Shown piece after piece: positions 1-64,000 of a DNA stretch of 64,000 bases. The stretch covers positions 2,806,001-2,870,000 of the forward strand of contig NZ_CP015207.1 in the NCBI RefSeq assembly GCF_002101375.1, written 5' to 3'. Under the pieces are notes generated by a model. That model saw only the letters and a list, made by a program, of their open reading frames with translations. It was not told the DNA's origin and searched no databases. A program made the position numbers and the translations under genes. The stretch is from Sporosarcina ureae (GTDB lineage Bacteria; Bacillota; Bacilli; Bacillales_A; Planococcaceae). Every line of letters begins with the position of its first letter. The stretch's first letter is position 1.

Positions 1-663
1 GAGCGTAATGAAGTTCTTGGCTCAGAAAATATTCGCCCAGTTCTTGAGAATATGTTGAATTCGGTTATTGAACGCGTTGTGGCGATCCACACTGCAGACA
101 ATACCGTATATTCCAAAGGCTTGAAAGACTATCTCGAAGCGAACTTACTGGCTGAAGATACTGTGACAATCGAAGATTTGGAAGGTAAAACACCAGAAGA
201 GTTGCAAACATTTATTCACGAATTGGTCATTGCACGCTATAATGAGAAAGAGCAAGAAATGTCCGAAGAACGTATGCGTGAATTCGAGAAGGTAGTCTTG
301 TTGCGTGCGATTGATACCAAGTGGATGGATCATATCGATGCGATGGATCAGCTTCGTAACGGAATTCATTTACGTGCCTATGGACAAAGTGATCCACTTC
401 GTGAATACCAGGCAGAAGGATTTGCGATGTTTGAAGATATGCTAATTGCCATCGAAAACGATGCGACGAAGTATGTCATGAAGGCAGAAATCCGCAATAA
501 CTTGGAGCGCGAAGAAGTAGCAAAAGGTCAAGCGAACAACCCGAAAGAAGACGGCGCACCGGTTGCTAAAAAGCCGATCCGACGTACTGTCAATATCGGA
601 CGTAACGAACCTTGTCCGTGTGGTAGCGGTAAGAAGTACAAGAACTGCCACGGCAAAGCATAA
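1..663 (+). CDS. secA: Protein translocase subunit SecA, C-terminal part (5' truncated by window)
   Basis: The reading frame is open from base 1, so the gene begins before the window and only about 220 C-terminal residues are seen. SecA is the ATPase motor that pushes preproteins through SecYEG at the membrane. Visible are the helical scaffold/wing region ([20 protein letters not shown]) and the C-terminal zinc-binding tail [14 protein letters not shown], which holds three Cys and one His and is typical of SecA. prfB follows 30 bases downstream behind a GGAGGAAA ribosome binding site, the usual Bacillus secA-prfB arrangement. Confidence 0.97.
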
Positions 664-693
664 AGAGAAACAACCACTCAGGAGGAAACCATT

Positions 694-1798
694 ATGATAG
701 AATTATCCGATGTTCGCAACGATCTCGACAAAACAGCTAAGAAATTAGCGGACTTTAGGGGGTCTCTTTGACTTAGAAAACAAAGAGGCTAGCATGCAGG
801 AATTAGATGAAATGATGTTGGAGCCAGGATTCTGGGATGACCAAGACGCGGCTCAGAAAGTTATTTCACAATCGAATGCATTGAAAGACATTGTCGGCGA
901 ATATAACGCATTGAACGAGACACAAGAGAATTTGGAAATGACGCTTGAACTTTTGCGAGAAGAAGCGGACGAAGAGTTACAAGAAGATCTCATTTCCGAA
1001 TTAAAAGAGTTCAAAAAGAAGATGGAACAATTCGATCTTCAAATGTTATTGAGCGATGAATTTGATAAAAATAATGCAGTAGTTGAAATACACTCAGGCG
1101 CAGGCGGCACCGAGTCCCAAGACTGGGCTTCGATGTTGCTTCGTATGTATACACGCTGGGCTGAGCACCACGGCTTTAAAGTCGAAACTCTCGATTATCA
1201 AGCAGGTGACGAAGCGGGCGTGAAGTCTGTCACACTCGGAATTAAAGGGCATAATGCATATGGCTACTTGAAAGCGGAGAAAGGTGTGCACCGACTCGTT
1301 CGGATCTCTCCATTTGACTCTTCAGGTAGACGTCATACATCCTTCTCTTCCATTGAAGTCATGCCGGAGTTTGACGGCGACATCGAATTGGATTTGAAGA
1401 CGGAAGATATCAAAATTGATACGTACCGTTCAAGCGGTGCCGGCGGACAGCACGTCAATACGACGGATTCCGCTGTACGTATGACTCACATTCCAACGGG
1501 TGCGATTGTTACGTGTCAAACGGAACGTTCACAAATTAAGAACCGGGAGCGTGCGATGAATCTTTTGAAGGCGAAGATTTACCAGATTCGCGTGGAAGAA
1601 GAGGAAGCACGTTTAGCGGATATCCGTGGCGAGCAGAAGGAAATTGGTTGGGGCAGTCAAATTCGTTCATATGTTTTCCATCCCTATTCTATGGTGAAAG
1701 ATCACCGTACGAATGAGGAGACGGGTAACGTTGGTTCTGTGATGGACGGCGAGATCGATCAGTTTATCAATGCATATTTGCGTTCTAGAATTTCTTGA
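694..1798 (+). CDS. prfB: Peptide chain release factor 2, with programmed +1 frameshift
   Basis: RF2 ends translation at UGA and UAA. Translation starts at ATG 694 (ribosome binding site AGGAGG at 680-685) and reads 25 codons to an in-frame TGA at 769-771. The shift site is AGGGGG (757-762), then TCT CTT TGA C; reading resumes in the +1 frame at GAC 770 and runs to 1798. The protein shows the SPF recognition tripeptide ([15 protein letters not shown]) and the catalytic GGQ loop ([15 protein letters not shown]). A gene call starting at 794 would lose the N-terminus. The low-RF2 feedback mechanism is established for this family. Confidence 0.97.
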
Positions 1799-1808
1799 TT
1801 ATAGAAAG

Positions 1809-1855
1809 GCAGCCGAGCGGGTCATTTTTTCATGACTTGGTTCGGCTGTTTTTTT
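1809..1855 (+). terminator. Rho-independent terminator of secA-prfB
   Basis: Stem CAGCCGA / TCGGCTG with an inner GTCAT / ATGAC pair, followed by seven T. Confidence 0.85.
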
Positions 1856-1934
1856 ACAGAGTAGCTCATTTGCGTATGTAGTGAAGGATAAACTATATAA
1901 GTCGAACAAATGATTTGTTACTTAATAGTACTAA

Positions 1935-2107
1935 GTTGCTTGGAGTGCAAGGCGGCGACTCCTGGGGGATTAGCGTGCGCCTTGAGACCCCGGCCAGATG
2001 CCTTAATTTCTGCAAAGTACACAGAAATACGGCAAAGCGAACCCTTCGCTGTTCGCTTGGCTCAAGCCACGCCCCCCGGAAAGCGTCCGCCTGGAACGGA
2101 AAGCAAC
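1935..2107. repeat. Dispersed palindromic repeat, copy A
   Basis: Long imperfect inverted repeat. The outer arms are GTTGCTT (1935-1941) and AAGCAAC (2101-2107). The conserved inner blocks GGCGGCGACTCC and GGAAAGCGTCCGCC face each other, and the centre carries CTTGAGACC and GGCTCAAG. Same family as copies at 12338, 27490, 27761 and 33534. The short open frames across it are a by-product of the GC-rich palindrome. Confidence 0.85.
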
Positions 2108-2500
2108 GGTTGGTACCGTCCATTTCTTTAATTCATCTTATATAGTAGCTTTGTGATCATATGTGAACTTTTGTCACATTTGTCGTTTGAATATTACAAA
2201 GACGTTACAATATTACAGACTGTAACAAAGAGTGATTTCTTTTCATGCCAAATCACGTGGAAGACGGTAAATTTCCTCGCTATTTTCATCATGTGACCAA
2301 ATGTAATGTTTACTTACCGGATATTTGGTCAATACTATATATGTACTTCCTACCAAAGCGTCTTTTTATGGGATGAAATAGACAAAATACACGATTATCC
2401 TGGATAATTTGTAACTTTATGATCTCTATTCACCATAAATCGATTAATATTTGGTATACTACTATATGTTAGAAAAAATTAAGTAAAAGGAGGGTATTAC
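2108..2500. promoter_or_regulatory. cccB upstream region with four stacked dyads
   Basis: No gene is seen here. Four separate inverted repeats follow each other: TGTGA/TCACA (2162-2178), GTTACA/TGTAAC (2204-2226), GTGATTT/AAATCAC (2232-2256) and TGACCAAAT/ATTTGGTCA (2294-2331). TATACT at 2455-2460 is a plausible -10 for the cytochrome gene. Whether the dyads are operators or a structured leader cannot be decided from sequence alone. Confidence 0.5.
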
Positions 2501-2845
2501 ATGAAGAACAAACTATTAGCTACACTCTTCGGAGCAGCACTAGTTCTCGGCGCTTGTGGTGGAGGCGACGATAACGCTTCAGAACCAAATAATGACGCGA
2601 CAAACGACAACGGCGCGGCTACTACTGATGTAGATGCAGAAGCAGTTGTACAACAAAGCTGTGCATCATGTCACGGAGGAAACTTAGAAGGTGGAGCAGG
2701 TCCAGCACTTGATAAAATCGGTGCAACACTTTCTGAAGAAGAAATCCACGACGTGATCGTTAACGGTAAAGGCGCTATGCCTCCTGGTGTTATTAAAGGC
2801 GAAGAAGCAGACGCAGTTGCTGCTTGGTTAGCTGAAAAGAAATAA
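2501..2845 (+). CDS. cccB: Cytochrome c-551, membrane-anchored lipoprotein
   Basis: Small electron carrier of the respiratory chain, tethered outside the membrane. The 114 residues begin with a lipoprotein signal and lipobox (VLGAC), then a low-complexity Asp/Asn/Ala linker, then one c-type haem domain with CASCH as the haem attachment site (about residues 53-57) and the GAMPPG Met as likely sixth ligand. The AGGAGGG ribosome binding site lies 7-8 bases before ATG. It has its own terminator and sits between prfB and ftsE as in Bacillus. The cccB name rests on this order and on the single-haem lipoprotein layout. Confidence 0.9.
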
Positions 2846-2858
2846 TAACAATTCAATC

Positions 2859-2894
2859 AATCGTCTCCAAGACTTCCTTGGGGACGATTTTTTT
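2859..2894 (+). terminator. Terminator of cccB
   Basis: Stem ATCGTCTCCAAG / CTTGGGGACGAT, then a run of T. Confidence 0.88.
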
Positions 2895-3043
2895 GTACAT
2901 ATAACTACTAAAATAAACCAATTTTTACTATTTATCTAGCTTAATCAATTGATACATAACTGTAATACATGGTAGAGTCAAGGCCATGCTATAATAAAAA
3001 TGGCGAATATGAGAGAAAAACAAAATTCAGGTGGTTATGATGT

Positions 3044-3730
3044 ATGATTGTAATGAAAAATGTATACAAAAAGTACCCGAATGGTGTTGTAGCCTCTAAC
3101 GGAATTCACGTCGAAATCGAAAAAGGGGAATTTGTATATGTTGTCGGACCGAGTGGCGCGGGTAAATCCACGTTCATTAAAATGATGTATCGTGAAGAAG
3201 TCCCGTCTAGTGGATTGATTTACTTCAATAATACGGAACTGACAAAAATGCAAAGAAGAGATGTCCCTTATTTGAGAAGACAAATTGGCGTAGTATTCCA
3301 GGATTTTAAACTACTGCCAAAACTGACTGTCTACGAAAATGTTGCGTATGCGCTAGAGGTAATTGAAGAATCACCGAGCGTCATTCGTCAAAAAGTGACA
3401 GAAGTTCTGAAATTAGTAGGGCTCACCAAGAAAACGAGAATGTTTCCAAATGAACTGTCAGGTGGCGAACAACAACGCGTATCGATTGCGCGATCGATCG
3501 TTAATAAACCGAAGCTCGTCATTGCAGACGAACCGACAGGGAATTTAGATCCAGAGACTTCATGGGAGATCATGAAGATTTTTGAACGGATAAATGCACA
3601 AGGCACAACGATCATTATGGCAACACATAATAAAGATATTGTGGATAATCAACCACATCGCGTGATACAGATCGAAGGCGGACTCATCACACGAGATGAG
3701 AACGAAGGAGAATACTCCAATGAAATCTAG
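3044..3730 (+). CDS. ftsE: Cell division ATP-binding protein FtsE
   Basis: ABC-type ATPase that, with FtsX, transmits a signal across the membrane to a peptidoglycan hydrolase. Its 228 residues are the normal FtsE length. Motifs in order: Walker A GPSGAGKST, Q-loop (VVFQDFKLLP), signature LSGGEQQR, Walker B LVIADEPTGNLD and the switch His (MATHN). ftsX begins inside its last codons and the M23 hydrolase follows, forming one unit. TATAAT at 2990-2995 is a possible -10 for the operon. Confidence 0.97.
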   Translation: MIVMKNVYKKYPNGVVASNGIHVEIEKGEFVYVVGPSGAGKSTFIKMMYREEVPSSGLIYFNNTELTKMQRRDVPYLRRQIGVVFQDFKLLPKLTVYENVAYALEVIEESPSVIRQKVTEVLKLVGLTKKTRMFPNELSGGEQQRVSIARSIVNKPKLVIADEPTGNLDPETSWEIMKIFERINAQGTTIIMATHNKDIVDNQPHRVIQIEGGLITRDENEGEYSNEI

Positions 3731-4604
3731 AACAGTACGACGTCATATTCGGGAAAGTTTCAAAAGCTTAAGTCGAAATGGTTGGATGACTTTTGCATCA
3801 GTTAGCGCAGTGACCGTGACTTTACTATTAATCGGCGTATTCATCGTCATCATGATGAACTTGAATCAACTGGCTGATAACATCGAAAATGATGTAGAAA
3901 TCAAAGTAGTCGCGGAACCAGGTGCTAGTAAAGATGAAGTCCAAGAACTATTGAAGGAAGTCAAAGAAACCCCAGGTGTTGCCGAAGTCAAGTATTCCTC
4001 GCGAAAACAGGAATTGGAGCAAATGATTCAGTCATTTGGTGATGAGTTGGCGCTCTATAAACAGGACAATCCCCTCGGTGATGCATTATATGTTAAAGCG
4101 GATAATCCCAAAAACACAGCATCCATCGCAAATGAAATTGCCACGTACCCGCATACTTTTGACGTGGAATACGGTGAAGGTAAGGTAGAAAAACTTTTCC
4201 ATGTCTTAAAAATAGGACGAAACATCGGACTGGGCTTAATATTGGCATTGCTGTTTACTGCTATGTTCCTCATATCGAATACGATCCGACTCACCATTGT
4301 GGCGAGACGTACAGAAATCGATATTATGAAACTGGTTGGTGCAACAGATAGTTTCGTACGGATTCCTTTCATGCTCGAAGGCGTGTGGCTTGGAATTTTC
4401 GGTGCGATCCTTCCGATGGCTTTGATGACGACATTTTATTCGAAGTTGTATAGTTTCTGGGAAGGTCGTTTGCAAAATCAATTATTCCATTTGCTTGACC
4501 CTAACCCATTCCTATTACAATTGAACTTTTTACTACTATTCGTCGCCGTCTTTATTGGTGTCTGGGGTAGTTTCATGTCAGTCAGGAAATTCTTGAAATC
4601 GTAA
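3720..4604 (+). CDS. ftsX: Cell division protein FtsX
   Basis: Permease-like partner of FtsE. The start is ATG 3720 (MKSRTVRRHIRESFKSLSRNGWMTF), with AAGGAG at 3705-3710; it overlaps the end of ftsE by 11 bases, so the two are translationally coupled. An upstream in-frame ATG at 3696 lacks a ribosome binding site. About 294 residues: N-terminal amphipathic segment, first transmembrane helix, an extracellular domain of about 110 residues that in this family contacts the hydrolase, then three transmembrane helices of the FtsX/MacB fold. Membrane protein at the division or elongation site. Confidence 0.96.
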   Translation: MKSRTVRRHIRESFKSLSRNGWMTFASVSAVTVTLLLIGVFIVIMMNLNQLADNIENDVEIKVVAEPGASKDEVQELLKEVKETPGVAEVKYSSRKQELEQMIQSFGDELALYKQDNPLGDALYVKADNPKNTASIANEIATYPHTFDVEYGEGKVEKLFHVLKIGRNIGLGLILALLFTAMFLISNTIRLTIVARRTEIDIMKLVGATDSFVRIPFMLEGVWLGIFGAILPMALMTTFYSKLYSFWEGRLQNQLFHLLDPNPFLLQLNFLLLFVAVFIGVWGSFMSVRKFLKS

Positions 4605-4629
4605 GTTTGACTAAGGAGAGAACTAGGAT

Positions 4630-5943
4630 TTGATAAAAAGACATAGAATCGTTTCAAGTGTCCTTGCGATTTGTTTGCTTACCACGACGGTTGGCAGTGC
4701 AGATGTATTCGCAGACTCTCTGAAAGATTTGCAGAATGAAAAAAATGCAGCAGAAATCAAAAAGAAAAGTTTAGATTCTACTATCCAGAAAAAAGAAATT
4801 CAAATACAGGAGAAGCAGTCGGAAGTCGATGTACTGGTCTCCCAAATTAAAAAACTGAATGACAAAATTGAAGAAACCAATCAAAATATGGATCGGATCA
4901 TTGCAGAAATGAATCAGACTCAAATTGAAATTGATGAACTTCAGTCTTCTATTAAAGAATTAGAGATTCGGATTAAACAACGAGACGAAGTTTTACGTGA
5001 GCGTGTTCGCGTGATGCAAGTCAAGGGGAATAAAGTCAGTTATTTGGACGTGCTTCTTGGTGCTAACAGCTTCGCGGATTTCATTGATCGCTTCTCGGCA
5101 GTATCTACATTGATGGATGCAGATCGAAAAATCATTCAACAACAAGAAGAAGATATAGCGCTGTTAGAAGAAGAAAAGAAACTGGTAGAGCAGAAATTAG
5201 CTGAACAAAAAGAGCGCAAGCAAAAAATTCAAGCAATGAAAGACGAATTGCATAATAAAAAGCTCGAAAAAAGAGAAGTGGTAAATAAGCTTGAAAAGAG
5301 TCAGGAAAAACTTTCAAGTGAAAAAGGCGCGTTAGAAGAAGAATATAGCGAAACGGTAGCATTCAGTTCTGAATTGGAAAAGAAAATTATCGCAGAACAA
5401 AATCGTTTGGCAGAAGTCGCTCGCAAAGAACAAGCGAGAAAGCAAAAGTTGCAGCAAGAAAGATTGGCAGCAGCAGCTGCGGCAAACAGTGGTTCGCCAA
5501 GTTCCATTGCCGCTCCGCCTGTCTCAAGCGGCTCTTGGACAAAACCGACAACGGGTAGGTTCAGTTCAGGATTTGGCTGGCGGATTCACCCGATATCGAA
5601 AGTGAAAAAACAACACCGTGGAATGGACATTAGCGCACCAACAGGAACTCCAGTTGTAGCAGCAGGAGATGGTGTCGTATCGTACGCGGGCAGTATGGAC
5701 GGATTGGGTAACGTGGTCATGATCACGCACTCCATGAAAGGTCAGATTTTGACGACGGTCTATGCTCACCTATCAACTATTGGTACAAGCTCAGGACAAT
5801 CTGTCGATAAAGGTCAACTCATTGGAGCGGTCGGTTCGACAGGAAACTCTACAGGTCCGCATTTGCATTTTGAAGTGCATGTAGGAAACTTCTCCGCGAC
5901 AGGTCCAAGTGCAGTCAATCCTTTGCATTACGTTTCTTTTTAA
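4630..5943 (+). CDS. FtsEX-linked peptidoglycan hydrolase: coiled coil plus M23 (LytM) domain
   Basis: TTG start at 4630 behind TAAGGAGAG; 437 residues. It has a signal peptide ending near VFADS, a charged coiled coil at about residues 27-260, an Ala-rich linker, and an M23 metallopeptidase domain at about 315-437. The zinc ligands are visible in HRGMDIS and HLHFEVH. The EnvC/PcsB-like build (coiled coil for FtsX contact, LytM domain for cutting or activation) and the position 25 bases after ftsX make it the likely output of FtsEX. In B. subtilis that role falls to CwlO, which has an NlpC/P60 domain instead. Confidence 0.9.
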   Translation: MIKRHRIVSSVLAICLLTTTVGSADVFADSLKDLQNEKNAAEIKKKSLDSTIQKKEIQIQEKQSEVDVLVSQIKKLNDKIEETNQNMDRIIAEMNQTQIEIDELQSSIKELEIRIKQRDEVLRERVRVMQVKGNKVSYLDVLLGANSFADFIDRFSAVSTLMDADRKIIQQQEEDIALLEEEKKLVEQKLAEQKERKQKIQAMKDELHNKKLEKREVVNKLEKSQEKLSSEKGALEEEYSETVAFSSELEKKIIAEQNRLAEVARKEQARKQKLQQERLAAAAAANSGSPSSIAAPPVSSGSWTKPTTGRFSSGFGWRIHPISKVKKQHRGMDISAPTGTPVVAAGDGVVSYAGSMDGLGNVVMITHSMKGQILTTVYAHLSTIGTSSGQSVDKGQLIGAVGSTGNSTGPHLHFEVHVGNFSATGPSAVNPLHYVSF

Positions 5944-5956
5944 TATAGCATAAACT

Positions 5957-5985
5957 GAAAACCTGCCTGAATAGGTAGGTTTTCA
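5957..5985 (+). terminator. Terminator after the ftsEX-hydrolase unit
   Basis: Stem AAAACCTGCCT / AGGTAGGTTTT with a GAAT loop. Confidence 0.7.
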
Positions 5986-6016
5986 TATGTTTATAGAAAG
6001 AATAGGGGGAGTGACG

Positions 6017-6670
6017 ATGCCGGTTACGCAGTATTATCCAATCGGTTCGATTACGATGCCGTCTTCTTGGATTGCGTTCATTGCGGGTTTCATAGTGACC
6101 TATCTTTTCATTCGATTATACGTTGGTAAAGTACATGGCGAACGAATCGGTGATCTATTTTTCTATATCGTAATCATTTGGAAATTGTCAGTGATTGTAA
6201 CAGACTTTTCGTTGGTCATGAAAAATCCGCTCTCTATCCTTTATTTTCACGGAGGGACGTTCGGCTGGATACTCGGGCTAGTCGTAGCCAGTGTATGGAT
6301 GCTCCGTCGAGTATATAAAGAGAAGTGGGAGCGTATCGATAAATGGTCGGTATTGCTTGCATTGATTTGTTGGCAGGTTGTCTACCAAATCGCTATGACA
6401 TTTCTTAATGAAGGCAGTCTGGTAGTGAAAAGCGCAACGGTTCTATTATTTATCGCCGTCTTTGTATTGTCCTGGTGGTGTCAACAAAAGAAAGTCAATA
6501 CAGTGAGCGACCTTGCGGGTGTCTTGATAGCGGTTCATTTTTTTGTGTCAGCCATCCAAGGAAATCTACTGAACACAGCATTCATCACGACCATTTTCAT
6601 CGGTTTGTTACTGTTTGGAATAGATAGAGCTACGGCACAACCAATTAGTGGAAAGGAAGAGGTAGAGTGA
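6017..6670 (+). CDS. Multi-pass membrane protein, possibly Lgt-like
   Basis: ATG 6017 is preferred over an upstream frame opening because AGGGGGAG ends about 6 bases before it. About 217 residues with six or seven hydrophobic helices. The pattern NPLSILYFHGGTFGWILGL recalls the HGG segment of prolipoprotein diacylglyceryl transferase (Lgt), but the protein is shorter and the usual Lgt Arg/Tyr signature is not evident, so transferase activity is not claimed. Its stop overlaps the GTG of the following redox protein, so both are made together, which hints at an envelope-maturation role. Family assignment is tentative. Confidence 0.6.
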   Translation: MPVTQYYPIGSITMPSSWIAFIAGFIVTYLFIRLYVGKVHGERIGDLFFYIVIIWKLSVIVTDFSLVMKNPLSILYFHGGTFGWILGLVVASVWMLRRVYKEKWERIDKWSVLLALICWQVVYQIAMTFLNEGSLVVKSATVLLFIAVFVLSWWCQQKKVNTVSDLAGVLIAVHFFVSAIQGNLLNTAFITTIFIGLLLFGIDRATAQPISGKEEVE

Positions 6671-7254
6671 GTAGGAAAACGCTTGGATATATCATCACGG
6701 CATGTATCATCGGTACGTTAATCTTCATCATGGTAGAAAATACAGTCGGACAGAAAAAAGCGGTAGAAACTCCGATTACACAAGTGAATCCGGAAGATGC
6801 AGTGCAAGGGGAAGAAGAAGGTTTAGAGCAATATTCACCTGCCCCGGACTTTACATTGGAAACTCTTGCAGGCGAAACGGTGACGCTTTCCGAGTTAAAA
6901 GGGAAAAAAGTGATTTTGAACTTCTGGGCGACATGGTGTCCTCCATGTAAAGCAGAAATGCCGCATATGGAAAGCTTTTATTCGAAGCTTACGGATGAAG
7001 ACCAAATAGAACTCATCGCAGTCAACGTCACGGAATCCGAGAGACGTGGGATAGGTGAAGTAGAAACGTTTGTAGATTCTTATGGATTAAGCTTCCCGAT
7101 TCCGTTAGATCAAACAGCGGAAGTCACACATAAATATGGTGTAATCTCGATGCCTACAACGTTTATGATTGATACGCAAGGGCGCATTGCACAAAAAGTC
7201 GTGGGACCATTAGATGAAAAAACGTTGAATGAATTAGTCGACTTCATGGACTGA
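6667..7254 (+). CDS. Membrane-anchored thiol-disulfide oxidoreductase (TlpA/ResA-like)
   Basis: GTG start overlapping the previous stop by four bases; 195 residues. One N-terminal membrane anchor, an acidic linker, then a thioredoxin fold of the AhpC-TSA/Redoxin type with the redox motif WATWCPPCK and the cis-Pro region (VISMPTTFMID). Such proteins reduce cysteines outside the membrane, for example apocytochrome c haem sites (ResA) or spore cortex proteins (StoA). The nearby cytochrome c gene makes a ResA-type role plausible, but the substrate cannot be read from the sequence. Confidence 0.9.
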   Translation: MSRKTLGYIITACIIGTLIFIMVENTVGQKKAVETPITQVNPEDAVQGEEEGLEQYSPAPDFTLETLAGETVTLSELKGKKVILNFWATWCPPCKAEMPHMESFYSKLTDEDQIELIAVNVTESERRGIGEVETFVDSYGLSFPIPLDQTAEVTHKYGVISMPTTFMIDTQGRIAQKVVGPLDEKTLNELVDFMD

Positions 7255-7324
7255 AAAAAGAGTCTGTTCTCGTGTCGTAACTTCTTGTCTTTCTTCATAT
7301 AGTGAAGAGAGGAGGAGGTTATGA

Positions 7325-8752
7325 ATGCGTAAGAGCAGGCTTTTTTTGGCGGGGGTGTTATTACTGATCGGCGCCATATGGCTAAATGGCTGTGGAAAGC
7401 AAGAAGCTGCAAAGAATGAGTCGATCAGTAAGTTGCCTGTAGTGGATGAAGTGTTCGAAAAGATTCAGGAGAGAGCAGTGTATCCAGTCAAGAAGGACGA
7501 GCTGATTGAAGGGGCATTGCGTGGGATGACCGATACGATCGGCGACCCGTATTCGACGTACTTGACCGAACAGGAAGCGGAGTCTCACCGGGAATCACTC
7601 GCAGGATCACGTGTCGGGATTGGTGCGGAAATGACACGGACGAACGGTAAGTATGTTGTTGTAGCTCCAGTAAAAGGAGGCCCAGCGGAAAAAGCGGGAT
7701 TACAGCCTTATGATGAAATTGTGCGTGTCAACGGTGAACGGTTGGCCAATGAAACACTACGTGATGTAGTCAATATGATACGAGGCGAAAAAGGGACGGA
7801 AGTGAAGTTGACTATTTTCCGACCTGAAGCGGATAAGCATATGGAATTCACGATCACACGCGATCATATGCCTGTGCAGTCTGTTTCGCATCAGCTAATT
7901 AAAGAACGGGATGCTAAGCTCGGGTACATAGCGCTAAGCATGTTTGGTGAAGAGACAGCAAAAGAGTGGCAAAAGGCTACGTCTGATGTCATCAAAAAAG
8001 GTGCCCAAGCTATCATCATCGATGTGCGCGGTAATCCGGGCGGCTATTTGAAGGCTGTATCCGAAATTTCCAGTAGTCTATTAGAAGAAGATCGAACGTT
8101 TGTCGTGATGCAAGATGCACAAGGGAATTTAACGCCTGTTTCAACGGAGAAAGACGACAAGCTTTCATTCAATGAACGTTTGAAACAAATTCCGATTGTC
8201 ATCGTACAAGATGTTGGTAGTGCGTCGGCGAGTGAAGTGTTGAGTGCAGCGATCAAAGATCTGAAACGCGGTGAGATCATCGGCACAACCAGTTTCGGAA
8301 AAGGAACTGTACAAGAAACGATGGAATTATCCAATGGCGGAGAATTGAAGCTATCGACGAGTAAATGGTTGACGCCTAAAGAGAAGTGGATTCATGGCAA
8401 AGGAGTCACAGCGGATATTGAAGTAAAACAGAATACGTTATTCACAGAGCACTTGCAAATGGTGACGGATACGATGAAAGAAGGGCATTTCAATGACCAA
8501 GTTGCATATGCGCAACGCATGCTCAAAGCATTTGATCATCGTCCAGGTAGAACAGATGGCTATTTCGATCGTGAAACGGCAGAAGCAGTACATGCATTTC
8601 GTGCGGAGTATGAAATTAAAGAAGGCTATGATATGGACAGAGAATTCTTCATGGCATTAAAAACGGCTGCAGAAGAATATCGAGCGGAGCCAAAGAACGA
8701 CAAACAGTTACGTATGGCGGTCGATTTCCTCGTCAATGAATTGGGGAAATAA
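7325..8752 (+). CDS. ctpB: Carboxy-terminal processing serine protease (S41) with PDZ and peptidoglycan-binding domains
   Basis: 475 residues. N-terminal lipobox-like signal (IWLNGCGK), so probably a lipoprotein. A PDZ domain (about residues 95-175, GIGAEMTR...AGLQPYDEIV) precedes the S41 protease core with the Ser of GSASASE and the Lys of SFGKGTVQ forming the catalytic dyad. A C-terminal peptidoglycan-binding repeat follows (AQRMLKAF...TDGYFD...AVHAFR). In B. subtilis CtpB cleaves SpoIVFA to fire sigma-K activation; the position next to minJ matches that gene. GAGGAGGTT precedes the ATG. Confidence 0.92.
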   Translation: MRKSRLFLAGVLLLIGAIWLNGCGKQEAAKNESISKLPVVDEVFEKIQERAVYPVKKDELIEGALRGMTDTIGDPYSTYLTEQEAESHRESLAGSRVGIGAEMTRTNGKYVVVAPVKGGPAEKAGLQPYDEIVRVNGERLANETLRDVVNMIRGEKGTEVKLTIFRPEADKHMEFTITRDHMPVQSVSHQLIKERDAKLGYIALSMFGEETAKEWQKATSDVIKKGAQAIIIDVRGNPGGYLKAVSEISSSLLEEDRTFVVMQDAQGNLTPVSTEKDDKLSFNERLKQIPIVIVQDVGSASASEVLSAAIKDLKRGEIIGTTSFGKGTVQETMELSNGGELKLSTSKWLTPKEKWIHGKGVTADIEVKQNTLFTEHLQMVTDTMKEGHFNDQVAYAQRMLKAFDHRPGRTDGYFDRETAEAVHAFRAEYEIKEGYDMDREFFMALKTAAEEYRAEPKNDKQLRMAVDFLVNELGK

Positions 8753-8755
8753 TAG

Positions 8756-8812
8756 CAGAGGCGGTTCGACAAGGTCTTGGAAACAAGACTTGCGGACAGC
8801 CTCTTTTTTTTC
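8756..8812 (+). terminator. Terminator of ctpB
   Basis: AGAGGC / GCCTCT outer stem with inner AAGTCTTG-type pairing, then eight T. Confidence 0.85.
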
Positions 8813-8923
8813 ATGCAATTTAGCTTAAATTGGAACTTCCTTAAGAACTCTCTCGCTATTTTCCTTCTTTTTTTGTACAATGAAGAAAAGAGCTATAAAG
8901 ACAAGCGAGAAAGGTGACAGAAG

Positions 8924-10096
8924 ATGTCTAGCGAACTATTACTTAATTTAAAAGATGCATTACTTTACTTTTTTCTGAATCCAGTCTGGCTAATCGCTTT
9001 AGTGGCTGCCTATATGCTTGGCAGTAAACGCGTAAGTCGCGAGCGAACAGATTTCAATGTGGGCATCAACAAAGGTTCTACTGAAATGAAACACATTCTT
9101 TCAGTAGGTTGGTTGCACGGTCTCGTGTTATCGATTCTGATTGCCGGTGTTGGGTTGATCGTCGATTTTAACTGGATCATTCTTTTATCCATTGTCATGT
9201 TGCTCGTTATTGTATCATTCTCCTATAAACTAGCATCACCGATTTATTATGTTACTATCGCGTTTTTTGCGCTATGGGCATTGGATCGTTTTGCGGGAGA
9301 CTTTTCAATCGGCACATGGTTCGTTCAAGAAGACTTGGACTTCTTCGGTACATTAGCTATTACGGTACCGATTATTGCGGGATTATTGTTAATTTCGGAA
9401 GGCTTATTAGTTCGTCGTCACGCGGCGCGTCATACGTCTCCATCATTCGTTCCGACACAACGCGGCATGCGTGGTGCAATTTATCAGTCGAAATTACTTT
9501 GGCTCGTGCCAGTGGTATTTATAGTACCCGGACATATGGTAGCGGAAATTGCTCCATACTGGCCGCAATTCACACTAGGCTCAGAGCAATTTTCATTCAT
9601 TCCGGTACCTATAGTCATCGGCTTCTCGCAATGGGTTCGTTCTACGTTCCCGGACGTGCTACTTCCTAAAATGGGAAAAGCGATTGCTTGGCTCGGTGTG
9701 GCTGTCGCGGTAGTAGGTATTGGTGCAATTTGGATGCCTGTGCTTGGTTGGGCAGCATTGCTTGCAGGGGTCTTATGCCGTATCTTGTTGAGCGCTATGA
9801 TTTCACTATCAGAACGCAATAAGCAAGTATTGTTAGTGCCTCAATCAGAAGGTGTCTATGTAGTAGCGGTTCTTAACGATTCGCCAGCAGAGAAAATGGG
9901 CATAGTCCCAGGTGATTTGATCAAGTCGGTAAACGGCATTTCGATTCATAATGAAGATGAATTATATGATGCCATCCAAGTCAATGCTGCACACTGTCGT
10001 TTGCAAGTAATCGGCCGTGATCAAGAAGTACGTCTAAAGCAACAAGTGCTGTTCCGTCATGACCACTTCCGTCTAGGTATTGTGGTTGTGCGTTAA
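8924..10096 (+). CDS. minJ: Division topology protein MinJ: polytopic membrane protein with C-terminal PDZ domain
   Basis: 390 residues: about eight hydrophobic helices in the first 300 residues, then a PDZ domain (VYVVAVLNDSPAEKMGIVPG). In B. subtilis MinJ links DivIVA to MinD and steers FtsZ away from the poles. Assignment rests on architecture, length and its place directly after ctpB. Start ATG behind AAGGTGA. It is followed within 15 bases by the csbA-like gene and shares its terminator. Confidence 0.82.
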   Translation: MSSELLLNLKDALLYFFLNPVWLIALVAAYMLGSKRVSRERTDFNVGINKGSTEMKHILSVGWLHGLVLSILIAGVGLIVDFNWIILLSIVMLLVIVSFSYKLASPIYYVTIAFFALWALDRFAGDFSIGTWFVQEDLDFFGTLAITVPIIAGLLLISEGLLVRRHAARHTSPSFVPTQRGMRGAIYQSKLLWLVPVVFIVPGHMVAEIAPYWPQFTLGSEQFSFIPVPIVIGFSQWVRSTFPDVLLPKMGKAIAWLGVAVAVVGIGAIWMPVLGWAALLAGVLCRILLSAMISLSERNKQVLLVPQSEGVYVVAVLNDSPAEKMGIVPGDLIKSVNGISIHNEDELYDAIQVNAAHCRLQVIGRDQEVRLKQQVLFRHDHFRLGIVVVR

Positions 10097-10110
10097 AAGG
10101 GGAGAACAAT

Positions 10111-10362
10111 ATGCATGATTTCGAAACGAAGTTACTGTTTGCGATGTTGTTGCCAGGGATTTTAGTTGTATTTTTTACGCGCGTGACATTTCATCACGTC
10201 GTTGGATTAATATTGACATTGTCGCTCATCGCAGCGTCGGTCTATGCAGGATATACGCATAACTGGTTGTTGTATGTAGCGGATGCAGTGTCTTTGACAG
10301 TAGGTTTTTGGTTTGCGTCGCGCATGGTGAAGAATGCGCGACTGAATCAAGCCGAGGAGTGA
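10111..10362 (+). CDS. csbA: CsbA-like small membrane protein (DUF2198)
   Basis: 83 residues with three hydrophobic stretches and a charged C-terminus. The opening (FAMLLPGILVVFFTRVTFHH) and the location after minJ resemble B. subtilis CsbA, a sigma-B-dependent general stress membrane protein of unknown function. No sigma-B promoter is seen directly upstream, and here it is most likely cotranscribed with minJ (14-base gap, ribosome binding site AGGGGAG). The name is by similarity from memory and context. Confidence 0.65.
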   Translation: MHDFETKLLFAMLLPGILVVFFTRVTFHHVVGLILTLSLIAASVYAGYTHNWLLYVADAVSLTVGFWFASRMVKNARLNQAEE

Positions 10363-10408
10363 AAAAGCGGTTTTCAAAGAGCATATATGCTTTGAAAACC
10401 GCTTTTTT
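10362..10408 (+). terminator. Terminator of minJ-csbA
   Basis: Near-perfect 21-bp stem (AAAGCGGTTTTCAAAG / CTTTGAAAACCGCTTT) with a T tract. Confidence 0.92.
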
Positions 10409-10472
10409 ATTTCGAATACTAGCTAGTCGCTGTTTTAATTGTCTACGCTGTGGGGAATAGTGAGAGTAAGAG

Positions 10473-10775
10473 TCAAAATAGACTGTACACTGCGAGTGCT
10501 GCAATGGTACCAATCACGACAAACATCACGTCGAGGCCGAAGAAGGCTAGTGTAAACGCTGTGATCGCGCCTATTATGCCGAAGAGAATATCATCTTGGA
10601 TATGTAAAATAGCCGGGAAAATCAGTGCACCGAGCACTGCATATGGAATATTGCGCAACACACCGCTAACGATTGGCGGTAATTCCTTGCCGTCGAGAAT
10701 GGTCAACGGAATCATTCGAGGCACATATGTGGCGACGGCCATGCCAAGCAACATCCACCAATACGTAGATCCCAT
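10473..10775 (-). CDS. azlD: Branched-chain amino acid transport protein AzlD
   Basis: 100 residues with four hydrophobic helices, the size and pattern of AzlD, the small partner of AzlC in branched-chain amino acid (and azaleucine) export. Its ATG overlaps the azlC stop (ATGA) and an AAAGGAGGT ribosome binding site lies in the end of azlC. The opposite-strand open frame over the same bases is a shadow. No terminator is obvious after it apart from the palindrome at 10362-10408, which can work in both directions. Confidence 0.93.
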   Translation of the reverse strand: MGSTYWWMLLGMAVATYVPRMIPLTILDGKELPPIVSGVLRNIPYAVLGALIFPAILHIQDDILFGIIGAITAFTLAFFGLDVMFVVIGTIAALAVYSLF

Positions 10776-11509
10776 CAGTTTACCTCCTTTTGTTCAGTAA
10801 AGCGATCAACGTTCTTATTACTCTTTACATAAAGAATCTCAACAACTATTGCGGAAGCGAGCGTCGCGACCAAGATCGACCATCCGGTAGAGAGTAAATG
10901 TGTGTAATACAGTGTGCAATGAATGGCTGCTGCAATCACTGCGAGCAACACTACTTTGCGATTGCCTTTCATAGAAGGGACGAGCAAGCCAATGAACATC
11001 GCATACAGTGCAACTGACATCGCTTTTTGTAGAAATTGCGGTAAGTTCGCTCCAATGACGTGTCCTACTGCTGTAAAGATCACCCAACTACTATAGGCAA
11101 TCAAGGCAACGCCAAACGCAAAAGCGGTCGTGACTTGTCGATTCTTTTGGGTGGCAAGAACGGAAAATGTTTCATCAGTGATTCCAAATGCATAGACAGC
11201 TTTCTTCCATTTTGGTGCGGCTTCCACTTTTTCACTTAGAGCAGCCGTCATGAGAAAGTGCCTAATATTGACGATGAATGTATTCGTCACGATGAGCCAC
11301 GGCGCAACGCCGGACGCGAGTAAGCTGAGTGCCATATATTGTGCTGCTCCTGCATAGACAAATAAACTCATTGCGGTTGCTTCAATAATAGAGAGGCCGG
11401 TCGTTTTAGCGAGCAGTCCGAATGTCAGCGCAACGGGAAAATAGCCGATGGCAATGCTCGATCCTGCTTTCAGGCCATGAGAAAAGGTTGTATTCACTAG
11501 GCAGCCCAT
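10775..11509 (-). CDS. azlC: Branched-chain amino acid permease AzlC
   Basis: 244 residues and about eight membrane helices. The opening (GLKAGSSIAIGYFPVALTFG) and FVYAGAAQYMALSLL are characteristic of AzlC, which forms an exporter with AzlD. Translation start ATG 11509 has only a weak purine-rich ribosome binding site (AAAAGAAAG). Divergent from the TVP38-family gene; the 95-base gap must hold both promoters. No Lrp/AzlB-type regulator gene is next to it, unlike the B. subtilis azl operon. Confidence 0.93.
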   Translation of the reverse strand: MGCLVNTTFSHGLKAGSSIAIGYFPVALTFGLLAKTTGLSIIEATAMSLFVYAGAAQYMALSLLASGVAPWLIVTNTFIVNIRHFLMTAALSEKVEAAPKWKKAVYAFGITDETFSVLATQKNRQVTTAFAFGVALIAYSSWVIFTAVGHVIGANLPQFLQKAMSVALYAMFIGLLVPSMKGNRKVVLLAVIAAAIHCTLYYTHLLSTGWSILVATLASAIVVEILYVKSNKNVDRFTEQKEVN

Positions 11510-11604
11510 CTTTCTTTTACCAATCTAGGAGCTAGTATACTATAACTCAACAAATTCTACAGCGATATGACGAAAAATTATGAAAATCAGTGAGGGTGTT
11601 GGCG

Positions 11605-12237
11605 ATGAATGAATGGCTATCAATTGATAAAGTGGAGGATTTGGCAGACCAGTATGAGGCACTAGGATTTTTCATGGGATTAATCCCAACGTTTTTGGAA
11701 GCATTCTTACCATTTCTGCCACTCTTCGTATTTGTTATCGCCAATGCCATTGCATTTGGTTTTTGGTTAGGCTTTGTCCTTTCCTGGGCTGGAACGGTAG
11801 CGGGTTCGTATGTTGTGTTTTTGCTCGTCCGTAGATTTGGCGGTAATACGTTCTTCTCGTTCTTGACCCGCCCTAAAAAAGTGCAACAGCTCATTCAGTG
11901 GGTCGAGCGTAATGGCTTTGGTCCGTTGTTTATCTTGATTTGTTTTCCGTTTACGCCTTCTGCTTTGGTGAATCTTGTGGCGGGTTTGTCGAATATGAAC
12001 AAGAGGAATTATTTATTCGTGCTGATGCTTGGTAAGCTAGTGATGATTATGATGATTACGTTTATTGGGTATGATGTGCGGGCGCTTGTCACGCAGCCGA
12101 TCCGGACGTTGATTATGTTTGTGGTTATTTTCTTGCTGTGGTTGGTAGGGAAGTGGTTTGAGCGCAGGTTGACGCGGAAGGTAGAGGAAGACTTTAGGAG
12201 TTTTTCTAGTGTGCAGGGTGATCACAAAAAAGAATAA
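11605..12237 (+). CDS. TVP38/TMEM64 (DedA-like) family membrane protein
   Basis: About 210 residues with five or six membrane helices. The core (GFWLGFVLSWAGTVAGSYVVF...RRFGG, then FGPLFILICFPFTPSALVNLVAGLS) is the VTT/SNARE-associated domain: re-entrant segments with a conserved Gly and a FxPxxP-type loop. Relatives include B. subtilis YtxB; DedA-superfamily members are linked to lipid scrambling or flippase activity. ATG 11605 follows AGGGTG at proper distance; an earlier in-frame GTG at 11590 lacks a ribosome binding site. Confidence 0.85.
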   Translation: MNEWLSIDKVEDLADQYEALGFFMGLIPTFLEAFLPFLPLFVFVIANAIAFGFWLGFVLSWAGTVAGSYVVFLLVRRFGGNTFFSFLTRPKKVQQLIQWVERNGFGPLFILICFPFTPSALVNLVAGLSNMNKRNYLFVLMLGKLVMIMMITFIGYDVRALVTQPIRTLIMFVVIFLLWLVGKWFERRLTRKVEEDFRSFSSVQGDHKKE

Positions 12238-12337
12238 AGGTTAACGGTTCCTGTCTTTCTTTTCTTTCGGTACAATGGAAGAAAGAGCGATAGGATTTTT
12301 TCTTTCTGAAATAGTGAAGAGTGATGGGGAGGACACC

Positions 12338-12466
12338 GTTGATCAGCGTTCCAGGCGGACGCTTTCCTGCGGGCATGGCTTGAGCCTCCTCGTCCGCTTC
12401 GCTCCCTGCGGGGTCTCAAGGCTCATGCTATTCCCGCGGGAGTCGCCGCCTTCCACGCTGATCAAC
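12338..12466. repeat. Dispersed palindromic repeat, copy B
   Basis: Outer arms GTTGATCAGCG (12338-12348) and CGCTGATCAAC (12456-12466), a perfect 11-bp inverted pair. Inside are GGCGGACGCTTTCC and GGAGTCGCCGCC, the reverse orientation of copy A. The central GGCTTGAG and GTCTCAAG also pair. Confidence 0.88.
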
Positions 12467-12756
12467 TAGTTTGTGGGACTGATCATTGTGTCGTGGATAA
12501 AAGTTTCTCGCAATAGGTTAACGTTCGTGCAAAGATATTTTGTTTTGTACCTGCGCTATAACGTTTTTAACGAAGGTGCTTACCACGAGCGCCGAAGTGG
12601 GGACAATGAAATCTCTACTAACGCGGTCAGCAAAACAACAAAATCCTGACCAACCGCAAATAGAAAAAACACTTGCAGAACCACAACTCAAAGCCGCTTA
12701 CTAACTTACTAAACGAACTTATATAAATCTAACTTCCAATGAAAGGGGAGAGAGTT
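12467..12756. other. Intergenic stretch before addB
   Basis: About 290 bases between repeat copy B and addB. No convincing gene, RNA or hairpin terminator is seen. AAAGGGGAGAG at 12742-12752 is the addB ribosome binding site. Confidence 0.5.
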
Positions 12757-15700
12757 ATGTCACTGCGCTTTATTACAGGTCGCTCCGGAACAGGAAAGAC
12801 CACTTTTATTGAACGCGAGATTGCGCAAGAATTGAAAGAACGGCCGATGGGGGCGCCTATTGTCGTCATTGTCCCCGATCAATTATCGTACTCGATGGAA
12901 TATAGCCTGTCCGTCAAATCTGGATTGACCGGCATGATCCGTGCCCAAGTATTGACATTCAAACGACTTGCATGGCGGGTGCTGCAAGAAGTTGGGGGCA
13001 TCACGCGCGAAGAAGTAGACAGCTTCGGGTATCGCATGCTCGTACGCAGTGTGCTAGAGGATAATAAAGACTCGTTCAAGCTATTTAAACAAGCGGCTTC
13101 GAAGCACGGATTCGCTGAGCAAATTAGTGACGTCATGAAGGAATTCAGTAAGTATTGTATCGATCAGCAAGCATTTTCCGAATTGACGATCTCACTTTCC
13201 GATAAGCAAGCGCCTCGAATTTTGCAAGATAAAGCACATGATTTGCAATTATTGCTTGAGAAAATAGAAGAACGTCTTGGAACGACGTATATGGACAGTG
13301 AAGGGCAACTAAATGCGCTAGCTGATCAGATAGCGCATTCGGAGTGGCTACAGGACGCGTCGATCTATATAGACGGCTTTGGCGATTTCACGACACAGGA
13401 ATATTCGATTATTACGCAATTAATGAAATATACGAAACGCGTTACAGTCGTGTTGCCGATGGAAGAAAAAGTGCATAACAGCGAGCATGAATTATTCCAT
13501 ACTGCACAGCAACAGTACGAAACGCTTCAGCAACTGGCATATAGTGAGTCTGTTGATCGTGAAGAACGCATTCATTTGACGGAGTTGCAACGTTTTTCAA
13601 ATCAAGAATTGGCGCATTTGGAACAGCAGTTTGATCACTATCCGCCTGAAACGTTTGAATCGGAAGGTGCGATCCAGATAATCGAGGCGTCAAATCGCCG
13701 TGCGGAAGTGCATGCAGTGGCACGTTCGATTCGCAAGCTGATGCGTGAAGGCAAGCGGTACCGCGGCATGACGGTATTAAATCGTCAACCGGATGTCTAT
13801 AACGAATTGATCCAGAACATCTTCACGCAATATGATATTCCAGTGTTCATTAGCCAGAAGAAACCGATGCTGCATCATCCGTTGATTGAATTTGCACGGT
13901 CATTGCTTGAAGCGGTGCGTACAGATTGGTCGTATGAAGCAGTGTTCAGGGCAGTGAAGACGGATTTGTTTTTCCCTGTCAATGAAAGCAAACAAGTATG
14001 GAGAGAGCGGGCAGACCGCTTGGAGAATTTCGTACTGGCTAAAGGAATCCATGGCAAATCCCGCTGGCAAGATGAAGAGCGTTGGAAGGTGAGTCGCTAT
14101 AGAGGTCTAGAAAAAGTCCGTACCGTACAGACAGATGAAGAACTTGCGACACAAGCGGAGTTTGCGGAGACTCGCGATATGATTCGCGAGCCGATTGAAC
14201 AATTACAACAGAAGTTACAGTCAGCTCGTACCGGTCAAGACGTGGCGGAAGCGTTGTTTTACACAATAGAATCTCTTCGCATCTACGATAAAATAATAGA
14301 GTTGCAGCAAACGGAACATACTATAAATCGTTTGCAAGCAGCGGCGGAACATGAACAAGCGTGGACGAGTTGGATTAATGTGTTGGATCAGTTTGTGCTA
14401 ATGTTTGGCGAGAAAGAACTGCCGATTGCAGAAGCTATTAAAATCTTGGATGAAGGATTCGATACGTTGGAATTTAAATTGATTCCGCCTTCGCTCGATC
14501 AAGTAACTGTGACGACTATGGAGTTATTCAATTCAATGGATGTCGAAGCGGTGTTTGTACTCGGTGCGAATGAAGGGGTATTGCCTTTGCGCAATGATCA
14601 TGAAGGATTACTTTCAGACAGTGACCGAGAGTTATTTAGTGAGATCGGCATGACGCTCGCACCTACGACGAAGCTTCAGCTCATGCGCGAATCATATATG
14701 GCGTACCGGGCGTTTACCGGAGCAAGTGCGCGTTTGACTGTCAGCTATCCCATTGCGGATGAAGAAGGGAAAGCGTTAATTCCCTCTCTTTACATTCCTA
14801 GATTACAGCAGATAGTACCGAATATACCTACGGAGATTGCTGTCATGGAACCTACGGAATTGTCTGTAGTAGAAGATCAGCTTGCCTATATCGAACATCC
14901 TGAAGTGGCGTTGTCTTATGCGATTCGTATAATGCGACAAGCTTCAACACAGGAAGAAATCGCACCTGAATGGCAAGCGGTACTAGCCTATTATAAAGAA
15001 GATCCACTTTGGTCTTCAGTTATAGAGTCCATCGTACAACCCGCGTTGAAGCGACAGAAGACCGAGTTGCTCGACTCGGAATTGACGACGGGTTTATACG
15101 GTTCGTCCTTTACGACGAGTGTATCCAGGATAGAATCATACTACAGTTGTCCGTTCCAACATTTCACAACATATGGTCTGAATTTACAAGAGCGTTTTGA
15201 ATTCCAGCTTGAAGCGCCAGATATCGGGGATTTATTCCATGCGGCATTGAAATGGGTATCTGACGAAGTCATGCGTCAAGGCTTGTCCTGGGCTGCGTTG
15301 ACGAATGAACAGTGCTGGCAGTTAGGTCGTGAAGCGATCGATGCACTGGCGCCAAAGTTCTTCCATAGAATTTTATTGTCAAGTCAACGCTATGCATATA
15401 TTCAACGAAAATTGATGCACATCATTCAACGGACGATCCGTGCATTACAGTCGCAAGCACGCAATTCCAGCTTCACGCCGATTGCGATCGAAGCAGGTTT
15501 CGGTCCAGATGAAGATATCGCACCACTTGAAATCCATTTGAAAAATGGCCAACAGATGCATATTAGAGGGCGAATTGACCGAATCGATACGATGAAAAAA
15601 GACGATCAGACCTATTTGCGAGTAGTCGATTACAAATCGTCAGCCCGTGCGCTTGATTTGACCGAAGTGTATTATGGCTTATCGCTGCAAATGCTGACGT

Positions 15701-16248
15701 ATCTCGATGTGGCACTTGAGCATGCGGAAGATTGGCTCGGTGTCTACGCGAATCCCGCGGGTGTACTGTATATGTATGTTCACAATCCGATGTTGCGTCT
15801 GACAAAAGAGTTAAACGAAGATGCTGTGGAAAAAGAGTTATTGAAATCCTATAAAATGCAAGGCTATATAGTAGAAGATGCGGACGTTGCTTTGGCGATG
15901 GATGACCAGATCGAAAGTGAATCGTTAATTATTCCAGCACGATTAAAGAAAGACGGTTCGTTTTATTCGAATTCAAAAGTCGTACCACCTGAAGATATCA
16001 ATATATTGCGTTCATTTGTCCGTAAAAAACATCAGCAAGCGGGAGACGGCATGCTATCAGGTGATACACGTGTCTATCCGTACCGCTTGAAAGAACATAT
16101 GCCATGCACGTTTTGTTCGTATCAGTCGATTTGTCAATTTGATAGTACGGATCCGACACAGCCTACACGGAACTATTCCGCCTATAAACCAGAAGAATCA
16201 TTAGAAAAGATGAGGAAGGAGATCGATCCAGATGCGAATTCCAAATAA
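12757..16248 (+). CDS. addB: ATP-dependent helicase/nuclease subunit B (AddB)
   Basis: About 1163 residues. AddAB processes double-strand DNA ends for RecA loading and recognises Chi. The N-terminus holds a Walker A (GRSGTGKT); the C-terminal third holds the RecB-type nuclease (VVDYKSSARA). Four Cys for an iron-sulfur cluster are visible: one in SYYSCPFQH and three in CTFCSYQSIC. Start ATG 12757 follows AAAGGGGAGAG; the upstream ATG 12739 lies within that ribosome binding region. addA begins 17 bases before the end of this gene, and the downstream DUF418 gene continues the unit. Confidence 0.96.
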   Translation: MSLRFITGRSGTGKTTFIEREIAQELKERPMGAPIVVIVPDQLSYSMEYSLSVKSGLTGMIRAQVLTFKRLAWRVLQEVGGITREEVDSFGYRMLVRSVLEDNKDSFKLFKQAASKHGFAEQISDVMKEFSKYCIDQQAFSELTISLSDKQAPRILQDKAHDLQLLLEKIEERLGTTYMDSEGQLNALADQIAHSEWLQDASIYIDGFGDFTTQEYSIITQLMKYTKRVTVVLPMEEKVHNSEHELFHTAQQQYETLQQLAYSESVDREERIHLTELQRFSNQELAHLEQQFDHYPPETFESEGAIQIIEASNRRAEVHAVARSIRKLMREGKRYRGMTVLNRQPDVYNELIQNIFTQYDIPVFISQKKPMLHHPLIEFARSLLEAVRTDWSYEAVFRAVKTDLFFPVNESKQVWRERADRLENFVLAKGIHGKSRWQDEERWKVSRYRGLEKVRTVQTDEELATQAEFAETRDMIREPIEQLQQKLQSARTGQDVAEALFYTIESLRIYDKIIELQQTEHTINRLQAAAEHEQAWTSWINVLDQFVLMFGEKELPIAEAIKILDEGFDTLEFKLIPPSLDQVTVTTMELFNSMDVEAVFVLGANEGVLPLRNDHEGLLSDSDRELFSEIGMTLAPTTKLQLMRESYMAYRAFTGASARLTVSYPIADEEGKALIPSLYIPRLQQIVPNIPTEIAVMEPTELSVVEDQLAYIEHPEVALSYAIRIMRQASTQEEIAPEWQAVLAYYKEDPLWSSVIESIVQPALKRQKTELLDSELTTGLYGSSFTTSVSRIESYYSCPFQHFTTYGLNLQERFEFQLEAPDIGDLFHAALKWVSDEVMRQGLSWAALTNEQCWQLGREAIDALAPKFFHRILLSSQRYAYIQRKLMHIIQRTIRALQSQARNSSFTPIAIEAGFGPDEDIAPLEIHLKNGQQMHIRGRIDRIDTMKKDDQTYLRVVDYKSSARALDLTEVYYGLSLQMLTYLDVALEHAEDWLGVYANPAGVLYMYVHNPMLRLTKELNEDAVEKELLKSYKMQGYIVEDADVALAMDDQIESESLIIPARLKKDGSFYSNSKVVPPEDINILRSFVRKKHQQAGDGMLSGDTRVYPYRLKEHMPCTFCSYQSICQFDSTDPTQPTRNYSAYKPEESLEKMRKEIDPDANSK

Positions 16249-19200
16249 ACCGCCACATGAGACATTCACGGACGATCAATGGAAAGCAATCCACGCGTCC
16301 GGTAAAGATATTCTCGTTTCTGCTGCAGCAGGTTCAGGGAAAACGAAAGTCCTCATCACGCGGATGATTGAAAAAGTATTGAACACGGAACACCCGATAG
16401 ACGTCGATCAGCTACTCGTTGTGACGTTCACAAATGCGGCGGCTGCCGAAATGCGTCATCGTATGGCGAGTGCACTTGAAGAAGCCATCGTCCAAGATCC
16501 TTCTTCGGTCCATTTGCGCAGACAGTTGAACTTGCTGAATAAAGCACAGATTTCATCGTTGCACTCATTTTGTCTGCAAGTAGTTCGGCAGTATTCATAT
16601 GTGCTGGATATCGATCCTGGATTCCGTATTGCCGATGCGACAGAGGCAGCGATTTTACGTGATGATACGATCGCACTAGTGTTGGAAGATGCCTACAGTC
16701 AGCCCGATCCAGAAGCGATTTATCGTCTGAGTGATAGTTTCACCGCAGACCGTAATGATCAGGCGATCGAGACGTTGATTGATAAACTCTATGATTATTC
16801 CCGTGTACATCCCAATCCATCGCAATGGCTAGAACTCATTCCGCAGCAATATGAAATTGGGGATCATGCGACGATTGACGACTTGTCATTTATCGATTCG
16901 CTGAAAATATCGATCCAGCATACGCTTGAAGAAGCTAAAACGGTCACGCGTGATTTACAGCGAGTAGCGGAAATGCATGATGGACCGTTGCCATTGCTTG
17001 AAACCGCTAAAGCAGATGAAGCATGGATTGACGGTGCGCTTGAGTATATGCTTCACGGCAAGTGGGAAGATGCCTATGCGTATTTCCAGACGTTGAAATG
17101 GGTGAAAGCAGGTACGATCCGTAAAGATACATGTGATGAAGACTTGGCCGCGCGTGCTAAGGCGATGCGTGATCAAGTAAAGAAAATCATCAATGCATTG
17201 AAAGATACGTACTTTACTCGAACACCTGCAAGATTGCTAGAAGAAATCCGTTTGATGGCTCCCCTTATGCATACACTCGTTGGATTGGTAGAGGATTTTT
17301 CGACGCGTTATCAAGCATCGAAAGAAGAACGCGGCTTAGTGGATTTCTCGGATCTTGAGCATTATGCATTACAGATCTTATCCGAAGAAGTAGACGGAGA
17401 ACGAGTGCCTTCTGATATTGCAATCGATTACCAAAATCGATTTGCAGAAGTATTGGTGGATGAGTATCAGGATACGAATTTCTTGCAGGAAGCTATATTG
17501 CAGTTAGTGAAGCGTGGCGGAGAAGCAGATGGCAATTTATTTATGGTAGGGGACGTCAAACAATCCATTTACCGATTTCGTTTGGCAGAACCGGGTTTGT
17601 TTTTAGGGAAGTATGATCGTTTTACGTCTGATGTAGAGGATCAAGGATTGAAAATCGACTTGAATGCCAACTTCCGAAGCCGTAAAGAAGTGCTCGATGC
17701 CACGAACTATATTTTCAGACAGATCATGGGGACGCGAGTTGGAGAAATTGAATATGATGAGGCGGCCGCGTTGAAGTACGGTGCACATTATCCCGATAAG
17801 GATGTATCGGCAGGCTTGACGATTTTGTATGAGAATGAAGAAGATGAAATGTCTGAAGAACAAGAAGCCCAGCAAGAGCTGAAGAAATCCCAAGTAGAAG
17901 CACGGTATATTGCACAGAAGATTAAAGCGTGGAAAGATGAGCAAGCACAAGTCGCGGATGCATTTAGCGGTAAGCAACGTCCGCTTGAATATAGTGATAT
18001 TGTTATTCTCATGCGTTCGATGACCTGGTCGAGTGAAATTGCGGATGAACTAAAAGCCGCTGGAATTCCTGTCTATGTGTCTTTATCTTCGGGCTATTTT
18101 GATGCCATTGAAGTGATGATTATGCTCAATACATTGCGCGTGATCGATAATCCATACCAAGACATTCCGCTTGTTTCGGTGTTGCGTGCTCCGTTCGTTG
18201 GCGTGACTGAAAACGAATTAGCGCAAATTCGTCTCGTCAATCGAAATGCGACGTTTTATGAAGCGCTACAATTGTTCATGCAGACCGGTGGGGCGGGAGT
18301 GAATGCTGCTACACAGCAAAAACTGCAACGCTTTTTCCTATTACTTGAAGACTGGCGGAATATGGCTAGGCACGGTTCGTTATCGGAATTGATCTGGCAA
18401 GTTTATCAAGATACGCATTATTACGAAATGGTCGGAATTTTGCCGAATGGTAAACAGCGCCAAGCCAATCTACGTGCGTTACATGATCGGGCGATGGCCT
18501 ATGAAAAGACGTCGTTCCGTGGGTTGTTCCGTTTCCTTCGGTTTATCGACCGCATGCGTAAACGCGGAGATGATCTCGGAGAAGCGCGGTTCATGAGCGA
18601 AAAGGAAAACGTCGTGCGGATCATGACCATTCATTCATCAAAAGGTCTGGAATTCCCGTATGTATTTTTAGCGGGAATGGGTCGTCCGTTTAATAAAATG
18701 GATTTCCATAATCCGTATTTATTTGATCAGCATTTTGGACTCGCTGTCAAAGCGATCGACCCGGATAAACGTATTATGTTCACGTCACTACCGTTTCTGG
18801 CGATCAAAGAGAAAAAGGAGCTAGAGATGCGAGCGGAGGAAATGCGCGTGCTCTACGTAGCCATGACGCGTGCTAAAGAGCATTTGGAATTGATTGCCTC
18901 AGTTAAAGACATCGAAAAGACAATGAACAAATGGCAAGAAGCACAATTATTGAATGAAGAGGATCCTTTGCCGGAATACATACGTTCACGGGCAACCGGT
19001 TACCTCGACTGGATAGGACCAGCCGTTGCGCGTCATATGGATTTCGGTAAGTTCGGTAAGACGACAGGCGGGGAACTGGTGGATGATTCGTCATCATGGG
19101 AAGTAAATGCCTTGCCGTTTTCTGCTTTTCATCGGACGAATGAAGTCGAGATTGAGGATTGGATACCTGTCGATCAGGAAACGGCAACGGTGGATCCAGT

Positions 19201-19936
19201 GTTGGTGGAAGAAGTGCGAAGTCGTTTTGATGCGCAGTATCCGTTTGAATTTGCAGTTGAATTGTCTTCCAAACAATCCGTCAGTGAGTTGAAGCGGATT
19301 GCGTTGCTTGAGTTCGAACGAGGAGACGCGGATTCGTTTGAGGAAATGGAACGAGACGTCACGAAACGCATCTCAAATCTTCATGCTCGTCCATCATTTT
19401 TGCAGAAGCGTTCATTGACGAAAGCAGAAATTGGAACCGCAATGCATACCGTTATGCAACATCTCGATTTGAAAGAAGAACTGGATCTAGCAAGTGCTAC
19501 GCAATTTGTGGAGCAGCTCGAAGCACGTGAACTGTTGACGAAAGAAGAGGCGATGGCGATTGATATTCAAGCGATTGTGGCTTTTTTCCAGACGACACTT
19601 GGCAAACGGATGAAGCAAGCCGATCAAGTGTTACGTGAAATGCCGTTTACTTACGCGCTACCCGCTGTTGAAGGTGAATTCCAGTTGCTTCAAGGTATTG
19701 CCGATTGTCTATTTCATGAAGATGGCAAGTGGGTGCTCGTTGATTATAAAACAGACGATATCCGTGCATTTCGTTCCGACTCGGCGATTGCTAATGAAAT
19801 GCAAGTCCGTTATGGCACTCAGTTAAATTTGTATAAGAATGTATTGGAATCCATTCTTTCGATCGAAATTAAAGAAATGTTGCTTTACTTATTCAGCGGA
19901 GCAAAAATCATTAGTTTACAGGAGGAATTCGTTTGA
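16232..19936 (+). CDS. addA: ATP-dependent helicase/nuclease subunit A (AddA)
   Basis: 1234 residues, UvrD/Rep-type SF1A helicase with a C-terminal RecB-family nuclease. Motif I SAAAGSGKTKVL, motif II VDEYQDTN, motif III/IV GDVKQSIYRFR, motif V/VI region (TIHSSKGLEFPYVF, LYVAMTRAKEHL) and the nuclease motif LVDYKTDD are all present, so both activities should be intact. AAGGAG 13 bases upstream, start inside addB. Its last four bases overlap the TTG of the next gene. Confidence 0.97.
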   Translation: MRIPNKPPHETFTDDQWKAIHASGKDILVSAAAGSGKTKVLITRMIEKVLNTEHPIDVDQLLVVTFTNAAAAEMRHRMASALEEAIVQDPSSVHLRRQLNLLNKAQISSLHSFCLQVVRQYSYVLDIDPGFRIADATEAAILRDDTIALVLEDAYSQPDPEAIYRLSDSFTADRNDQAIETLIDKLYDYSRVHPNPSQWLELIPQQYEIGDHATIDDLSFIDSLKISIQHTLEEAKTVTRDLQRVAEMHDGPLPLLETAKADEAWIDGALEYMLHGKWEDAYAYFQTLKWVKAGTIRKDTCDEDLAARAKAMRDQVKKIINALKDTYFTRTPARLLEEIRLMAPLMHTLVGLVEDFSTRYQASKEERGLVDFSDLEHYALQILSEEVDGERVPSDIAIDYQNRFAEVLVDEYQDTNFLQEAILQLVKRGGEADGNLFMVGDVKQSIYRFRLAEPGLFLGKYDRFTSDVEDQGLKIDLNANFRSRKEVLDATNYIFRQIMGTRVGEIEYDEAAALKYGAHYPDKDVSAGLTILYENEEDEMSEEQEAQQELKKSQVEARYIAQKIKAWKDEQAQVADAFSGKQRPLEYSDIVILMRSMTWSSEIADELKAAGIPVYVSLSSGYFDAIEVMIMLNTLRVIDNPYQDIPLVSVLRAPFVGVTENELAQIRLVNRNATFYEALQLFMQTGGAGVNAATQQKLQRFFLLLEDWRNMARHGSLSELIWQVYQDTHYYEMVGILPNGKQRQANLRALHDRAMAYEKTSFRGLFRFLRFIDRMRKRGDDLGEARFMSEKENVVRIMTIHSSKGLEFPYVFLAGMGRPFNKMDFHNPYLFDQHFGLAVKAIDPDKRIMFTSLPFLAIKEKKELEMRAEEMRVLYVAMTRAKEHLELIASVKDIEKTMNKWQEAQLLNEEDPLPEYIRSRATGYLDWIGPAVARHMDFGKFGKTTGGELVDDSSSWEVNALPFSAFHRTNEVEIEDWIPVDQETATVDPVLVEEVRSRFDAQYPFEFAVELSSKQSVSELKRIALLEFERGDADSFEEMERDVTKRISNLHARPSFLQKRSLTKAEIGTAMHTVMQHLDLKEELDLASATQFVEQLEARELLTKEEAMAIDIQAIVAFFQTTLGKRMKQADQVLREMPFTYALPAVEGEFQLLQGIADCLFHEDGKWVLVDYKTDDIRAFRSDSAIANEMQVRYGTQLNLYKNVLESILSIEIKEMLLYLFSGAKIISLQEEFV

Positions 19937-21120
19937 AGTTGACTCCTACACCTCTAACAGAACGAGTGGAAGCACTCGATTTTTTAAGAGGTATTGCATT
20001 ACTCGGTATTTTGATTGCGAATATGCTTCATTTCCATTCGCCGTATGCGTATATGGATCCGTATTCGTGGTACACCATCCCGCATGAACAGGCGATGTTT
20101 CATTTTATCGATGTATTTATTGAAGCCAGTTTCTATCCGTTATTCGCCATGTTATTCGGCTATGGGTTGAATATGCAGTATGAAAAATCACTGAGGAATG
20201 ATACGCAGTTTGGGCCATTCATGGCAAGACGTATGGGAATTCTACTGATTTTTGGCGTGTTGCATGCGGTACTGATCTGGTCAGGTGATATATTGTTCAC
20301 TTACGCGTTGATGGGATTCATTATGATTGCGGTGATCCGAATTCCAAAGAAGTGGTTGCTGGCCCTTTCGCTAGTCATTTATTTTGTGCCAACGTTATTG
20401 TTGTACGGTATATTGGCGTTGACTCGCAGTCAGACCACTTCGAATGTATTGGATGGATTCGTCGATACACGACAGATTGAACTGGCGATTTCATCTTATG
20501 GAAACGGAACGTTCAAAGAGATTTTAGCTTTCCGTTTGAATGAATTCTTTACATTTGAAATCATCGGCTCAATTACAGCAGTCTTTATCATATTGCCTTT
20601 GATCATGTTCGGTGCAGCGTTATCGAAATTCAAGATCATCGAGCGTATGTATGTGTTGAAAGGGAAATTGCTTCTCGCCATGATCATTTGTATTCCGGTT
20701 GGAGTCGTTTTAAAAAACATCCCGAGCTGGGACGGTCCGAAGTTTGAGAATATCTTACTTATACAATCAATCGTTGGCGGACCCATTTTGACACTTGGCT
20801 ACGCGGCATTGTTCTTATTGCTGTTTCAACTACCATTTTTGAAAATGATGGCAAGACCGTTTGTTAGTGTCGGCAGGATGGCGTTCACGACGTATATTAT
20901 GCAGTCAATCATTGCGACGATGATATTTTATTCATATGGAGTAGGTCTGTATGGTAAAGTAGATATAGTGACCGGCACGTGGCTGGCAATCGGGATCTTC
21001 GCGATTCAGCTCATAGTAGCGCAGGTTTGGTTGACGAAATTCCGAATGGGTCCACTTGAAGCTGTGTGGCGGAAGTGGTCGTATGGAAAGAATTTCGTCG
21101 TGAAAGAGGAAAAAAAGTAG
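19933..21120 (+). CDS. DUF418 (YeiB-like) membrane protein
   Basis: 395 residues, TTG start behind AGGAGG, overlapping the addA stop. The N-terminal motif RVEALDFLRGIALLGILIANM and the C-terminal block (VGRMAFTTYIMQSIIATMIFY...WLTKFRMGPLEAVWRKW) define DUF418 proteins, which have about ten membrane helices and are distantly like acyltransferase-3 proteins. Function is not established. The tight coupling to addBA is unusual; in B. subtilis sbcD and sbcC follow at this point. Confidence 0.88.
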   Translation: MKLTPTPLTERVEALDFLRGIALLGILIANMLHFHSPYAYMDPYSWYTIPHEQAMFHFIDVFIEASFYPLFAMLFGYGLNMQYEKSLRNDTQFGPFMARRMGILLIFGVLHAVLIWSGDILFTYALMGFIMIAVIRIPKKWLLALSLVIYFVPTLLLYGILALTRSQTTSNVLDGFVDTRQIELAISSYGNGTFKEILAFRLNEFFTFEIIGSITAVFIILPLIMFGAALSKFKIIERMYVLKGKLLLAMIICIPVGVVLKNIPSWDGPKFENILLIQSIVGGPILTLGYAALFLLLFQLPFLKMMARPFVSVGRMAFTTYIMQSIIATMIFYSYGVGLYGKVDIVTGTWLAIGIFAIQLIVAQVWLTKFRMGPLEAVWRKWSYGKNFVVKEEKK

Positions 21121-21175
21121 ATTTTGTCGTAACATAGGAATATGTGAACTCACATGGAAAGGGTTGGGTATTCAA

Positions 21176-22072
21176 ATGAAATTATTGTCATTCCGCTACG
21201 AAGGACAGACTTTATTCGGACCAAAAGTTAAACGCGAGGAAGCCGTATGGGATCTACTCGCAATGGCTGAAGCTTTGGAACAAACTGATTTCCCGAAAAC
21301 GATGATTGAAGGCGTTTCCCGCGGTATGGATTTTGTGGAGGAAGTTCGTAAATTGGTAGAGAAAACTGAAGTTGAAGGAAACGTAGAGCCGTTCAAGCAT
21401 GCGTTCACTGACATCGAATGGTTGTCTCCAATTCCACGCACACCGAAAAACGTGTTGTGTGTTGGTAAGAACTACCTTGACCATGCAGAAGAACTTGGAT
21501 CAAAAGCACCTGAAAAATTGATGCTGTTCACCAAATCTCTAACTGCAATCGCAGGGGACGAGCAAACATTATCGATCCATAGTGAAGTGACGGATTCATT
21601 AGATTATGAAGGGGAATTGGCTGTCGTTATTAGCAAGACAGGCAAAAACATTCCTAAGCAACTGGCATATGATTACGTGTTTGGTTACACAATTGGTAAT
21701 GATATTACAGCGCGCAATATTCAGACAGAGCACAAGCAGTTCTTCTTAGGTAAAAGTTTAGATGACTCTTGTCCGATGGGGCCTTACGTGGTGACGAAAG
21801 ACGAAATTCCAAATCCACAAAATTTATCTGTCGTCACGAAAGTGAATGATGAAGTGCGCCAAAATGGGAATACTTCCACCATGATTTTCAAAATCGATGA
21901 CTTGATCGCTGAAATCTCTAAGTATGTCACATTAGAGCCGGGCGATGTGATCTTGACAGGTACGCCAGCGGGTGTCGGTAAAGGTATGACACCACCGACT
22001 TACTTGAAAAAGGGCGATACAGTAAAAGTATCCATCGAAGGTATCGGTACGCTAGTTAACCGTTTCGAATAA
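21176..22072 (+). CDS. Fumarylacetoacetate hydrolase-family protein, YisK-like
   Basis: About 298 residues. The FAH fold shows VGKNYLDHAEELG, the metal ligands in the DYEGELAVVI segment and GYTIGNDITARNIQ, and the C-terminal LTGTPAGVGKG. Family members are decarboxylases, isomerases or hydrolases of 2-oxo acids; B. subtilis YisK acts on oxaloacetate and also associates with the cell-shape machinery. The next gene, YisL-like, matches the B. subtilis yisK-yisL order. ATG 21176 is preferred over TTG 21164, which directly abuts the ribosome binding site. Confidence 0.88.
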   Translation: MKLLSFRYEGQTLFGPKVKREEAVWDLLAMAEALEQTDFPKTMIEGVSRGMDFVEEVRKLVEKTEVEGNVEPFKHAFTDIEWLSPIPRTPKNVLCVGKNYLDHAEELGSKAPEKLMLFTKSLTAIAGDEQTLSIHSEVTDSLDYEGELAVVISKTGKNIPKQLAYDYVFGYTIGNDITARNIQTEHKQFFLGKSLDDSCPMGPYVVTKDEIPNPQNLSVVTKVNDEVRQNGNTSTMIFKIDDLIAEISKYVTLEPGDVILTGTPAGVGKGMTPPTYLKKGDTVKVSIEGIGTLVNRFE

Positions 22073-22165
22073 TACATGAGGCTATGAAATAAGCTACAGA
22101 ATAGTCGTAGTTTGAAAGATATGGTAGAATATTAATTGACTGTACAAATTAATGAGGTGAATGAA

Positions 22166-22540
22166 ATGGGATTTTTAACTGATACAACCCATATGCATAT
22201 TTTTATATGGGTAGTAGGTATCGTACTTTTTTTAGTTGCAGCTAGTATGGCAAATGGAACAAAAGGAAAAAAGATTACACATATGATTTTGCGTCTGTTC
22301 TATGTGTTGATCATCATCACGGGTGCTGCGCTATTCTTTAAGCATATGAGCATCGATTCCATGTTATATGGTATCAAATTTGTCCTTGGTCTTCTGACAA
22401 TTGGATTTATGGAAATGGTTCTTGTTCGCGGAAGTAAAGGGAAGAACACAGGTCTTATGTGGATTCTCTTCGTCATTGCATTACTTGCAACGATGTTCGT
22501 AGGATTCAAATTACCAGTAGGCTTCAACTTTTTCGCATAA
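22166..22540 (+). CDS. yisL: YisL-like membrane protein (DUF1516)
   Basis: 124 residues with four hydrophobic helices (MHIFIWVVGIVLFLVAASMA ... MWILFVIALLATMFVGFKL). ATG 22166 is preceded by GAGGTGA; the longer open frame has no ribosome binding site. The DUF1516/YisL assignment rests on size, topology and its place after the YisK-like gene. Function unknown. Confidence 0.75.
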   Translation: MGFLTDTTHMHIFIWVVGIVLFLVAASMANGTKGKKITHMILRLFYVLIIITGAALFFKHMSIDSMLYGIKFVLGLLTIGFMEMVLVRGSKGKNTGLMWILFVIALLATMFVGFKLPVGFNFFA

Positions 22541-22570
22541 TACCTACTGACTCTTAAAGGAGATGAGCAA

Positions 22571-22696
22571 ATGGCAACACAGGCTGGCTGGATATTTTTG
22601 ATAGTGATCCTGTTACTGATGGCACTGTTTGCTGTCTCCGTTTTGGTCAGTGCGCGTAAACAACGGGATCTGGACTTCTTTTCTGAAAACGACTAG
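22571..22696 (+). CDS. 41-residue single-span membrane peptide
   Basis: ATG at 22571 behind AAAGGAG (9 bases), stop TAG 22694-22696. The product is one hydrophobic helix (WIFLIVILLLMALFAVSVL) with a charged tail (RKQRDLDFFSEND). The strong ribosome binding site, the terminator right after it and the 30-base gap to the yisL-like gene argue that it is real. No known family is recognised. Confidence 0.65.
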   Translation: MATQAGWIFLIVILLLMALFAVSVLVSARKQRDLDFFSEND

Positions 22697-22707
22697 AAAT
22701 AATGATG

Positions 22708-22746
22708 CGCAAGCAGTGGAGGTTGATTCCTCTACTGCTTTTTTTA
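22708..22746 (+). terminator. Terminator after yisL and the small membrane peptide
   Basis: Stem AAGCAGTGGAGG / CCTCTACTGCTT followed by T. Confidence 0.9.
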
Positions 22747-22881
22747 TTTGCTTGAAAGCCATACATTCACAAGATTGCCGTATTTACAGAATGCGACAAT
22801 GGTTTTCATAAGAAAGAATGGCATGGCTAGCTACCGTTTGATAAACTGAAAGAAGAGTTTGTATGAGGAGGATTTACTAAA

Positions 22882-24252
22882 GTGAAACGAATAATCGGAC
22901 TACTGGCAACCTGTATGCTTGCCCTATCCATAGCACCATCCGCTTTTGCAGATACCGATCGATCTTTTAGCGATGAAAGTATCTATGATTTACTTGTCGA
23001 CCGTTTCAATAATGGGATCGAATCGAATGATTTCGGTGCCGATGCAAAAAATCCAGCCATTTTTAACGGTGGCGACTTTGCTGGAATCAGCAATCGATTG
23101 CAACATTTACTTGATATGCACTTTACGATGATTTCTGTCGGACCGGTTTTCAAAACGGCTTCCTATGATGGAAATGAAGTTCTTGACTATTATGAGATTG
23201 AGCCGCACTTCGGTACAGCGGAAGAGTTCACCGCATTAATCGAAGAAATGCATGCGAACGATTTGAAAATTATGGCAGACTTTCCTTTAGTAGGTGAAGT
23301 TAGCGATCCTGCTGTACAGCAAGAATTGACGAAAGCAGCAGTACAATTTGTTTCTGATTATGAGTTAGATGGGCTTCGTTTGACATTACTTGACAATGCG
23401 GATACGAAGTTCCTGAACCACATGATTGAGGCAGTGAAAGAAGCGAACAAAGGACTGTACGTGATTACAAATGAGCAGAGTGATGCATCATTTGACAGTA
23501 TACCGGCTGAAAAACGAAGTGCAGCCATTCAGGAATCGTTCGTGCAAGTAGATTCAGAAACTTCTTCATTGGATCAGTTTAGTAACGAGGATGCAGGTAA
23601 ATTACTACAGTTTGATGATTTAACTGGACCACGTTTTACATATAAAATGGTGGAGCTTCGTCAATTCCCACCAACACGTTGGAAAGTAGCGACGGTTGCA
23701 CAATTCATGCTTCCGGGCGTTCCATTGGTTCCTTATGCAACAGAAATTGCCGTGAATGGTAAAGAAGCACCGGAATCCCATCCGTTCTTTAATTTTAAAA
23801 CGGATATGGAATTACATGAGTGGATTGGTGATCTAAACACTCTGCGTAATGATTCAGAAACGCTTCGTACAGGAGATTTCAAGTTTTTGCATAATAAAGA
23901 TGGATTTGTTGTATTTGAACGATCTTCTGAAGAAGAGACGTGGATTATTGCGCTCAATAATACGTCCGAAGTGCAGAGCTTTGAACTGGACCCTGCGGTG
24001 ATTGGAGAGAACAAGAAGCTTCGCGGTGTGGTTGGTCAGGATTTGATCAAGAAGACAAAGGATGATAAGTATCATGTCGTACTTGATCGTGAGATGGCCG
24101 AGGTTTACATCATCGAGGAAGATAAGGGATTTAATACGCCTTACCTAATTGCTTCGATTATGGTAGTTGTTTTGTTTTTGGCATTCTTATTCCTTGTTAT
24201 TCGCAAGGGTAAGCAAGGTCGGAATGCAGACTCGGTTAGCGAAAAGAAGTAA
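22882..24252 (+). CDS. Membrane-anchored GH13 alpha-amylase-like protein with degenerate active site
   Basis: GTG start behind GAGGAGG; 456 residues: signal peptide (SAFADT), a GH13-type barrel (DLLVDRFNNG, GGDFAGISNRL, HFGTAEEFTALIEEMH), a C-terminal beta domain and one C-terminal membrane helix (about residues 418-440) with a basic tail. The catalytic motifs are altered: the usual GFRxD nucleophile segment reads DGLRLTLLDNAD, the DxxxNH motif reads DFPLVGEV, and the NHD motif reads FDDLTGPRF. Hydrolysis of alpha-glucans therefore looks unlikely; carbohydrate binding outside the membrane is possible. Confidence 0.85.
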   Translation: MKRIIGLLATCMLALSIAPSAFADTDRSFSDESIYDLLVDRFNNGIESNDFGADAKNPAIFNGGDFAGISNRLQHLLDMHFTMISVGPVFKTASYDGNEVLDYYEIEPHFGTAEEFTALIEEMHANDLKIMADFPLVGEVSDPAVQQELTKAAVQFVSDYELDGLRLTLLDNADTKFLNHMIEAVKEANKGLYVITNEQSDASFDSIPAEKRSAAIQESFVQVDSETSSLDQFSNEDAGKLLQFDDLTGPRFTYKMVELRQFPPTRWKVATVAQFMLPGVPLVPYATEIAVNGKEAPESHPFFNFKTDMELHEWIGDLNTLRNDSETLRTGDFKFLHNKDGFVVFERSSEEETWIIALNNTSEVQSFELDPAVIGENKKLRGVVGQDLIKKTKDDKYHVVLDREMAEVYIIEEDKGFNTPYLIASIMVVVLFLAFLFLVIRKGKQGRNADSVSEKK

Positions 24253-24336
24253 AGGATAAGGCACCTGACACTTATGATCAACTGGCGTTATTCCATTGAA
24301 ATTTGTGGTTAGTTCAAAAAAATCAAAAGAAAAAGG

Positions 24337-24410
24337 CTCAAGACAAGTTCCTGATACTGGAACCAGTCTTGAGTCTCAGACAGCCTGCTATTTATGCAGG
24401 CTGTTTTTTA
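24337..24410. terminator. Double hairpin between convergent genes
   Basis: First hairpin CTCAAGAC / GTCTTGAG at 24337-24373; second ACAGCCTGC / GCAGGCTGT at 24380-24404 with T6. It lies between the amylase-like gene and the convergent yitS-like gene and reaches the stop codon of the latter. Confidence 0.8.
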
Positions 24411-25265
24411 TTCACTTTTTGTATGGTTAAGGAAGAATAGGGCAATGGTTCCAGGACCGGCGTGTGAGCCGATAACGGAGCCTATTTGATGGATTTCAAT
24501 GGCTTTTGGTTGGACGACTTCTTGGATCATTTTTTGAAACTCTTTGGCTGTAGTGAGATCGTCGCCGTGGCTGATGGCGATAGTTTGTTGTTGAAGGTTG
24601 TCGCCGCGTTCTTCCATCATTTCAATCATACGACGTAGGACTTTTTTGCGTCCACGGTGTTTTTCGATGGGGACAAGTTTACCATCTTCTACGTGAAGTA
24701 ATGGTTTAATGTTGAGCAATCCGCCGAAAAATGCACTTGCTTTGGATACGCGTCCGCCTTTTGCCAAGTAATCCAGGTCTTCTACTGTGAAAAGATGTTC
24801 CATATGCATGGCCATCGTGCGGATTTCTTGTTCGATATCTCGCATGCCGATGCCTTCATTGCGTAAGCGTACGGCTTCTTTAACGAGTAGACCATAGCCG
24901 AGCGAAGCGCAGTGTGTATCGATGAGCGCCAAGTTCATGGAGGGATTGTCTCCTTTTACTAGGTCGCTCGTCATGACTGCTGTTTGGTACGTTCCTGATA
25001 GTTGGGAAGAGAAAGCGATGTAGATGCCGTCTTCACCGGATGCTGCAAGTTCTTTCCAAGTTGTCATCATTTTGTCTGGTGAAGCTTGTGAAGTCTTTGG
25101 TTGCTGTCCTTGACGGATCGCATCAAAAACTTCCTTGGAGTTGATCTCGACGATATCTTCGTATTCTTTGCCGTCTAGAAGAACGCTTAACGGGAATAGT
25201 TCTACTTCGTTTTCTTTAAAGAAGTCTAGTGGTAAATCACATGCGCTATCCGCAAAAATCTTCAT
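24408..25265 (-). CDS. yitS: DegV family fatty acid-binding protein
   Basis: 285 residues with the DegV two-domain fold: N-terminal DSACDLP, the loop KTSQASPDKM that covers the lipid carboxylate in this family, and a C-terminal domain (RHRGRKK-type basic patch, then GSVIGSHAGPGTIALFF). DegV proteins (FakB type) present bound fatty acids to the kinase FakA. The order DegV, HAD phosphatase, esterase, DUF59 protein parallels B. subtilis yitS, yitU, yitV, yitW. GGGGGAAAAGAA precedes the ATG. Confidence 0.9.
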   Translation of the reverse strand: MKIFADSACDLPLDFFKENEVELFPLSVLLDGKEYEDIVEINSKEVFDAIRQGQQPKTSQASPDKMMTTWKELAASGEDGIYIAFSSQLSGTYQTAVMTSDLVKGDNPSMNLALIDTHCASLGYGLLVKEAVRLRNEGIGMRDIEQEIRTMAMHMEHLFTVEDLDYLAKGGRVSKASAFFGGLLNIKPLLHVEDGKLVPIEKHRGRKKVLRRMIEMMEERGDNLQQQTIAISHGDDLTTAKEFQKMIQEVVQPKAIEIHQIGSVIGSHAGPGTIALFFLNHTKSE

Positions 25266-25276
25266 TTCTTTTCCCC

Positions 25277-26101
25277 CTATAGGACGATGTTTTTCTGTAA
25301 AGCTAATCGTTCTTCCAGTATGCGTGAAATGCCGTCTTCATTATTTGTGTCGGTTATTTCATCTGCAATAGATTTCAATTGGCCGATTGCATTCCCCATG
25401 GCGACACCTACTCCTGCATATTCGATCATTTCGAGGTCATTGTCTTCGTCTCCGAATGCGATGATTCGGTCTTTCGGTACGTCCATCCATTTTGAAACCG
25501 CATCAATGCCTACTGCTTTATTAAGGCCGTGACGAACTATTTCCACGATGTTAAATGGAGTCCCCCAACGACGATGATCGATGACTTCTGCATGCAAGTC
25601 TTCAAGATGCTGCCGAATCGGATCGACAGTTAGCGGATCGGCTTGAATTAACAAGCTAGTTGGATCGGTTTTTAATGAATTCCGAATATCTCCAGCAGTG
25701 ATGAGTGGATTGCCGAAGTTTAAAATGTCTAGAAATCGTTCATCATGATAATGGGCATAGACATCGTCCATAACTTCCGCAATGATATTTTCGACTGAAA
25801 AGTTCTGCATGGCATCTACTACTTCATTGACGACTGGCAACGCAATCGTTTCGTGAATCGTTTGCCATGAACGATCAGTAGGGTGGTGAACGAAAGCGCC
25901 GTTAAAGTTGACGATTGGTGTGGTCAGTTCAAGCTGGCGGTAGTAAACTTCACTAGCGCGGTATGGTCGTCCAGTCGCAATCATGACGTGATGTCCTTGC
26001 GAAACCGCATGACGAAGTGTCTGTTCGGTTTTGGGTGAAATGATTTTTTCATCCGTCAATAATGTGCCATCTAAATCTAAAACAATCAAATGTGGTTTCA
26101 A
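25277..26101 (-). CDS. yitU: Cof-type HAD phosphatase
   Basis: 274 residues. HAD motif I DLDGTLL with the nucleophile Asp, motif II in MIATGRP, the cap domain from about residue 85 to 185, motif III Lys in the GLNKAVGI region, and motif IV GDEDNDLEMIE. Cof-like enzymes dephosphorylate sugar phosphates, FMN or pyridoxal phosphate; the substrate is not predictable. Eleven bases separate it from the downstream DegV gene, so the two form an operon. Confidence 0.9.
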   Translation of the reverse strand: MKPHLIVLDLDGTLLTDEKIISPKTEQTLRHAVSQGHHVMIATGRPYRASEVYYRQLELTTPIVNFNGAFVHHPTDRSWQTIHETIALPVVNEVVDAMQNFSVENIIAEVMDDVYAHYHDERFLDILNFGNPLITAGDIRNSLKTDPTSLLIQADPLTVDPIRQHLEDLHAEVIDHRRWGTPFNIVEIVRHGLNKAVGIDAVSKWMDVPKDRIIAFGDEDNDLEMIEYAGVGVAMGNAIGQLKSIADEITDTNNEDGISRILEERLALQKNIVL

Positions 26102-26273
26102 GAAATCCTCTCCTACTAGTGCTGATATTTTCAGATTGTTAGGTCTTTATAGTTTATCGTTAACCGTGTAAGTAAGTCAAAAAAATGAGTGATAAGGCGA
26201 AGCAATTGTTTTATCTGTTACATGTTGCTATTCTAACATAACAGTAAATGATTGTAGGAAAAGAGGAATCGTC

Positions 26274-27050
26274 ATGATTATTCGTTCAGAAAAATGGCAA
26301 GAGATCCCGGTACTTCATATCGTGGAAGAGTCGAAAGAGAAAGAACGCATTCCTGTTGTACTATTTTTTCATGGATTTACTAGCGCGAAAGAACATAATT
26401 TACACTACGCATATAATCTAGCAAAACAAGGAATTCGTGTGATATTACCTGAAGCTAAATTACATGGTGAACGCTCAGAATCACTGGATGAATTTCAATT
26501 AGCAATAAACTTTTGGGACATCGTGTTGACGTCTATTAAAGAAGCAGATGTTTTACATGGTGAACTATATGAAAAAGAATTGATCGATGACGAAACATTA
26601 ATCGGCATGGGTGGAACTTCAATGGGTGGAATCACAACATTCGGTTGCCTCGCGAATTATGATTGGATCGATGCAGCTTCCGTGATGATGGGCTCACCTG
26701 CCTTCACGCGCTTAGCGAAAGGACAAATTTCTTACGCGGAGCATGGGGGTAGAGAAATCCCGGTTTCACAAGAAGAACGTGAACAACTATTCGCGGCCCT
26801 TGACCAAGTGGATCTATCACAAAATCCAGGTAGACTGCATCAGCGTCCACTTTTCATTTGGCACGGAGAACAAGATGCGATGGTACCATTTGAGTTTACG
26901 AAAGAATTTTACGAGGAAATTCAAAAGGATTACGTAGATCAGCCGGAGCTTTTGAAATGGATGCCTGAAAAAAATGCAGGTCACTCGGTTTCACGTCCAG
27001 GAATGCTTGCATCAGTCAATTGGCTTGCACAGCATTTGCGTGCCATGTAG
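26274..27050 (+). CDS. yitV: Alpha/beta hydrolase (putative esterase), YitV-like
   Basis: 258 residues. The alpha/beta-hydrolase fold shows an oxyanion segment (VVLFFHGFTSAKEHN), the nucleophile elbow GTSMGG, an acid in HGEQDAMV and the catalytic His in NAGHSVS. No signal peptide, so it is cytosolic. Gene position next to yitU and yitW supports the YitV name; the substrate is unknown. Divergent from yitU. Confidence 0.87.
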   Translation: MIIRSEKWQEIPVLHIVEESKEKERIPVVLFFHGFTSAKEHNLHYAYNLAKQGIRVILPEAKLHGERSESLDEFQLAINFWDIVLTSIKEADVLHGELYEKELIDDETLIGMGGTSMGGITTFGCLANYDWIDAASVMMGSPAFTRLAKGQISYAEHGGREIPVSQEEREQLFAALDQVDLSQNPGRLHQRPLFIWHGEQDAMVPFEFTKEFYEEIQKDYVDQPELLKWMPEKNAGHSVSRPGMLASVNWLAQHLRAM

Positions 27051-27096
27051 TATGTTGGTAAGATAAGATTACTACACAGCAGAGAGGAGCATTCCG

Positions 27097-27411
27097 ATGA
27101 ACACAGAAGAAGAAATCAAGCAGTATTTATTTGGTGCGTTAGAAAACGTCATCGACCCTGAATTAGGTATTGATATCGTCAACCTTGGATTGGTTTACAA
27201 TGCAGAGTTACTTGACGAAGGAGTCGCGAAAATTACAATGACATTGACGTCAATGGGTTGCCCAATGGGTCCACAGATCGTAGCGAATATTGAGCAAGAG
27301 CTAATGGAACTTCCAGAGGTTAAAGACACAGTGGTAGATATCGTTTGGAATCCACCATGGTCCCGCGACAACATGTCACGTTATGCCAAGATTGCACTAG
27401 GCGTACGTTAA
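27097..27411 (+). CDS. yitW: DUF59/MIP18-family iron-sulfur maturation protein
   Basis: 104 residues. DUF59 fold with ENVIDPELGIDIVNLGLVY and the conserved Cys of TSMGCPMGPQI; the end has the PPWSRDNMSRYAKIALG block shared with SufT/PaaD-type proteins. These act in the assembly or transfer of iron-sulfur clusters. Behind GAGAGGAGC, followed at once by a terminator. Confidence 0.92.
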   Translation: MNTEEEIKQYLFGALENVIDPELGIDIVNLGLVYNAELLDEGVAKITMTLTSMGCPMGPQIVANIEQELMELPEVKDTVVDIVWNPPWSRDNMSRYAKIALGVR

Positions 27412-27422
27412 TAGAATACACC

Positions 27423-27454
27423 AACCACACCGTTTTATATGGTGTGGTTTTTTT
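27423..27454 (+). terminator. Terminator of yitW
   Basis: AACCACACC / GGTGTGGTT stem with T7. Confidence 0.92.
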
Positions 27455-27489
27455 ATGGAATGGAATGGCTGACGGGGTGTTAGGCTAGG

Positions 27490-27618
27490 GGATTGGCGCT
27501 TCGGAGGGGGACTTTCCGAAGGGGCCGCGGTGAGCCAACTAGGTCGCTGCGCTCCCTTTAGTTGTCTCACCTGTCGACCTGATCCTCCCGGAGTCGCCCC
27601 CTCCTACGCGCCAATCCC
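27490..27618. repeat. Dispersed palindromic repeat, copy C (variant)
   Basis: Outer arms GGGATTGGCGC (27490-27500) and GCGCCAATCCC (27608-27618), a perfect 11-bp pair. The inner blocks are altered to GGGGGACTTTCC and GGAGTCGCCCCC, so the variant has diverged from copies A, B, D and E but the arms still match. Confidence 0.82.
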
Positions 27619-27760
27619 TACAAAGTAAGGTTAGTTACCTATTATTGTGCATTGAAGTTAGTCATGTAATTGATTTAAAATTGAACTTAATAAAGTTCAA
27701 AGACAACAAAAGTTTACAATATATACAGTGATTAACCTACGTTCCTCCACTATAAACGTA

Positions 27761-27890
27761 GGATTGAAGCGGAAGCTGGCGGCGACTCCCGATGGATCAG
27801 CGAGAGCTTGAGACCCTGGACTGAACGAAGTGAGGGAAGCGGCTCAAGCCGAGCCCATGGGAAAGCGTCCGCCAGCTGGAGCTTCAATCC
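27761..27890. repeat. Dispersed palindromic repeat, copy D
   Basis: Outer arms GGATTGAAGC (27761-27770) and GCTTCAATCC (27881-27890); inside are AGCTGGCGGCGACTCCC and GGGAAAGCGTCCGCCAGCT, then GCTTGAGACC and GGCTCAAGC. Same orientation as copy A. Only about 140 bases from copy C. Confidence 0.88.
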
Positions 27891-28028
27891 CATGACGAAC
27901 ACTAAGTAACTCACTCTGGCAAACCCTTTTAAGTTAGATAACAATATTCATAATTAAAAAGGAAATGCAAGATTTTGTCGAATAGGAATAGGGTAGCGTC
28001 AAACAGAATGTACTAGGGGGAATGGGAA

Positions 28029-28508
28029 GTGTCAGTTAAAACAGCAGACCTTTGTGATGACTTCATCGACGAACTGCAAGTGTGCACAGTAGAGTTCAAA
28101 TCCTACGGAAATCACAAAAGATTCTCGGGGCCGATCTCAACCGTAAAAGTCTTTGAAGACAACGTGCTAGTGAAGGAAGCACTCCAAACGATTCCAGAAG
28201 GCCATGTATTGGTTGTAGACGGCGGGGGGTCAAAACGCTGCGCACTGATGGGGGACATGCTCGGCGAAATCGCACAGGATCGTAAACTTGCAGGCGTCAT
28301 TATCTACGGCTGTGCACGCGACACCGCGGATCTTGGCACACAGGAAATCGGCGTCATGGCAATCGGAAGCATGCCGGTGAAGAGTATCAAACGCGGCGAA
28401 GGACAGAAAGACGAAGTTCTTCACTTCGGAAATGTGGAATGGACACCAGGTCACTATGTCTACGCAGATGAAGACGGGGTAGTCGTTGCGCCTCGCCAAC
28501 TTGTTTAA
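28029..28508 (+). CDS. RraA family protein
   Basis: 159 residues, GTG start behind AGGGGGAAT. The RraA core is visible: GHVLVVDGGGSKRCALMGD, then LAGVIIYGCARDTADL with the Arg-Asp that binds metal and substrate in this fold. In enterobacteria RraA inhibits RNase E; many Firmicute members are probably 4-hydroxy-4-methyl-2-oxoglutarate or oxaloacetate aldolases/decarboxylases. As these bacteria lack RNase E of the E. coli type, the enzyme role is the better guess. Confidence 0.88.
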   Translation: MSVKTADLCDDFIDELQVCTVEFKSYGNHKRFSGPISTVKVFEDNVLVKEALQTIPEGHVLVVDGGGSKRCALMGDMLGEIAQDRKLAGVIIYGCARDTADLGTQEIGVMAIGSMPVKSIKRGEGQKDEVLHFGNVEWTPGHYVYADEDGVVVAPRQLV

Positions 28509-28514
28509 TGGACG

Positions 28515-28546
28515 TCGCCCGCATCATTGTGGGCGATCTTTTTTTA
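28515..28546 (+). terminator. Terminator of the RraA-family gene
   Basis: TCGCCC / GGGCGA stem then T7. Confidence 0.88.
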
Positions 28547-28580
28547 TCTAAAAATCGTAAACGAATTCGAGTGTTAATCT

Positions 28581-28638
28581 TTTACTTTACCTAAAAAATA
28601 TACTATAATTTAATTAATCAAAGATAGTCAAAGTCAAA
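28581..28638 (+). promoter_or_regulatory. Sigma-A promoter with CtsR operator for clpB
   Basis: -35 TTTACT (28581-28586), 17-base spacer, -10 TATAAT (28604-28609). Just downstream, AATCAAA-GAT-AGTCAAA (28616-28632) matches the CtsR heptad direct repeat at all but one position, and a further GTCAAA follows. The placement over the start of transcription fits repression by CtsR. Confidence 0.85.
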
Positions 28639-28658
28639 TAAACGAGAGGCGGATGTAT

Positions 28659-30803
28659 ATGCGCATGGATGGAATGCAAGAAGACCAGCGCTCACCACTA
28701 GAGCAATTCGGTCGCAATTTGGTTGATGAAGTGAAAAACGGCAAAATGGATCCGGTGATTGGCCGGGATGAAGAAATTCGAAATGTCATTCGAATCTTAT
28801 CAAGAAAGACAAAAAATAATCCAGTTCTAATCGGTGAACCAGGAGTCGGTAAAACTGCGATTGTTGAAGGGTTGGCACAGCGAATTGTAAAAGGTGATGT
28901 GCCCGAAGGATTGAAAGACCGTCAGATTTTTGAACTGGATATGAGTGCGCTGATTGCAGGTGCGAAATATCGTGGAGAGTTTGAAGAGCGTCTGAAAAGT
29001 GTTTTGAAACAAGTGAAAGAGAGTAATGGGGAAATCATCATGTTCATTGATGAGATTCATACGATAGTTGGCGCTGGAAAAACAGAAGGTGCGATGGACG
29101 CGGGGAATATGTTGAAGCCGATGCTTGCACGTGGTGAACTGTACTGTATTGGTGCGACTACACTGGATGAATACCGGATGTATATCGAGAAAGATGCGGC
29201 ACTTGAAAGACGATTCCAGCAAGTGATGGTACGTGAACCTTCTGTCGAAGATACGGTATCGATTTTACGTGGGTTAAAAGAGCGTTTTGAATTGCACCAC
29301 GGTGTGCGTATTCATGACCGTGCAATAGTTGCGGCGGCAACATTATCTGATCGGTATTTAACTGAGCGTTTCATGCCGGATAAAGCGATAGATTTAATTG
29401 ATGAAGCGAGCGCCATGATTCGTACGGAAATTGATTCGATGCCATCTGAGTTGGATGCGGTGACTCGTAGAATTATGCAACTCGAGATTGAAGAGCAAGC
29501 ATTGCGTAAAGAGAAAGATACAATGAGTCAGTCCCGCCTTCAAACTTTACGAGAAGAGCTGCAAGACTTGAAAGATTCTTCAAAAGATATGCGCGAGCAG
29601 TGGGATAAAGAAAAAGCCGCATTAAAAATTATTCAAAGTACACGTGAGGAACTTGATCGCTACCGCCGTGAACTTGAAGAAGCACAAGGTAGTTTTGATT
29701 TGAACAAAGCCGCGGAATTACAGTACGGTAAAATTCCAGCATTAGAAAAAGAATTGAAAGAATTGGAAAGTCCGTTGGAAGGAACAAAAGATATACGTCT
29801 TTTGCGTGAAGAAGTGACGGAAGAAGAGATTGCTTCAATCGTTGCGCGTTGGACAGGAATTCCCGTAACGAAACTGGTTGAAGGTGAGCGTGAGAAGTTA
29901 TTGCGCTTGCATGAAACATTGAAAGAACGTGTCATTGGACAAGACAATGCAGTACAACTTGTCACGGAAGCTGTCTGGCGTGCACGTGCTGGGATTCAAG
30001 ATCCGAACAAGCCTATAGGATCGTTCTTATTCCTAGGACCGACTGGTGTAGGTAAGACAGAGCTTGCGAAAACATTGGCTGCTACATTATTTGATTCGGA
30101 AGATCACTTCGTGCGAATCGATATGTCTGAATATATGGAGAAACACAGTGTGTCACGTCTAGTCGGCGCACCTCCAGGATACATCGGCTATGAAGAAGGC
30201 GGTCAGTTAACAGAAGCGGTAAGAAGAAATCCATATGCTGTCGTGTTATTGGATGAAATTGAAAAAGCGCATCCTGATGTAGCGAATATTTTATTGCAGA
30301 TTCTAGATGATGGTCGTATAACAGATAGTCAAGGGCGTTTAGTAAACTTTACGAATACTGTCGTCATCATGACATCGAATATCGGGTCCGCTTATTTACT
30401 CGAGAATGATTTAGAGGATACAGAACATGCCAAAGAAGATCTGATCATGGCAGCTCTTCGTGGTCATTTCAAACCTGAGTTATTGAACCGAATGGATGAT
30501 ATCATCATTTTCCATTCATTGACTACAGATTCATTTAAAGCGATTACTAACAAGATGCTTGGTGATTTGGTTGATCGTCTGCAAGAACAAGATCTAGTAC
30601 TTGTCTATGATGATGACGTACTCGATTGGATTGTGCGTGAAGGGGCAGATGCGGACTTTGGTGCGCGGCCATTGAAACGATTCATTCAGCGTCATGTGGA
30701 AACGAAAGTTGCGCAAGAGGTCATACGAGGTGGTCTTGTAGAAGGACAGCAAATCAAATTGTCCATGCACGAAGGGGAATTGGTGGTAGAAGTTGTCAGA
30801 TGA
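28659..30803 (+). CDS. clpB: ClpB-type disaggregase lacking the N-terminal domain
   Basis: About 714 residues, versus roughly 860 for usual ClpB. Two AAA+ modules are complete: Walker [13 protein letters not shown] and [12 protein letters not shown], Walker B FIDEIHT and [10 protein letters not shown], and the pore loop [11 protein letters not shown]. The long coiled-coil M domain (about residues 300-420) identifies ClpB rather than ClpC or ClpE. The protein opens directly at [13 protein letters not shown], so the substrate-binding N domain is absent, and the upstream region is promoter and operator, leaving no room for it. No IGF-type ClpP loop is evident. ATG 28659 fits AGGCGG spacing better than 28653. 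Confidence 0.93.
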
Positions 30804-30814
30804 GATCAGGTCAA

Positions 30815-30855
30815 AATAAAAGCGTAAGAACTGTTGAACAGTTCTTACGCTTTTT
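30815..30855. terminator. Bidirectional terminator between clpB and yjzD
   Basis: AAAAGCGTAAGAACTGTT / AACAGTTCTTACGCTTTT, a perfect 18-bp stem with a 2-base loop centre and T run. Confidence 0.93.
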
Positions 30856-30864
30856 GATCGTAAA

Positions 30865-31056
30865 TCAAACGTCTGCTGGAGATTCGTTTGGAATGATTGT
30901 AGTGATAATCAATACAAGTACAGCCAAAACGATTGAGACGGTAACGCCCGCCATGAAGTCAAATGCATAGCCTCCAATGGAGCCCGCAACATAGTTTAAC
31001 ATAGCTACCAAGAGGAACGACCAAACAAATGTCATAATATAGTGCATGATTTTCAC
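30865..31056 (-). CDS. yjzD: YjzD-like small membrane protein (DUF2929)
   Basis: 63 residues with two hydrophobic helices: IMTFVWSFLLVAMLNYVAGS and GVTVSIVLAVLVLIITTII. The pattern and its place divergent from fabH agree with B. subtilis YjzD (DUF2929), of unknown function. GAGGTGAAAATC precedes the ATG. Confidence 0.75.
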   Translation of the reverse strand: MKIMHYIMTFVWSFLLVAMLNYVAGSIGGYAFDFMAGVTVSIVLAVLVLIITTIIPNESPADV

Positions 31057-31150
31057 CTCGACTAGTCTATTTCATATTCCATCATACCATAGCAAACTAA
31101 AACGATGAAATCAAAATATGTATTATATTTGACGAAAAAGTGTCCTCGTC

Positions 31151-31196
31151 TTGAAAAAACACATGTTTTCTTCTATAATTACTACCAGGTACTAAT
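31151..31196 (+). promoter_or_regulatory. fabH promoter with FapR operator
   Basis: -35 TTGAAA (31151-31156), 17-base spacer, -10 TATAAT (31174-31179). TTACTACCAGGTACTAAT at 31179-31196 is a near-palindrome close to the FapR box (TTAGTACC..GGTACTAA). FapR represses fatty acid genes until malonyl-CoA releases it, so fabH-fabF should belong to the Fap regulon. Confidence 0.88.
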
Positions 31197-31225
31197 ATTA
31201 GATGATAAGGAACGGGGTAGATGAG

Positions 31226-32158
31226 ATGAAAGCTGGACTTTTAGGAATGGGGAAATTTGTTCCGTCAACTGTTGTAACAAATGAAGATTTGGAAAAAAGT
31301 TTAGATACTTCAGACGAATGGATTCGCACGCGTACGGGAATCGAAGAGCGTAGAATCGCATCAGATGATATCAATACATCGGACATGGCGTTTGAAGCAG
31401 CGAAAAACGCATTACAATCAGCGGAAATCCGTGCTGATCAAATCGGTCTGATTTTGGTTGCCACGGTTACACCGGATACTTCTTTCCCGTCTGTAGCTAC
31501 GATGATTCAAGAACGTCTAGGTGCAAAGAACGCAGCGGCGATGGATGTTTCTGCAGCGTGCGCAGGATTCATCTACGGTGTAGTAACAGCGAAGCAATTT
31601 GTTGAATCTGGCACGTATGACTATGTTCTGGTAGTAGGCGTGGAAAAGTTATCGAAAATCGTTGACTGGGAAGACCGCAATACCGCTGTATTGTTCGGAG
31701 ATGGTGCGGGAGCGACAGTCGTTGGGAAAGTAAGTGAAGGAAGAGGAATTCTTTCATTCGAATTGGGGGCAGACGGTTCAGGAGGAAAACATCTTCGTCA
31801 TGATAAATATTTAGAAATGAATGGCCGTGAAGTATTCAAGTTTGCGGTACGCCAAATGGGAGAAACGGCAGTCAATGTCGCCGAAAAAGCTGGTTTAACG
31901 ACAGACGAAGTAGACTATTTGGTTCCTCATCAAGCAAATATTCGTATTATGGAAGCGTCACGTGAGCGTTTAGGCTTGCCGGTAGAAAAAATGTCGAAAA
32001 CGGTTCATAAGTACGGGAATACATCGGCAGCATCGATACCGATTTCATTGACAGACGATTTAGCAGAAGGTCGAGTGAAAGATGATGATGTGATTGTTCT
32101 TGTAGGATTTGGTGGCGGCTTGACATGGGGCGGCTTATGTATAAAATGGGGTAAGTAA
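31226..32158 (+). CDS. fabH: 3-oxoacyl-ACP synthase III (FabH)
   Basis: 310 residues. Starts fatty acid synthesis by joining an acyl-CoA primer to malonyl-ACP. Catalytic Cys in [10 protein letters not shown], His in [10 protein letters not shown] and Asn in [11 protein letters not shown] are all present. ATG 31226 ([11 protein letters not shown]) is chosen over ATG 31202 because of family length and the GGGGT ribosome binding site. fabF follows after 44 bases. Confidence 0.96.
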
Positions 32159-32202
32159 ATAGTCTGGAAAATAAAAGTTAACAATAGAAAGGAAGTTTGA
32201 AA

Positions 32203-33438
32203 TTGGAAAAACGACGTGTAGTGGTAACGGGTATCGGTGGAATCTCACCAGTAGGTAACTCAGCTGAAGAATCTTGGAAATCAGTGTTGGAAGGGAAATC
32301 GGGTATCGACACGATGACAAGACTGGATCAAGAGAAATTCCCGGTCAGCGTGATGGCAGAGGTTAAAGGTTTCGATATCGAAGAATACGTTTCCCGCAAA
32401 GATGCCCGTAAAATGGATCGGTTCACGCACTATGCAGTTGCTTCGGCAATGATGGCAATGAAAGATGCGAACCTGGTACTAGAAGGCGACTTAGCGCTTC
32501 GTACAGGCGTTTGGATCGGTTCTGGAATCGGTGGAATGGAATCACATGAGGCACAATTTAATACATTCCTCGAAAAAGGCTATCGACGCGTCAGCCCATT
32601 TTTCGTTCCTATGATGATTCCAGATATGGCTTCAGGTCAAGTATCGATTTTCACAGGTGCTAAAGGAATCAACTCTTGTTCCGTAACAGCTTGTGCATCC
32701 GGTACTAACTCTATCGGGGATGCGTTTGAAGTCATCCTGCGTGGAGATGCAGATGTCATGATTACAGGTGGAACTGAGGCACCGATCACGTCACTTGCAG
32801 TAGCGGGCTTCATCGCAAGCACAGCGCTATCTTTGAATGATGATCCTACGAAAGCTTCCCGTCCGTTCGATAAAAACCGTGATGGTTTTGTAATGGGTGA
32901 AGGTGCAGGAATCTTGATTTTGGAAGAGTATGAACATGCTGTTGCACGTGGAGCGAAGATTTATGCGGAAATCGTCGGATACGGTTCAACTGGAGATGCG
33001 CACCATATTACAGCACCAGCACCAGGCGGAGAAGGCGGAGCGCGTGCGATGCAACAGGCATTGGCAAAAGCGGGCGTTGAACCTACGCAGGTGGATTATA
33101 TTAATGCGCATGGAACGAGCACGCCATATAATGATTTGTTTGAGACGATGGCAGCAAAGACTGTGTTTGGTGATCATGCGTATAAGTTGGCAATGAGTTC
33201 TACTAAGTCGATGACGGGTCATTTGCTTGGCGCGGCTGGCGGTATTGAGGCGATCTTTACTGTGAAGGCGTTGCAGGAAGGGATTTTACCTCCTACGATG
33301 AATTATGAGACGCCGGATCCTGAGTGTGATTTGGATTATGTAGTGAATGAAGCGCGTAAGGCTGATATTACGTATGCGATGAGTAACTCGCTTGGCTTTG
33401 GTGGGCATAATGCTTCGTTGGTGTTTAAGAAGATATAA
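32203..33438 (+). CDS. fabF: 3-oxoacyl-ACP synthase II (FabF)
   Basis: About 411 residues. Elongates acyl-ACP. Catalytic Cys in [12 protein letters not shown], His in [11 protein letters not shown] and His in [15 protein letters not shown] are intact. TTG 32203 ([13 protein letters not shown]) lies 7 bases after AAAGGAAG; the alternative TTG 32197 is only one base from that site. The last 250 bases have noticeably more T-ending Gly, Leu and Ala codons than the first part, which may reflect local recombination or mutation. Confidence 0.96.
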
Positions 33439-33446
33439 AGGTAGAC

Positions 33447-33485
33447 GGGAAGGGTCTTTTTGACTCCTTTCCGTTTTTATTATTG
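33447..33485 (+). terminator. Terminator of fabH-fabF
   Basis: ACGGGAAGG / CCTTTCCGT stem with T tract. Confidence 0.8.
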
Positions 33486-33533
33486 GAGAAGTTGAAGTTG
33501 AAGTTCAAGTTCAAGAGTAAGTGGGAGGGCACC

Positions 33534-33662
33534 GTTGACCGACGTTCCAGGCGGACGCTTTCCGGAGGGCGTGGCCCGAGCCGCTTCCCTCACTTCGTTC
33601 AGTCCAGGGTCTCGAACTCACGCTGATCCTCCCGGAGTCGCCGCCTTCCACTTACGGTCAAC
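33534..33662. repeat. Dispersed palindromic repeat, copy E
   Basis: Outer arms GTTGACCG (33534-33541) and CGGTCAAC (33655-33662); inner GGCGGACGCTTTCC and GGAGTCGCCGCC. Same orientation as copy B. The central CACTTCGTTCAGTCCAGGG is also found, inverted, in copy D. Confidence 0.88.
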
Positions 33663-33699
33663 TAGTGTATTGTTCTATCAATAGAATAATGATGCATTA

Positions 33700-33765
33700 A
33701 AACCCAAACCCAAACCCAAACCCAAACCCAAACCCAAACCCAAACCCAAACCCAAACCCAAACCC
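33700..33765. repeat. Perfect (AAACCC)11 tandem repeat
   Basis: Eleven uninterrupted hexamers. The complementary strand reads GGGTTT repeated and could fold as a G-quadruplex. Non-coding, between repeat copy E and the hairpin at 33766. Confidence 0.95.
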
Positions 33766-33822
33766 AAAAGACTGAAGACAAGCTCCTTAGAATGTTTCTG
33801 GAGATGTTTTCAGTCTTTTTTG
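33766..33822. terminator. Hairpin terminator (probably both directions)
   Basis: AAAAGACTGAA and TTCAGTCTTTTTT arms with an inner GCTCC / GGAG pair. Confidence 0.75.
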
Positions 33823-33894
33823 GTTATGAGTGTTAAGACTCGTCTTATTACTCGTGGTCTGAACATAGGATGAGGGAAAAGGGTAAAGGACGAG

Positions 33895-35375
<1,481 letters not shown>

Positions 35376-35381
35376 CTTAAG

Positions 35382-35410
35382 ATTATATCGATACCTTATA
35401 AAAAATGCAA
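35382..35410 (-). promoter_or_regulatory. Promoter of trpS
   Basis: Minus strand -35 TTGCAT (35410-35405), 17-base spacer, -10 TATAAT (35387-35382). Confidence 0.75.
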
Positions 35411-35805
35411 CTTTGATTTGCAGTAAAGAAAAAACATTTGCCCAACATGAAACCTTTTAGTACATCTGTACGTACTATACATAGAGGGAATAATTAGCAG
35501 AATCATTTTCTAAATGAGAATGCATTTATTTACAAATGAAATGTTTAAAACATTTCTAGCCTGGGTATAAAAGTAGAAGATGTTCATTTATCGCAGAATA
35601 CCGCAACATTCTCTACTGGCATGTTGAAAAATAAGAAATTGTGAATTCCAGAAAAGTTTTTTCGAAAAACTATATTAATTGAGAATGATTATGTGTATAA
35701 TGAACAGTATAAAGATAAATTGTAATAATTCTAAAGTGAATTACACGAATTGCAAATATACAAAATCTAATTGAGCATAAGCCGTAAGAAAGGACGTGTC
35801 AATAA
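35411..35805 (+). promoter_or_regulatory. spx upstream region
   Basis: About 395 AT-rich bases without a gene. TATAAT at 35696-35701 is the best -10 for spx. TGAGAATGATTATGT at 35680-35694 resembles half of a Fur-type 7-1-7 box (three mismatches), and ATCATTTTCT / AAATGAGAAT near 35501-35521 is another weak dyad. In B. subtilis spx is under several promoters and repressors; which apply here is unknown. Confidence 0.4.
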
Positions 35806-36204
35806 ATGGGTGTCACACTTTATACATCGCCTAGTTGTACATCTTGTAGAAAAGCAAAAGCATGGTTGGAGGAACACGAGATTCCTTATACTGAGCGTAA
35901 TATCTTTTCTGAACCATTAAATATTCAAGAAATTAAACAAATTCTTCGCATGACGGAAGATGGTACTGACGAAATTATTTCAACACGCTCCAAGATTTTT
36001 CAAAAGCTAAATGTTGACGTAGAAAGTCTTCCACTGCAAAGACTTTATGAATTGATTCAAGAACATCCAGGTCTTTTAAGAAGACCAATCATTCTAGATG
36101 AAAAAAGACTCCAAGTAGGATATAATGAAGATGAGATTCGTCGTTTCCTACCGAGAAAAGTTAGAGCCTATCAGCTGCTCGAAGCGCGGCGTATGGTAAA
36201 CTAA
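35806..36204 (+). CDS. spx: Global redox regulator Spx
   Basis: 132 residues, ArsC-like fold. The disulfide switch CTSC is at residues 11-14 (start counted at MGVTLYTS), and the RNA polymerase alpha-CTD contact region and C-terminal helix ([30 protein letters not shown], residues about 93-125) are kept. Spx binds polymerase under disulfide stress and induces thiol homeostasis genes. Its degradation adapter SpxH is encoded 6 kb downstream, and mecA next door. Confidence 0.98.
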
Positions 36205-36216
36205 TCTTAATAACAA

Positions 36217-36264
36217 AAGCTGATAGGGATGACACGGGATACAATTGTGCCTATCAGCTTTTTT
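36217..36264 (+). terminator. Terminator of spx
   Basis: AAAGCTGATAGG / CCTATCAGCTTT stem, T7. Confidence 0.9.
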
Positions 36265-36443
36265 TGAATTGATATTCCCTTGTATTCCTCTAGGTTAACC
36301 ACTTCAATGCAAACATCCTTAAAATGAAATACAATAAACCCTTACGAAAACGTCGGAGTCGACATATAGTAGTAATAAGCATTGCAAGTGTGTATTAGTA
36401 TATAACAGGGGAGGGCCTGTTTTACAGAAGGGAGAGATAAGGG

Positions 36444-37094
36444 ATGGAAATAGAGCGCATTAATGAAAACACGGTGAAGTTTAATTTATCCTATGGAGAT
36501 ATTGAAGCCCGTGGTTTTAGTAAAGAAGACGTCTGGTATAATCGTGATAAAAGCGAAGAGCTTTTTTGGGATATGATGGATGAACTTGGTGATGACACGG
36601 AATTTGAAGTAGAAGGACCACTTTGGATTCAAGTGAACGCTATGAATGAAGGCATTGAAGTGATTGTGACTCGCGCACATCTTCCGAAGAACGCAGAATC
36701 ATCACAGTTTCCTTTTGGAATTGAAGATCCAGAAGAATTATTCGATCCAATTTTTGATGCGATTACTGATTCTGAAGAAGAAAATGAAGAAGAGTTACAG
36801 GTGGCAGATAGATTATTTGTTTTCAATGAATTTGACCAGATCATACCATTGGCTAGCAAGATGATTTCACTCGAAGACGAATTTGATTCGCAACTATATG
36901 CATTCGAGGATCGTTATTATCTCAACTTACGCTTCGACTATTCTCTCATTGAGAAAAAACGTGCGAAGGACATTGCCAGCATGGTAACAGAATACGGTGC
37001 AGTGTCTAAGATGTCTATTCATCGTATAGGTGAGTATGGCAAGGAAGTTATGGGATCTGACGTATTTGAACAAGTAAATAAATATTTTTCATAA
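36444..37094 (+). CDS. mecA: ClpCP adapter protein MecA
   Basis: 216 residues. N-terminal substrate-binding domain (MEIERINENTVKFNLSYGDI) and C-terminal ClpC-binding domain (about 120-216, with LYAFEDRYYLNLRFD) joined by an acidic linker (DSEEENEEELQ). MecA delivers proteins such as ComK to ClpCP. AGAAGGGAGAG precedes the ATG. The competence gene coiA lies downstream beyond the repeat array. Confidence 0.97.
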   Translation: MEIERINENTVKFNLSYGDIEARGFSKEDVWYNRDKSEELFWDMMDELGDDTEFEVEGPLWIQVNAMNEGIEVIVTRAHLPKNAESSQFPFGIEDPEELFDPIFDAITDSEEENEEELQVADRLFVFNEFDQIIPLASKMISLEDEFDSQLYAFEDRYYLNLRFDYSLIEKKRAKDIASMVTEYGAVSKMSIHRIGEYGKEVMGSDVFEQVNKYFS

Positions 37095-37101
37095 TACTCT
37101 A

Positions 37102-37134
37102 AAAGGCTACCAGTAAGTTGGTAGCCTTTTTCTT
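37102..37134 (+). terminator. Terminator of mecA
   Basis: AAAGGCTACCA / TGGTAGCCTTT stem, T5. Confidence 0.93.
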
Positions 37135-37479
37135 TATGTCAACCACTGGCAGCGTCTTTGTTAAATGGTGTGTAGGACTAGTTCAAGTACTTGTTTAATC
37201 TGAAATAAGGATTGGGGATAGGGTTGTAGTTCTATCATGAGTGCGTAATAAGCAGTACTGAGTTGTAGTTCTTTCACATGCTTTTTTCTGCTCGTGTTTG
37301 AGCATGGGACTATGGTCTTGCTGAAAATGTAAGTGGAATGCTCATTGTCCCCACTACGGCGCTGGTGGATGGCTTTCGCAAGGAGCCGCAGTCAGGAAGT
37401 GCGCCTGTCTCTGTCTCCTTACTTCGCCTACCACAGCAGGCGCCTTCGTTTGATTGTGTGTGGGGCAGTTCATACACTT
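37135..37479. other. Intergenic lead-in to the repeat array
   Basis: No gene is supported. An imperfect hairpin, GGCGCTGGTGG (37358-37368) with CCACAGCAGGCGCC (37431-37444), is compositionally like the palindromes elsewhere in the window. Confidence 0.4.
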
Positions 37480-37566
37480 CACTCGCAAGAAACAAGTGAT
37501 AGCTATCACAATGTCACTGTTTTTCTTTTTGCTAGAACCACAAACTAATTCATTACCCCAAAGTAG

Positions 37567-37663
37567 CACAGGCACAACTGCGGGGTAGGCCGTGGCCATG
37601 AGCCAACTGGCAGCCCCATCGCCAGCTGGCTCATGGCTGGAGGCAATCCCCCACGTGCCTGCG
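37567..37663. repeat. Array hairpin, copy 1
   Basis: CACAGGCAC / GTGCCTGCG base, then GCCATGAGCCAACTGGC / GCCAGCTGGCTCATGGC around a 9-base loop. Confidence 0.9.
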
Positions 37664-37819
37664 CGGGTCGAGAAAGTGAACACTTGCTAACTTCAGAACC
37701 CAAAAATAAGTCGAGCGACGTCCCCAACAAAAAGTGAGCAAGAAATACATGATAGCTATCACCATGTCACTGTTTTTCTTTTTGCTAGAAACACAAACTA
37801 ATTCATTTCCCCACAGTAG

Positions 37820-37916
37820 CACAGGCACAACTGCGGGGTAGGCCGTGGCCATGAGACAACTGGCAGCCCCATCGCCAGCTGGCTCATGGCTGTAGGCAAT
37901 CCCCCACGTGCCTGTG
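37820..37916. repeat. Array hairpin, copy 2
   Basis: CACAGGCAC / GTGCCTGTG base, upper stem GCCATGAGACAACTGGC / GCCAGCTGGCTCATGGC with two mismatches. Confidence 0.9.
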
Positions 37917-38170
37917 CGGGTTCAGAAAGTGAACACTCGCTAACTTCAGAATCCAAAAATAAGTCGAGCGACGTCCCCAACAAAAGTGAGCAAGATGGGC
38001 AGTTGGGTAGTGGTTCTGCCAAAAGCGTTTCAAGGTTGCGTAATAGATGATGTCCCTTGTTTTGCTAGCATCTTCGGGGCCCTTCATTCGCAAGAAACAC
38101 TTGATCAGTATCACCATGTTGCTAGTTTTTCTTTGTTAGAAACACAAACTAATTCATTACCCCACAGTAG

Positions 38171-38267
38171 CACAGGCACAACTGCGGGGTAGGCCGTGGC
38201 CATGAGACAACTGGCAGCCCCATCGCCAGCTGGCTCATGGCTGGAGGCAATCCCCCACGTGCCTGTG
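38171..38267. repeat. Array hairpin, copy 3
   Basis: Same as copy 2 in the upper stem; base stem perfect. Confidence 0.9.
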
Positions 38268-38423
38268 CGGGTCGAGAAAGCATACACTCGCTAATTTTAG
38301 TATCCAACAACCAGTCGAGCGACGCCCCAAACAAAAAGTGAGCAAGAAATACATGATAGCTATCACCATGCCGCTGGTTTTCCTTTTGTTAGAAACACAA
38401 ACTAATTCATTTCCCCACAGTAG

Positions 38424-38460
38424 CACAAGCACAACTGCAGGGTAGGCCGTAGTCATGCAC
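38424..38460. repeat. Array hairpin, copy 4, truncated
   Basis: Only the 5' arm survives (CACAAGCACAACTGCAGGG); the matching arm is deleted after GTCATG. Confidence 0.8.
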
Positions 38461-38540
38461 CTGCAAGTTTGAATCATGAAACTTTCTCTTGCCAACTAAT
38501 CAGAAAATTCGTAGTATAGAGAAGAAGGAGTGTGAAGGCC

Positions 38541-39698
38541 TTGTTAACAGCTCTTACAAGTGGCGGGAAGCAAGTCGTGCTAACACGGCAGTGGTCCCTG
38601 GTCAACTTACGAGAGTGGCGTAAAAACGAAACCTTTCATTGTCCACAGTGCAAAGAACAAGTACTCCTGAAAGTCGGCGATATTGTGATTCCACACTTTG
38701 CCCACCTGAAGCAAACCACTTGCCGGGACAGTTTCTCAGAAGGGGAGTCCCCAACCCATCTGCTCGGTAAAATCCAACTCTATGAACTATTTTCACGTTT
38801 GCATCTACAAACAGCAATGGAACCTTATTTGCCTGACATCCGGCAACGTCCCGATCTGCTTGTAACATGGCGAAACGAGCAAGTCCCTATTGAATTCCAA
38901 TGCAGTACGATTCCTATAGCCCGTATCCTTGAGCGTAACGCAGGCTACGATATGGTAAATATGACGCCAATTTGGATAGTACTAACACCTCAAAAAGTGC
39001 AAGACTCTTCAGCGTTTGTTCTTACTCATCGATTCACTCAATTCCAACAACACTTTATCCGTCAACTTCATTCACCTAGTAAAGAAGTTTTATCCGTGTT
39101 CATAACGTACAATCCGCTAAAGCAACAGTTTCATTACCTTAGTCATTTCATCCATCTTCGGGGCACCGCGTTTGCGGTATGTCACTCCATCATGCGAAGC
39201 AAACATCAAACCATTCCATTTGCTATTCCTGCTACTCCATCCATAAAAGATATTGAAGAACTGACGCGTCAATATCAATCTGCACGTCGAAAGTATCTTC
39301 GGTCGGTAATTGGGTATAATCAAAGAGGTATCCAACATCGTTTTTTGCGTGCGTGTTATGAAATGCGTGTGCAACCTATTCAATTGCCTGCATGGATTGG
39401 CGTTCCGACATTTGGGCAAGCGGCATTTACAGAGTCTGATAGTGAATGGCAATTGCTACTTATTGCGGTTATGCGACAAATGAGGAATACACCCTTCCAA
39501 CTAAATCTCACCATCCTTCATTCATTTGTTAAAACATTTGAAGGGGATTCGATCCAACAAGTGGAAGCTTGTCAAAGTTATGTGGATTTCTTGAGAGAGC
39601 AGCGCATAGATATCTATCGAATGGATAAATTCATGGGTAGAGACTTTGTGCTGGAAATACTTTCAGGGCGATTTCTTGCAATGCATGCCAGGAATTGA
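38541..39698 (+). CDS. coiA: Competence protein CoiA
   Basis: About 385 residues. N-terminal region with a zinc-finger-like pair (CPQCKEQV), HFAHLKQTTC and a nuclease-like core (RRPDLLV-type: QRPDLLVTWRNEQVPIEFQCS, with the D-ExQ residues of a PD-(D/E)XK fold). CoiA acts in DNA uptake/recombination during transformation. TTG 38541 is chosen, 10 bases after AAGGAG; GTG 38532 is only one base from that site. Located between mecA and pepF as in B. subtilis (yjbF). Confidence 0.92.
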   Translation: MLTALTSGGKQVVLTRQWSLVNLREWRKNETFHCPQCKEQVLLKVGDIVIPHFAHLKQTTCRDSFSEGESPTHLLGKIQLYELFSRLHLQTAMEPYLPDIRQRPDLLVTWRNEQVPIEFQCSTIPIARILERNAGYDMVNMTPIWIVLTPQKVQDSSAFVLTHRFTQFQQHFIRQLHSPSKEVLSVFITYNPLKQQFHYLSHFIHLRGTAFAVCHSIMRSKHQTIPFAIPATPSIKDIEELTRQYQSARRKYLRSVIGYNQRGIQHRFLRACYEMRVQPIQLPAWIGVPTFGQAAFTESDSEWQLLLIAVMRQMRNTPFQLNLTILHSFVKTFEGDSIQQVEACQSYVDFLREQRIDIYRMDKFMGRDFVLEILSGRFLAMHARN

Positions 39699-39747
39699 GA
39701 AAATACAAGAGAATCAAATAACGGTAAATGCAGGAGGAGGAATTGGA

Positions 39748-41565
39748 TTGACGAATGATAACAAAGTATTGATGCGCGATGAAGTATCTGAAGAGGAAAC
39801 ATGGCGCTTGGAAGATATATTTTCATCTGATGAAGAGTGGGATAAAGAGTACAGCAAAATTGAAGAGATGGCCAAAGAAGCAGAACAGTATAAAGGGACT
39901 CTTGGAAATGGAGCACATCCACTTTTTGAAGCGTTAACATATCGTGACAAGTTGGCAGAACGTCTGCGAAGATTGTACACGTATGCGCATCTTAAAACAG
40001 ACCAGGATACGACGAACAGCTTTTATCAGGCAATGGATGGTCGAATTAGAACATTAGTCGTGAAAATATCAACAGCGTTATCTTATTTCACTCCAGAATT
40101 ACTCTCGATCGATGAAAAGAAATTGAATGAAACGATTGAATCGCATGAAGGCTTGCGTTTATATAAACAAGAATTTGAAGAGTTGAATGCAGAACGCGCT
40201 CACGTTCTGTCTTCCGAACAAGAGCAATTAATCGCGCAGTTATCTGAAGTAACAGGAAAGTCTTCTGAAACATTCAGTATGTTAAACAACGCGGATTTGA
40301 CTTTCGGTATGGTCAAAGACGAAGAGGGCCGTGACATTCAATTAACACATGGTCGTTATTCACAATTTTTAGAGAGCAAAGACCCGAAAGTTCGCGAAGC
40401 GGCATTTAAAGAAATGTATGCAAGGTACGGAGAGTTCAAAAATACATTTGCTTCGACATTAAGCGGTAATGTAAAAGGGCATAATGTAAACGCAAGAATT
40501 AGAAATTATAGTTCAGCGAGAGCGGCAGCATTATCCAATAACCATATTCCGGAGCAAGTGTATGAAAACCTGTTATCTACTATCAATAAAAACCTAGGAT
40601 TATTACATCGTTATGTAGCGCTGCGTAAAAAAGTATTGAATGTGAATCAGCTTCATATGTGGGATATCTATACACCACTAGTCGAAGATACAAAGATGAA
40701 GTACACATACGATGAAGCGAAAGAAACCATGCTCGAGAGCTTCCATCCGCTCGGTGAAGATTATCGGGCTGTTGTAAAAGAAGGGCTTGATAATCGCTGG
40801 GTTGATGTTCGTGAAAATAAAGGAAAACGTTCAGGTGCGTATTCTTCAGGTTCTTATGGAACAAACCCGTACATCTTAATGAACTGGCAAGATAATGTAA
40901 ACAATCTATTTACGTTAGCACATGAGTTCGGACATAGTGTACACAGCTATTATTCCCGTAAGTATCAACCATTCATTTATAGTGGGTATTCTATATTTGT
41001 AGCGGAAGTTGCATCAACAGTTAATGAAGCATTGCTGAATGATCACTTATTAAAAGTGACGACTGACGAAGATCAGCGAATTTACTTGTTAAACTATTGG
41101 CTGGATGGATTCCGTGCGACGGTGTTCCGTCAGACAATGTTTGCGGAATACGAGCACTTAATTCATAAGCTGGATCAAGACGGTGTGCCGTTGACAGCTG
41201 AAAAGTTAACAGAAGAATATTATGCTTTGAACAAAAAGTATTACGGAGATGCGATTGTTAGTGACGAGGAAATTGGTTTAGAATGGGCACGTATTCCTCA
41301 CTTCTATATGAATTATTATGTCTATCAATACGCGACAGGATATAGTGCAGCCGTAGCGCTCAGCAAGCAGATTTTAGAAGAAGGAGAGCCGGCAGTAGAG
41401 CGTTATATTACGAACTTCTTGAAAGCAGGGTCATCCGATTACCCTATCGAAGTACTTAAAAAAGCGGGTGTCGATATGACATCTGAAAAGCCTATTGAGG
41501 AAGCGTGCCGAGTATTTGAAGCACGATTAAATGAGTTGGAACAGCTATTGGCAAAGAGAGGGTAA
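39748..41565 (+). CDS. pepF: Oligoendopeptidase F
   Basis: 605 residues, M3B zinc peptidase. Active site HEFGH (TLAHEFGHSVHSYYS) and the third ligand Glu in EVASTVNEALLNDHLL. Degrades short peptides in the cytosol. TTG 39748 follows AGGAGGAGG by 7 bases and gives the family's usual length; open frame upstream overlaps coiA's end and is not used. The coiA-pepF order is as in Bacillus. Confidence 0.96.
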   Translation: MTNDNKVLMRDEVSEEETWRLEDIFSSDEEWDKEYSKIEEMAKEAEQYKGTLGNGAHPLFEALTYRDKLAERLRRLYTYAHLKTDQDTTNSFYQAMDGRIRTLVVKISTALSYFTPELLSIDEKKLNETIESHEGLRLYKQEFEELNAERAHVLSSEQEQLIAQLSEVTGKSSETFSMLNNADLTFGMVKDEEGRDIQLTHGRYSQFLESKDPKVREAAFKEMYARYGEFKNTFASTLSGNVKGHNVNARIRNYSSARAAALSNNHIPEQVYENLLSTINKNLGLLHRYVALRKKVLNVNQLHMWDIYTPLVEDTKMKYTYDEAKETMLESFHPLGEDYRAVVKEGLDNRWVDVRENKGKRSGAYSSGSYGTNPYILMNWQDNVNNLFTLAHEFGHSVHSYYSRKYQPFIYSGYSIFVAEVASTVNEALLNDHLLKVTTDEDQRIYLLNYWLDGFRATVFRQTMFAEYEHLIHKLDQDGVPLTAEKLTEEYYALNKKYYGDAIVSDEEIGLEWARIPHFYMNYYVYQYATGYSAAVALSKQILEEGEPAVERYITNFLKAGSSDYPIEVLKKAGVDMTSEKPIEEACRVFEARLNELEQLLAKRG

Positions 41566-41742
41566 TTTTTGACTACATGTTTCGACAGCGATCTGCGAAG
41601 ACCGTGACATTTGGATGAAAGCTGTTATAATTTGTTGAAGTCATTAATCATTTATGATATGGTGTAATTGTGGAATAAATCACATACCAAACATACACCC
41701 CTTTTGTTTGAACGTGAACATTTCTCCCATTCCCTTTGAAGA

Positions 41743-41783
41743 AGAGCATTCACTCCCCCCCAGGAGAGGATGCTCTTTTCTTT
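41743..41783 (+). terminator. Terminator after pepF
   Basis: AAGAGCAT / ATGCTCTT stem with inner CTCC / GGAG, then T-rich. The 175 bases before it (41566-41742) hold no gene. Confidence 0.8.
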
Positions 41784-41788
41784 ACGTA

Positions 41789-41825
41789 AAAAAGCCGAAG
41801 TCCCAAGAAATGGTTGGACTTCGAC
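41789..41825 (-). terminator. Terminator of spxH (minus strand)
   Basis: Minus strand CGAAGTCC / GGACTTCG stem followed by T5-6. Confidence 0.8.
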
Positions 41826-41836
41826 TGGTATAAGGG

Positions 41837-42661
41837 CTATTTAATTAGCGAACAATTAGGTTGCTTTTTACGCCATAGCGTACGATCTTGGAAGGGAATC
41901 CGTTCGATTTCCTGTTTTAGTAAGCGTTTCTTTAATTCGCGTTCAGCTTCTTTTTCTGTCATATGACACATTTCCGCGATTTCTTTCGTTGTGAGTAAAT
42001 CAAAACGATTGAATAACAAATCAATTGAAGGAGGTATTTCTGGTAGAAGTTGTCCTCCGGTTAGTTCTTCTAAAATCTGTTCGTAAATTGCATAGTCATA
42101 GAGGCCGCTCACTTTCAATCCTTCGTCTTCAATATTGCTATTGAAGAAGACAAAAGTGGGTGCTTCATCCACTTCCATTTCGTTACCTAAATACATATCG
42201 ACTTGCAACGCACGCGATGTTTCTTCAGAAGTAAAATCTGCGATAAATTCATCTACGTCTAAATTAATGCGTGCAGCAATTTCTACAAGTACAGAATAGG
42301 ATGCCACATCACGCTTCTTCAAAAAGGAATACTCAAGTAAACAGGATAAGTAACGGAACCCAGCTCGCTTACCTTGGAACTCTGCAGCTTTTACTGCAAT
42401 ATTAGGGAAACAAGGGTTTGACCGCTTCGTGGACTTGGCATCGTTTGGATCAAGTAAAGAAGGTGGGTTCAATTTTGTCATCGGTGTTCGTAGCGCGATG
42501 CGTAACGTGAAATAGTGATCGTATTCGACTTGCATTTTACGTAGCAATGGCTGCAGTGACCAACAATCTTTACAATACGGATCAAGAAATACATAGAGTT
42601 CAATGGGCTTTACTGAAGCAGAGTAGTGTAACGTATCATCAATAACAGTTAGATAGTTCAC
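41837..42661 (-). CDS. spxH: ClpXP adapter SpxH (YjbH), DsbA-like
   Basis: 274 residues. Thioredoxin/DsbA fold with FLDPYCKDCWSLQP (CxxC) and a helical insert; the C-terminal part (TKEIAEMCHMTEKEAERELKKRLL) resembles a small helix-turn-helix. SpxH binds Spx and speeds its ClpXP degradation. Start ATG overlaps the stop of the haemoglobin gene upstream (4 bases), so the two are coupled as in other Firmicutes (yjbI-yjbH). Confidence 0.95.
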   Translation of the reverse strand: MNYLTVIDDTLHYSASVKPIELYVFLDPYCKDCWSLQPLLRKMQVEYDHYFTLRIALRTPMTKLNPPSLLDPNDAKSTKRSNPCFPNIAVKAAEFQGKRAGFRYLSCLLEYSFLKKRDVASYSVLVEIAARINLDVDEFIADFTSEETSRALQVDMYLGNEMEVDEAPTFVFFNSNIEDEGLKVSGLYDYAIYEQILEELTGGQLLPEIPPSIDLLFNRFDLLTTKEIAEMCHMTEKEAERELKKRLLKQEIERIPFQDRTLWRKKQPNCSLIK

Positions 42662-43050
42662 TGATCTTCCTCCTCGTTCCTATTTACCATATGGTTGGCT
42701 GTTAAGACAAGGCGTTTATAGTAGACTTCCCGAAGTGGACCCTCCAGTCCTACATCGTCCATTGCCTCAGCCATGCATGCTAGCCATGCTTCTGCGCGTG
42801 TAGGTGTTATAGGGAAAGGGTTATGTCGAGCTCTCATCATAGGATGTCCGTGCTCTTCCGTGAATAGGTTAGGACCACCGAGATATTGTGTTTGAAATTG
42901 TTTTTGTTTCCTAATGGTTTCGGATAAATCATTAGGGAATATTGGAATGAGATCTGGGTGAACAGCCACTTTTGCGTAAAATGTTTCAATCAGTTCGTGT
43001 AATTTTTTCTCGCCGATCTCCTCAAAAGGGATGACAGGTTTTCGAGTCAT
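42658..43050 (-). CDS. yjbI: Truncated haemoglobin, group II
   Basis: About 130 residues. 2-over-2 globin with FYAKVAVHPDLIPIFP, the QTQYLGGPNLFTEEHGHPMMRARH region (proximal His in MRARHNPF) and the Trp of EAWLACM typical of group II (trHbO). Binds oxygen and related diatomic gases; in this neighbourhood it is often linked to SpxH redox control. Start at 43050 fits GGGGTG spacing; an in-frame upstream extension to 43092 lacks support. Confidence 0.93.
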   Translation of the reverse strand: MTRKPVIPFEEIGEKKLHELIETFYAKVAVHPDLIPIFPNDLSETIRKQKQFQTQYLGGPNLFTEEHGHPMMRARHNPFPITPTRAEAWLACMAEAMDDVGLEGPLREVYYKRLVLTANHMVNRNEEEDQ

Positions 43051-43092
43051 TGAATTCACACCCCTTCGTGCTTTGTATCTGTATTCTATCAA

Positions 43093-43258
43093 CGAACGAA
43101 TTTCTATACAAATAAAAGAGCTTATTTTGTTTCTTGTTATATAGCAGATTGGATCGCTAAAGTCGGATTAACGGCGTAGCTAATCTTCTCGTAGTCGCCT
43201 TACGCTTACAATTGGCTAGATAGTGGTGGGGACACATTGTAAAAAAACAACGAAAAGT
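43093..43258. other. Short intergenic region
   Basis: No gene or clear terminator is seen between cwlQ and the haemoglobin gene, both on the minus strand. The promoter for yjbI-spxH must lie here. Confidence 0.3.
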
Positions 43259-43918
43259 TTACACCGTTTGGTGGTAGTAGTTCATGACTTTTTTTACGTA
43301 GTTCTGGGTTTCTTTGAAAGGCGGGATGCCTCCGTATTTTTTTACGTTCCCAGGTCCTGCGTTGTAGGCTGCTAGTGCCATTTCGTTTGAGCCGAATTGG
43401 TTGAGCATGCTACGCAAGTATTTCGCTCCACCCATGATGTTTTGCTCCGGATCCATCGGGTTGGACACACCGAGGTATTTAGCTGTGCCTGGCATTAGTT
43501 GCATAAGTCCGGCTGCGCCTGCGTGACTTTTCGCATTACTTTTGAAGTTGGATTCTTGTTTGATGACGGCGGCAATTAGTTTTTCTGGTAGCTGATATTT
43601 TTCTGCAGCTTGTTTGATAATGTCTGCGTATGGATTATTGGTTGCTAGTGACGTGTTGTCTGGTGATACAGCAGCCAATTCTTTACCTGGCTTTGTCGAT
43701 ATATCAAATGGTGGTATGCTGCTTCCTTGGCTAAATAGTTGTGCGGATTGATTTGCGAGTTCAGGGCTTATGATATTGTCGTCCAGCAATTGCGTAAGCA
43801 TCGTTTGGAACTGATTGGAGCTGGTCGGTGGATTAGTACTGAAGGATTGAACCGCTCCAAGAGTTTGTAGTGTATTGATTTCAAGGAGTAACCGAGTGTT
43901 AATGGGGGCGAGATTCAT
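43259..43918 (-). CDS. cwlQ: Lytic transglycosylase/muramidase, SLT domain
   Basis: 219 residues. The N-terminal ~95 residues are low complexity; the SLT domain (about 105-219) has the catalytic Glu in [19 protein letters not shown], then [15 protein letters not shown], and [18 protein letters not shown]. Corresponds to B. subtilis YjbJ/CwlQ by position. No clear signal peptide is seen, as in that protein. AGGAGGAAAAAGT precedes the ATG. Confidence 0.9.
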
Positions 43919-44071
43919 ACTTTTTCCTCCTGTTTATTGAAGATAGTAAATGGGTTCGTTTATTATATCTATTATACCAACTTTCTTATCATAATGCACA
44001 ATAACGAAATGCAACTACGTGTGGCATATGGTAGACTAAACGTAAAGACTTTAATTAAGGAAGTGGATGTC

Positions 44072-44461
44072 TTGGATATAAAAAATGAAATCATTGGAAC
44101 AAGTAAAAATGGTAATGAAGTTCAATTTATATTGAATCCGGAGGCAGAGTGGCCGTTAGGTTCTCCAACTGGAAAAATGTTAACAGACACAGATCGTCAA
44201 TCGTTTGTATATATCTTTGATCACGAAACAGGCTATCGGTATGCGTATTTCCCGATGAACAGTTGGAGTGGACTGGTCGATATGTTGTTGCACCAAGCAG
44301 AACCTGTGTTGATGTGGCAAGATGAGAAAATTCTATTAACAGGTGCTGCAGACGAATTGCAGGCGTTGATTTTTAATATTGAAGGTAATGATAACTACGG
44401 CGAGGAATTCAGTACAGCTGTAGAAGAAGTATTCAAGCCGGTGCTGGAAAAGGTGAATTGA
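44072..44461 (+). CDS. yjbL: UPF0738 family protein (YjbL-like)
   Basis: About 129 residues from TTG 44072 (AAGG-AAGTGG just upstream); ATG 43999 and 44012 are in frame but have no ribosome binding site. The blocks RQSFVYIFDHETGYRYAYFP and FNIEGNDNYGEEF resemble UPF0738, whose B. subtilis member YjbL lies in the same cluster. Function unknown. Divergent from cwlQ; NAD kinase starts 43 bases later. Confidence 0.7.
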   Translation: MDIKNEIIGTSKNGNEVQFILNPEAEWPLGSPTGKMLTDTDRQSFVYIFDHETGYRYAYFPMNSWSGLVDMLLHQAEPVLMWQDEKILLTGAADELQALIFNIEGNDNYGEEFSTAVEEVFKPVLEKVN

Positions 44462-44503
44462 TATATGGCAAAAGAAATTCACAAAAAGAATGGAAGTGAT
44501 GTT

Positions 44504-45337
44504 ATGAAATTCACAATTCAGTCGCGAAATGACGAGATATCCAATAAGTTAATGAAAGAAGCACGTGTGTATTTACGCGATTTTGGTTTGAAATATGATG
44601 AAGAAGAACCGGATATTGTGTTGTCCATTGGTGGGGATGGAACGCTATTGCATGCTTTCCATAAATACATACACCGCTTGGATAAGACATCGTTTGTGGG
44701 AATTCATACGGGTCACTTAGGGTTTTATGCGGACTGGAAACCTTCTGAAATAGAAAAGTTGGTGATCTTGATCGCACGACAAGAGTACGAAGTCATCGAG
44801 TATCCTTTGATTGAAGTCACGATCAATTATCGTCACTCTGAAAAAAGTGCATCGTATTTAGCATTGAATGAATCCACAGTAAAATCACCTGAAGTTACGT
44901 TGGTGATGGATGTTGAATTAAATGGAGAACACTTTGAACGTTTTAGAGGAGACGGGCTTTGTATGTCGACGCCGTCTGGGTCAACTGCTTACAGTAAATC
45001 TCTTGGTGGTGCGATTATCCATCCTTCATTGCCGTCCATGCAATTGACGGAAATGGCATCGATCAATAATCGTGTATTCCGTACAGTAGGATCTCCGCTC
45101 ATTTTACCCGATCATCATATCTGTACACTGACACCTGTAAAAGGTCCCGATTTCATGGTGACGGTCGATCATTTGCAACTCCTGCATAAAGATGTCAAAT
45201 CTATCGAATATAAAGTGTCCAATGAAAAGATGGGTTTTGCGCGCTTCCGTCCTTTCCCATTCTGGAAACGTGTAGAAGAGTCATTTGTAGCGAGTGATTT
45301 AATCTATGAACGTGAAGATGATGAAAAGAAAAAATAA
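44504..45337 (+). CDS. nadF: NAD kinase
   Basis: 277 residues. Makes NADP from NAD. The ATP/NAD-binding [11 protein letters not shown], the [10 protein letters not shown] loop and [25 protein letters not shown] are the family signatures. ATG 44504 follows GGAAGTGA; the upstream ATG 44465 adds 13 residues without homology to family openings. Overlaps the next gene by about 32 bases. Confidence 0.95.
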
Positions 45338-46271
45338 TACGCTGTTTCAATTACAATTCGTTGTGAAGGAAAGTGGATTGCTTCGTGAATTTTTAGCGCA
45401 GCATGAAATTTCCAAAACGACGTTAACGGCTATTAAATATCGCGGTGGCGAGATCTTGGTGAATGGACAGTCTCAAAACGTGCGTCATAAGTTGCAACCT
45501 GGTGATCAAGTCACTGTATTATTCCCTCCGGAACAAGTGAGTGATGGATTGATTCCACAAGAGGGCGCGTTATCCATTTTATATGAAGATGAAACCCTTT
45601 TGATGCTTGATAAACCAGCTGGACAGAGCACGATCCCTTCTCGCAATCATCCTTCTGGAACGCTTGCGAATTTTGTCTGTGGAAAATTTGAAACAGAAGG
45701 TATTCTATCAACTGCTCATATGGTGACGCGTCTTGATACAGATACATCGGGTATTATTTGTGTGGCAAAAAACCGCCATATTCACCATCTATTAAGCAAA
45801 CAAATGGCGCAAGATTTGTTTCAACGTCAATATACTGCATTCTCGGAAGGTATAATTACTACGCCATTCTTGACTATCGAACAACCGATTGGTAGAAAAG
45901 ATGGCAGTATTATTGAGAGAATTGTGCGGGAGGATGGACAGTATTCAAAAACCGATGTGTCCGTAAAAGCGCATTATCGTAATGAAGCAGACTGTTTCTC
46001 CGTTATAGACTTGACGTTGCATACAGGCCGTACGCATCAAATTCGTGTGCACATGCAATGGCTTGGTCATCCACTCATAGGTGATGATTTATACGATGCG
46101 AATCCAGACGTATTCCCACGCCAAGCATTGCATTGTTCTAGCGTCAGTTTACTTCATCCGATAACGAAAGAGAGAATGCACTTTACTAGTCCGTTGCCGG
46201 AAGATATGCAATACTATTTACGGCAAAGTCAGCAAGTGTGCGGATTCTCTCAACAGCAACCACTCTGTTAA
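45306..46271 (+). CDS. RluD-family pseudouridine synthase (YjbO-like)
   Basis: Up to 321 residues; ATGs at 45318 and 45321 are alternative starts. S4-like N-terminal region ([17 protein letters not shown]...LQPGDQV), then the RluA/RluD catalytic domain with the nucleophile Asp in [10 protein letters not shown], and [20 protein letters not shown]. Converts uridine to pseudouridine in rRNA or tRNA; the exact target is unknown. The nadF-pseudouridine synthase pair is conserved in Bacilli. Confidence 0.92.
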
Positions 46272-46352
46272 TATAAAGCAGTACTCACGTTGTATAGAAA
46301 CTTACTAGTACGTGTTAGCGTACCGTATGTACAGAAGGGAAGGTGTGAAATC

Positions 46353-47729
46353 ATGACTACTCAACCAGAACAAATGAAAAGTGAGATCGTTTTGGATGCA
46401 GTGAAGTTGCGAGAATTGCTGAGCAACGAGGACATTCATTCGTTCAGAAAAGAATATTTGGTACTTCATCCGTATGATCGAGCGACTTTTTATGAAGAAG
46501 TTGGTGCAGAGCTTCGGGAATTGATGTATTTTTATTTATCGCCAAAAGAACTTGCGGAAATATTTGAAACAAGTGAAATTGAAGAAGATGAATATGAAGA
46601 GTTCCTTGAGGAGATGGACGCGACATATGCCGCAGAGATGATTTCATACATGTTTGTGGATAATGCGGTAGATGTCCTGAAAGAACTAGATAAAAAGAAA
46701 GTCGTTAGCTATCTAACATTGATGGATAAAGAAGCAGCGATTCAAATTAAAGCATTACTACACTATGAAGAATATACAGCTGGTTCGATCATGACGACGG
46801 AATTCGTGACGGTTTCCGAAAATTCCACTGTTCGTTCCGCTATGACAATTTTACGTAGTGAAGCACCAAGTGCTGAGACGATTTACTATATTTTCGTTGT
46901 GGATGACTACCAGCGCTTAACTGGAGTCGTTTCATTACGAGACTTGATTATTGCCGATGAAGATACATTAATTCGCGCCATTATGAGTGATCGTCTCGTC
47001 AGCGTATCCGTTTCCGACGACCAAGAAGACGTTGCCCGAACGATTCAAGATTATAACTTCCTAGCTGTTCCAGTTGTCGACTTCCAGCAACATATTTTAG
47101 GGATTATTACAGTTGATGACATTATTGACGTTATCGATGAAGAAGCATCGGATGATTATTCTAAACTTGCCGGTGTCTCGACAATGGATACATTTGATAA
47201 AAACCCATTTTCTGCTGCCAAAAAACGGATTCCATGGCTACTGATTTTATTGGTTCTTGGAATGTTAACGGCGAACTTAATTGATTTATTTACTGAAACG
47301 ATTTCTCAAGTTGCTTTATTAGCCGCATTTATCCCCTTGATCGCCGGAACAGCCGGAAATAGTGGAACCCAGTCTCTTGCTGTTGCGGTTCGTGGTATCG
47401 CAACACGTGATATTGAAGATGAAAGTAAATTGAAGTTATTGATACGAGAAGCGGGTACTGGAATTATTACAGGTGTGATTTGCGCAATATTTGTCGTTTT
47501 ATTAATTTTTATCTGGAAACATGAACTGGTGATCGCTTTATTAGTAGGAGCAGCAATGATGGTTTCGATTTTCGTTGCAACGATTTCGGGATCATTTATT
47601 CCGCTATTTATGCATAAACTGAAAGTAGACCCGGCTGTGGCCTCAGGACCATTTATTACTACTCTTAACGACGTTATCAGTGTCGTCATTTATCTAGGTC
47701 TTGCAACAGTATTCCTTAGTTCATTATGA
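46353..47729 (+). CDS. mgtE: Magnesium transporter MgtE
   Basis: About 458 residues. N domain (superhelical, about 1-130), tandem CBS domains (GSIMTTEFVTVSENSTVRSAM ... IMSDRLVSVSVSDDQEDVA) that sense Mg2+, then five membrane helices with GNSGTQSLAVAVRGIATRDI and PFITTLNDVISVVIYLG forming the pore. ATG 46353 follows GGAAGGTGTG. No M-box leader fits in the 81-base gap upstream. Confidence 0.95.
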   Translation: MTTQPEQMKSEIVLDAVKLRELLSNEDIHSFRKEYLVLHPYDRATFYEEVGAELRELMYFYLSPKELAEIFETSEIEEDEYEEFLEEMDATYAAEMISYMFVDNAVDVLKELDKKKVVSYLTLMDKEAAIQIKALLHYEEYTAGSIMTTEFVTVSENSTVRSAMTILRSEAPSAETIYYIFVVDDYQRLTGVVSLRDLIIADEDTLIRAIMSDRLVSVSVSDDQEDVARTIQDYNFLAVPVVDFQQHILGIITVDDIIDVIDEEASDDYSKLAGVSTMDTFDKNPFSAAKKRIPWLLILLVLGMLTANLIDLFTETISQVALLAAFIPLIAGTAGNSGTQSLAVAVRGIATRDIEDESKLKLLIREAGTGIITGVICAIFVVLLIFIWKHELVIALLVGAAMMVSIFVATISGSFIPLFMHKLKVDPAVASGPFITTLNDVISVVIYLGLATVFLSSL

Positions 47730-47750
47730 ACTGGGAATACTGTTTTTTTA
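47705..47750 (+). terminator. Terminator overlapping the mgtE stop
   Basis: AACAGTATTCC / GGAATACTGTT with inner AGTTCATTATGAACT, then T7. The stop codon lies in the loop region. Confidence 0.88.
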
Positions 47751-47759
47751 TATTTCGGA

Positions 47760-47787
47760 ACGTTAGGCGTTTTACTTACATATGTTA
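47760..47787 (+). promoter_or_regulatory. Probable sigma-K promoter of the CotO-like gene
   Basis: AC (47760-47761), 17-base spacer, CATATGTTA (47779-47787), fitting the AC-N16/17-CATANNNTA pattern of mother-cell sigma-K promoters. Confidence 0.65.
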
Positions 47788-47807
47788 CTTAAAAGGAAGT
47801 GATGAAA

Positions 47808-48224
47808 ATGCGTCATGAAAAGCCGTTACTGTTCATTTCAAGCCCTGTTATTAGAAGATATCGATATACCCCCATTGTCGAAGAAGAAAGCACATCCGTT
47901 TTTGAGCTAGAACACTCAAGAGGATTGGAGCATCCCGTCGTCTTACCCGTTACAGAAAGCTTGTCGGCACCAGAGTCACCAGAGATCCAACAAGAATTAT
48001 TAGCAACTCAACTCATTCGTCAAAGATTAGAATACTTGCAACACCCATTCCGTAAAGAATTATATGCTCCTTTAGAAATCATCACTGAAAAAGGTAGTAT
48101 CAAAGGAAAGTTGCATGATTTAGAAAATGAAGTCGTCTGGATCAAATCGGACAAAGAAATCACTACAGTCCGCATTGAAGAAATCTTAGATATCCTTTGG
48201 AAACAGCAATCATTCACTATTTAA
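47808..48224 (+). CDS. cotO: Spore coat protein, CotO-like
   Basis: About 138 residues. A variable N-terminal part is followed by a C-terminal domain (EIITEKGSIKGKLHDLENEV ... TTVRIEEILDILW) typical of CotO, which helps assemble the outer coat. It is shorter than B. subtilis CotO. A sigma-K-type promoter and convergence on cotZ support the call. Start at ATG 47808, 8 bases after AAGGAAG. Confidence 0.75.
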   Translation: MRHEKPLLFISSPVIRRYRYTPIVEEESTSVFELEHSRGLEHPVVLPVTESLSAPESPEIQQELLATQLIRQRLEYLQHPFRKELYAPLEIITEKGSIKGKLHDLENEVVWIKSDKEITTVRIEEILDILWKQQSFTI

Positions 48225-48235
48225 TTCTTACTAGT

Positions 48236-48272
48236 AACAAGGCGAACCCGTTAAATGGGTTCGCCTTGTGTT
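48236..48272 (+). terminator. Terminator of the CotO-like gene
   Basis: ACAAGGCGAACCC / GGGTTCGCCTTGT, 13-bp perfect stem. Confidence 0.92.
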
Positions 48273-48329
48273 GTTTACCGTGAAGATAGTGCAACGATGC
48301 ATCCATTCTTCTGACATTACTTTTGCTAA

Positions 48330-48363
48330 AACAAAAAGACGAACCCTATTCCTATAGGGTCCG
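48330..48363 (-). terminator. Terminator of cotZ (minus strand)
   Basis: Minus strand GGCGGACCCTAT / ATAGGGTTCGTC stem with T5 beyond it. Confidence 0.82.
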
Positions 48364-48387
48364 CCATTTAGCATTGCAAGTAACAAA

Positions 48388-48960
48388 TTAATCTTCGTCG
48401 CAGAAATTGATAAACACATCATCAATACACTGAATACCGCAGAAGCAACTCAAGTCGACTGTCAAGCATGTATTCGTAGGTCCAAAACCATTCACCTTAC
48501 AAATTTTCTCGAAACAGATTTTTCCGTCTGTAGTAATATCAAACGGGTGTCCGTTATACAAAGGCTGCAATACTTGAATGGTAGCACAGCAAGAATCAAA
48601 CACTGTCTGCACACGGAAAAATACGGAAACGCAACTCGTATGCTTATGATGTGTTGACTTATGATTAGCCAGTGATTCTTCTGCCGTCATTTTAGGATAA
48701 TGCTTCCGTTTACCACCTCTGAATACTGCCTTGAAATAGTCCCCGTTACCCGTCAATAAACTGAATACGCGGGTGTTGACGCGTCCTCTAACCGGACTGA
48801 CTAAACTGCCGAGCGGTGCCATGAAACAATCGGTATCACACTCAATACAATCCACTTCCGGACACGTATTCTGGACGCGTTGGATAAAGCGTACTACTTC
48901 ACAAATACAATTCGACTTATGACAGCCACCATGTTTGCTGTCTTTTTTTTCACATCCCAC
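48388..48960 (-). CDS. cotZ: Spore coat protein CotZ/CotY family
   Basis: 190 residues with 17 Cys or so, many in CxC/CxxC pairs (CHKSNCICEVV, CIECDTDCF, CFCGIQC). Such proteins self-assemble into disulfide-linked crust or exosporium sheets. GTG start after AGGAGGTGGACAGTA. A sigma-K-like -10 CATAAAGTA lies at 48999-48991, without a matching -35. CotZ rather than CotY is a guess; the family call is firm. Confidence 0.9.
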   Translation of the reverse strand: MGCEKKDSKHGGCHKSNCICEVVRFIQRVQNTCPEVDCIECDTDCFMAPLGSLVSPVRGRVNTRVFSLLTGNGDYFKAVFRGGKRKHYPKMTAEESLANHKSTHHKHTSCVSVFFRVQTVFDSCCATIQVLQPLYNGHPFDITTDGKICFEKICKVNGFGPTNTCLTVDLSCFCGIQCIDDVFINFCDED

Positions 48961-49036
48961 TACTGTCCACCTCCTGTTTGTCGTTCTCTATACTTTATGC
49001 ATAGGTAAACGACATGACAGGGCGCTTTCCTCAATA

Positions 49037-49067
49037 TGCATAAATCCGACATAAAAGATACATGCTA
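49037..49067 (+). promoter_or_regulatory. Probable sigma-G promoter of the spoVA unit
   Basis: TGCATA (49037-49042), 18-base spacer, CATGCTA (49061-49067), close to the forespore sigma-G consensus TGMATA-N17/18-CATACTA. The ribosome binding site of the first gene is just downstream. Confidence 0.72.
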
Positions 49068-49088
49068 GACAGAAGGGAGGCGTCGATT

Positions 49089-49481
49089 GTGAAGAAACTC
49101 AGTCTATTGTTACTTATTGTCGGTCTACTCACTGGTTGTAGTGAGAAAGGAACGGATATTAAAAATACTACTTCGTACGATGAGCGTTCGATAGAGAAAG
49201 TTTTAATGAATAATGAACATGTGAAACTAGCAAAGGTACTGCTATATGAAGATGAATTGCTTGCCGGGATCCGTGTCAATACGTTTTCCCGATTTCAAAA
49301 GAAGACTATTGCTGGAAAAATTCAAAAGAAATTGGAACGTGAATATCCTGATTTGAAAATCACGGTGTCAGCAGACAGTAAAATCTTGATGGAGACGGAG
49401 AAGCTGATAAATAAAAAAAGCGAAAAAAGTTATCGAAAGAAAATAGATAAAATCAAATCAATCGAAAAGGAGCAAACCTAA
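49089..49481 (+). CDS. YhcN/YlaJ-type sporulation lipoprotein
   Basis: 130 residues, GTG start 8 bases after AAGGGAGG. Lipobox LLTGC; the rest is the YhcN/YlaJ domain (YDERSIEKVLMNNEHVKLAKVLLYEDELLAGIRV, about residues 38-72) ending in a very basic tail. Found in the spore inner membrane; exact job unknown. The stop overlaps the spoVAC start by one base, so it belongs to the same operon. Confidence 0.85.
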   Translation: MKKLSLLLLIVGLLTGCSEKGTDIKNTTSYDERSIEKVLMNNEHVKLAKVLLYEDELLAGIRVNTFSRFQKKTIAGKIQKKLEREYPDLKITVSADSKILMETEKLINKKSEKSYRKKIDKIKSIEKEQT

Positions 49482-49936
49482 TGCAACAGGAAAAGTATGC
49501 CCAACTAGAGAAAGAGTTATCACCTAAACTACCTATTATGAAAAATGTAATTAGAGCGTTCTTGACTGGTGGATTGATTTGTTTGATTGGACAGTTTATT
49601 GCACTATTTTACATTACGTACTTTGACTTTACGGAACGCACAGCGAGTAATCCAACAGTTGCCACTATGATTTTTATTTCGATGCTGTTAACGGGATTTG
49701 GATTATATAAAAAGATTTCTCAATTTGGCGGAGCGGGCGCAGCGGTGCCGATTACGGGATTCGGCAATGCGGTCGTCTCAGCTGCTATTGAACATAAATC
49801 GGAAGGATATGTCCTAGGGGTTGGCGGGAATATGTTTAAATTAGCGGGTTCAGTTATTTTATTCGGTGTATTCTCTGCCTTCGTCGTAGCGCTGATCAAG
49901 ACCATCTTAGTGAAATTTGGTGTGGCTTCATGGTAA
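49481..49936 (+). CDS. spoVAC: Stage V sporulation protein AC
   Basis: 151 residues with four or five membrane helices; FLTGGLICLIGQF and GGAGAAVPITGFGNAVVSAA are hallmark segments. SpoVAC is a mechanosensitive channel component that moves dipicolinic acid across the spore inner membrane. Overlaps spoVAD by 7 bases. Confidence 0.95.
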   Translation: MQQEKYAQLEKELSPKLPIMKNVIRAFLTGGLICLIGQFIALFYITYFDFTERTASNPTVATMIFISMLLTGFGLYKKISQFGGAGAAVPITGFGNAVVSAAIEHKSEGYVLGVGGNMFKLAGSVILFGVFSAFVVALIKTILVKFGVASW

Positions 49937-50949
49937 AACGAGGCGTGTTGACCTTTCAATCCAAGCCGAGTCTTTATGCTACAGGTGTAACGGCAGGTCC
50001 ACTGGAAAAAAAGAAAAGCGTTTTTGCACAGAAATTCGATAAAGTATATGAAGATGAGCGATGTGATTTACCGACAAACGAAGACGGTCATAAGCAACTA
50101 ATGTATGATGCTGTGTTGATTGCACTTAGTAAAGCGAAGAAACAACCGGAGAAAATGGATTTTTTCTTAACTGGTGATTTGGTCAATCAAATGACACCTT
50201 CTAATTTTACAGCCCATGCCCTAGCGATCCCCTATATCGGACTGTTTTCCGCTTGTGCTACGTCAGTATCTTCTATGATTACTGCGGCATTACTCGCGGA
50301 TGCGAAGCACGCAAATTGGATAATTGCCGGTTCGTCTAGTCATCATAATGCAATTGAACGACAGTTTCGATATCCACTTGAGTATGGTTCGCAAAAAGGA
50401 GCAACTGCACAGTGGACGGTCACGGCGGCTGGTGCAGTGTTGATTGGACAACATAAACAAGGAACGCCCGTGATTAACTGCGCCACTATAGGAAAAGTGA
50501 TAGATATGGGGATGACGGATCCGTTGAATATGGGATCTGCGATGGCTCCAGCAGCCAGTGATACATTGATGAATCATTTAATAGGACATGGTAGGACGAT
50601 CGATGATTATGACACCATCATCACAGGGGATTTAGGAAGTAATGGTTTCAACATCTTTAAAGCGTTAGCGAATGAAAATGGTTTACCGCATACGAAAAAC
50701 TTTCGGGATGCCGGAGAAGAGTTTTATGGAAATGACCCGTCCTTTAAAGCAGGAGCCAGTGGATCTGGGTGTTCAGCAGCGGTATTTTTTTCCGATGTCT
50801 ATCAAAAAATGCTGGCGGGTGAGTATAAGCGAGTTTTATTGCTAGCAACGGGTGCTTTACTATCTCCTTTGTCATTTCAACAAGGAGATACGATTCCGTG
50901 TATCGCTCACGCTATTGAACTGACAATGGATGAGGTGACGGCAGAATGA
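49930..50949 (+). CDS. spoVAD: Stage V sporulation protein AD
   Basis: 339 residues, thiolase-like fold (IGLFSACATSVSSMI; ITGDLGSNGFNIFKAL; GASGSGCSAAVFFSDVY) that binds dipicolinic acid rather than acting as an enzyme. Overlaps both neighbours (spoVAC, spoVAE) by 4-7 bases. Confidence 0.96.
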   Translation: MVKRGVLTFQSKPSLYATGVTAGPLEKKKSVFAQKFDKVYEDERCDLPTNEDGHKQLMYDAVLIALSKAKKQPEKMDFFLTGDLVNQMTPSNFTAHALAIPYIGLFSACATSVSSMITAALLADAKHANWIIAGSSSHHNAIERQFRYPLEYGSQKGATAQWTVTAAGAVLIGQHKQGTPVINCATIGKVIDMGMTDPLNMGSAMAPAASDTLMNHLIGHGRTIDDYDTIITGDLGSNGFNIFKALANENGLPHTKNFRDAGEEFYGNDPSFKAGASGSGCSAAVFFSDVYQKMLAGEYKRVLLLATGALLSPLSFQQGDTIPCIAHAIELTMDEVTAE

Positions 50950-51308
50950 TATCTATATACATTACATCTTTTATAGTGGGTGGCTTGATTTGTGTCATCG
51001 GGCAATTACTGATGGATGTCGCAAAGTTAACGCCTGCTCACACATTATGTTCATTGGTTGTGGCGGGATCGGTCCTCGATGGTATTGGCTGGTATGAACC
51101 ATTTATTGATTTTGCTGGCACTGGCGCTACGATTCCAATTACTTCATTCGGTAACGCATTGACACATGGCGCGATGGCAGAAGCTGAGAAACATGGCCTA
51201 ATCGGTGTGGTAACTGGCATGTTTGAAGTGACGAGTTCGGGAATCAGTGCGGCAATCATTTTCGGCCTAATCGGCGCATTGCTCTTTACTTCAAAAGGAA
51301 ATATTTAA
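50946..51308 (+). CDS. spoVAE: Stage V sporulation protein AE (SpoVAEb type)
   Basis: 120 residues, three to four helices; [23 protein letters not shown] and [20 protein letters not shown] match the short SpoVAEb form and echo SpoVAC. No spoVAA, AB, AEa or AF genes lie nearby, so this is a three-gene spoVA set with a lipoprotein in front. Confidence 0.94.
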
Positions 51309-51344
51309 ACTACTCAAACGCCCTCTCCAATTCGTTCTCCTCTG

Positions 51345-51353
51345 CATATAGTA
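51345..51353 (+). promoter_or_regulatory. Sporulation-type -10 element before the YjcZ-like gene
   Basis: CATATAGTA fits the CATANNNTA -10 of sigma-K (and partly sigma-E) promoters; no convincing -35 is seen. Confidence 0.4.
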
Positions 51354-51379
51354 GAGAAGAAAGGAAGGAGGGGTTTTTC

Positions 51380-51514
51380 ATGTACGGATGTTATCCATCT
51401 CAAGGTGGCTACGGATACGGCGGAGGATGTGGTGAACGTTATGGCGGTTCTTCATTCGTCTTGATTGTAGTTCTGTTTATTTTATTGATCATTGTAGGCA
51501 GAAGCTATTTCTAA
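51380..51514 (+). CDS. YjcZ/SscA-type sporulation peptide
   Basis: 44 residues, behind AAGGAGGGG. A Gly/Tyr-rich front ([15 protein letters not shown]) followed by one hydrophobic helix ([16 protein letters not shown]) defines the YjcZ family of small spore proteins. Roles in assembly or germination have been reported for relatives. spoVIF follows after 15 bases, so the two share a transcript. Confidence 0.88.
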
Positions 51515-51529
51515 GGAGGAGAACTGAAT

Positions 51530-51784
51530 ATGAACGATTCATTCTTTAAAAAAATAGAATCTAAAACGGGTGTGCCGATGGAGGAAGTATTCGCATTAGC
51601 CAACGCAATCCAATATGCCGATTTCAAAGACGAAAAACAAGTAAGAAAAATCATTCAAAAAGTTAGTCAAGTAGCAAAAAAAGATGTGCCACAATCAGTG
51701 GAAGATGAATTAGTTAACTCCATTGTGACAAGTGGTAAAGGACTGAATTTGAACGATATATCACAAATGCTAGGTGGTAAGTAA
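51530..51784 (+). CDS. spoVIF: Stage VI sporulation protein F
   Basis: 84 residues, helical, with SVEDELVNSIVTSGKGLNL near the end, typical of SpoVIF (YjcC). Needed for proper coat assembly in the mother cell of B. subtilis. AGGAGGAGAAC precedes the ATG. Confidence 0.92.
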   Translation: MNDSFFKKIESKTGVPMEEVFALANAIQYADFKDEKQVRKIIQKVSQVAKKDVPQSVEDELVNSIVTSGKGLNLNDISQMLGGK

Positions 51785-51868
51785 AATAAATATACTAAAA
51801 CATGTTTAGAATGCTTGTGAAGTGGATAAACTACTAAAGAAGCTAGATTGAAAAGGGAGGTGCACGTC

Positions 51869-52177
51869 GTGGGTTATATACTACCAATACAAAATTACCA
51901 AGCGCAACAGTATGCAGAACGCATGAACAATGAACGTCATAATTTTGCTTATATCGGACGAGTGAGTCCTGTGCGACTGAACAATGGAGAATCGAGCTAT
52001 TGGGAAGATGTTCTGGCAGACGAGGAAAGACGTCGTGAAGAGCAGATGAAACAACGAAAAAATCGTGCACCTCAACCTTTAGTTAAAAAAGGATTTATTG
52101 CGCCAAATCCAGTCCAATTATCATCTGAAATTGCAGATGTAGTTGGAAAGGGCCAATCGATTAACACGTATGTCTGA
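51869..52177 (+). CDS. Conserved-looking hypothetical protein
   Basis: GTG 51869 lies 8 bases after AAAGGGAGGTG; 102 residues. The front MGYILPIQNYQAQQYAERM and a middle charged helix (DEERRREEQMKQRKN) suggest a small soluble protein. No domain is recognised. It sits right after spoVIF and before a strong terminator, so a sporulation role is possible but not shown. Confidence 0.7.
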   Translation: MGYILPIQNYQAQQYAERMNNERHNFAYIGRVSPVRLNNGESSYWEDVLADEERRREEQMKQRKNRAPQPLVKKGFIAPNPVQLSSEIADVVGKGQSINTYV

Positions 52178-52187
52178 CGCAATAAAT

Positions 52188-52233
52188 AAAATACCCTTTA
52201 CCACTAGTTATTAAAGTGGTAAAGGGTATTTTT
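52188..52233. terminator. Bidirectional terminator
   Basis: AAAATACCCTTTACCACT / AGTGGTAAAGGGTATTTT, 18-bp stem; serves the gene before and the convergent yjcF. Confidence 0.93.
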
Positions 52234-52243
52234 TACTGTCCAA

Positions 52244-52681
52244 TCAGTTGTGCAACAAACTCTTCTCCATGGCGCGATGAGGTATATCTGCGTCCATGAA
52301 TTCAGGCGATATGACTACGTAGCCCAGTTTTTCGTAAAAAGGCACAGCATAGGACTGTGCATTCAAAATCAGTTTTTTCATAGATTTCTTTATTGCATGT
52401 TCTTCTAATGTATTCATAATCAAACTCCCAAGATGTTTACCACGGTGTTCAGGTAAAATACAGATTCTCTCTATTTTACCGTGGGCATTTACTAACCCTC
52501 TCATGCGGCCAGCACCGATTGGTTGATCCGCCCCGTCGTAGACAACAAAGTGGATCGCTTCTTGATCGTGTTCGTCCAGCTCGAGGATCAGCGGGACGCC
52601 TTGTTCTTCCACAAACACTTTTTTGCGGACGGAATACGCGTCTTGCTGACCTTTTTCATCTGAGACGATTTTTACTGTCAT
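52244..52681 (-). CDS. yjcF: GNAT family N-acetyltransferase (YjcF-like)
   Basis: About 145 residues. GNAT fold with VRKKVFVEEQGVP, the acetyl-CoA loop ERICILPEHRGKHLGSLIM (motif A), and AVPFYEKLGYVV. Substrate unknown. The start at ATG 52681 is 8 bases beyond the yjcG stop; the ribosome binding site is weak, suggesting coupling to yjcG. Confidence 0.88.
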   Translation of the reverse strand: MTVKIVSDEKGQQDAYSVRKKVFVEEQGVPLILELDEHDQEAIHFVVYDGADQPIGAGRMRGLVNAHGKIERICILPEHRGKHLGSLIMNTLEEHAIKKSMKKLILNAQSYAVPFYEKLGYVVISPEFMDADIPHRAMEKSLLHN

Positions 52682-52688
52682 CTGCAAA

Positions 52689-53204
52689 TCAAGACTCACG
52701 ATCAAGACGGAACGTTTCATACACTGTCCACGATCCGTCTTCTAATTGATAGAGTAAATGAATACGATCGATGACTTCGGTGTGGTCGACACCTACCATT
52801 TTCATTTGGTTAATCACATCATCGTGTTCACCGGAAGTCAGGTTTTGCGCAATGGTAATATGCGGGACAAAAGCATAATTATTTTCATCATGATAAAAGT
52901 CTACATTTAAATCCTTGTGCAATGTAAGAATTTCTTCATTCGGTACAACTTTAAAGTAAATTGTGTTCGTCGTTGGCGCGAACGAGCTAACTTTTGTAAC
53001 CTTCATCTCAAAAGGACTGTTTTTGATGGTGATTTCTTTTAATGCATTAGCTACTTCTTCAATTTCCTTATCATTCGCTTCGAATGGATTTTTCAGCGTC
53101 ATGTGAGGTGTGATCAGCGCATAATGCGGATCATATCTCTTCCGATAACCGTTTGCTAAGTCTTGAAGTTTCTTTGAAGGGAATGCAACAATACCGTATT
53201 TCAT
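52689..53204 (-). CDS. yjcG: 2H phosphoesterase superfamily protein YjcG
   Basis: 171 residues. Two HxT motifs, HMTL and HITI, about 85 residues apart form the 2H active site. Related to 2'-5' RNA ligase/cyclic phosphodiesterases; the natural substrate is not known. AAGGAGGCAATC precedes the ATG. yjcH-yjcG-yjcF is the B. subtilis order. Confidence 0.93.
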   Translation of the reverse strand: MKYGIVAFPSKKLQDLANGYRKRYDPHYALITPHMTLKNPFEANDKEIEEVANALKEITIKNSPFEMKVTKVSSFAPTTNTIYFKVVPNEEILTLHKDLNVDFYHDENNYAFVPHITIAQNLTSGEHDDVINQMKMVGVDHTEVIDRIHLLYQLEDGSWTVYETFRLDRES

Positions 53205-53292
53205 TTAAGATTGCCTCCTTGTGAATTGACTGAATTTTAGGTACATCTATTTTAGTATATCAGAAAATAGTCTAACATGTCTCCTTCTATTA

Positions 53293-54015
53293 CTAAAGGC
53301 TATTTATTTCGATCAAAGCGCGGCGAATATCAGGTTGCCATGATTTCCATGTATGATCTCCATCCAGTTCTTCATAATAGTAAGGAAAACTTTTTTCTTT
53401 AATAACTTTATGCAACTCGCGGTTAGGCGTTAAAAAATCCAATCTACCGTCAGCTGTTGTAGGTACATCGGTTTCTTTATCACCGATCACATGGTAAATA
53501 GAAAGGTTGGCAGGGTTTTGATTGGCTTTAACTGCTTCGAGTACTTGTTCGTTAACAAATGGTGAATGTAACACTACCTTTCCAAAGCAGTTTGGATATT
53601 TCAAAGCGGTTAATAAGGAAATCGATGCTGCCAATGAATCGCCCATTAGCATTCTTGAAGAGCCCATTTGGTATGTTGGGTAGGTTTCATCAATATACTG
53701 AATTAACTCGTGCGCTAAAAAACGGATATACGCTTTGTGTCGATCACCTTCTGGATGATACATACGTCTGCGTTCTTGCACGGTTTTGTATGGAATACCG
53801 ACGATGATGACTGGTTCAATGATTTCGTCTTCCATTAATTCATCGGCAATTCGGCCAATCCGTCCAAGTTGAAAATAATCTTTGCCATCAGAGACGAGCA
53901 GGACATTATGTTTGTATAAAGGAGAGTAGCGTGAAGGTAAATATATTAATAGTTCCATTTCTTCCTGTAGTTCATTACTGTAAAAACGGACTTCTTCAAT
54001 TTTTCCTGGATTCAT
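53293..54015 (-). CDS. yjcH: Esterase-like protein YjcH
   Basis: 240 residues, alpha/beta hydrolase of the esterase D type: nucleophile elbow MGDSLAAS, acid around GDKETDVPT, His in LDGDHTWKSW. Related to enzymes that cut trilactone siderophores or S-formylglutathione, but no substrate can be named. Same strand and probable operon with yjcG and yjcF. Confidence 0.88.
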   Translation of the reverse strand: MNPGKIEEVRFYSNELQEEMELLIYLPSRYSPLYKHNVLLVSDGKDYFQLGRIGRIADELMEDEIIEPVIIVGIPYKTVQERRRMYHPEGDRHKAYIRFLAHELIQYIDETYPTYQMGSSRMLMGDSLAASISLLTALKYPNCFGKVVLHSPFVNEQVLEAVKANQNPANLSIYHVIGDKETDVPTTADGRLDFLTPNRELHKVIKEKSFPYYYEELDGDHTWKSWQPDIRRALIEINSL

Positions 54016-54123
54016 TTTGTAGGACCTCCATAATTAATGTACACTTACTAAATATCATACCGATAAATAACAGTGTAAAGCTAGTGAAAACTATTGCTTA
54101 TGAAGAGAGAGAGGGGAAATAGT

Positions 54124-54678
54124 ATGGATGAAGGTAAGAATATTGTTCATTCGGACGTTGTGACAGCTGCAACAAAAGACGCGTTGATTCGCCGTGGGGT
54201 TAAGATTGAAGATATTGCAAAAATTGTTTATGAATTGCAAGTGCCTTATAACAAAGGATTGTCACTGGAACAATGTATCGACTCTGTAGAAAGTGTTCTT
54301 CGTAAACGTGAATTGCAACACGCAATATTGGTCGGGGTGGAATTGGATGAAATCGCTGAACGAGGTCAGTTATCGCAACCACTTCAGCAAATTGTTGAAT
54401 CAGATGAAGGCTTATTTGGGGTGGATGAAACGATCGCGTTAGGTGCGGTCTACACGTATGGTTCAATCGCAGTGACTACATTCGGTCACTTAGATAAGAA
54501 CAAAGTCGGTATCATCAACGAATTGGATACAAAAAAAGGAATTGGTATCCATACGTTCTTAGATGATTTAGTGGCAAGTGTAGCGGCGTGTGCGGCATCT
54601 AGAATTGCGCATAGAACGCGCGATTTGAAAGAAGCGGGTCTAACGTTTAAAGATGTACAAAATGGCAAGAGATCATAA
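54124..54678 (+). CDS. Phosphatidylglycerophosphatase A-related protein
   Basis: About 184 residues; ATG 54124 behind GAGAGGGGA. N-terminal helical region (IEDIAKIVYELQVPYNKGLSLEQC), then VGVELDEIAERGQL and GLFGVDETIALGAVYTYGSIAVTTFGHLDK, and a C-terminal ASRIAHRTRDL. This is the short YutG-like form of the PgpA superfamily; B. subtilis YutG has been connected with a lipid phosphatase role, which is uncertain here. Confidence 0.8.
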   Translation: MDEGKNIVHSDVVTAATKDALIRRGVKIEDIAKIVYELQVPYNKGLSLEQCIDSVESVLRKRELQHAILVGVELDEIAERGQLSQPLQQIVESDEGLFGVDETIALGAVYTYGSIAVTTFGHLDKNKVGIINELDTKKGIGIHTFLDDLVASVAACAASRIAHRTRDLKEAGLTFKDVQNGKRS

Positions 54679-54686
54679 CCGAATCG

Positions 54687-54727
54687 AACTGCTCTAGATC
54701 ATCATGTCTAGCGGCAGTTTTTTTGTT
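54687..54727 (+). terminator. Terminator
   Basis: ACTGC / GGCAGT and CTAGA / TCTAG stems, then T8. Confidence 0.85.
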
Positions 54728-54925
54728 TTAGATGAAGTTGTCGGGTGCGTACCGGATTGCAGTTCTGTTGGGAGTTTGTGGTTTTGCTGGCGGTGAGAGT
54801 TTATTATACCCATTACATCTACCACAGCAGTTGGGGTAGGTGTTTGGCAATGCCTGATAAAAGCTATATAGACGAGGGTGAATAGCTTAAATGGAACATG
54901 CGATAATAGATAATTTAATATTATA

Positions 54926-54956
54926 TTGACAAGTTAAAGCGCTTTCATGGTAGAAT
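54926..54956 (+). promoter_or_regulatory. TRAP operon promoter with cre-like CcpA site
   Basis: TTGACA at 54926-54931 and TAGAAT at 54951-54956 (19-base spacer). TTAAAGCGCTTTCA at 54934-54947 differs from the cre consensus TGWAARCGYTWWCW at one position and fills the spacer, so CcpA would block polymerase when preferred sugars are present. Confidence 0.72.
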
Positions 54957-54998
54957 GGTAGTGTCTATGACTACAAAATGTAAAGGGGAGATGGTCAC

Positions 54999-56000
54999 AT
55001 GAAGAAAAACTCACTTCGCCTACTGGCGTTAGTTTCCATGCTCGCGCTTCTTGTGCTCGCGGCTTGCGGTACCGACGAAAAAGCTGACGGGAACAAAGAT
55101 GCAGACGGAAACAAAGATGACGGTAAGACAGAGCAAGACTACAAGTTCTTGAGCTTACTTACTGGGGGAACACAAGGAACTTATTATCCACTAGGTGGAT
55201 CTTTTGCTGAATTCATTACTGAAGAGACAGGAATCAAGACGACTGCTGAAGTATCTCAAGCATCTGCTGCGAACATGACAGCGCTTAAAGATGGAGATGC
55301 AAACATTGCATTCGTACAAACAGACATTGCATATTACGCTTCTAAAGGTGAAATGATGTTTGACGGAGATGTAATCGACGAAGTATCTGCTATTGGTGCA
55401 CTTTATCCGGAAACAGTTCAATTGGTTACGTTGAAGAAAAACAATATCAAGACATTTGAAGATCTAAAAGGCAAAAGCATTTCGATAGGAGCGCCAGGTT
55501 CAGGAACAGCTGCTAACGCTGAGCAATTGCTTGAAATCCATGGTTTAGCTTTAAGCGATATTAAAGCACAAAACTTGGACTTCGGTGAGTCACAAGAAAG
55601 TCTACAAGCTGGACAAATAGACGCAGCATTCATTACAGCTGGAACGCCGACAGGTGCTGTTGAAGGTCTAAACGCTACTTCAGAAGTTTTCATTATTCCA
55701 GTAGAAGACGACAAAGCTGACGAATTAATCGAGAAATATCCGTATTATACTAAAGAAATAATCCCTGCCGGAACTTATGGTTCTGAAGTAGAGACACCTG
55801 CAGTATCAGTAGGTGCAATGCTTGTTATGCAGAACGATATTTCTGAAGAACTTGGTTACCAGATCACAAAGGCAATTTATGAAAACGCTTCGAAAATCCA
55901 ACATGCTAAAGGTGCTTTGATTAAAGCAGAAAACGGTTTGAATGGAATTGGTATTCCTGTACACCCAGGTGCACAGAAGTACTTTGACGAAGTGAACTAA
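54999..56000 (+). CDS. TAXI-family TRAP transporter solute-binding lipoprotein
   Basis: 333 residues. Lipobox VLAACG, a Lys/Asp linker, then the TAXI domain (GGTQGTYYPLGGSFAEFI ... IAFVQTDIAYYA ... SIGAPGSGTAANAEQLL). Binds a small acid (glutamate, 2-oxoglutarate or similar in known cases) outside the cell and hands it to the TRAP permease encoded downstream. AAGGGGAGATGG precedes the ATG. Confidence 0.94.
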   Translation: MKKNSLRLLALVSMLALLVLAACGTDEKADGNKDADGNKDDGKTEQDYKFLSLLTGGTQGTYYPLGGSFAEFITEETGIKTTAEVSQASAANMTALKDGDANIAFVQTDIAYYASKGEMMFDGDVIDEVSAIGALYPETVQLVTLKKNNIKTFEDLKGKSISIGAPGSGTAANAEQLLEIHGLALSDIKAQNLDFGESQESLQAGQIDAAFITAGTPTGAVEGLNATSEVFIIPVEDDKADELIEKYPYYTKEIIPAGTYGSEVETPAVSVGAMLVMQNDISEELGYQITKAIYENASKIQHAKGALIKAENGLNGIGIPVHPGAQKYFDEVN

Positions 56001-56146
56001 TAAACTGAGTAAGTCATCTGATAGGATCATGAGGGACGGTAAAGCGAAAGCTTTGTCCGTCCCATTCTTAATTTTTTAAAAACAATTGGCTGAATACATA
56101 AATTACTATGCTGATTGCAAGTAAGGGAACAGAAAGGATTAAGCGG

Positions 56147-56674
56147 ATGAAATTACGAAAAATCGTTCTTCTGCTGACATTTCTAATAGGAATTGTAATG
56201 GTGATCGTATGGTTTTATCCATATAAACAAATGATCATACTTGAAGAGGTTCGGAGCGAACAGCCAAAAGCTTATTATCTTCCATTACACGAGAATCGAA
56301 ATTTTCAAATACACTATATTCACTCGATCCATTTGTCCAATGTGAAGGAGCAATATCGCATTACTGACAATGGAAAGCTCCGTTTCGAATTTATGCAGTA
56401 TGAAGACGTAGCCATCGGACTGCCAGGTTATGCAGAAGAAGGTGAAGCACTGCAAGTAGAAGATGGTGTTTATACGCTTACATTCGAAAACCGCGTGATC
56501 GATTCGTTTATTCTCTATGTAGGTAGGGTGAATACAGATCTGTTTTTGCGATATGAGCAACAAGATTATCATCTAAAAGAATTTCTTCAAAAGGGGCATT
56601 CTTATGAATTTCATGTGGCAAAGGTGTCAAATTATAAGATGTTTAAAGGAGTCAGATTAAATGGAAAACAATAA
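56147..56674 (+). CDS. DUF1850 protein of TAXI-TRAP operons
   Basis: About 175 residues: one N-terminal membrane helix (IVLLLTFLIGIVMVIVWFY), then an extracellular beta domain with IHYIHSIHLSNVKEQYRI typical of DUF1850. It is regularly encoded between the TAXI binding protein and the fused permease; its role is unknown. ATG 56147 follows AAAGGA; an earlier in-frame ATG at 56108 has none. Overlaps the permease start by 14 bases. Confidence 0.88.
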   Translation: MKLRKIVLLLTFLIGIVMVIVWFYPYKQMIILEEVRSEQPKAYYLPLHENRNFQIHYIHSIHLSNVKEQYRITDNGKLRFEFMQYEDVAIGLPGYAEEGEALQVEDGVYTLTFENRVIDSFILYVGRVNTDLFLRYEQQDYHLKEFLQKGHSYEFHVAKVSNYKMFKGVRLNGKQ

Positions 56675-58697
56675 ACATCGGGAAAAAGATATTCCCGCCA
56701 TCTCCAATGAAGAAATGGGTACGCTTTCTAAACAAGAGCAACTCGAAATTCTTCAAAAGTACGACCCAGAATCTAATACAAGAGATCTAAAAGGTCTTAT
56801 TGGCAAGATTGTATTTTTCGGTTTGTTGGCATTTTCAATTTTCCAGTTATATACGGCGATTGGTAAACCATTTACAGCTCAAATTCAGCGATCTATTCAC
56901 TTAGGATTTGCTTTATCCCTTATTTTCCTGTTGTTCCCTGCTAGAAAGAAAATTGGTGTGCGTCGTGACAAAGTACCGTTTTATGATATTATTCTATCTT
57001 TATTGGCGGTAGCAGTTGGTTTATACTGGCCGCTATTTATCGACGAGCTAGTATTTCGTGTGGGACGCGTATCCGATCTCGATTTAGTTATCGGTATTTT
57101 AGCGGTTTTACTGACACTAGAGGCAGCGAGACGTGCGGTAGGAATGCCGATCACGATCATTTCAGTAGTGTTTTTGGTGTATGCGTTCTTTGGACCGTAT
57201 TTCCCAGGGTTCCTTGCACATAGAGGGCAAAGTGTAGAAAATCTCGTTCAACTAATGTTCTTTACAACGGACGGAATCCTCGGTACGCCAATTAGTGTAT
57301 CCGCCACCTTCATATTCGTCTTCTTGTTGTTTGGAGCGTTCTTAGTGAAGACTGGCGTTGGTAATTACTTCAATGACTTGGCAGTAGTATTGGCGGGACG
57401 TTTGACTGGTGGACCAGCAAAAGTCGCCATTTTCTCAAGTGCTTTGCAAGGTACAATTTCAGGTAGTTCCGTAGCAAATGTTGTTGGATCCGGTTCGTAC
57501 ACGATTCCGATGATGAAGAAGTTAGGTTATCGAAAAGAATTCGCAGGCGGAGTAGAGGCAGCCGCGTCTACAGGCGGTCAGATTATGCCACCGATTATGG
57601 GGGCCGCTGCATTCCTGATGGTTGAATTCATCGGCGGCGTTACCTATTGGGAAATTGCCAAAGCGGCAGCTATCCCTGCATTGCTGTACTTCACTGGAAT
57701 TTGGATCATGACTCATTTCGAAGCGAAGCGTGTTGGTTTGCAAGGAATGGATGCGTCGCAAATTCCTAATCGAAAAGAAACGCTGAAAAAGATTTATTTA
57801 TTACTACCGATTATAGGTATTATCGTTTTCCTCTTGGTGGGTATTCCAACGATGAAAGCGGCATTACTCGGTATCGTGCTAACCATTGCAGTGAGTGCAA
57901 TCAGTAAAGAAACAAGAATTGGATTTAAAGATATGATTGATGCATTAGTAGACGGTGCTCGTACAGCATTGGCTGTAGCAGCAGCGACTGCTTGTGCAGG
58001 TATTATTGTCGGTGTTGTCGTCAAGACGGGTCTCGGGCTCAGCTTGGCAACGGGCCTGATCTCAGCAGCTGGCGGTAACATCTTGCTCACATTGATTTTC
58101 ACGATGTTTGCAGCGATTATTTTGGGGATGGGGTCTCCAACGACAGCAAACTATGTTATTACATCTACAATCGCAGCACCTGCCATCATTACGCTATTGA
58201 TGATGGATGAGCCTACAGGTGCCGCTGTGCCGATTGTAGTGGCGGTATCTGCCCACTTATTCGTATTTTACTTTGGTATCATTGCGGATATCACACCGCC
58301 TGTTGCATTGGCTGCCTTTGCAGCTTCGGGTATTTCTGGCGGAGATCCGATCAAAACTGGTGTCACGTCTGCAAAACTAGCGATTGCTGCCTTCATCATT
58401 CCATATATGTTCGTCTTTAATCCGGCAATGCTGATGCTCGACTCGAGTATTACGGAGATTGTATGGGTGACTGTGACCGCCATTATCGGTATGGTTGCAA
58501 TCGGGGCAGGCATAATTGGCTTCTGGTATAGTAAACTGAACTGGCTTCTACGAATTATCACGATATGTACAGGTATGTTGTTAATCTACCCAGAAACTAT
58601 TACAGATATTATCGGTTTAGTATTATTCACTATCTTACTGGTGTCCCAGTGGATGGGGAATAAGAAAAATAATACGCCTACATTCGCTTCAAATTAA
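56661..58697 (+). CDS. TRAP transporter fused permease (DctQM type)
   Basis: 678 residues. Small-subunit-like helices (about 50-180) are fused to the 12-helix DctM domain: GAFLVKTGVGNYFNDLA, GTISGSSVANVVGSGSYTIPMMKKLGY, STGGQIMPPIMGAAAF, GMGSPTTANYVITSTIAAPA and FGIIADITPPVALAAFAASGISGGDP. Drives sodium-coupled uptake of the ligand held by the TAXI protein. The fused form is usual for TAXI systems. Confidence 0.96.
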   Translation: MENNKHREKDIPAISNEEMGTLSKQEQLEILQKYDPESNTRDLKGLIGKIVFFGLLAFSIFQLYTAIGKPFTAQIQRSIHLGFALSLIFLLFPARKKIGVRRDKVPFYDIILSLLAVAVGLYWPLFIDELVFRVGRVSDLDLVIGILAVLLTLEAARRAVGMPITIISVVFLVYAFFGPYFPGFLAHRGQSVENLVQLMFFTTDGILGTPISVSATFIFVFLLFGAFLVKTGVGNYFNDLAVVLAGRLTGGPAKVAIFSSALQGTISGSSVANVVGSGSYTIPMMKKLGYRKEFAGGVEAAASTGGQIMPPIMGAAAFLMVEFIGGVTYWEIAKAAAIPALLYFTGIWIMTHFEAKRVGLQGMDASQIPNRKETLKKIYLLLPIIGIIVFLLVGIPTMKAALLGIVLTIAVSAISKETRIGFKDMIDALVDGARTALAVAAATACAGIIVGVVVKTGLGLSLATGLISAAGGNILLTLIFTMFAAIILGMGSPTTANYVITSTIAAPAIITLLMMDEPTGAAVPIVVAVSAHLFVFYFGIIADITPPVALAAFAASGISGGDPIKTGVTSAKLAIAAFIIPYMFVFNPAMLMLDSSITEIVWVTVTAIIGMVAIGAGIIGFWYSKLNWLLRIITICTGMLLIYPETITDIIGLVLFTILLVSQWMGNKKNNTPTFASN

Positions 58698-58706
58698 ATA
58701 GCTTTT

Positions 58707-58753
58707 AAAAGACTTGTCGGCTTGAAACTGAGCTTGCAAGTCTTTTATTTTAC
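58707..58753 (+). terminator. Terminator of the TRAP operon
   Basis: AAAAGACTTG / CAAGTCTTTT stem, then T-rich. Confidence 0.85.
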
Positions 58754-59081
58754 TAATGAAAAAAGAATTTTCAGAGAATATATGTGTTTTTTGTTATTTA
58801 CTATTCTAGTTGAGTGAAAAGAACTAGAGTAAATAGATTTTTTACTAGAGGACGAGTCTAGGATATACAAGGGTTTCCTAAGGAAAATGAATTTCGGAAC
58901 ACATGACAAAATAAAAGTCAAGAAGCCGAAGGACTAAAAGTGAGTCGAATTATTTTGGACTAATTACGCAGTTTTACCAACGCGGGTTCTGTATATACTA
59001 CATATAAGCGAATAAGTCATAACGAATAAAATATATAGATCGGTACAGAAACCAATCAAATCAAAAAGGAGAGAACATACT
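58754..59081. other. Intergenic region before the 49-residue gene
   Basis: 328 AT-rich bases with no supported gene, RNA or operator. Confidence 0.4.
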
Positions 59082-59231
59082 ATGAATACACAAGAGACAT
59101 GGTGGGAAAACGTATTTGAAGGGCATTTGGCACATGGTTTTAACAAAGAACGTATGAGTGAGCTGGATCATGAAGAGTTTTTATATTTTGAGAATGAATC
59201 AGTTGAAGAACAATTAAACCCCATGCAGTAA
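59082..59231 (+). CDS. Orphan 49-residue acidic protein
   Basis: ATG 59082 behind AAAAAGGAGAG, stop TAA 59229-59231. Acidic, Trp-containing (TWWENVFEGHLAHGF) with many Glu, no membrane helix. It has a strong ribosome binding site and a terminator after it but no recognised family. It lies just outside the tRNA-Val insertion point. Confidence 0.65.
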   Translation: MNTQETWWENVFEGHLAHGFNKERMSELDHEEFLYFENESVEEQLNPMQ

Positions 59232-59274
59232 GTGAAAGGAGAAGCGTCTCTGAATAATGTAATGAACTTCCATA

Positions 59275-59325
59275 AAAATCGGTAATTTTTCTGATAGCAT
59301 AGAAAAATTATCGATTTTTAATTTC
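59275..59325 (+). terminator. Terminator of the small acidic gene
   Basis: AAAATCGGTAATTTTTC / GAAAAATTATCGATTTT stem, T run. Confidence 0.85.
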
Positions 59326-59416
59326 GTTGTTTACAACTAGGAAAGAAAATGCTATTATAGTATTTGTGCTTGAGAGCCTAACTGGCTCACTTCAAAACGC
59401 ACATCCTAGTAAGATC

Positions 59417-59489
59417 GATTCCGTAGCTCAGCTGGGAGAGCGCCACCTTGACAGGGTGGAGGTCGCTGGTTCGAGCCCAGTCGGAGTCA
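59417..59489 (+). tRNA. tRNA-Val (anticodon GAC)
   Basis: Acceptor GATTCCG / CGGAGTC, D arm with AGCTCAGCTGGGAGAGC, anticodon stem CCACC / GGTGG around TTGACAG (anticodon GAC, reading GUC/GUU), T arm CTGGTTCGAGCCCAG, discriminator A. 73 bases, no encoded CCA. The gene is complete. It stands alone and is followed 173 bases later by an integrase, so its 3' end is the likely attachment site of the element. Confidence 0.96.
59472..59489 (+). other. Probable att core in the tRNA-Val 3' end
   Basis: By analogy with tyrosine recombinases that use tRNA genes, the crossover core should be part of the T arm and acceptor arm here. The second copy (other end of the element) is not in the window, so limits are inferred. 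Confidence 0.4.
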
Positions 59490-59533
59490 TAGACGGACAA
59501 CTAAACGTCCGAACTCGTAGTTTTATATCGAAG

Positions 59534-59583
59534 AAAGCCCCGTCATGTAAACGTGTAACAGCGTTAGCATGGCGGGGTTTTTT
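59534..59583 (+). terminator. Terminator between tRNA-Val and the integrase
   Basis: AAGCCCCGTCATG / CATGGCGGGGTTTTTT stem-loop. Confidence 0.85.
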
Positions 59584-59662
59584 GTCGTTCATACTGCGTG
59601 CAATATGCGCTAGTATAAGCCGCATCAGTAACGCTATCACTACCGAAATGGGGTGTTTGTTC

Positions 59663-60658
59663 ATGCGAAAACGCCGTAACAATAATTCGCAGCAGTTTAT
59701 AGACGTGCCTCAAGATATCCGAGTCCTATTTCGCCGGTTCGTAAGTATTAAAATTGCGGAGGGCATATCGCAAAGTACGATTAATCAGTATCATGAAAAC
59801 TTTACGTTCTTCTCGGACTTTATTGAAATGAATGGCGGAGACTATGCGCTCGAAGGTATTACTGCGGATTTTATTCGTGAATGGATTACGTATATGAAGT
59901 TTGAACACGTACAGCATCCGAACGATCAAAGTCGCTTGCATCATGATAAAGGCTTGAAAGCGTCCACGATTAATACACGGTTGAAAACAATTCGCGTCAT
60001 GTTTAATCGAATGTATGCGGAAAATGTAATTGAGTTTAATCCGATGTTGAACGTACGCAATGTCAAAGAAGAATTATCTCATATTGACGTTTTGAGTAAG
60101 AGCGAAATCGTAAGTTTGTTGAGCGTCATGGATACCGAATACTACACGACTTTTCGTGACCTTGTACTAACTCGTTTGCTATTCGATACCATGTTACGGA
60201 TTAATGAGGCATTGCATATTCGTAAGCAGGACATAAAAGCAGAAGAAGGATTGATAGTTATATCGTCCAGTATCGCGAAGAGCAGAAAGGCGCGCGTAGT
60301 TCCTGCGGACAAGCAGACGTTAAAGCTAGTGAAGGAACTCATTAAAGAGAACGCTATGGAGTTCAACAGCGAGTATGTATTCGCGACGAGTAGCGATTCA
60401 GTCTATGATCGCGATAATTATCGAACGAGATTAAAGCGTTACGCGGAATCGGCAGGCATTAAAAAGAATGTACATCCGCATCTATTACGACATACAGCTG
60501 CGACTCGATGGATTGAAAGCGGTGGTGGAATCGAAGAACTGCGCTTGATACTCGGGCATTCTAAATACGATATGGTGAAACGATATGCACACGTAGCGAA
60601 TAGTTCAGTCATTAAGTCAGCGGGGAAATATTCGTTATTCAATAATTTAAGCGATTAA
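59663..60658 (+). CDS. Tyrosine recombinase/integrase of an element in tRNA-Val
   Basis: 331 residues. SAM-like N-terminal DNA-binding domain (FRRFVSIKIAEGISQSTINQYHENF, about residues 20-45), catalytic domain with the first Arg in MLRINEALHI, Lys in SSSIAKSRKARVV, HxxR in HPHLLRHTAATRW, LGHS, and Tyr in KRYAHVANS. All catalytic residues are present, so it should be active. ATG 59663 follows GGGGTG; the longer open frame reaches back across the tRNA and is not real. Confidence 0.93.
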   Translation: MRKRRNNNSQQFIDVPQDIRVLFRRFVSIKIAEGISQSTINQYHENFTFFSDFIEMNGGDYALEGITADFIREWITYMKFEHVQHPNDQSRLHHDKGLKASTINTRLKTIRVMFNRMYAENVIEFNPMLNVRNVKEELSHIDVLSKSEIVSLLSVMDTEYYTTFRDLVLTRLLFDTMLRINEALHIRKQDIKAEEGLIVISSSIAKSRKARVVPADKQTLKLVKELIKENAMEFNSEYVFATSSDSVYDRDNYRTRLKRYAESAGIKKNVHPHLLRHTAATRWIESGGGIEELRLILGHSKYDMVKRYAHVANSSVIKSAGKYSLFNNLSD

Positions 60659-60697
60659 TCAAATAAAAAACGCCCCAACCGCAATATGCGGAAAGGA

Positions 60698-60794
60698 GCG
60701 CACTCATGCCCGCGCCAACGGGTCTTTCATAAAAATAGTATGACGTAATTGTATCGCAAAAAAAGCGAATATGCAAACGTTTATTTGAGTGCGC
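60698..60794. promoter_or_regulatory. Widely spaced inverted repeat between integrase and next gene
   Basis: GCGCACTCA (60698-60706) and TGAGTGCGC (60786-60794), 9 bp perfect, 79 bases apart. A smaller hairpin CCGCAATATGCGG lies just before. Possible operator pair or arm-type site. Confidence 0.4.
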
Positions 60795-60827
60795 ACTTTT
60801 TAGGGGCTTCGAAATGGAGCAGATTAT

Positions 60828-61580
60828 ATGAACTACTTATCGGAATACCAAACCTTTGCGGACAAGCACGAACTAAATGATGCCATAACTATACACTTCG
60901 AACGGAACAACTACGCTATGAATGAAACCGAGCGTAGTGTATTCGTCATGCTTACGCGTTACGCAGTCAAATTTCCGGGCGTTATTCATTTAAAGACGGC
61001 AACAATCGCGAAAGCAATCGGCAAGACTGGGCGCACTGTACGTCGTTCAATCGCGACATTAATCGAACTGTGCATGATTGAGCGTATCGAGTTCATGCGT
61101 TCGGTATCAGGCGGTAATGGAGCGAATATATACCGTATTGTCCACCCGTCAGCGTCCGCCCGTCCAGTAGCGGAAAAGCCAACACCTGCAACGGTTGAAC
61201 CGACGCAAACGGAAAACGAACCTATTACTTTTATAAACAATAAATCTAGTAATACATTAGATACGGCAATCGCGCAGTCTGACGTTATCAAAAAAGGCTT
61301 GTTAGTCAAGTTACCGCCACTTATCGCCAAGACAATGGGCGTATTTTTCGACGCGAATACAATACATAGGCTTTATGGCGTCATGCTACGGGCGAAGTCT
61401 GCCGTCGATCGTCGTATGGCATTCGAAGAGGACGAGTCTGCATACGATACTGCGCTCATGTCCGTAATTTCCGCATGGAAACGAGGCAAGGTGCGTTCAC
61501 TGGACGCTGTACTATACGAGGCGACCAATCGTACGGCACGGAGTCTGTGGCTTAATGAGCGCATGATTGGGTCTAATTGA
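60828..61580 (+). CDS. Winged-helix DNA-binding protein of the element
   Basis: 250 residues. N-terminal winged helix (NETERSVFVMLTRYAVKFPG ... TIAKAIGKTGRTVRRSIATLIELCMI, about 31-95), then a Pro/Thr linker and a C-terminal helical domain. The build resembles replication-initiation or DnaD-like proteins of plasmids and phages, but no specific family can be named. GGAGCAGATT precedes the ATG. First gene after the integrase on the element. Confidence 0.7.
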   Translation: MNYLSEYQTFADKHELNDAITIHFERNNYAMNETERSVFVMLTRYAVKFPGVIHLKTATIAKAIGKTGRTVRRSIATLIELCMIERIEFMRSVSGGNGANIYRIVHPSASARPVAEKPTPATVEPTQTENEPITFINNKSSNTLDTAIAQSDVIKKGLLVKLPPLIAKTMGVFFDANTIHRLYGVMLRAKSAVDRRMAFEEDESAYDTALMSVISAWKRGKVRSLDAVLYEATNRTARSLWLNERMIGSN

Positions 61581-61628
61581 CGCATAGTAGGAGTTATGAG
61601 CGAGTGTTTAAGGAAATGGAGCGATTAT

Positions 61629-61925
61629 ATGCGGAAAGTTAAAGTGGTTTTTCTGATAGACGGTGAGGATTACGCAGTAGACGCCCTCTTATTAACGCCA
61701 CATATCGTATTAGAGATGACGGACGTCATAGAGATTCACCGATACGACGACGAAATTAAGAGCGATAGCGTACGAGCATCGGACTCTTCTTCTGCTATGA
61801 CGCTACACCTACGCGATGGTGCATCGTTCGATAAGCAGGAGATAATGAACATGGCGGACGTAGTAGACATGGGTCGCATGAGCGTAGTGGAGTTTGCGGA
61901 ATTACTGTTACAGCGTAGGTTGTAA
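61629..61925 (+). CDS. Hypothetical protein of the element
   Basis: About 98 residues from ATG 61629 (GGAG 9 bases upstream); ATG 61596 is the alternative. Mixed alpha/beta composition with a strong acidic bias (VDALLLTPHIVLEMTDVIEIH). No family recognised. Follows the winged-helix gene by under 50 bases. Confidence 0.6.
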   Translation: MRKVKVVFLIDGEDYAVDALLLTPHIVLEMTDVIEIHRYDDEIKSDSVRASDSSSAMTLHLRDGASFDKQEIMNMADVVDMGRMSVVEFAELLLQRRL

Positions 61926-61987
61926 GACGATTGATAGAGGTTTTCTATGAAATTTGTCGAAAGAGTATGGAAAGGGAGGGGATAGTA

Positions 61988-62236
61988 TTGTCTAATAAAA
62001 TGGAGACAGTTAAAGAACGGTATTCAATAGAAATTGAAGCTATAGCAAACAGACTAAATCATATGGAGCAAGGCTTAATAATGGAGTTGACACGCGTTAA
62101 TATGCATGGAAGTCTTTCTACAAATGTGCAAGAGCTTACTAAAGATATAAATGTATTGATTTCTAAGATAGTGAATGAGTCGGATTCGGACTTGGATGGA
62201 TTTGATGAATTATTTACACCTACAAATAAAAAATAA
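61988..62236 (+). CDS. Small helical hypothetical protein of the element
   Basis: 82 residues from TTG 61988 behind GGGAGGGGATAG. Predicted helical throughout (KMETVKERYSIEIEAIANRL ... VQELTKDINVLISKIV) with an acidic tail. AT-rich compared with the gene before it. No family recognised. Confidence 0.62.
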   Translation: MSNKMETVKERYSIEIEAIANRLNHMEQGLIMELTRVNMHGSLSTNVQELTKDINVLISKIVNESDSDLDGFDELFTPTNKK

Positions 62237-62257
62237 AGATAAGTAAGGAGAGTTTGC

Positions 62258-62437
62258 ATGAATTCGTTTGATTGGATTACTCAAAAAGTATCAGAATTAG
62301 ATGAAGTGTCTGCGAAGAGTGAACTGTCATTTATTTTGGTGAAGTATTCAGAAGTTGGACAACAAGGATATAAAAACGAAGATTTAATAGATGATATTAG
62401 AAAGTTATATCTTGAATTAGGGTTAAATCGATATTGA
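62258..62437 (+). CDS. Small hypothetical protein of the element
   Basis: 59 residues: ATG 62258 behind AAGGAGAGTTTGC, stop TGA 62435-62437. Short acidic helical protein (FDWITQKVSELDEVSAKSE ... IRKLYLELGLNRY). Shares transcript direction and AT-rich composition with the previous gene, only 21 bases away; possibly a two-gene unit. Confidence 0.62.
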   Translation: MNSFDWITQKVSELDEVSAKSELSFILVKYSEVGQQGYKNEDLIDDIRKLYLELGLNRY

Positions 62438-62488
62438 AAATATTTCTGCATATTAGGTTAGGACGGAGTCAAACTAAATACAGAAAAA

Positions 62489-62523
62489 GAGAAGGACGCT
62501 GATCGTTAGCGTTCTTTTTTTTA
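62489..62523 (+). terminator. Terminator on the element
   Basis: AAGGACGCT / AGCGTTCTT stem then T8. Confidence 0.85.
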
Positions 62524-62695
62524 TGCCAAAAACCTCCGCGCTAGTCGTTCTCTTACGTACGTACTATTAGAGGGAGGAGATGAAAAAATGATTTTGAGGT
62601 TGTAAATTATGATGTTAGTCCGTCTATAAGGTAGGGAGACACTCGTTTTTATTTACATTACTAGTCGCCAAATAATACAAAGAGGAGATGATCGA

Positions 62696-62965
62696 ATGAA
62701 TAACGCAAAGAACGATTTTAAAACCATCCGCACATTCCACGAATTGAACCAAGAGCAATATGCCGAACTAATAGGAATTAGTCAGGGCTATGTCACGCTC
62801 GTTGAAAATGGGCGACGTCGATTTACCGAGGATTTACGTGAAAGGGTCATGCGGGAGTTACGACTTACGCCCGACAAACTAGAGCGCATTCTTGCGATTC
62901 AAGCGGGTTATGACGCTGCAAGAGCTACAATGCTGAACCAATCGAATACTACCCGACCGAGTTAA
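62696..62965 (+). CDS. Xre-type helix-turn-helix regulator
   Basis: 89 residues. Classic HTH_3 (FKTIRTFHELNQEQYAELIG then ISQGYVTLVENGRR) over about residues 9-62. Likely controls the element's own genes. AGAGGAGATGATCGA precedes the ATG. Confidence 0.85.
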   Translation: MNNAKNDFKTIRTFHELNQEQYAELIGISQGYVTLVENGRRRFTEDLRERVMRELRLTPDKLERILAIQAGYDAARATMLNQSNTTRPS

Positions 62966-63326
62966 CTTTCGACTCTTGTCCGTAGGGTAAGACCGACACT
63001 ATATACTAATGCTCGATTTAATACGTAAGTAAGAAGATTGTAAGAACGATAGTTTCGACATAAATGTGTAAGCATTTTGGCGGTATCTTTTGAACTTAAC
63101 ACGGTTAGGAGCAATTCAAGACAATCCTCCAGTGACAAGTCCCTGTAGGAAGTATCGAGATTCAGACAATCTAGCACAACAAATGTGCACAGAATGGATT
63201 TAAACGTTGTACCTATGCGGTTTGTAGCGTCTTCCCTTAAAGGGGATATAGATAAACGTGCACAGCGTTCGGGTTGTGTTCGCTACACGTAGAAAATAAT
63301 TTAAACGAAGAAATGGAGCTGGTGAG
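62966..63326. other. Non-coding stretch before the P-loop ATPase gene
   Basis: 361 bases. A 71-codon minus-strand open frame (62962-63177, GTG start) has no ribosome binding site and is not accepted as a gene. No clear terminator follows the Xre gene. The region may hold the promoter/operator of the ATPase gene. Confidence 0.4.
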
Positions 63327-64000
63327 ATGGAGAAAGTGAAAGTAATCGACGCAATCATGGGTGCGGGTAAGACGACGAAAGCGTTCGAAATCATTGAAAA
63401 GGCGGACGCGGGCGAAAAGTTCATTTACATTACGCCATTTCTTGCAGAGATTGAACGGATCAAGACGACAATTACGTCCCGAGCATTCGCAGAGCCGACG
63501 AATAGAGTTGCAGGTGGACGCAAGATGGATAGTCTCAAGCGCCTCATCGAGAACGGAGAGGACATAGCCGCTACACACTCGCTTTTCGAAATGGCAGATG
63601 ACGAACTAATCGAAATGATACAGACATCGGGCTACACGCTCATACTGGATGAGGTTATGGACGTTATCGACAAGGCAACCGTTTCACCTGCGGATATGCG
63701 TATCTTGCTCGAAAAGAAATTCATTGCGATTGAGAACAATGCCGTGAAATGGGTAGCGCCTGCCGCTGAATACGAATACGGGCGTTTTGATGATGTGAAG
63801 TTACTGGCGCAGGCGGGGAATCTTTATTATCACCGTAATACGTATCTCGTTTGGGCATTTCCGCCTCAAGTATTCGAGGCTTTCAATGAAGTGTACGTAT
63901 TGACCTATCTATTCAGGGCGCAAATTCAACGCTACTATTTCGACCTATACAAGATACCTTACGAAGTTTTAAGCATTAAGGATGGCGAAATCATACCACA
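63327..64000 (+). CDS. P-loop ATPase/helicase-like protein, 3' end outside window
   Basis: ATG 63327 with GGAGCTGGTGAG upstream; open for 224 codons to the window end. Walker A IMGAGKTTKA at residues 11-20, Walker B ILDEVMD at about residues 110-116, and the spacing suits an SF2 DEAD/DEAH-type motor (KFIYITPFLAEIERI resembles motif Ia; ATHSLF follows). Probably a replication or DNA-processing helicase of the element; a phage-type function cannot be told from the N-terminus alone. Confidence 0.72.
   Translation, partial: MEKVKVIDAIMGAGKTTKAFEIIEKADAGEKFIYITPFLAEIERIKTTITSRAFAEPTNRVAGGRKMDSLKRLIENGEDIAATHSLFEMADDELIEMIQTSGYTLILDEVMDVIDKATVSPADMRILLEKKFIAIENNAVKWVAPAAEYEYGRFDDVKLLAQAGNLYYHRNTYLVWAFPPQVFEAFNEVYVLTYLFRAQIQRYYFDLYKIPYEVLSIKDGEIIP

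What the first reader, a model, noticed from the sequence alone, without database searches (positions are those of the whole stretch)
27490..27890. Dispersed palindrome family whose outer arms differ between copies but always match within a copy
Five copies (1935-2107, 12338-12466, 27490-27618, 27761-27890, 33534-33662) share inner blocks GGCGGCGACTCC and GGAAAGCGTCCGCC (altered in copy C). The outermost 7-11 bases are GTTGCTT, GTTGATCAGCG, GGGATTGGCGC, GGATTGAAGC and GTTGACCG, each with its exact reverse complement at the other end. Varied but self-complementary arms look like compensatory change or repair-templated arms, so the fold itself is either selected or a product of the way the element spreads. 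Two copies sit side by side here.
Basis: partly seen in the sequence, partly recalled or inferred. Interest (0 to 1): 0.7.

Follow-up and report, generated by a model that had tools for sequence, protein, structure and literature searches.

The report
Covarying hairpin repeat of IS1182-type elements
A 130-base folding DNA repeat, scattered about 80 times through this Sporosarcina genome and found across Bacillus relatives, keeps the same hairpin shape while its sequence changes, and in related genomes it travels inside small transposons that share their ends with IS1182-family insertion sequences.

Summary
All five window copies and their self-complementary outer arms are real. They belong to a family of about 80 copies in this genome, present in 34 of 36 congeneric genomes and 57 of 250 genomes sampled across the class. 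Helix covariation is far above shuffled and slid controls (43 of 47 pairs change on both sides in 128 copies). Specific internal loops are conserved too, so the fold looks selected and is not just palindrome repair. At orthologous sites two routes of change appear: paired substitutions, and swaps of the whole inner hairpin.

The spreading unit lies outside the window. In a related genus, sharp-ended 257-328 bp miniature elements (ends GAGGCTGGGACA...TGTCCCAGCCTC, no target duplication) carry the hairpin and share ends with an IS1182-family IS. Four such elements and one such IS exist in the window's own genome. Other IS1182-family IS carry the hairpin beside the transposase gene, always pointing outward.

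The window copies lack these ends; reading them as old, vertically inherited remnants is inference. Best guess for function: a folded single DNA strand near transposon ends; an RNA role is not excluded. No published name was found; Rfam tsr24 (S. aureus) is a sub-threshold relative.

The parts
1932..2110 (+). copy A, single; apex replaced by a nested hairpin module
   Evidence: R1 match 87.9 bits; sequence
1994..2062 (+). nested apical module (ends approximate), also in at least three other copies of the genome
12335..12469 (-). copy B, single; inner hairpin differs at the same site in G018 and G024
   Evidence: R1 match 133.9 bits
24259..24285 (-). remnant of a deleted copy (full element in G019, internally deleted in G018)
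   Evidence: alignment
27485..27622 (-). copy C, left member of an outward pair; GGAAAGCG altered
   Evidence: R1 match 110.8 bits
27623..27755 (.). AT-rich centre of the outward pair; similar centres in other pairs of the genome
   Evidence: alignment
27756..27895 (+). copy D, right member of the outward pair
   Evidence: R1 match 118.9 bits
33531..33665 (-). copy E, single; same outer arms but another inner hairpin in G018 and G019
   Evidence: R1 match 125.3 bits

Best explanation
The repeat is a structural module: a hairpin of about 130 nt with fixed internal loops (CGACTCC/GGAAAGCG, GGA/GGA, an A.G mismatch) and freely changing but complementary stems. SHOWN: it is carried by IS1182-family insertion sequences and by miniature elements with IS1182-type ends (GAGGCTGGGACA...TGTCCCAGCCTC); copies linked to IS1182 genes always have the same strand running outward. 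INFERRED: such units dispersed it, mostly behind genes because IS1182-family transposases favour terminator hairpins; most copies then lost their ends and persist as vertically inherited remnants that change by paired substitutions, by swaps of inner hairpins between copies, by tandem duplication and by deletion. The five window copies are taken to be such remnants. INFERRED, less certain: the selected form is a folded single DNA strand, the one running 5' to 3' out of the unit, which acts in recognition or processing of the transposon ends.
For: Fold: covariation in 20 own and 128 other copies, at orthologous sites too. Vehicle: 34 units with sharp ends and no target duplication, carrying the hairpin wherever read in full; an IS1182-family IS with the same ends; four such units and one such IS in the own genome; hairpins inside IS1182-family IS of Lysinibacillus and Sporosarcina and beside IS1182 genes of G226. 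Orientation: adjacent copies -+ 15, +- 0; all 19 gene-linked copies counted point outward. Placement: 32 of 35 clusters lie 3' of a gene; IS1272 of this family targets hairpins and terminators without duplication (PMC4923244). Strand: G.T 71 against A.C 23 on the outward strand. Loops: cGNAg, cGNNAg and gCNNGc classes, of which d(GNA) closed by C-G is a known stable DNA loop (PMC5815330).
Against: The single copies and pairs of this genome, the window's included, show no IS1182-type ends above control. The hairpin is not needed for IS1182 transposition: the multicopy IS of G275 lacks it, as does one IS with ends CAGACTGTAGACAAA. G001, G005, G012, G013, G016 and G019 have copies but no IS1182-family match. 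No protein or transcript was tested; the loop evidence leans to DNA but does not decide.
Confidence: 0.5

Rival explanations
1. The fold acts as RNA: a UTR structure, small RNA or transcription barrier. Mobile units keep it because it shields the transposase gene from outside transcription or makes insertion into terminators harmless; the stand-alone copies act as 3' UTR structures.
For: In several IS the 5' copy lies between a promoter-like stretch and the start codon (by eye). 32 of 35 clusters lie 3' of genes. G.T exceeds A.C as in RNA. S. aureus tsr24, a weak relative, is filed as a small RNA.
Against: Only 1.6% of cells are wobble pairs. GNNA loops show no purine preference at position 3 (10 purine, 14 pyrimidine, my count). 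Orientation to the neighbouring genes is unbiased, and the folded strand is not the strand transcribed from an upstream host gene into an outward-pointing copy.
Confidence: 0.27
2. No selection on the fold: long palindromes are kept self-complementary by template switching during replication, and copies are homogenised by recombination between repeats.
For: Rewritten perfect arms in some copies (693753, 1108338) and whole-module swaps with break points in conserved blocks.
Against: The internal loops and bulges stay unpaired across genera and are among the most conserved bases; templated repair would erase them. G.T/A.C asymmetry and strict outward orientation are not explained.
Confidence: 0.12
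3. A REP-like element mobilised by a Y1/RAYT tyrosine transposase.
For: A subset of copies has GTAG just 5' of the arm; one RAYT-like Y1_Tnp gene exists in the genome.
Against: No hairpin near any of 30 Y1_Tnp loci. G007, G010 and G020 have 43-50 copies and no Y1_Tnp; G006 and G021 have Y1_Tnp and no copies. The RAYT locus carries a different repeat.
Confidence: 0.05

Closest known systems
IS1182-family insertion sequences (IS1272 and relatives) and their miniature derivatives
   Same: Units carrying the hairpin have the same ends as IS1182-family IS, no target duplication and terminator-like flanks (PMC4923244).
   Different: The hairpin module itself is not known to me as part of the family and is absent from some active members; most copies of the window's genome lack the ends.
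REP/BIME elements and RAYT (PMC3733652)
   Same: Short intergenic palindromes, 3' of genes, in singles, inverted pairs and arrays, with compensating stem changes.
   Different: Larger and more complex fold; no Y1 transposase link.
Rfam RF02577 tsr24 (S. aureus)
   Same: Shares GACTCC...AGACC...GGCT...GGAAAGCG in the same register.
   Different: 25-28 bits against a gathering score of 50; shorter apex; filed as a small RNA.
bcr1-bcr18 repeats of the Bacillus cereus group (PMC6542083)
   Same: Dispersed 100-400 bp repeats with mobile features; about 39 bcr1 per strain.
   Different: Described as restricted to the B. cereus group and tied to TTTAT motifs, which were not seen here; sequences were not compared.
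integron attC sites
   Same: Imperfect palindromes conserved by shape more than sequence and recognised as folded DNA (own knowledge).
   Different: No cassette arrays seen; an integron integrase was not looked for.

Membership tests
IS1182-type miniature element (the unit that carries the hairpin) | terminal inverted repeats shared with an IS1182-family IS of the same genome | tested here: met
   g27 units and the G275 IS; four own-genome units and the L266 IS
IS1182-type miniature element (the unit that carries the hairpin) | multiple near-identical dispersed copies with sharp ends and no transposase gene | tested here: met
IS1182-type miniature element (applied to the five window copies) | IS1182-type ends around the copy | tested here: not met
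   52 non-unit copies show no excess of end-like sequence over reversed or shuffled controls; the window copies are therefore not filed as members, only as probable remnants
REP/RAYT | linked or co-occurring Y1 (RAYT) transposase | tested here: not met
REP/RAYT | GTAG tetranucleotide at one end | tested here: inconclusive
   present in one arm class only, CTAG/CCAG or others elsewhere
Rfam tsr24 (RF02577) | score at or above the gathering cut-off | tested here: not met
   20.2-27.9 bits against 50
bcr1 | TTTAT motifs at the element borders | not tested
   sequence of bcr1 not available in the papers read; feature from PMC6542083
integron attC | linked integron integrase and cassette array | not tested
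   no search for an integrase was made; the dispersed intergenic layout speaks against it

The most novel reading that the evidence does not exclude
IS1182-family transposons and their miniature derivatives use a large folded single strand of DNA near their ends, read by shape (fixed loops, freely exchangeable stems) and passed between elements as a module.
Probability: 0.25. Interest if true: 0.75.

Novelty: new variant of a known kind. Interest (0 to 1): 0.5.

Why it matters
It gives a Bacillales-wide repeat, unnamed in the literature searched, a measured structure, a conserved core and a vehicle, so that its function can be tested. If the fold is read as DNA, shape-based recognition would extend from Y1 transposases and attC sites to an IS family already known to aim at hairpins. 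It is also a clear natural case in which covariation arises both from paired substitutions and from swapping whole hairpin modules, a caution against reading covariation as proof of point-by-point selection.

Tried and rejected
Rfam at the gathering cut-off: no hit on the repeat. RAYT/Y1 partner: rejected by co-occurrence and by scanning 30 loci. Recurrent neighbour genes in 120 loci of other genera: most groups were ordinary conserved genes; an IS1182-family group was followed up. Literature by sequence words: nothing relevant. STAR elements (PMC3532100): consensus and layout differ. Clean empty sites: none found. In the 64-kb comparison all four window sites hold a family member in G018; apparent absences elsewhere were deletions or gene gains. 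The other G018 stretches were chosen around known hits, so they say nothing on absence. IS1182-type ends around the single copies: none above control. Phages: no match; plasmids: 17 records. IS110 genes near two plasmid copies: taken as chance, not tested.

Full report
CHECK OF THE OBSERVATION. The two inner blocks occur 5 times each against 0.16 and 0.23 expected; one hit of the second block (8716) is not in a copy. Copy C lacks the CG of GGAAAGCG. Copy A is longer because a second hairpin module replaces its apex. The window is G000:C1:2806001-2870000 of a single-contig 3.35-Mb genome. A congener, G023, has the contig length of Sporosarcina thermotolerans CP125968, so the genus is taken to be Sporosarcina.

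THE FAMILY. A covariance model (R1, 136 positions, 47 pairs) built from 20 own copies finds 83 matches in the genome at E <= 0.01; the best 81 form 56 clusters. 34 of 36 other genomes of the genus have it, as do 57 of 250 genomes and 22 of 103 genera sampled across the class. By exact pattern it occurs in Psychrobacillus, Planococcus, Lysinibacillus, Virgibacillus, Evansella, Lederbergia, Jeotgalibacillus, Salipaludibacillus and others. Seventeen plasmid records and no phage record match. Rfam tsr24 of S. aureus is a sub-threshold relative over the same core motifs.

THE FOLD. In 20 own copies 91.1% of cells pair (75.8% shuffled), 30 of 47 pairs change on both sides, and the covariation score is 0.394 against 0.147 shuffled and at most 0.097 slid. 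In 128 distinct copies from other species 43 of 47 pairs change on both sides, with 841 two-sided cells against 243 shuffled; the score is 0.368 against 0.116 and at most 0.071 slid. The second alignment was fitted to the structure and relatedness is not modelled, so the exact numbers are soft; the size of the effect is not. Specific unpaired bases (the CGACTCC/GGAAAGCG loop, the GGA/GGA loop, an A.G mismatch) are well kept.

DNA OR RNA. On the strand used here G.T cells outnumber A.C cells 71 to 23 (21 to 9 in a second set). A double-stranded cruciform would give equal numbers, so one strand appears to fold. Wobble pairs are rare (1.6%). Apical loops are mostly cGNAg (107 of 211), then gCNNGc (34) and cGNNAg (31) (classified by pattern, so some may be chance). 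Position 3 of the GNNA loops is purine 10 times and pyrimidine 14 times (my count). d(GNA) loops closed by C-G are known stable DNA loops (PMC5815330); that d(cGNNAg) and d(gCNNGc) are too is from my own knowledge. This leans to DNA and does not decide.

HOW IT CHANGES. At orthologous sites (neighbourhoods about 87-91% identical) some copies differ by clean paired changes (103061: C-G to T-A; 436253: T-A to C-G; 1108338: TTCC/GGAA to TTTT/AAAA). Others keep the outer arms but hold a different inner hairpin (12335, 33531), with break points in the conserved blocks. Arrays grow and shrink as tandem repeats, and hairpins are deleted (site 24264). In the 64-kb comparison with G018 all four window sites are occupied in both species and none is unique to one; at site A the two species hold different members. 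Most of these copies are therefore old and vertically inherited.

LAYOUT. 32 of 35 analysed clusters lie 3' of at least one flanking gene (17 ++, 11 convergent, 4 --; 3 divergent), with no clear orientation bias to genes (gene calls are simple open reading frames). Neighbouring copies within 400 bp are -+ 15, +- 0, -- 8, ++ 2: inverted pairs always point outward.

THE VEHICLE. In G062 and G275 (another genus of the same family) the hairpin lies in units of 257-328 bp that begin GAGGCTGGGACATA and end TTGTCCCAGCCTC, without target duplication and with mostly A-run|T-run flanks (34 units by their ends; hairpin present in all units read in full). A 562-aa IS1182-family IS of G275 has the same ends. 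The window's own genome has four such units, GAGGTTGGGACAGAAC...GTTATGTCTCAGTCTC, each with the hairpin, and one IS1182-family IS with matching ends. Other IS1182-family IS, with ends CAGACTGTAGACAAA, carry the hairpin between end and gene, sometimes on both sides. In G226 many of the hairpins lie beside IS1182 genes or deleted remnants. All 19 gene-linked copies I counted point outward. IS1272, of the same family, is reported to insert in hairpins and terminators with blunt ends and no duplication (PMC4923244), which fits the placement behind genes.

WHAT IS NOT SHOWN. The single copies and pairs of this genome, the window's included, have no such ends. Their origin from IS1182-type units rests on the shared hairpin, the outward layout and the placement. 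The hairpin is not needed for IS1182 transposition: the multicopy G275 IS lacks it, and so does one IS of the CAGACTGTAGACAAA type. Several genomes rich in copies have no IS1182-family match. No protein or transcript was tested.

VERDICT. A real and strongly covarying structured repeat family, a module of IS1182-type mobile units; the window copies are most likely old remnants. Function as a folded DNA strand is the leading guess and unproven.

Noticed in passing
L031:2030-2640 and L031:1149 (G000:C1 about 2.577 Mb): The only RAYT-like Y1_Tnp gene of the genome sits beside an array of a different repeat (about 49 nt, GAGGACCTGGTACTGTGTCG...), with a lone related copy (GGTACCAGGTCC) on its other side.
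   Followed up: partly
window 1994-2062; L026, L030, L002, L027, L004: Two further hairpin modules (GGTGCCTTAATTTCTGCAAAGTACACAGAAATACGGC... and GAGTGCAAAGATGTGCTCC...) are nested inside copies at several positions and in both orientations; the g27 miniature elements carry a similar nested module at CGA|CTCC.
   Followed up: partly
window about 33665-33760 and 33480-33520; L002, L003: Simple repeats flank several copies: (CCCAAA)n and (TTGAAC)n tracts of differing length next to the hairpins.
   Followed up: no
window 37131-38486: An internally repeated stretch that matches G018 and G019 in several registers; nature unknown.
   Followed up: no
L110:2366-3150 against G018 and G024: An enoyl-CoA hydratase-like gene next to a three-copy hairpin cluster in G019 is missing, together with the cluster, from G018 and G024.
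   Followed up: no
L262, L279, L284, L126: IS1182-family IS with ends CAGACTGTAGACAAA duplicate the whole terminator palindrome (26-32 bp) at insertion, unlike the duplication-free units with GAGGCTGGGACA ends.
   Followed up: partly
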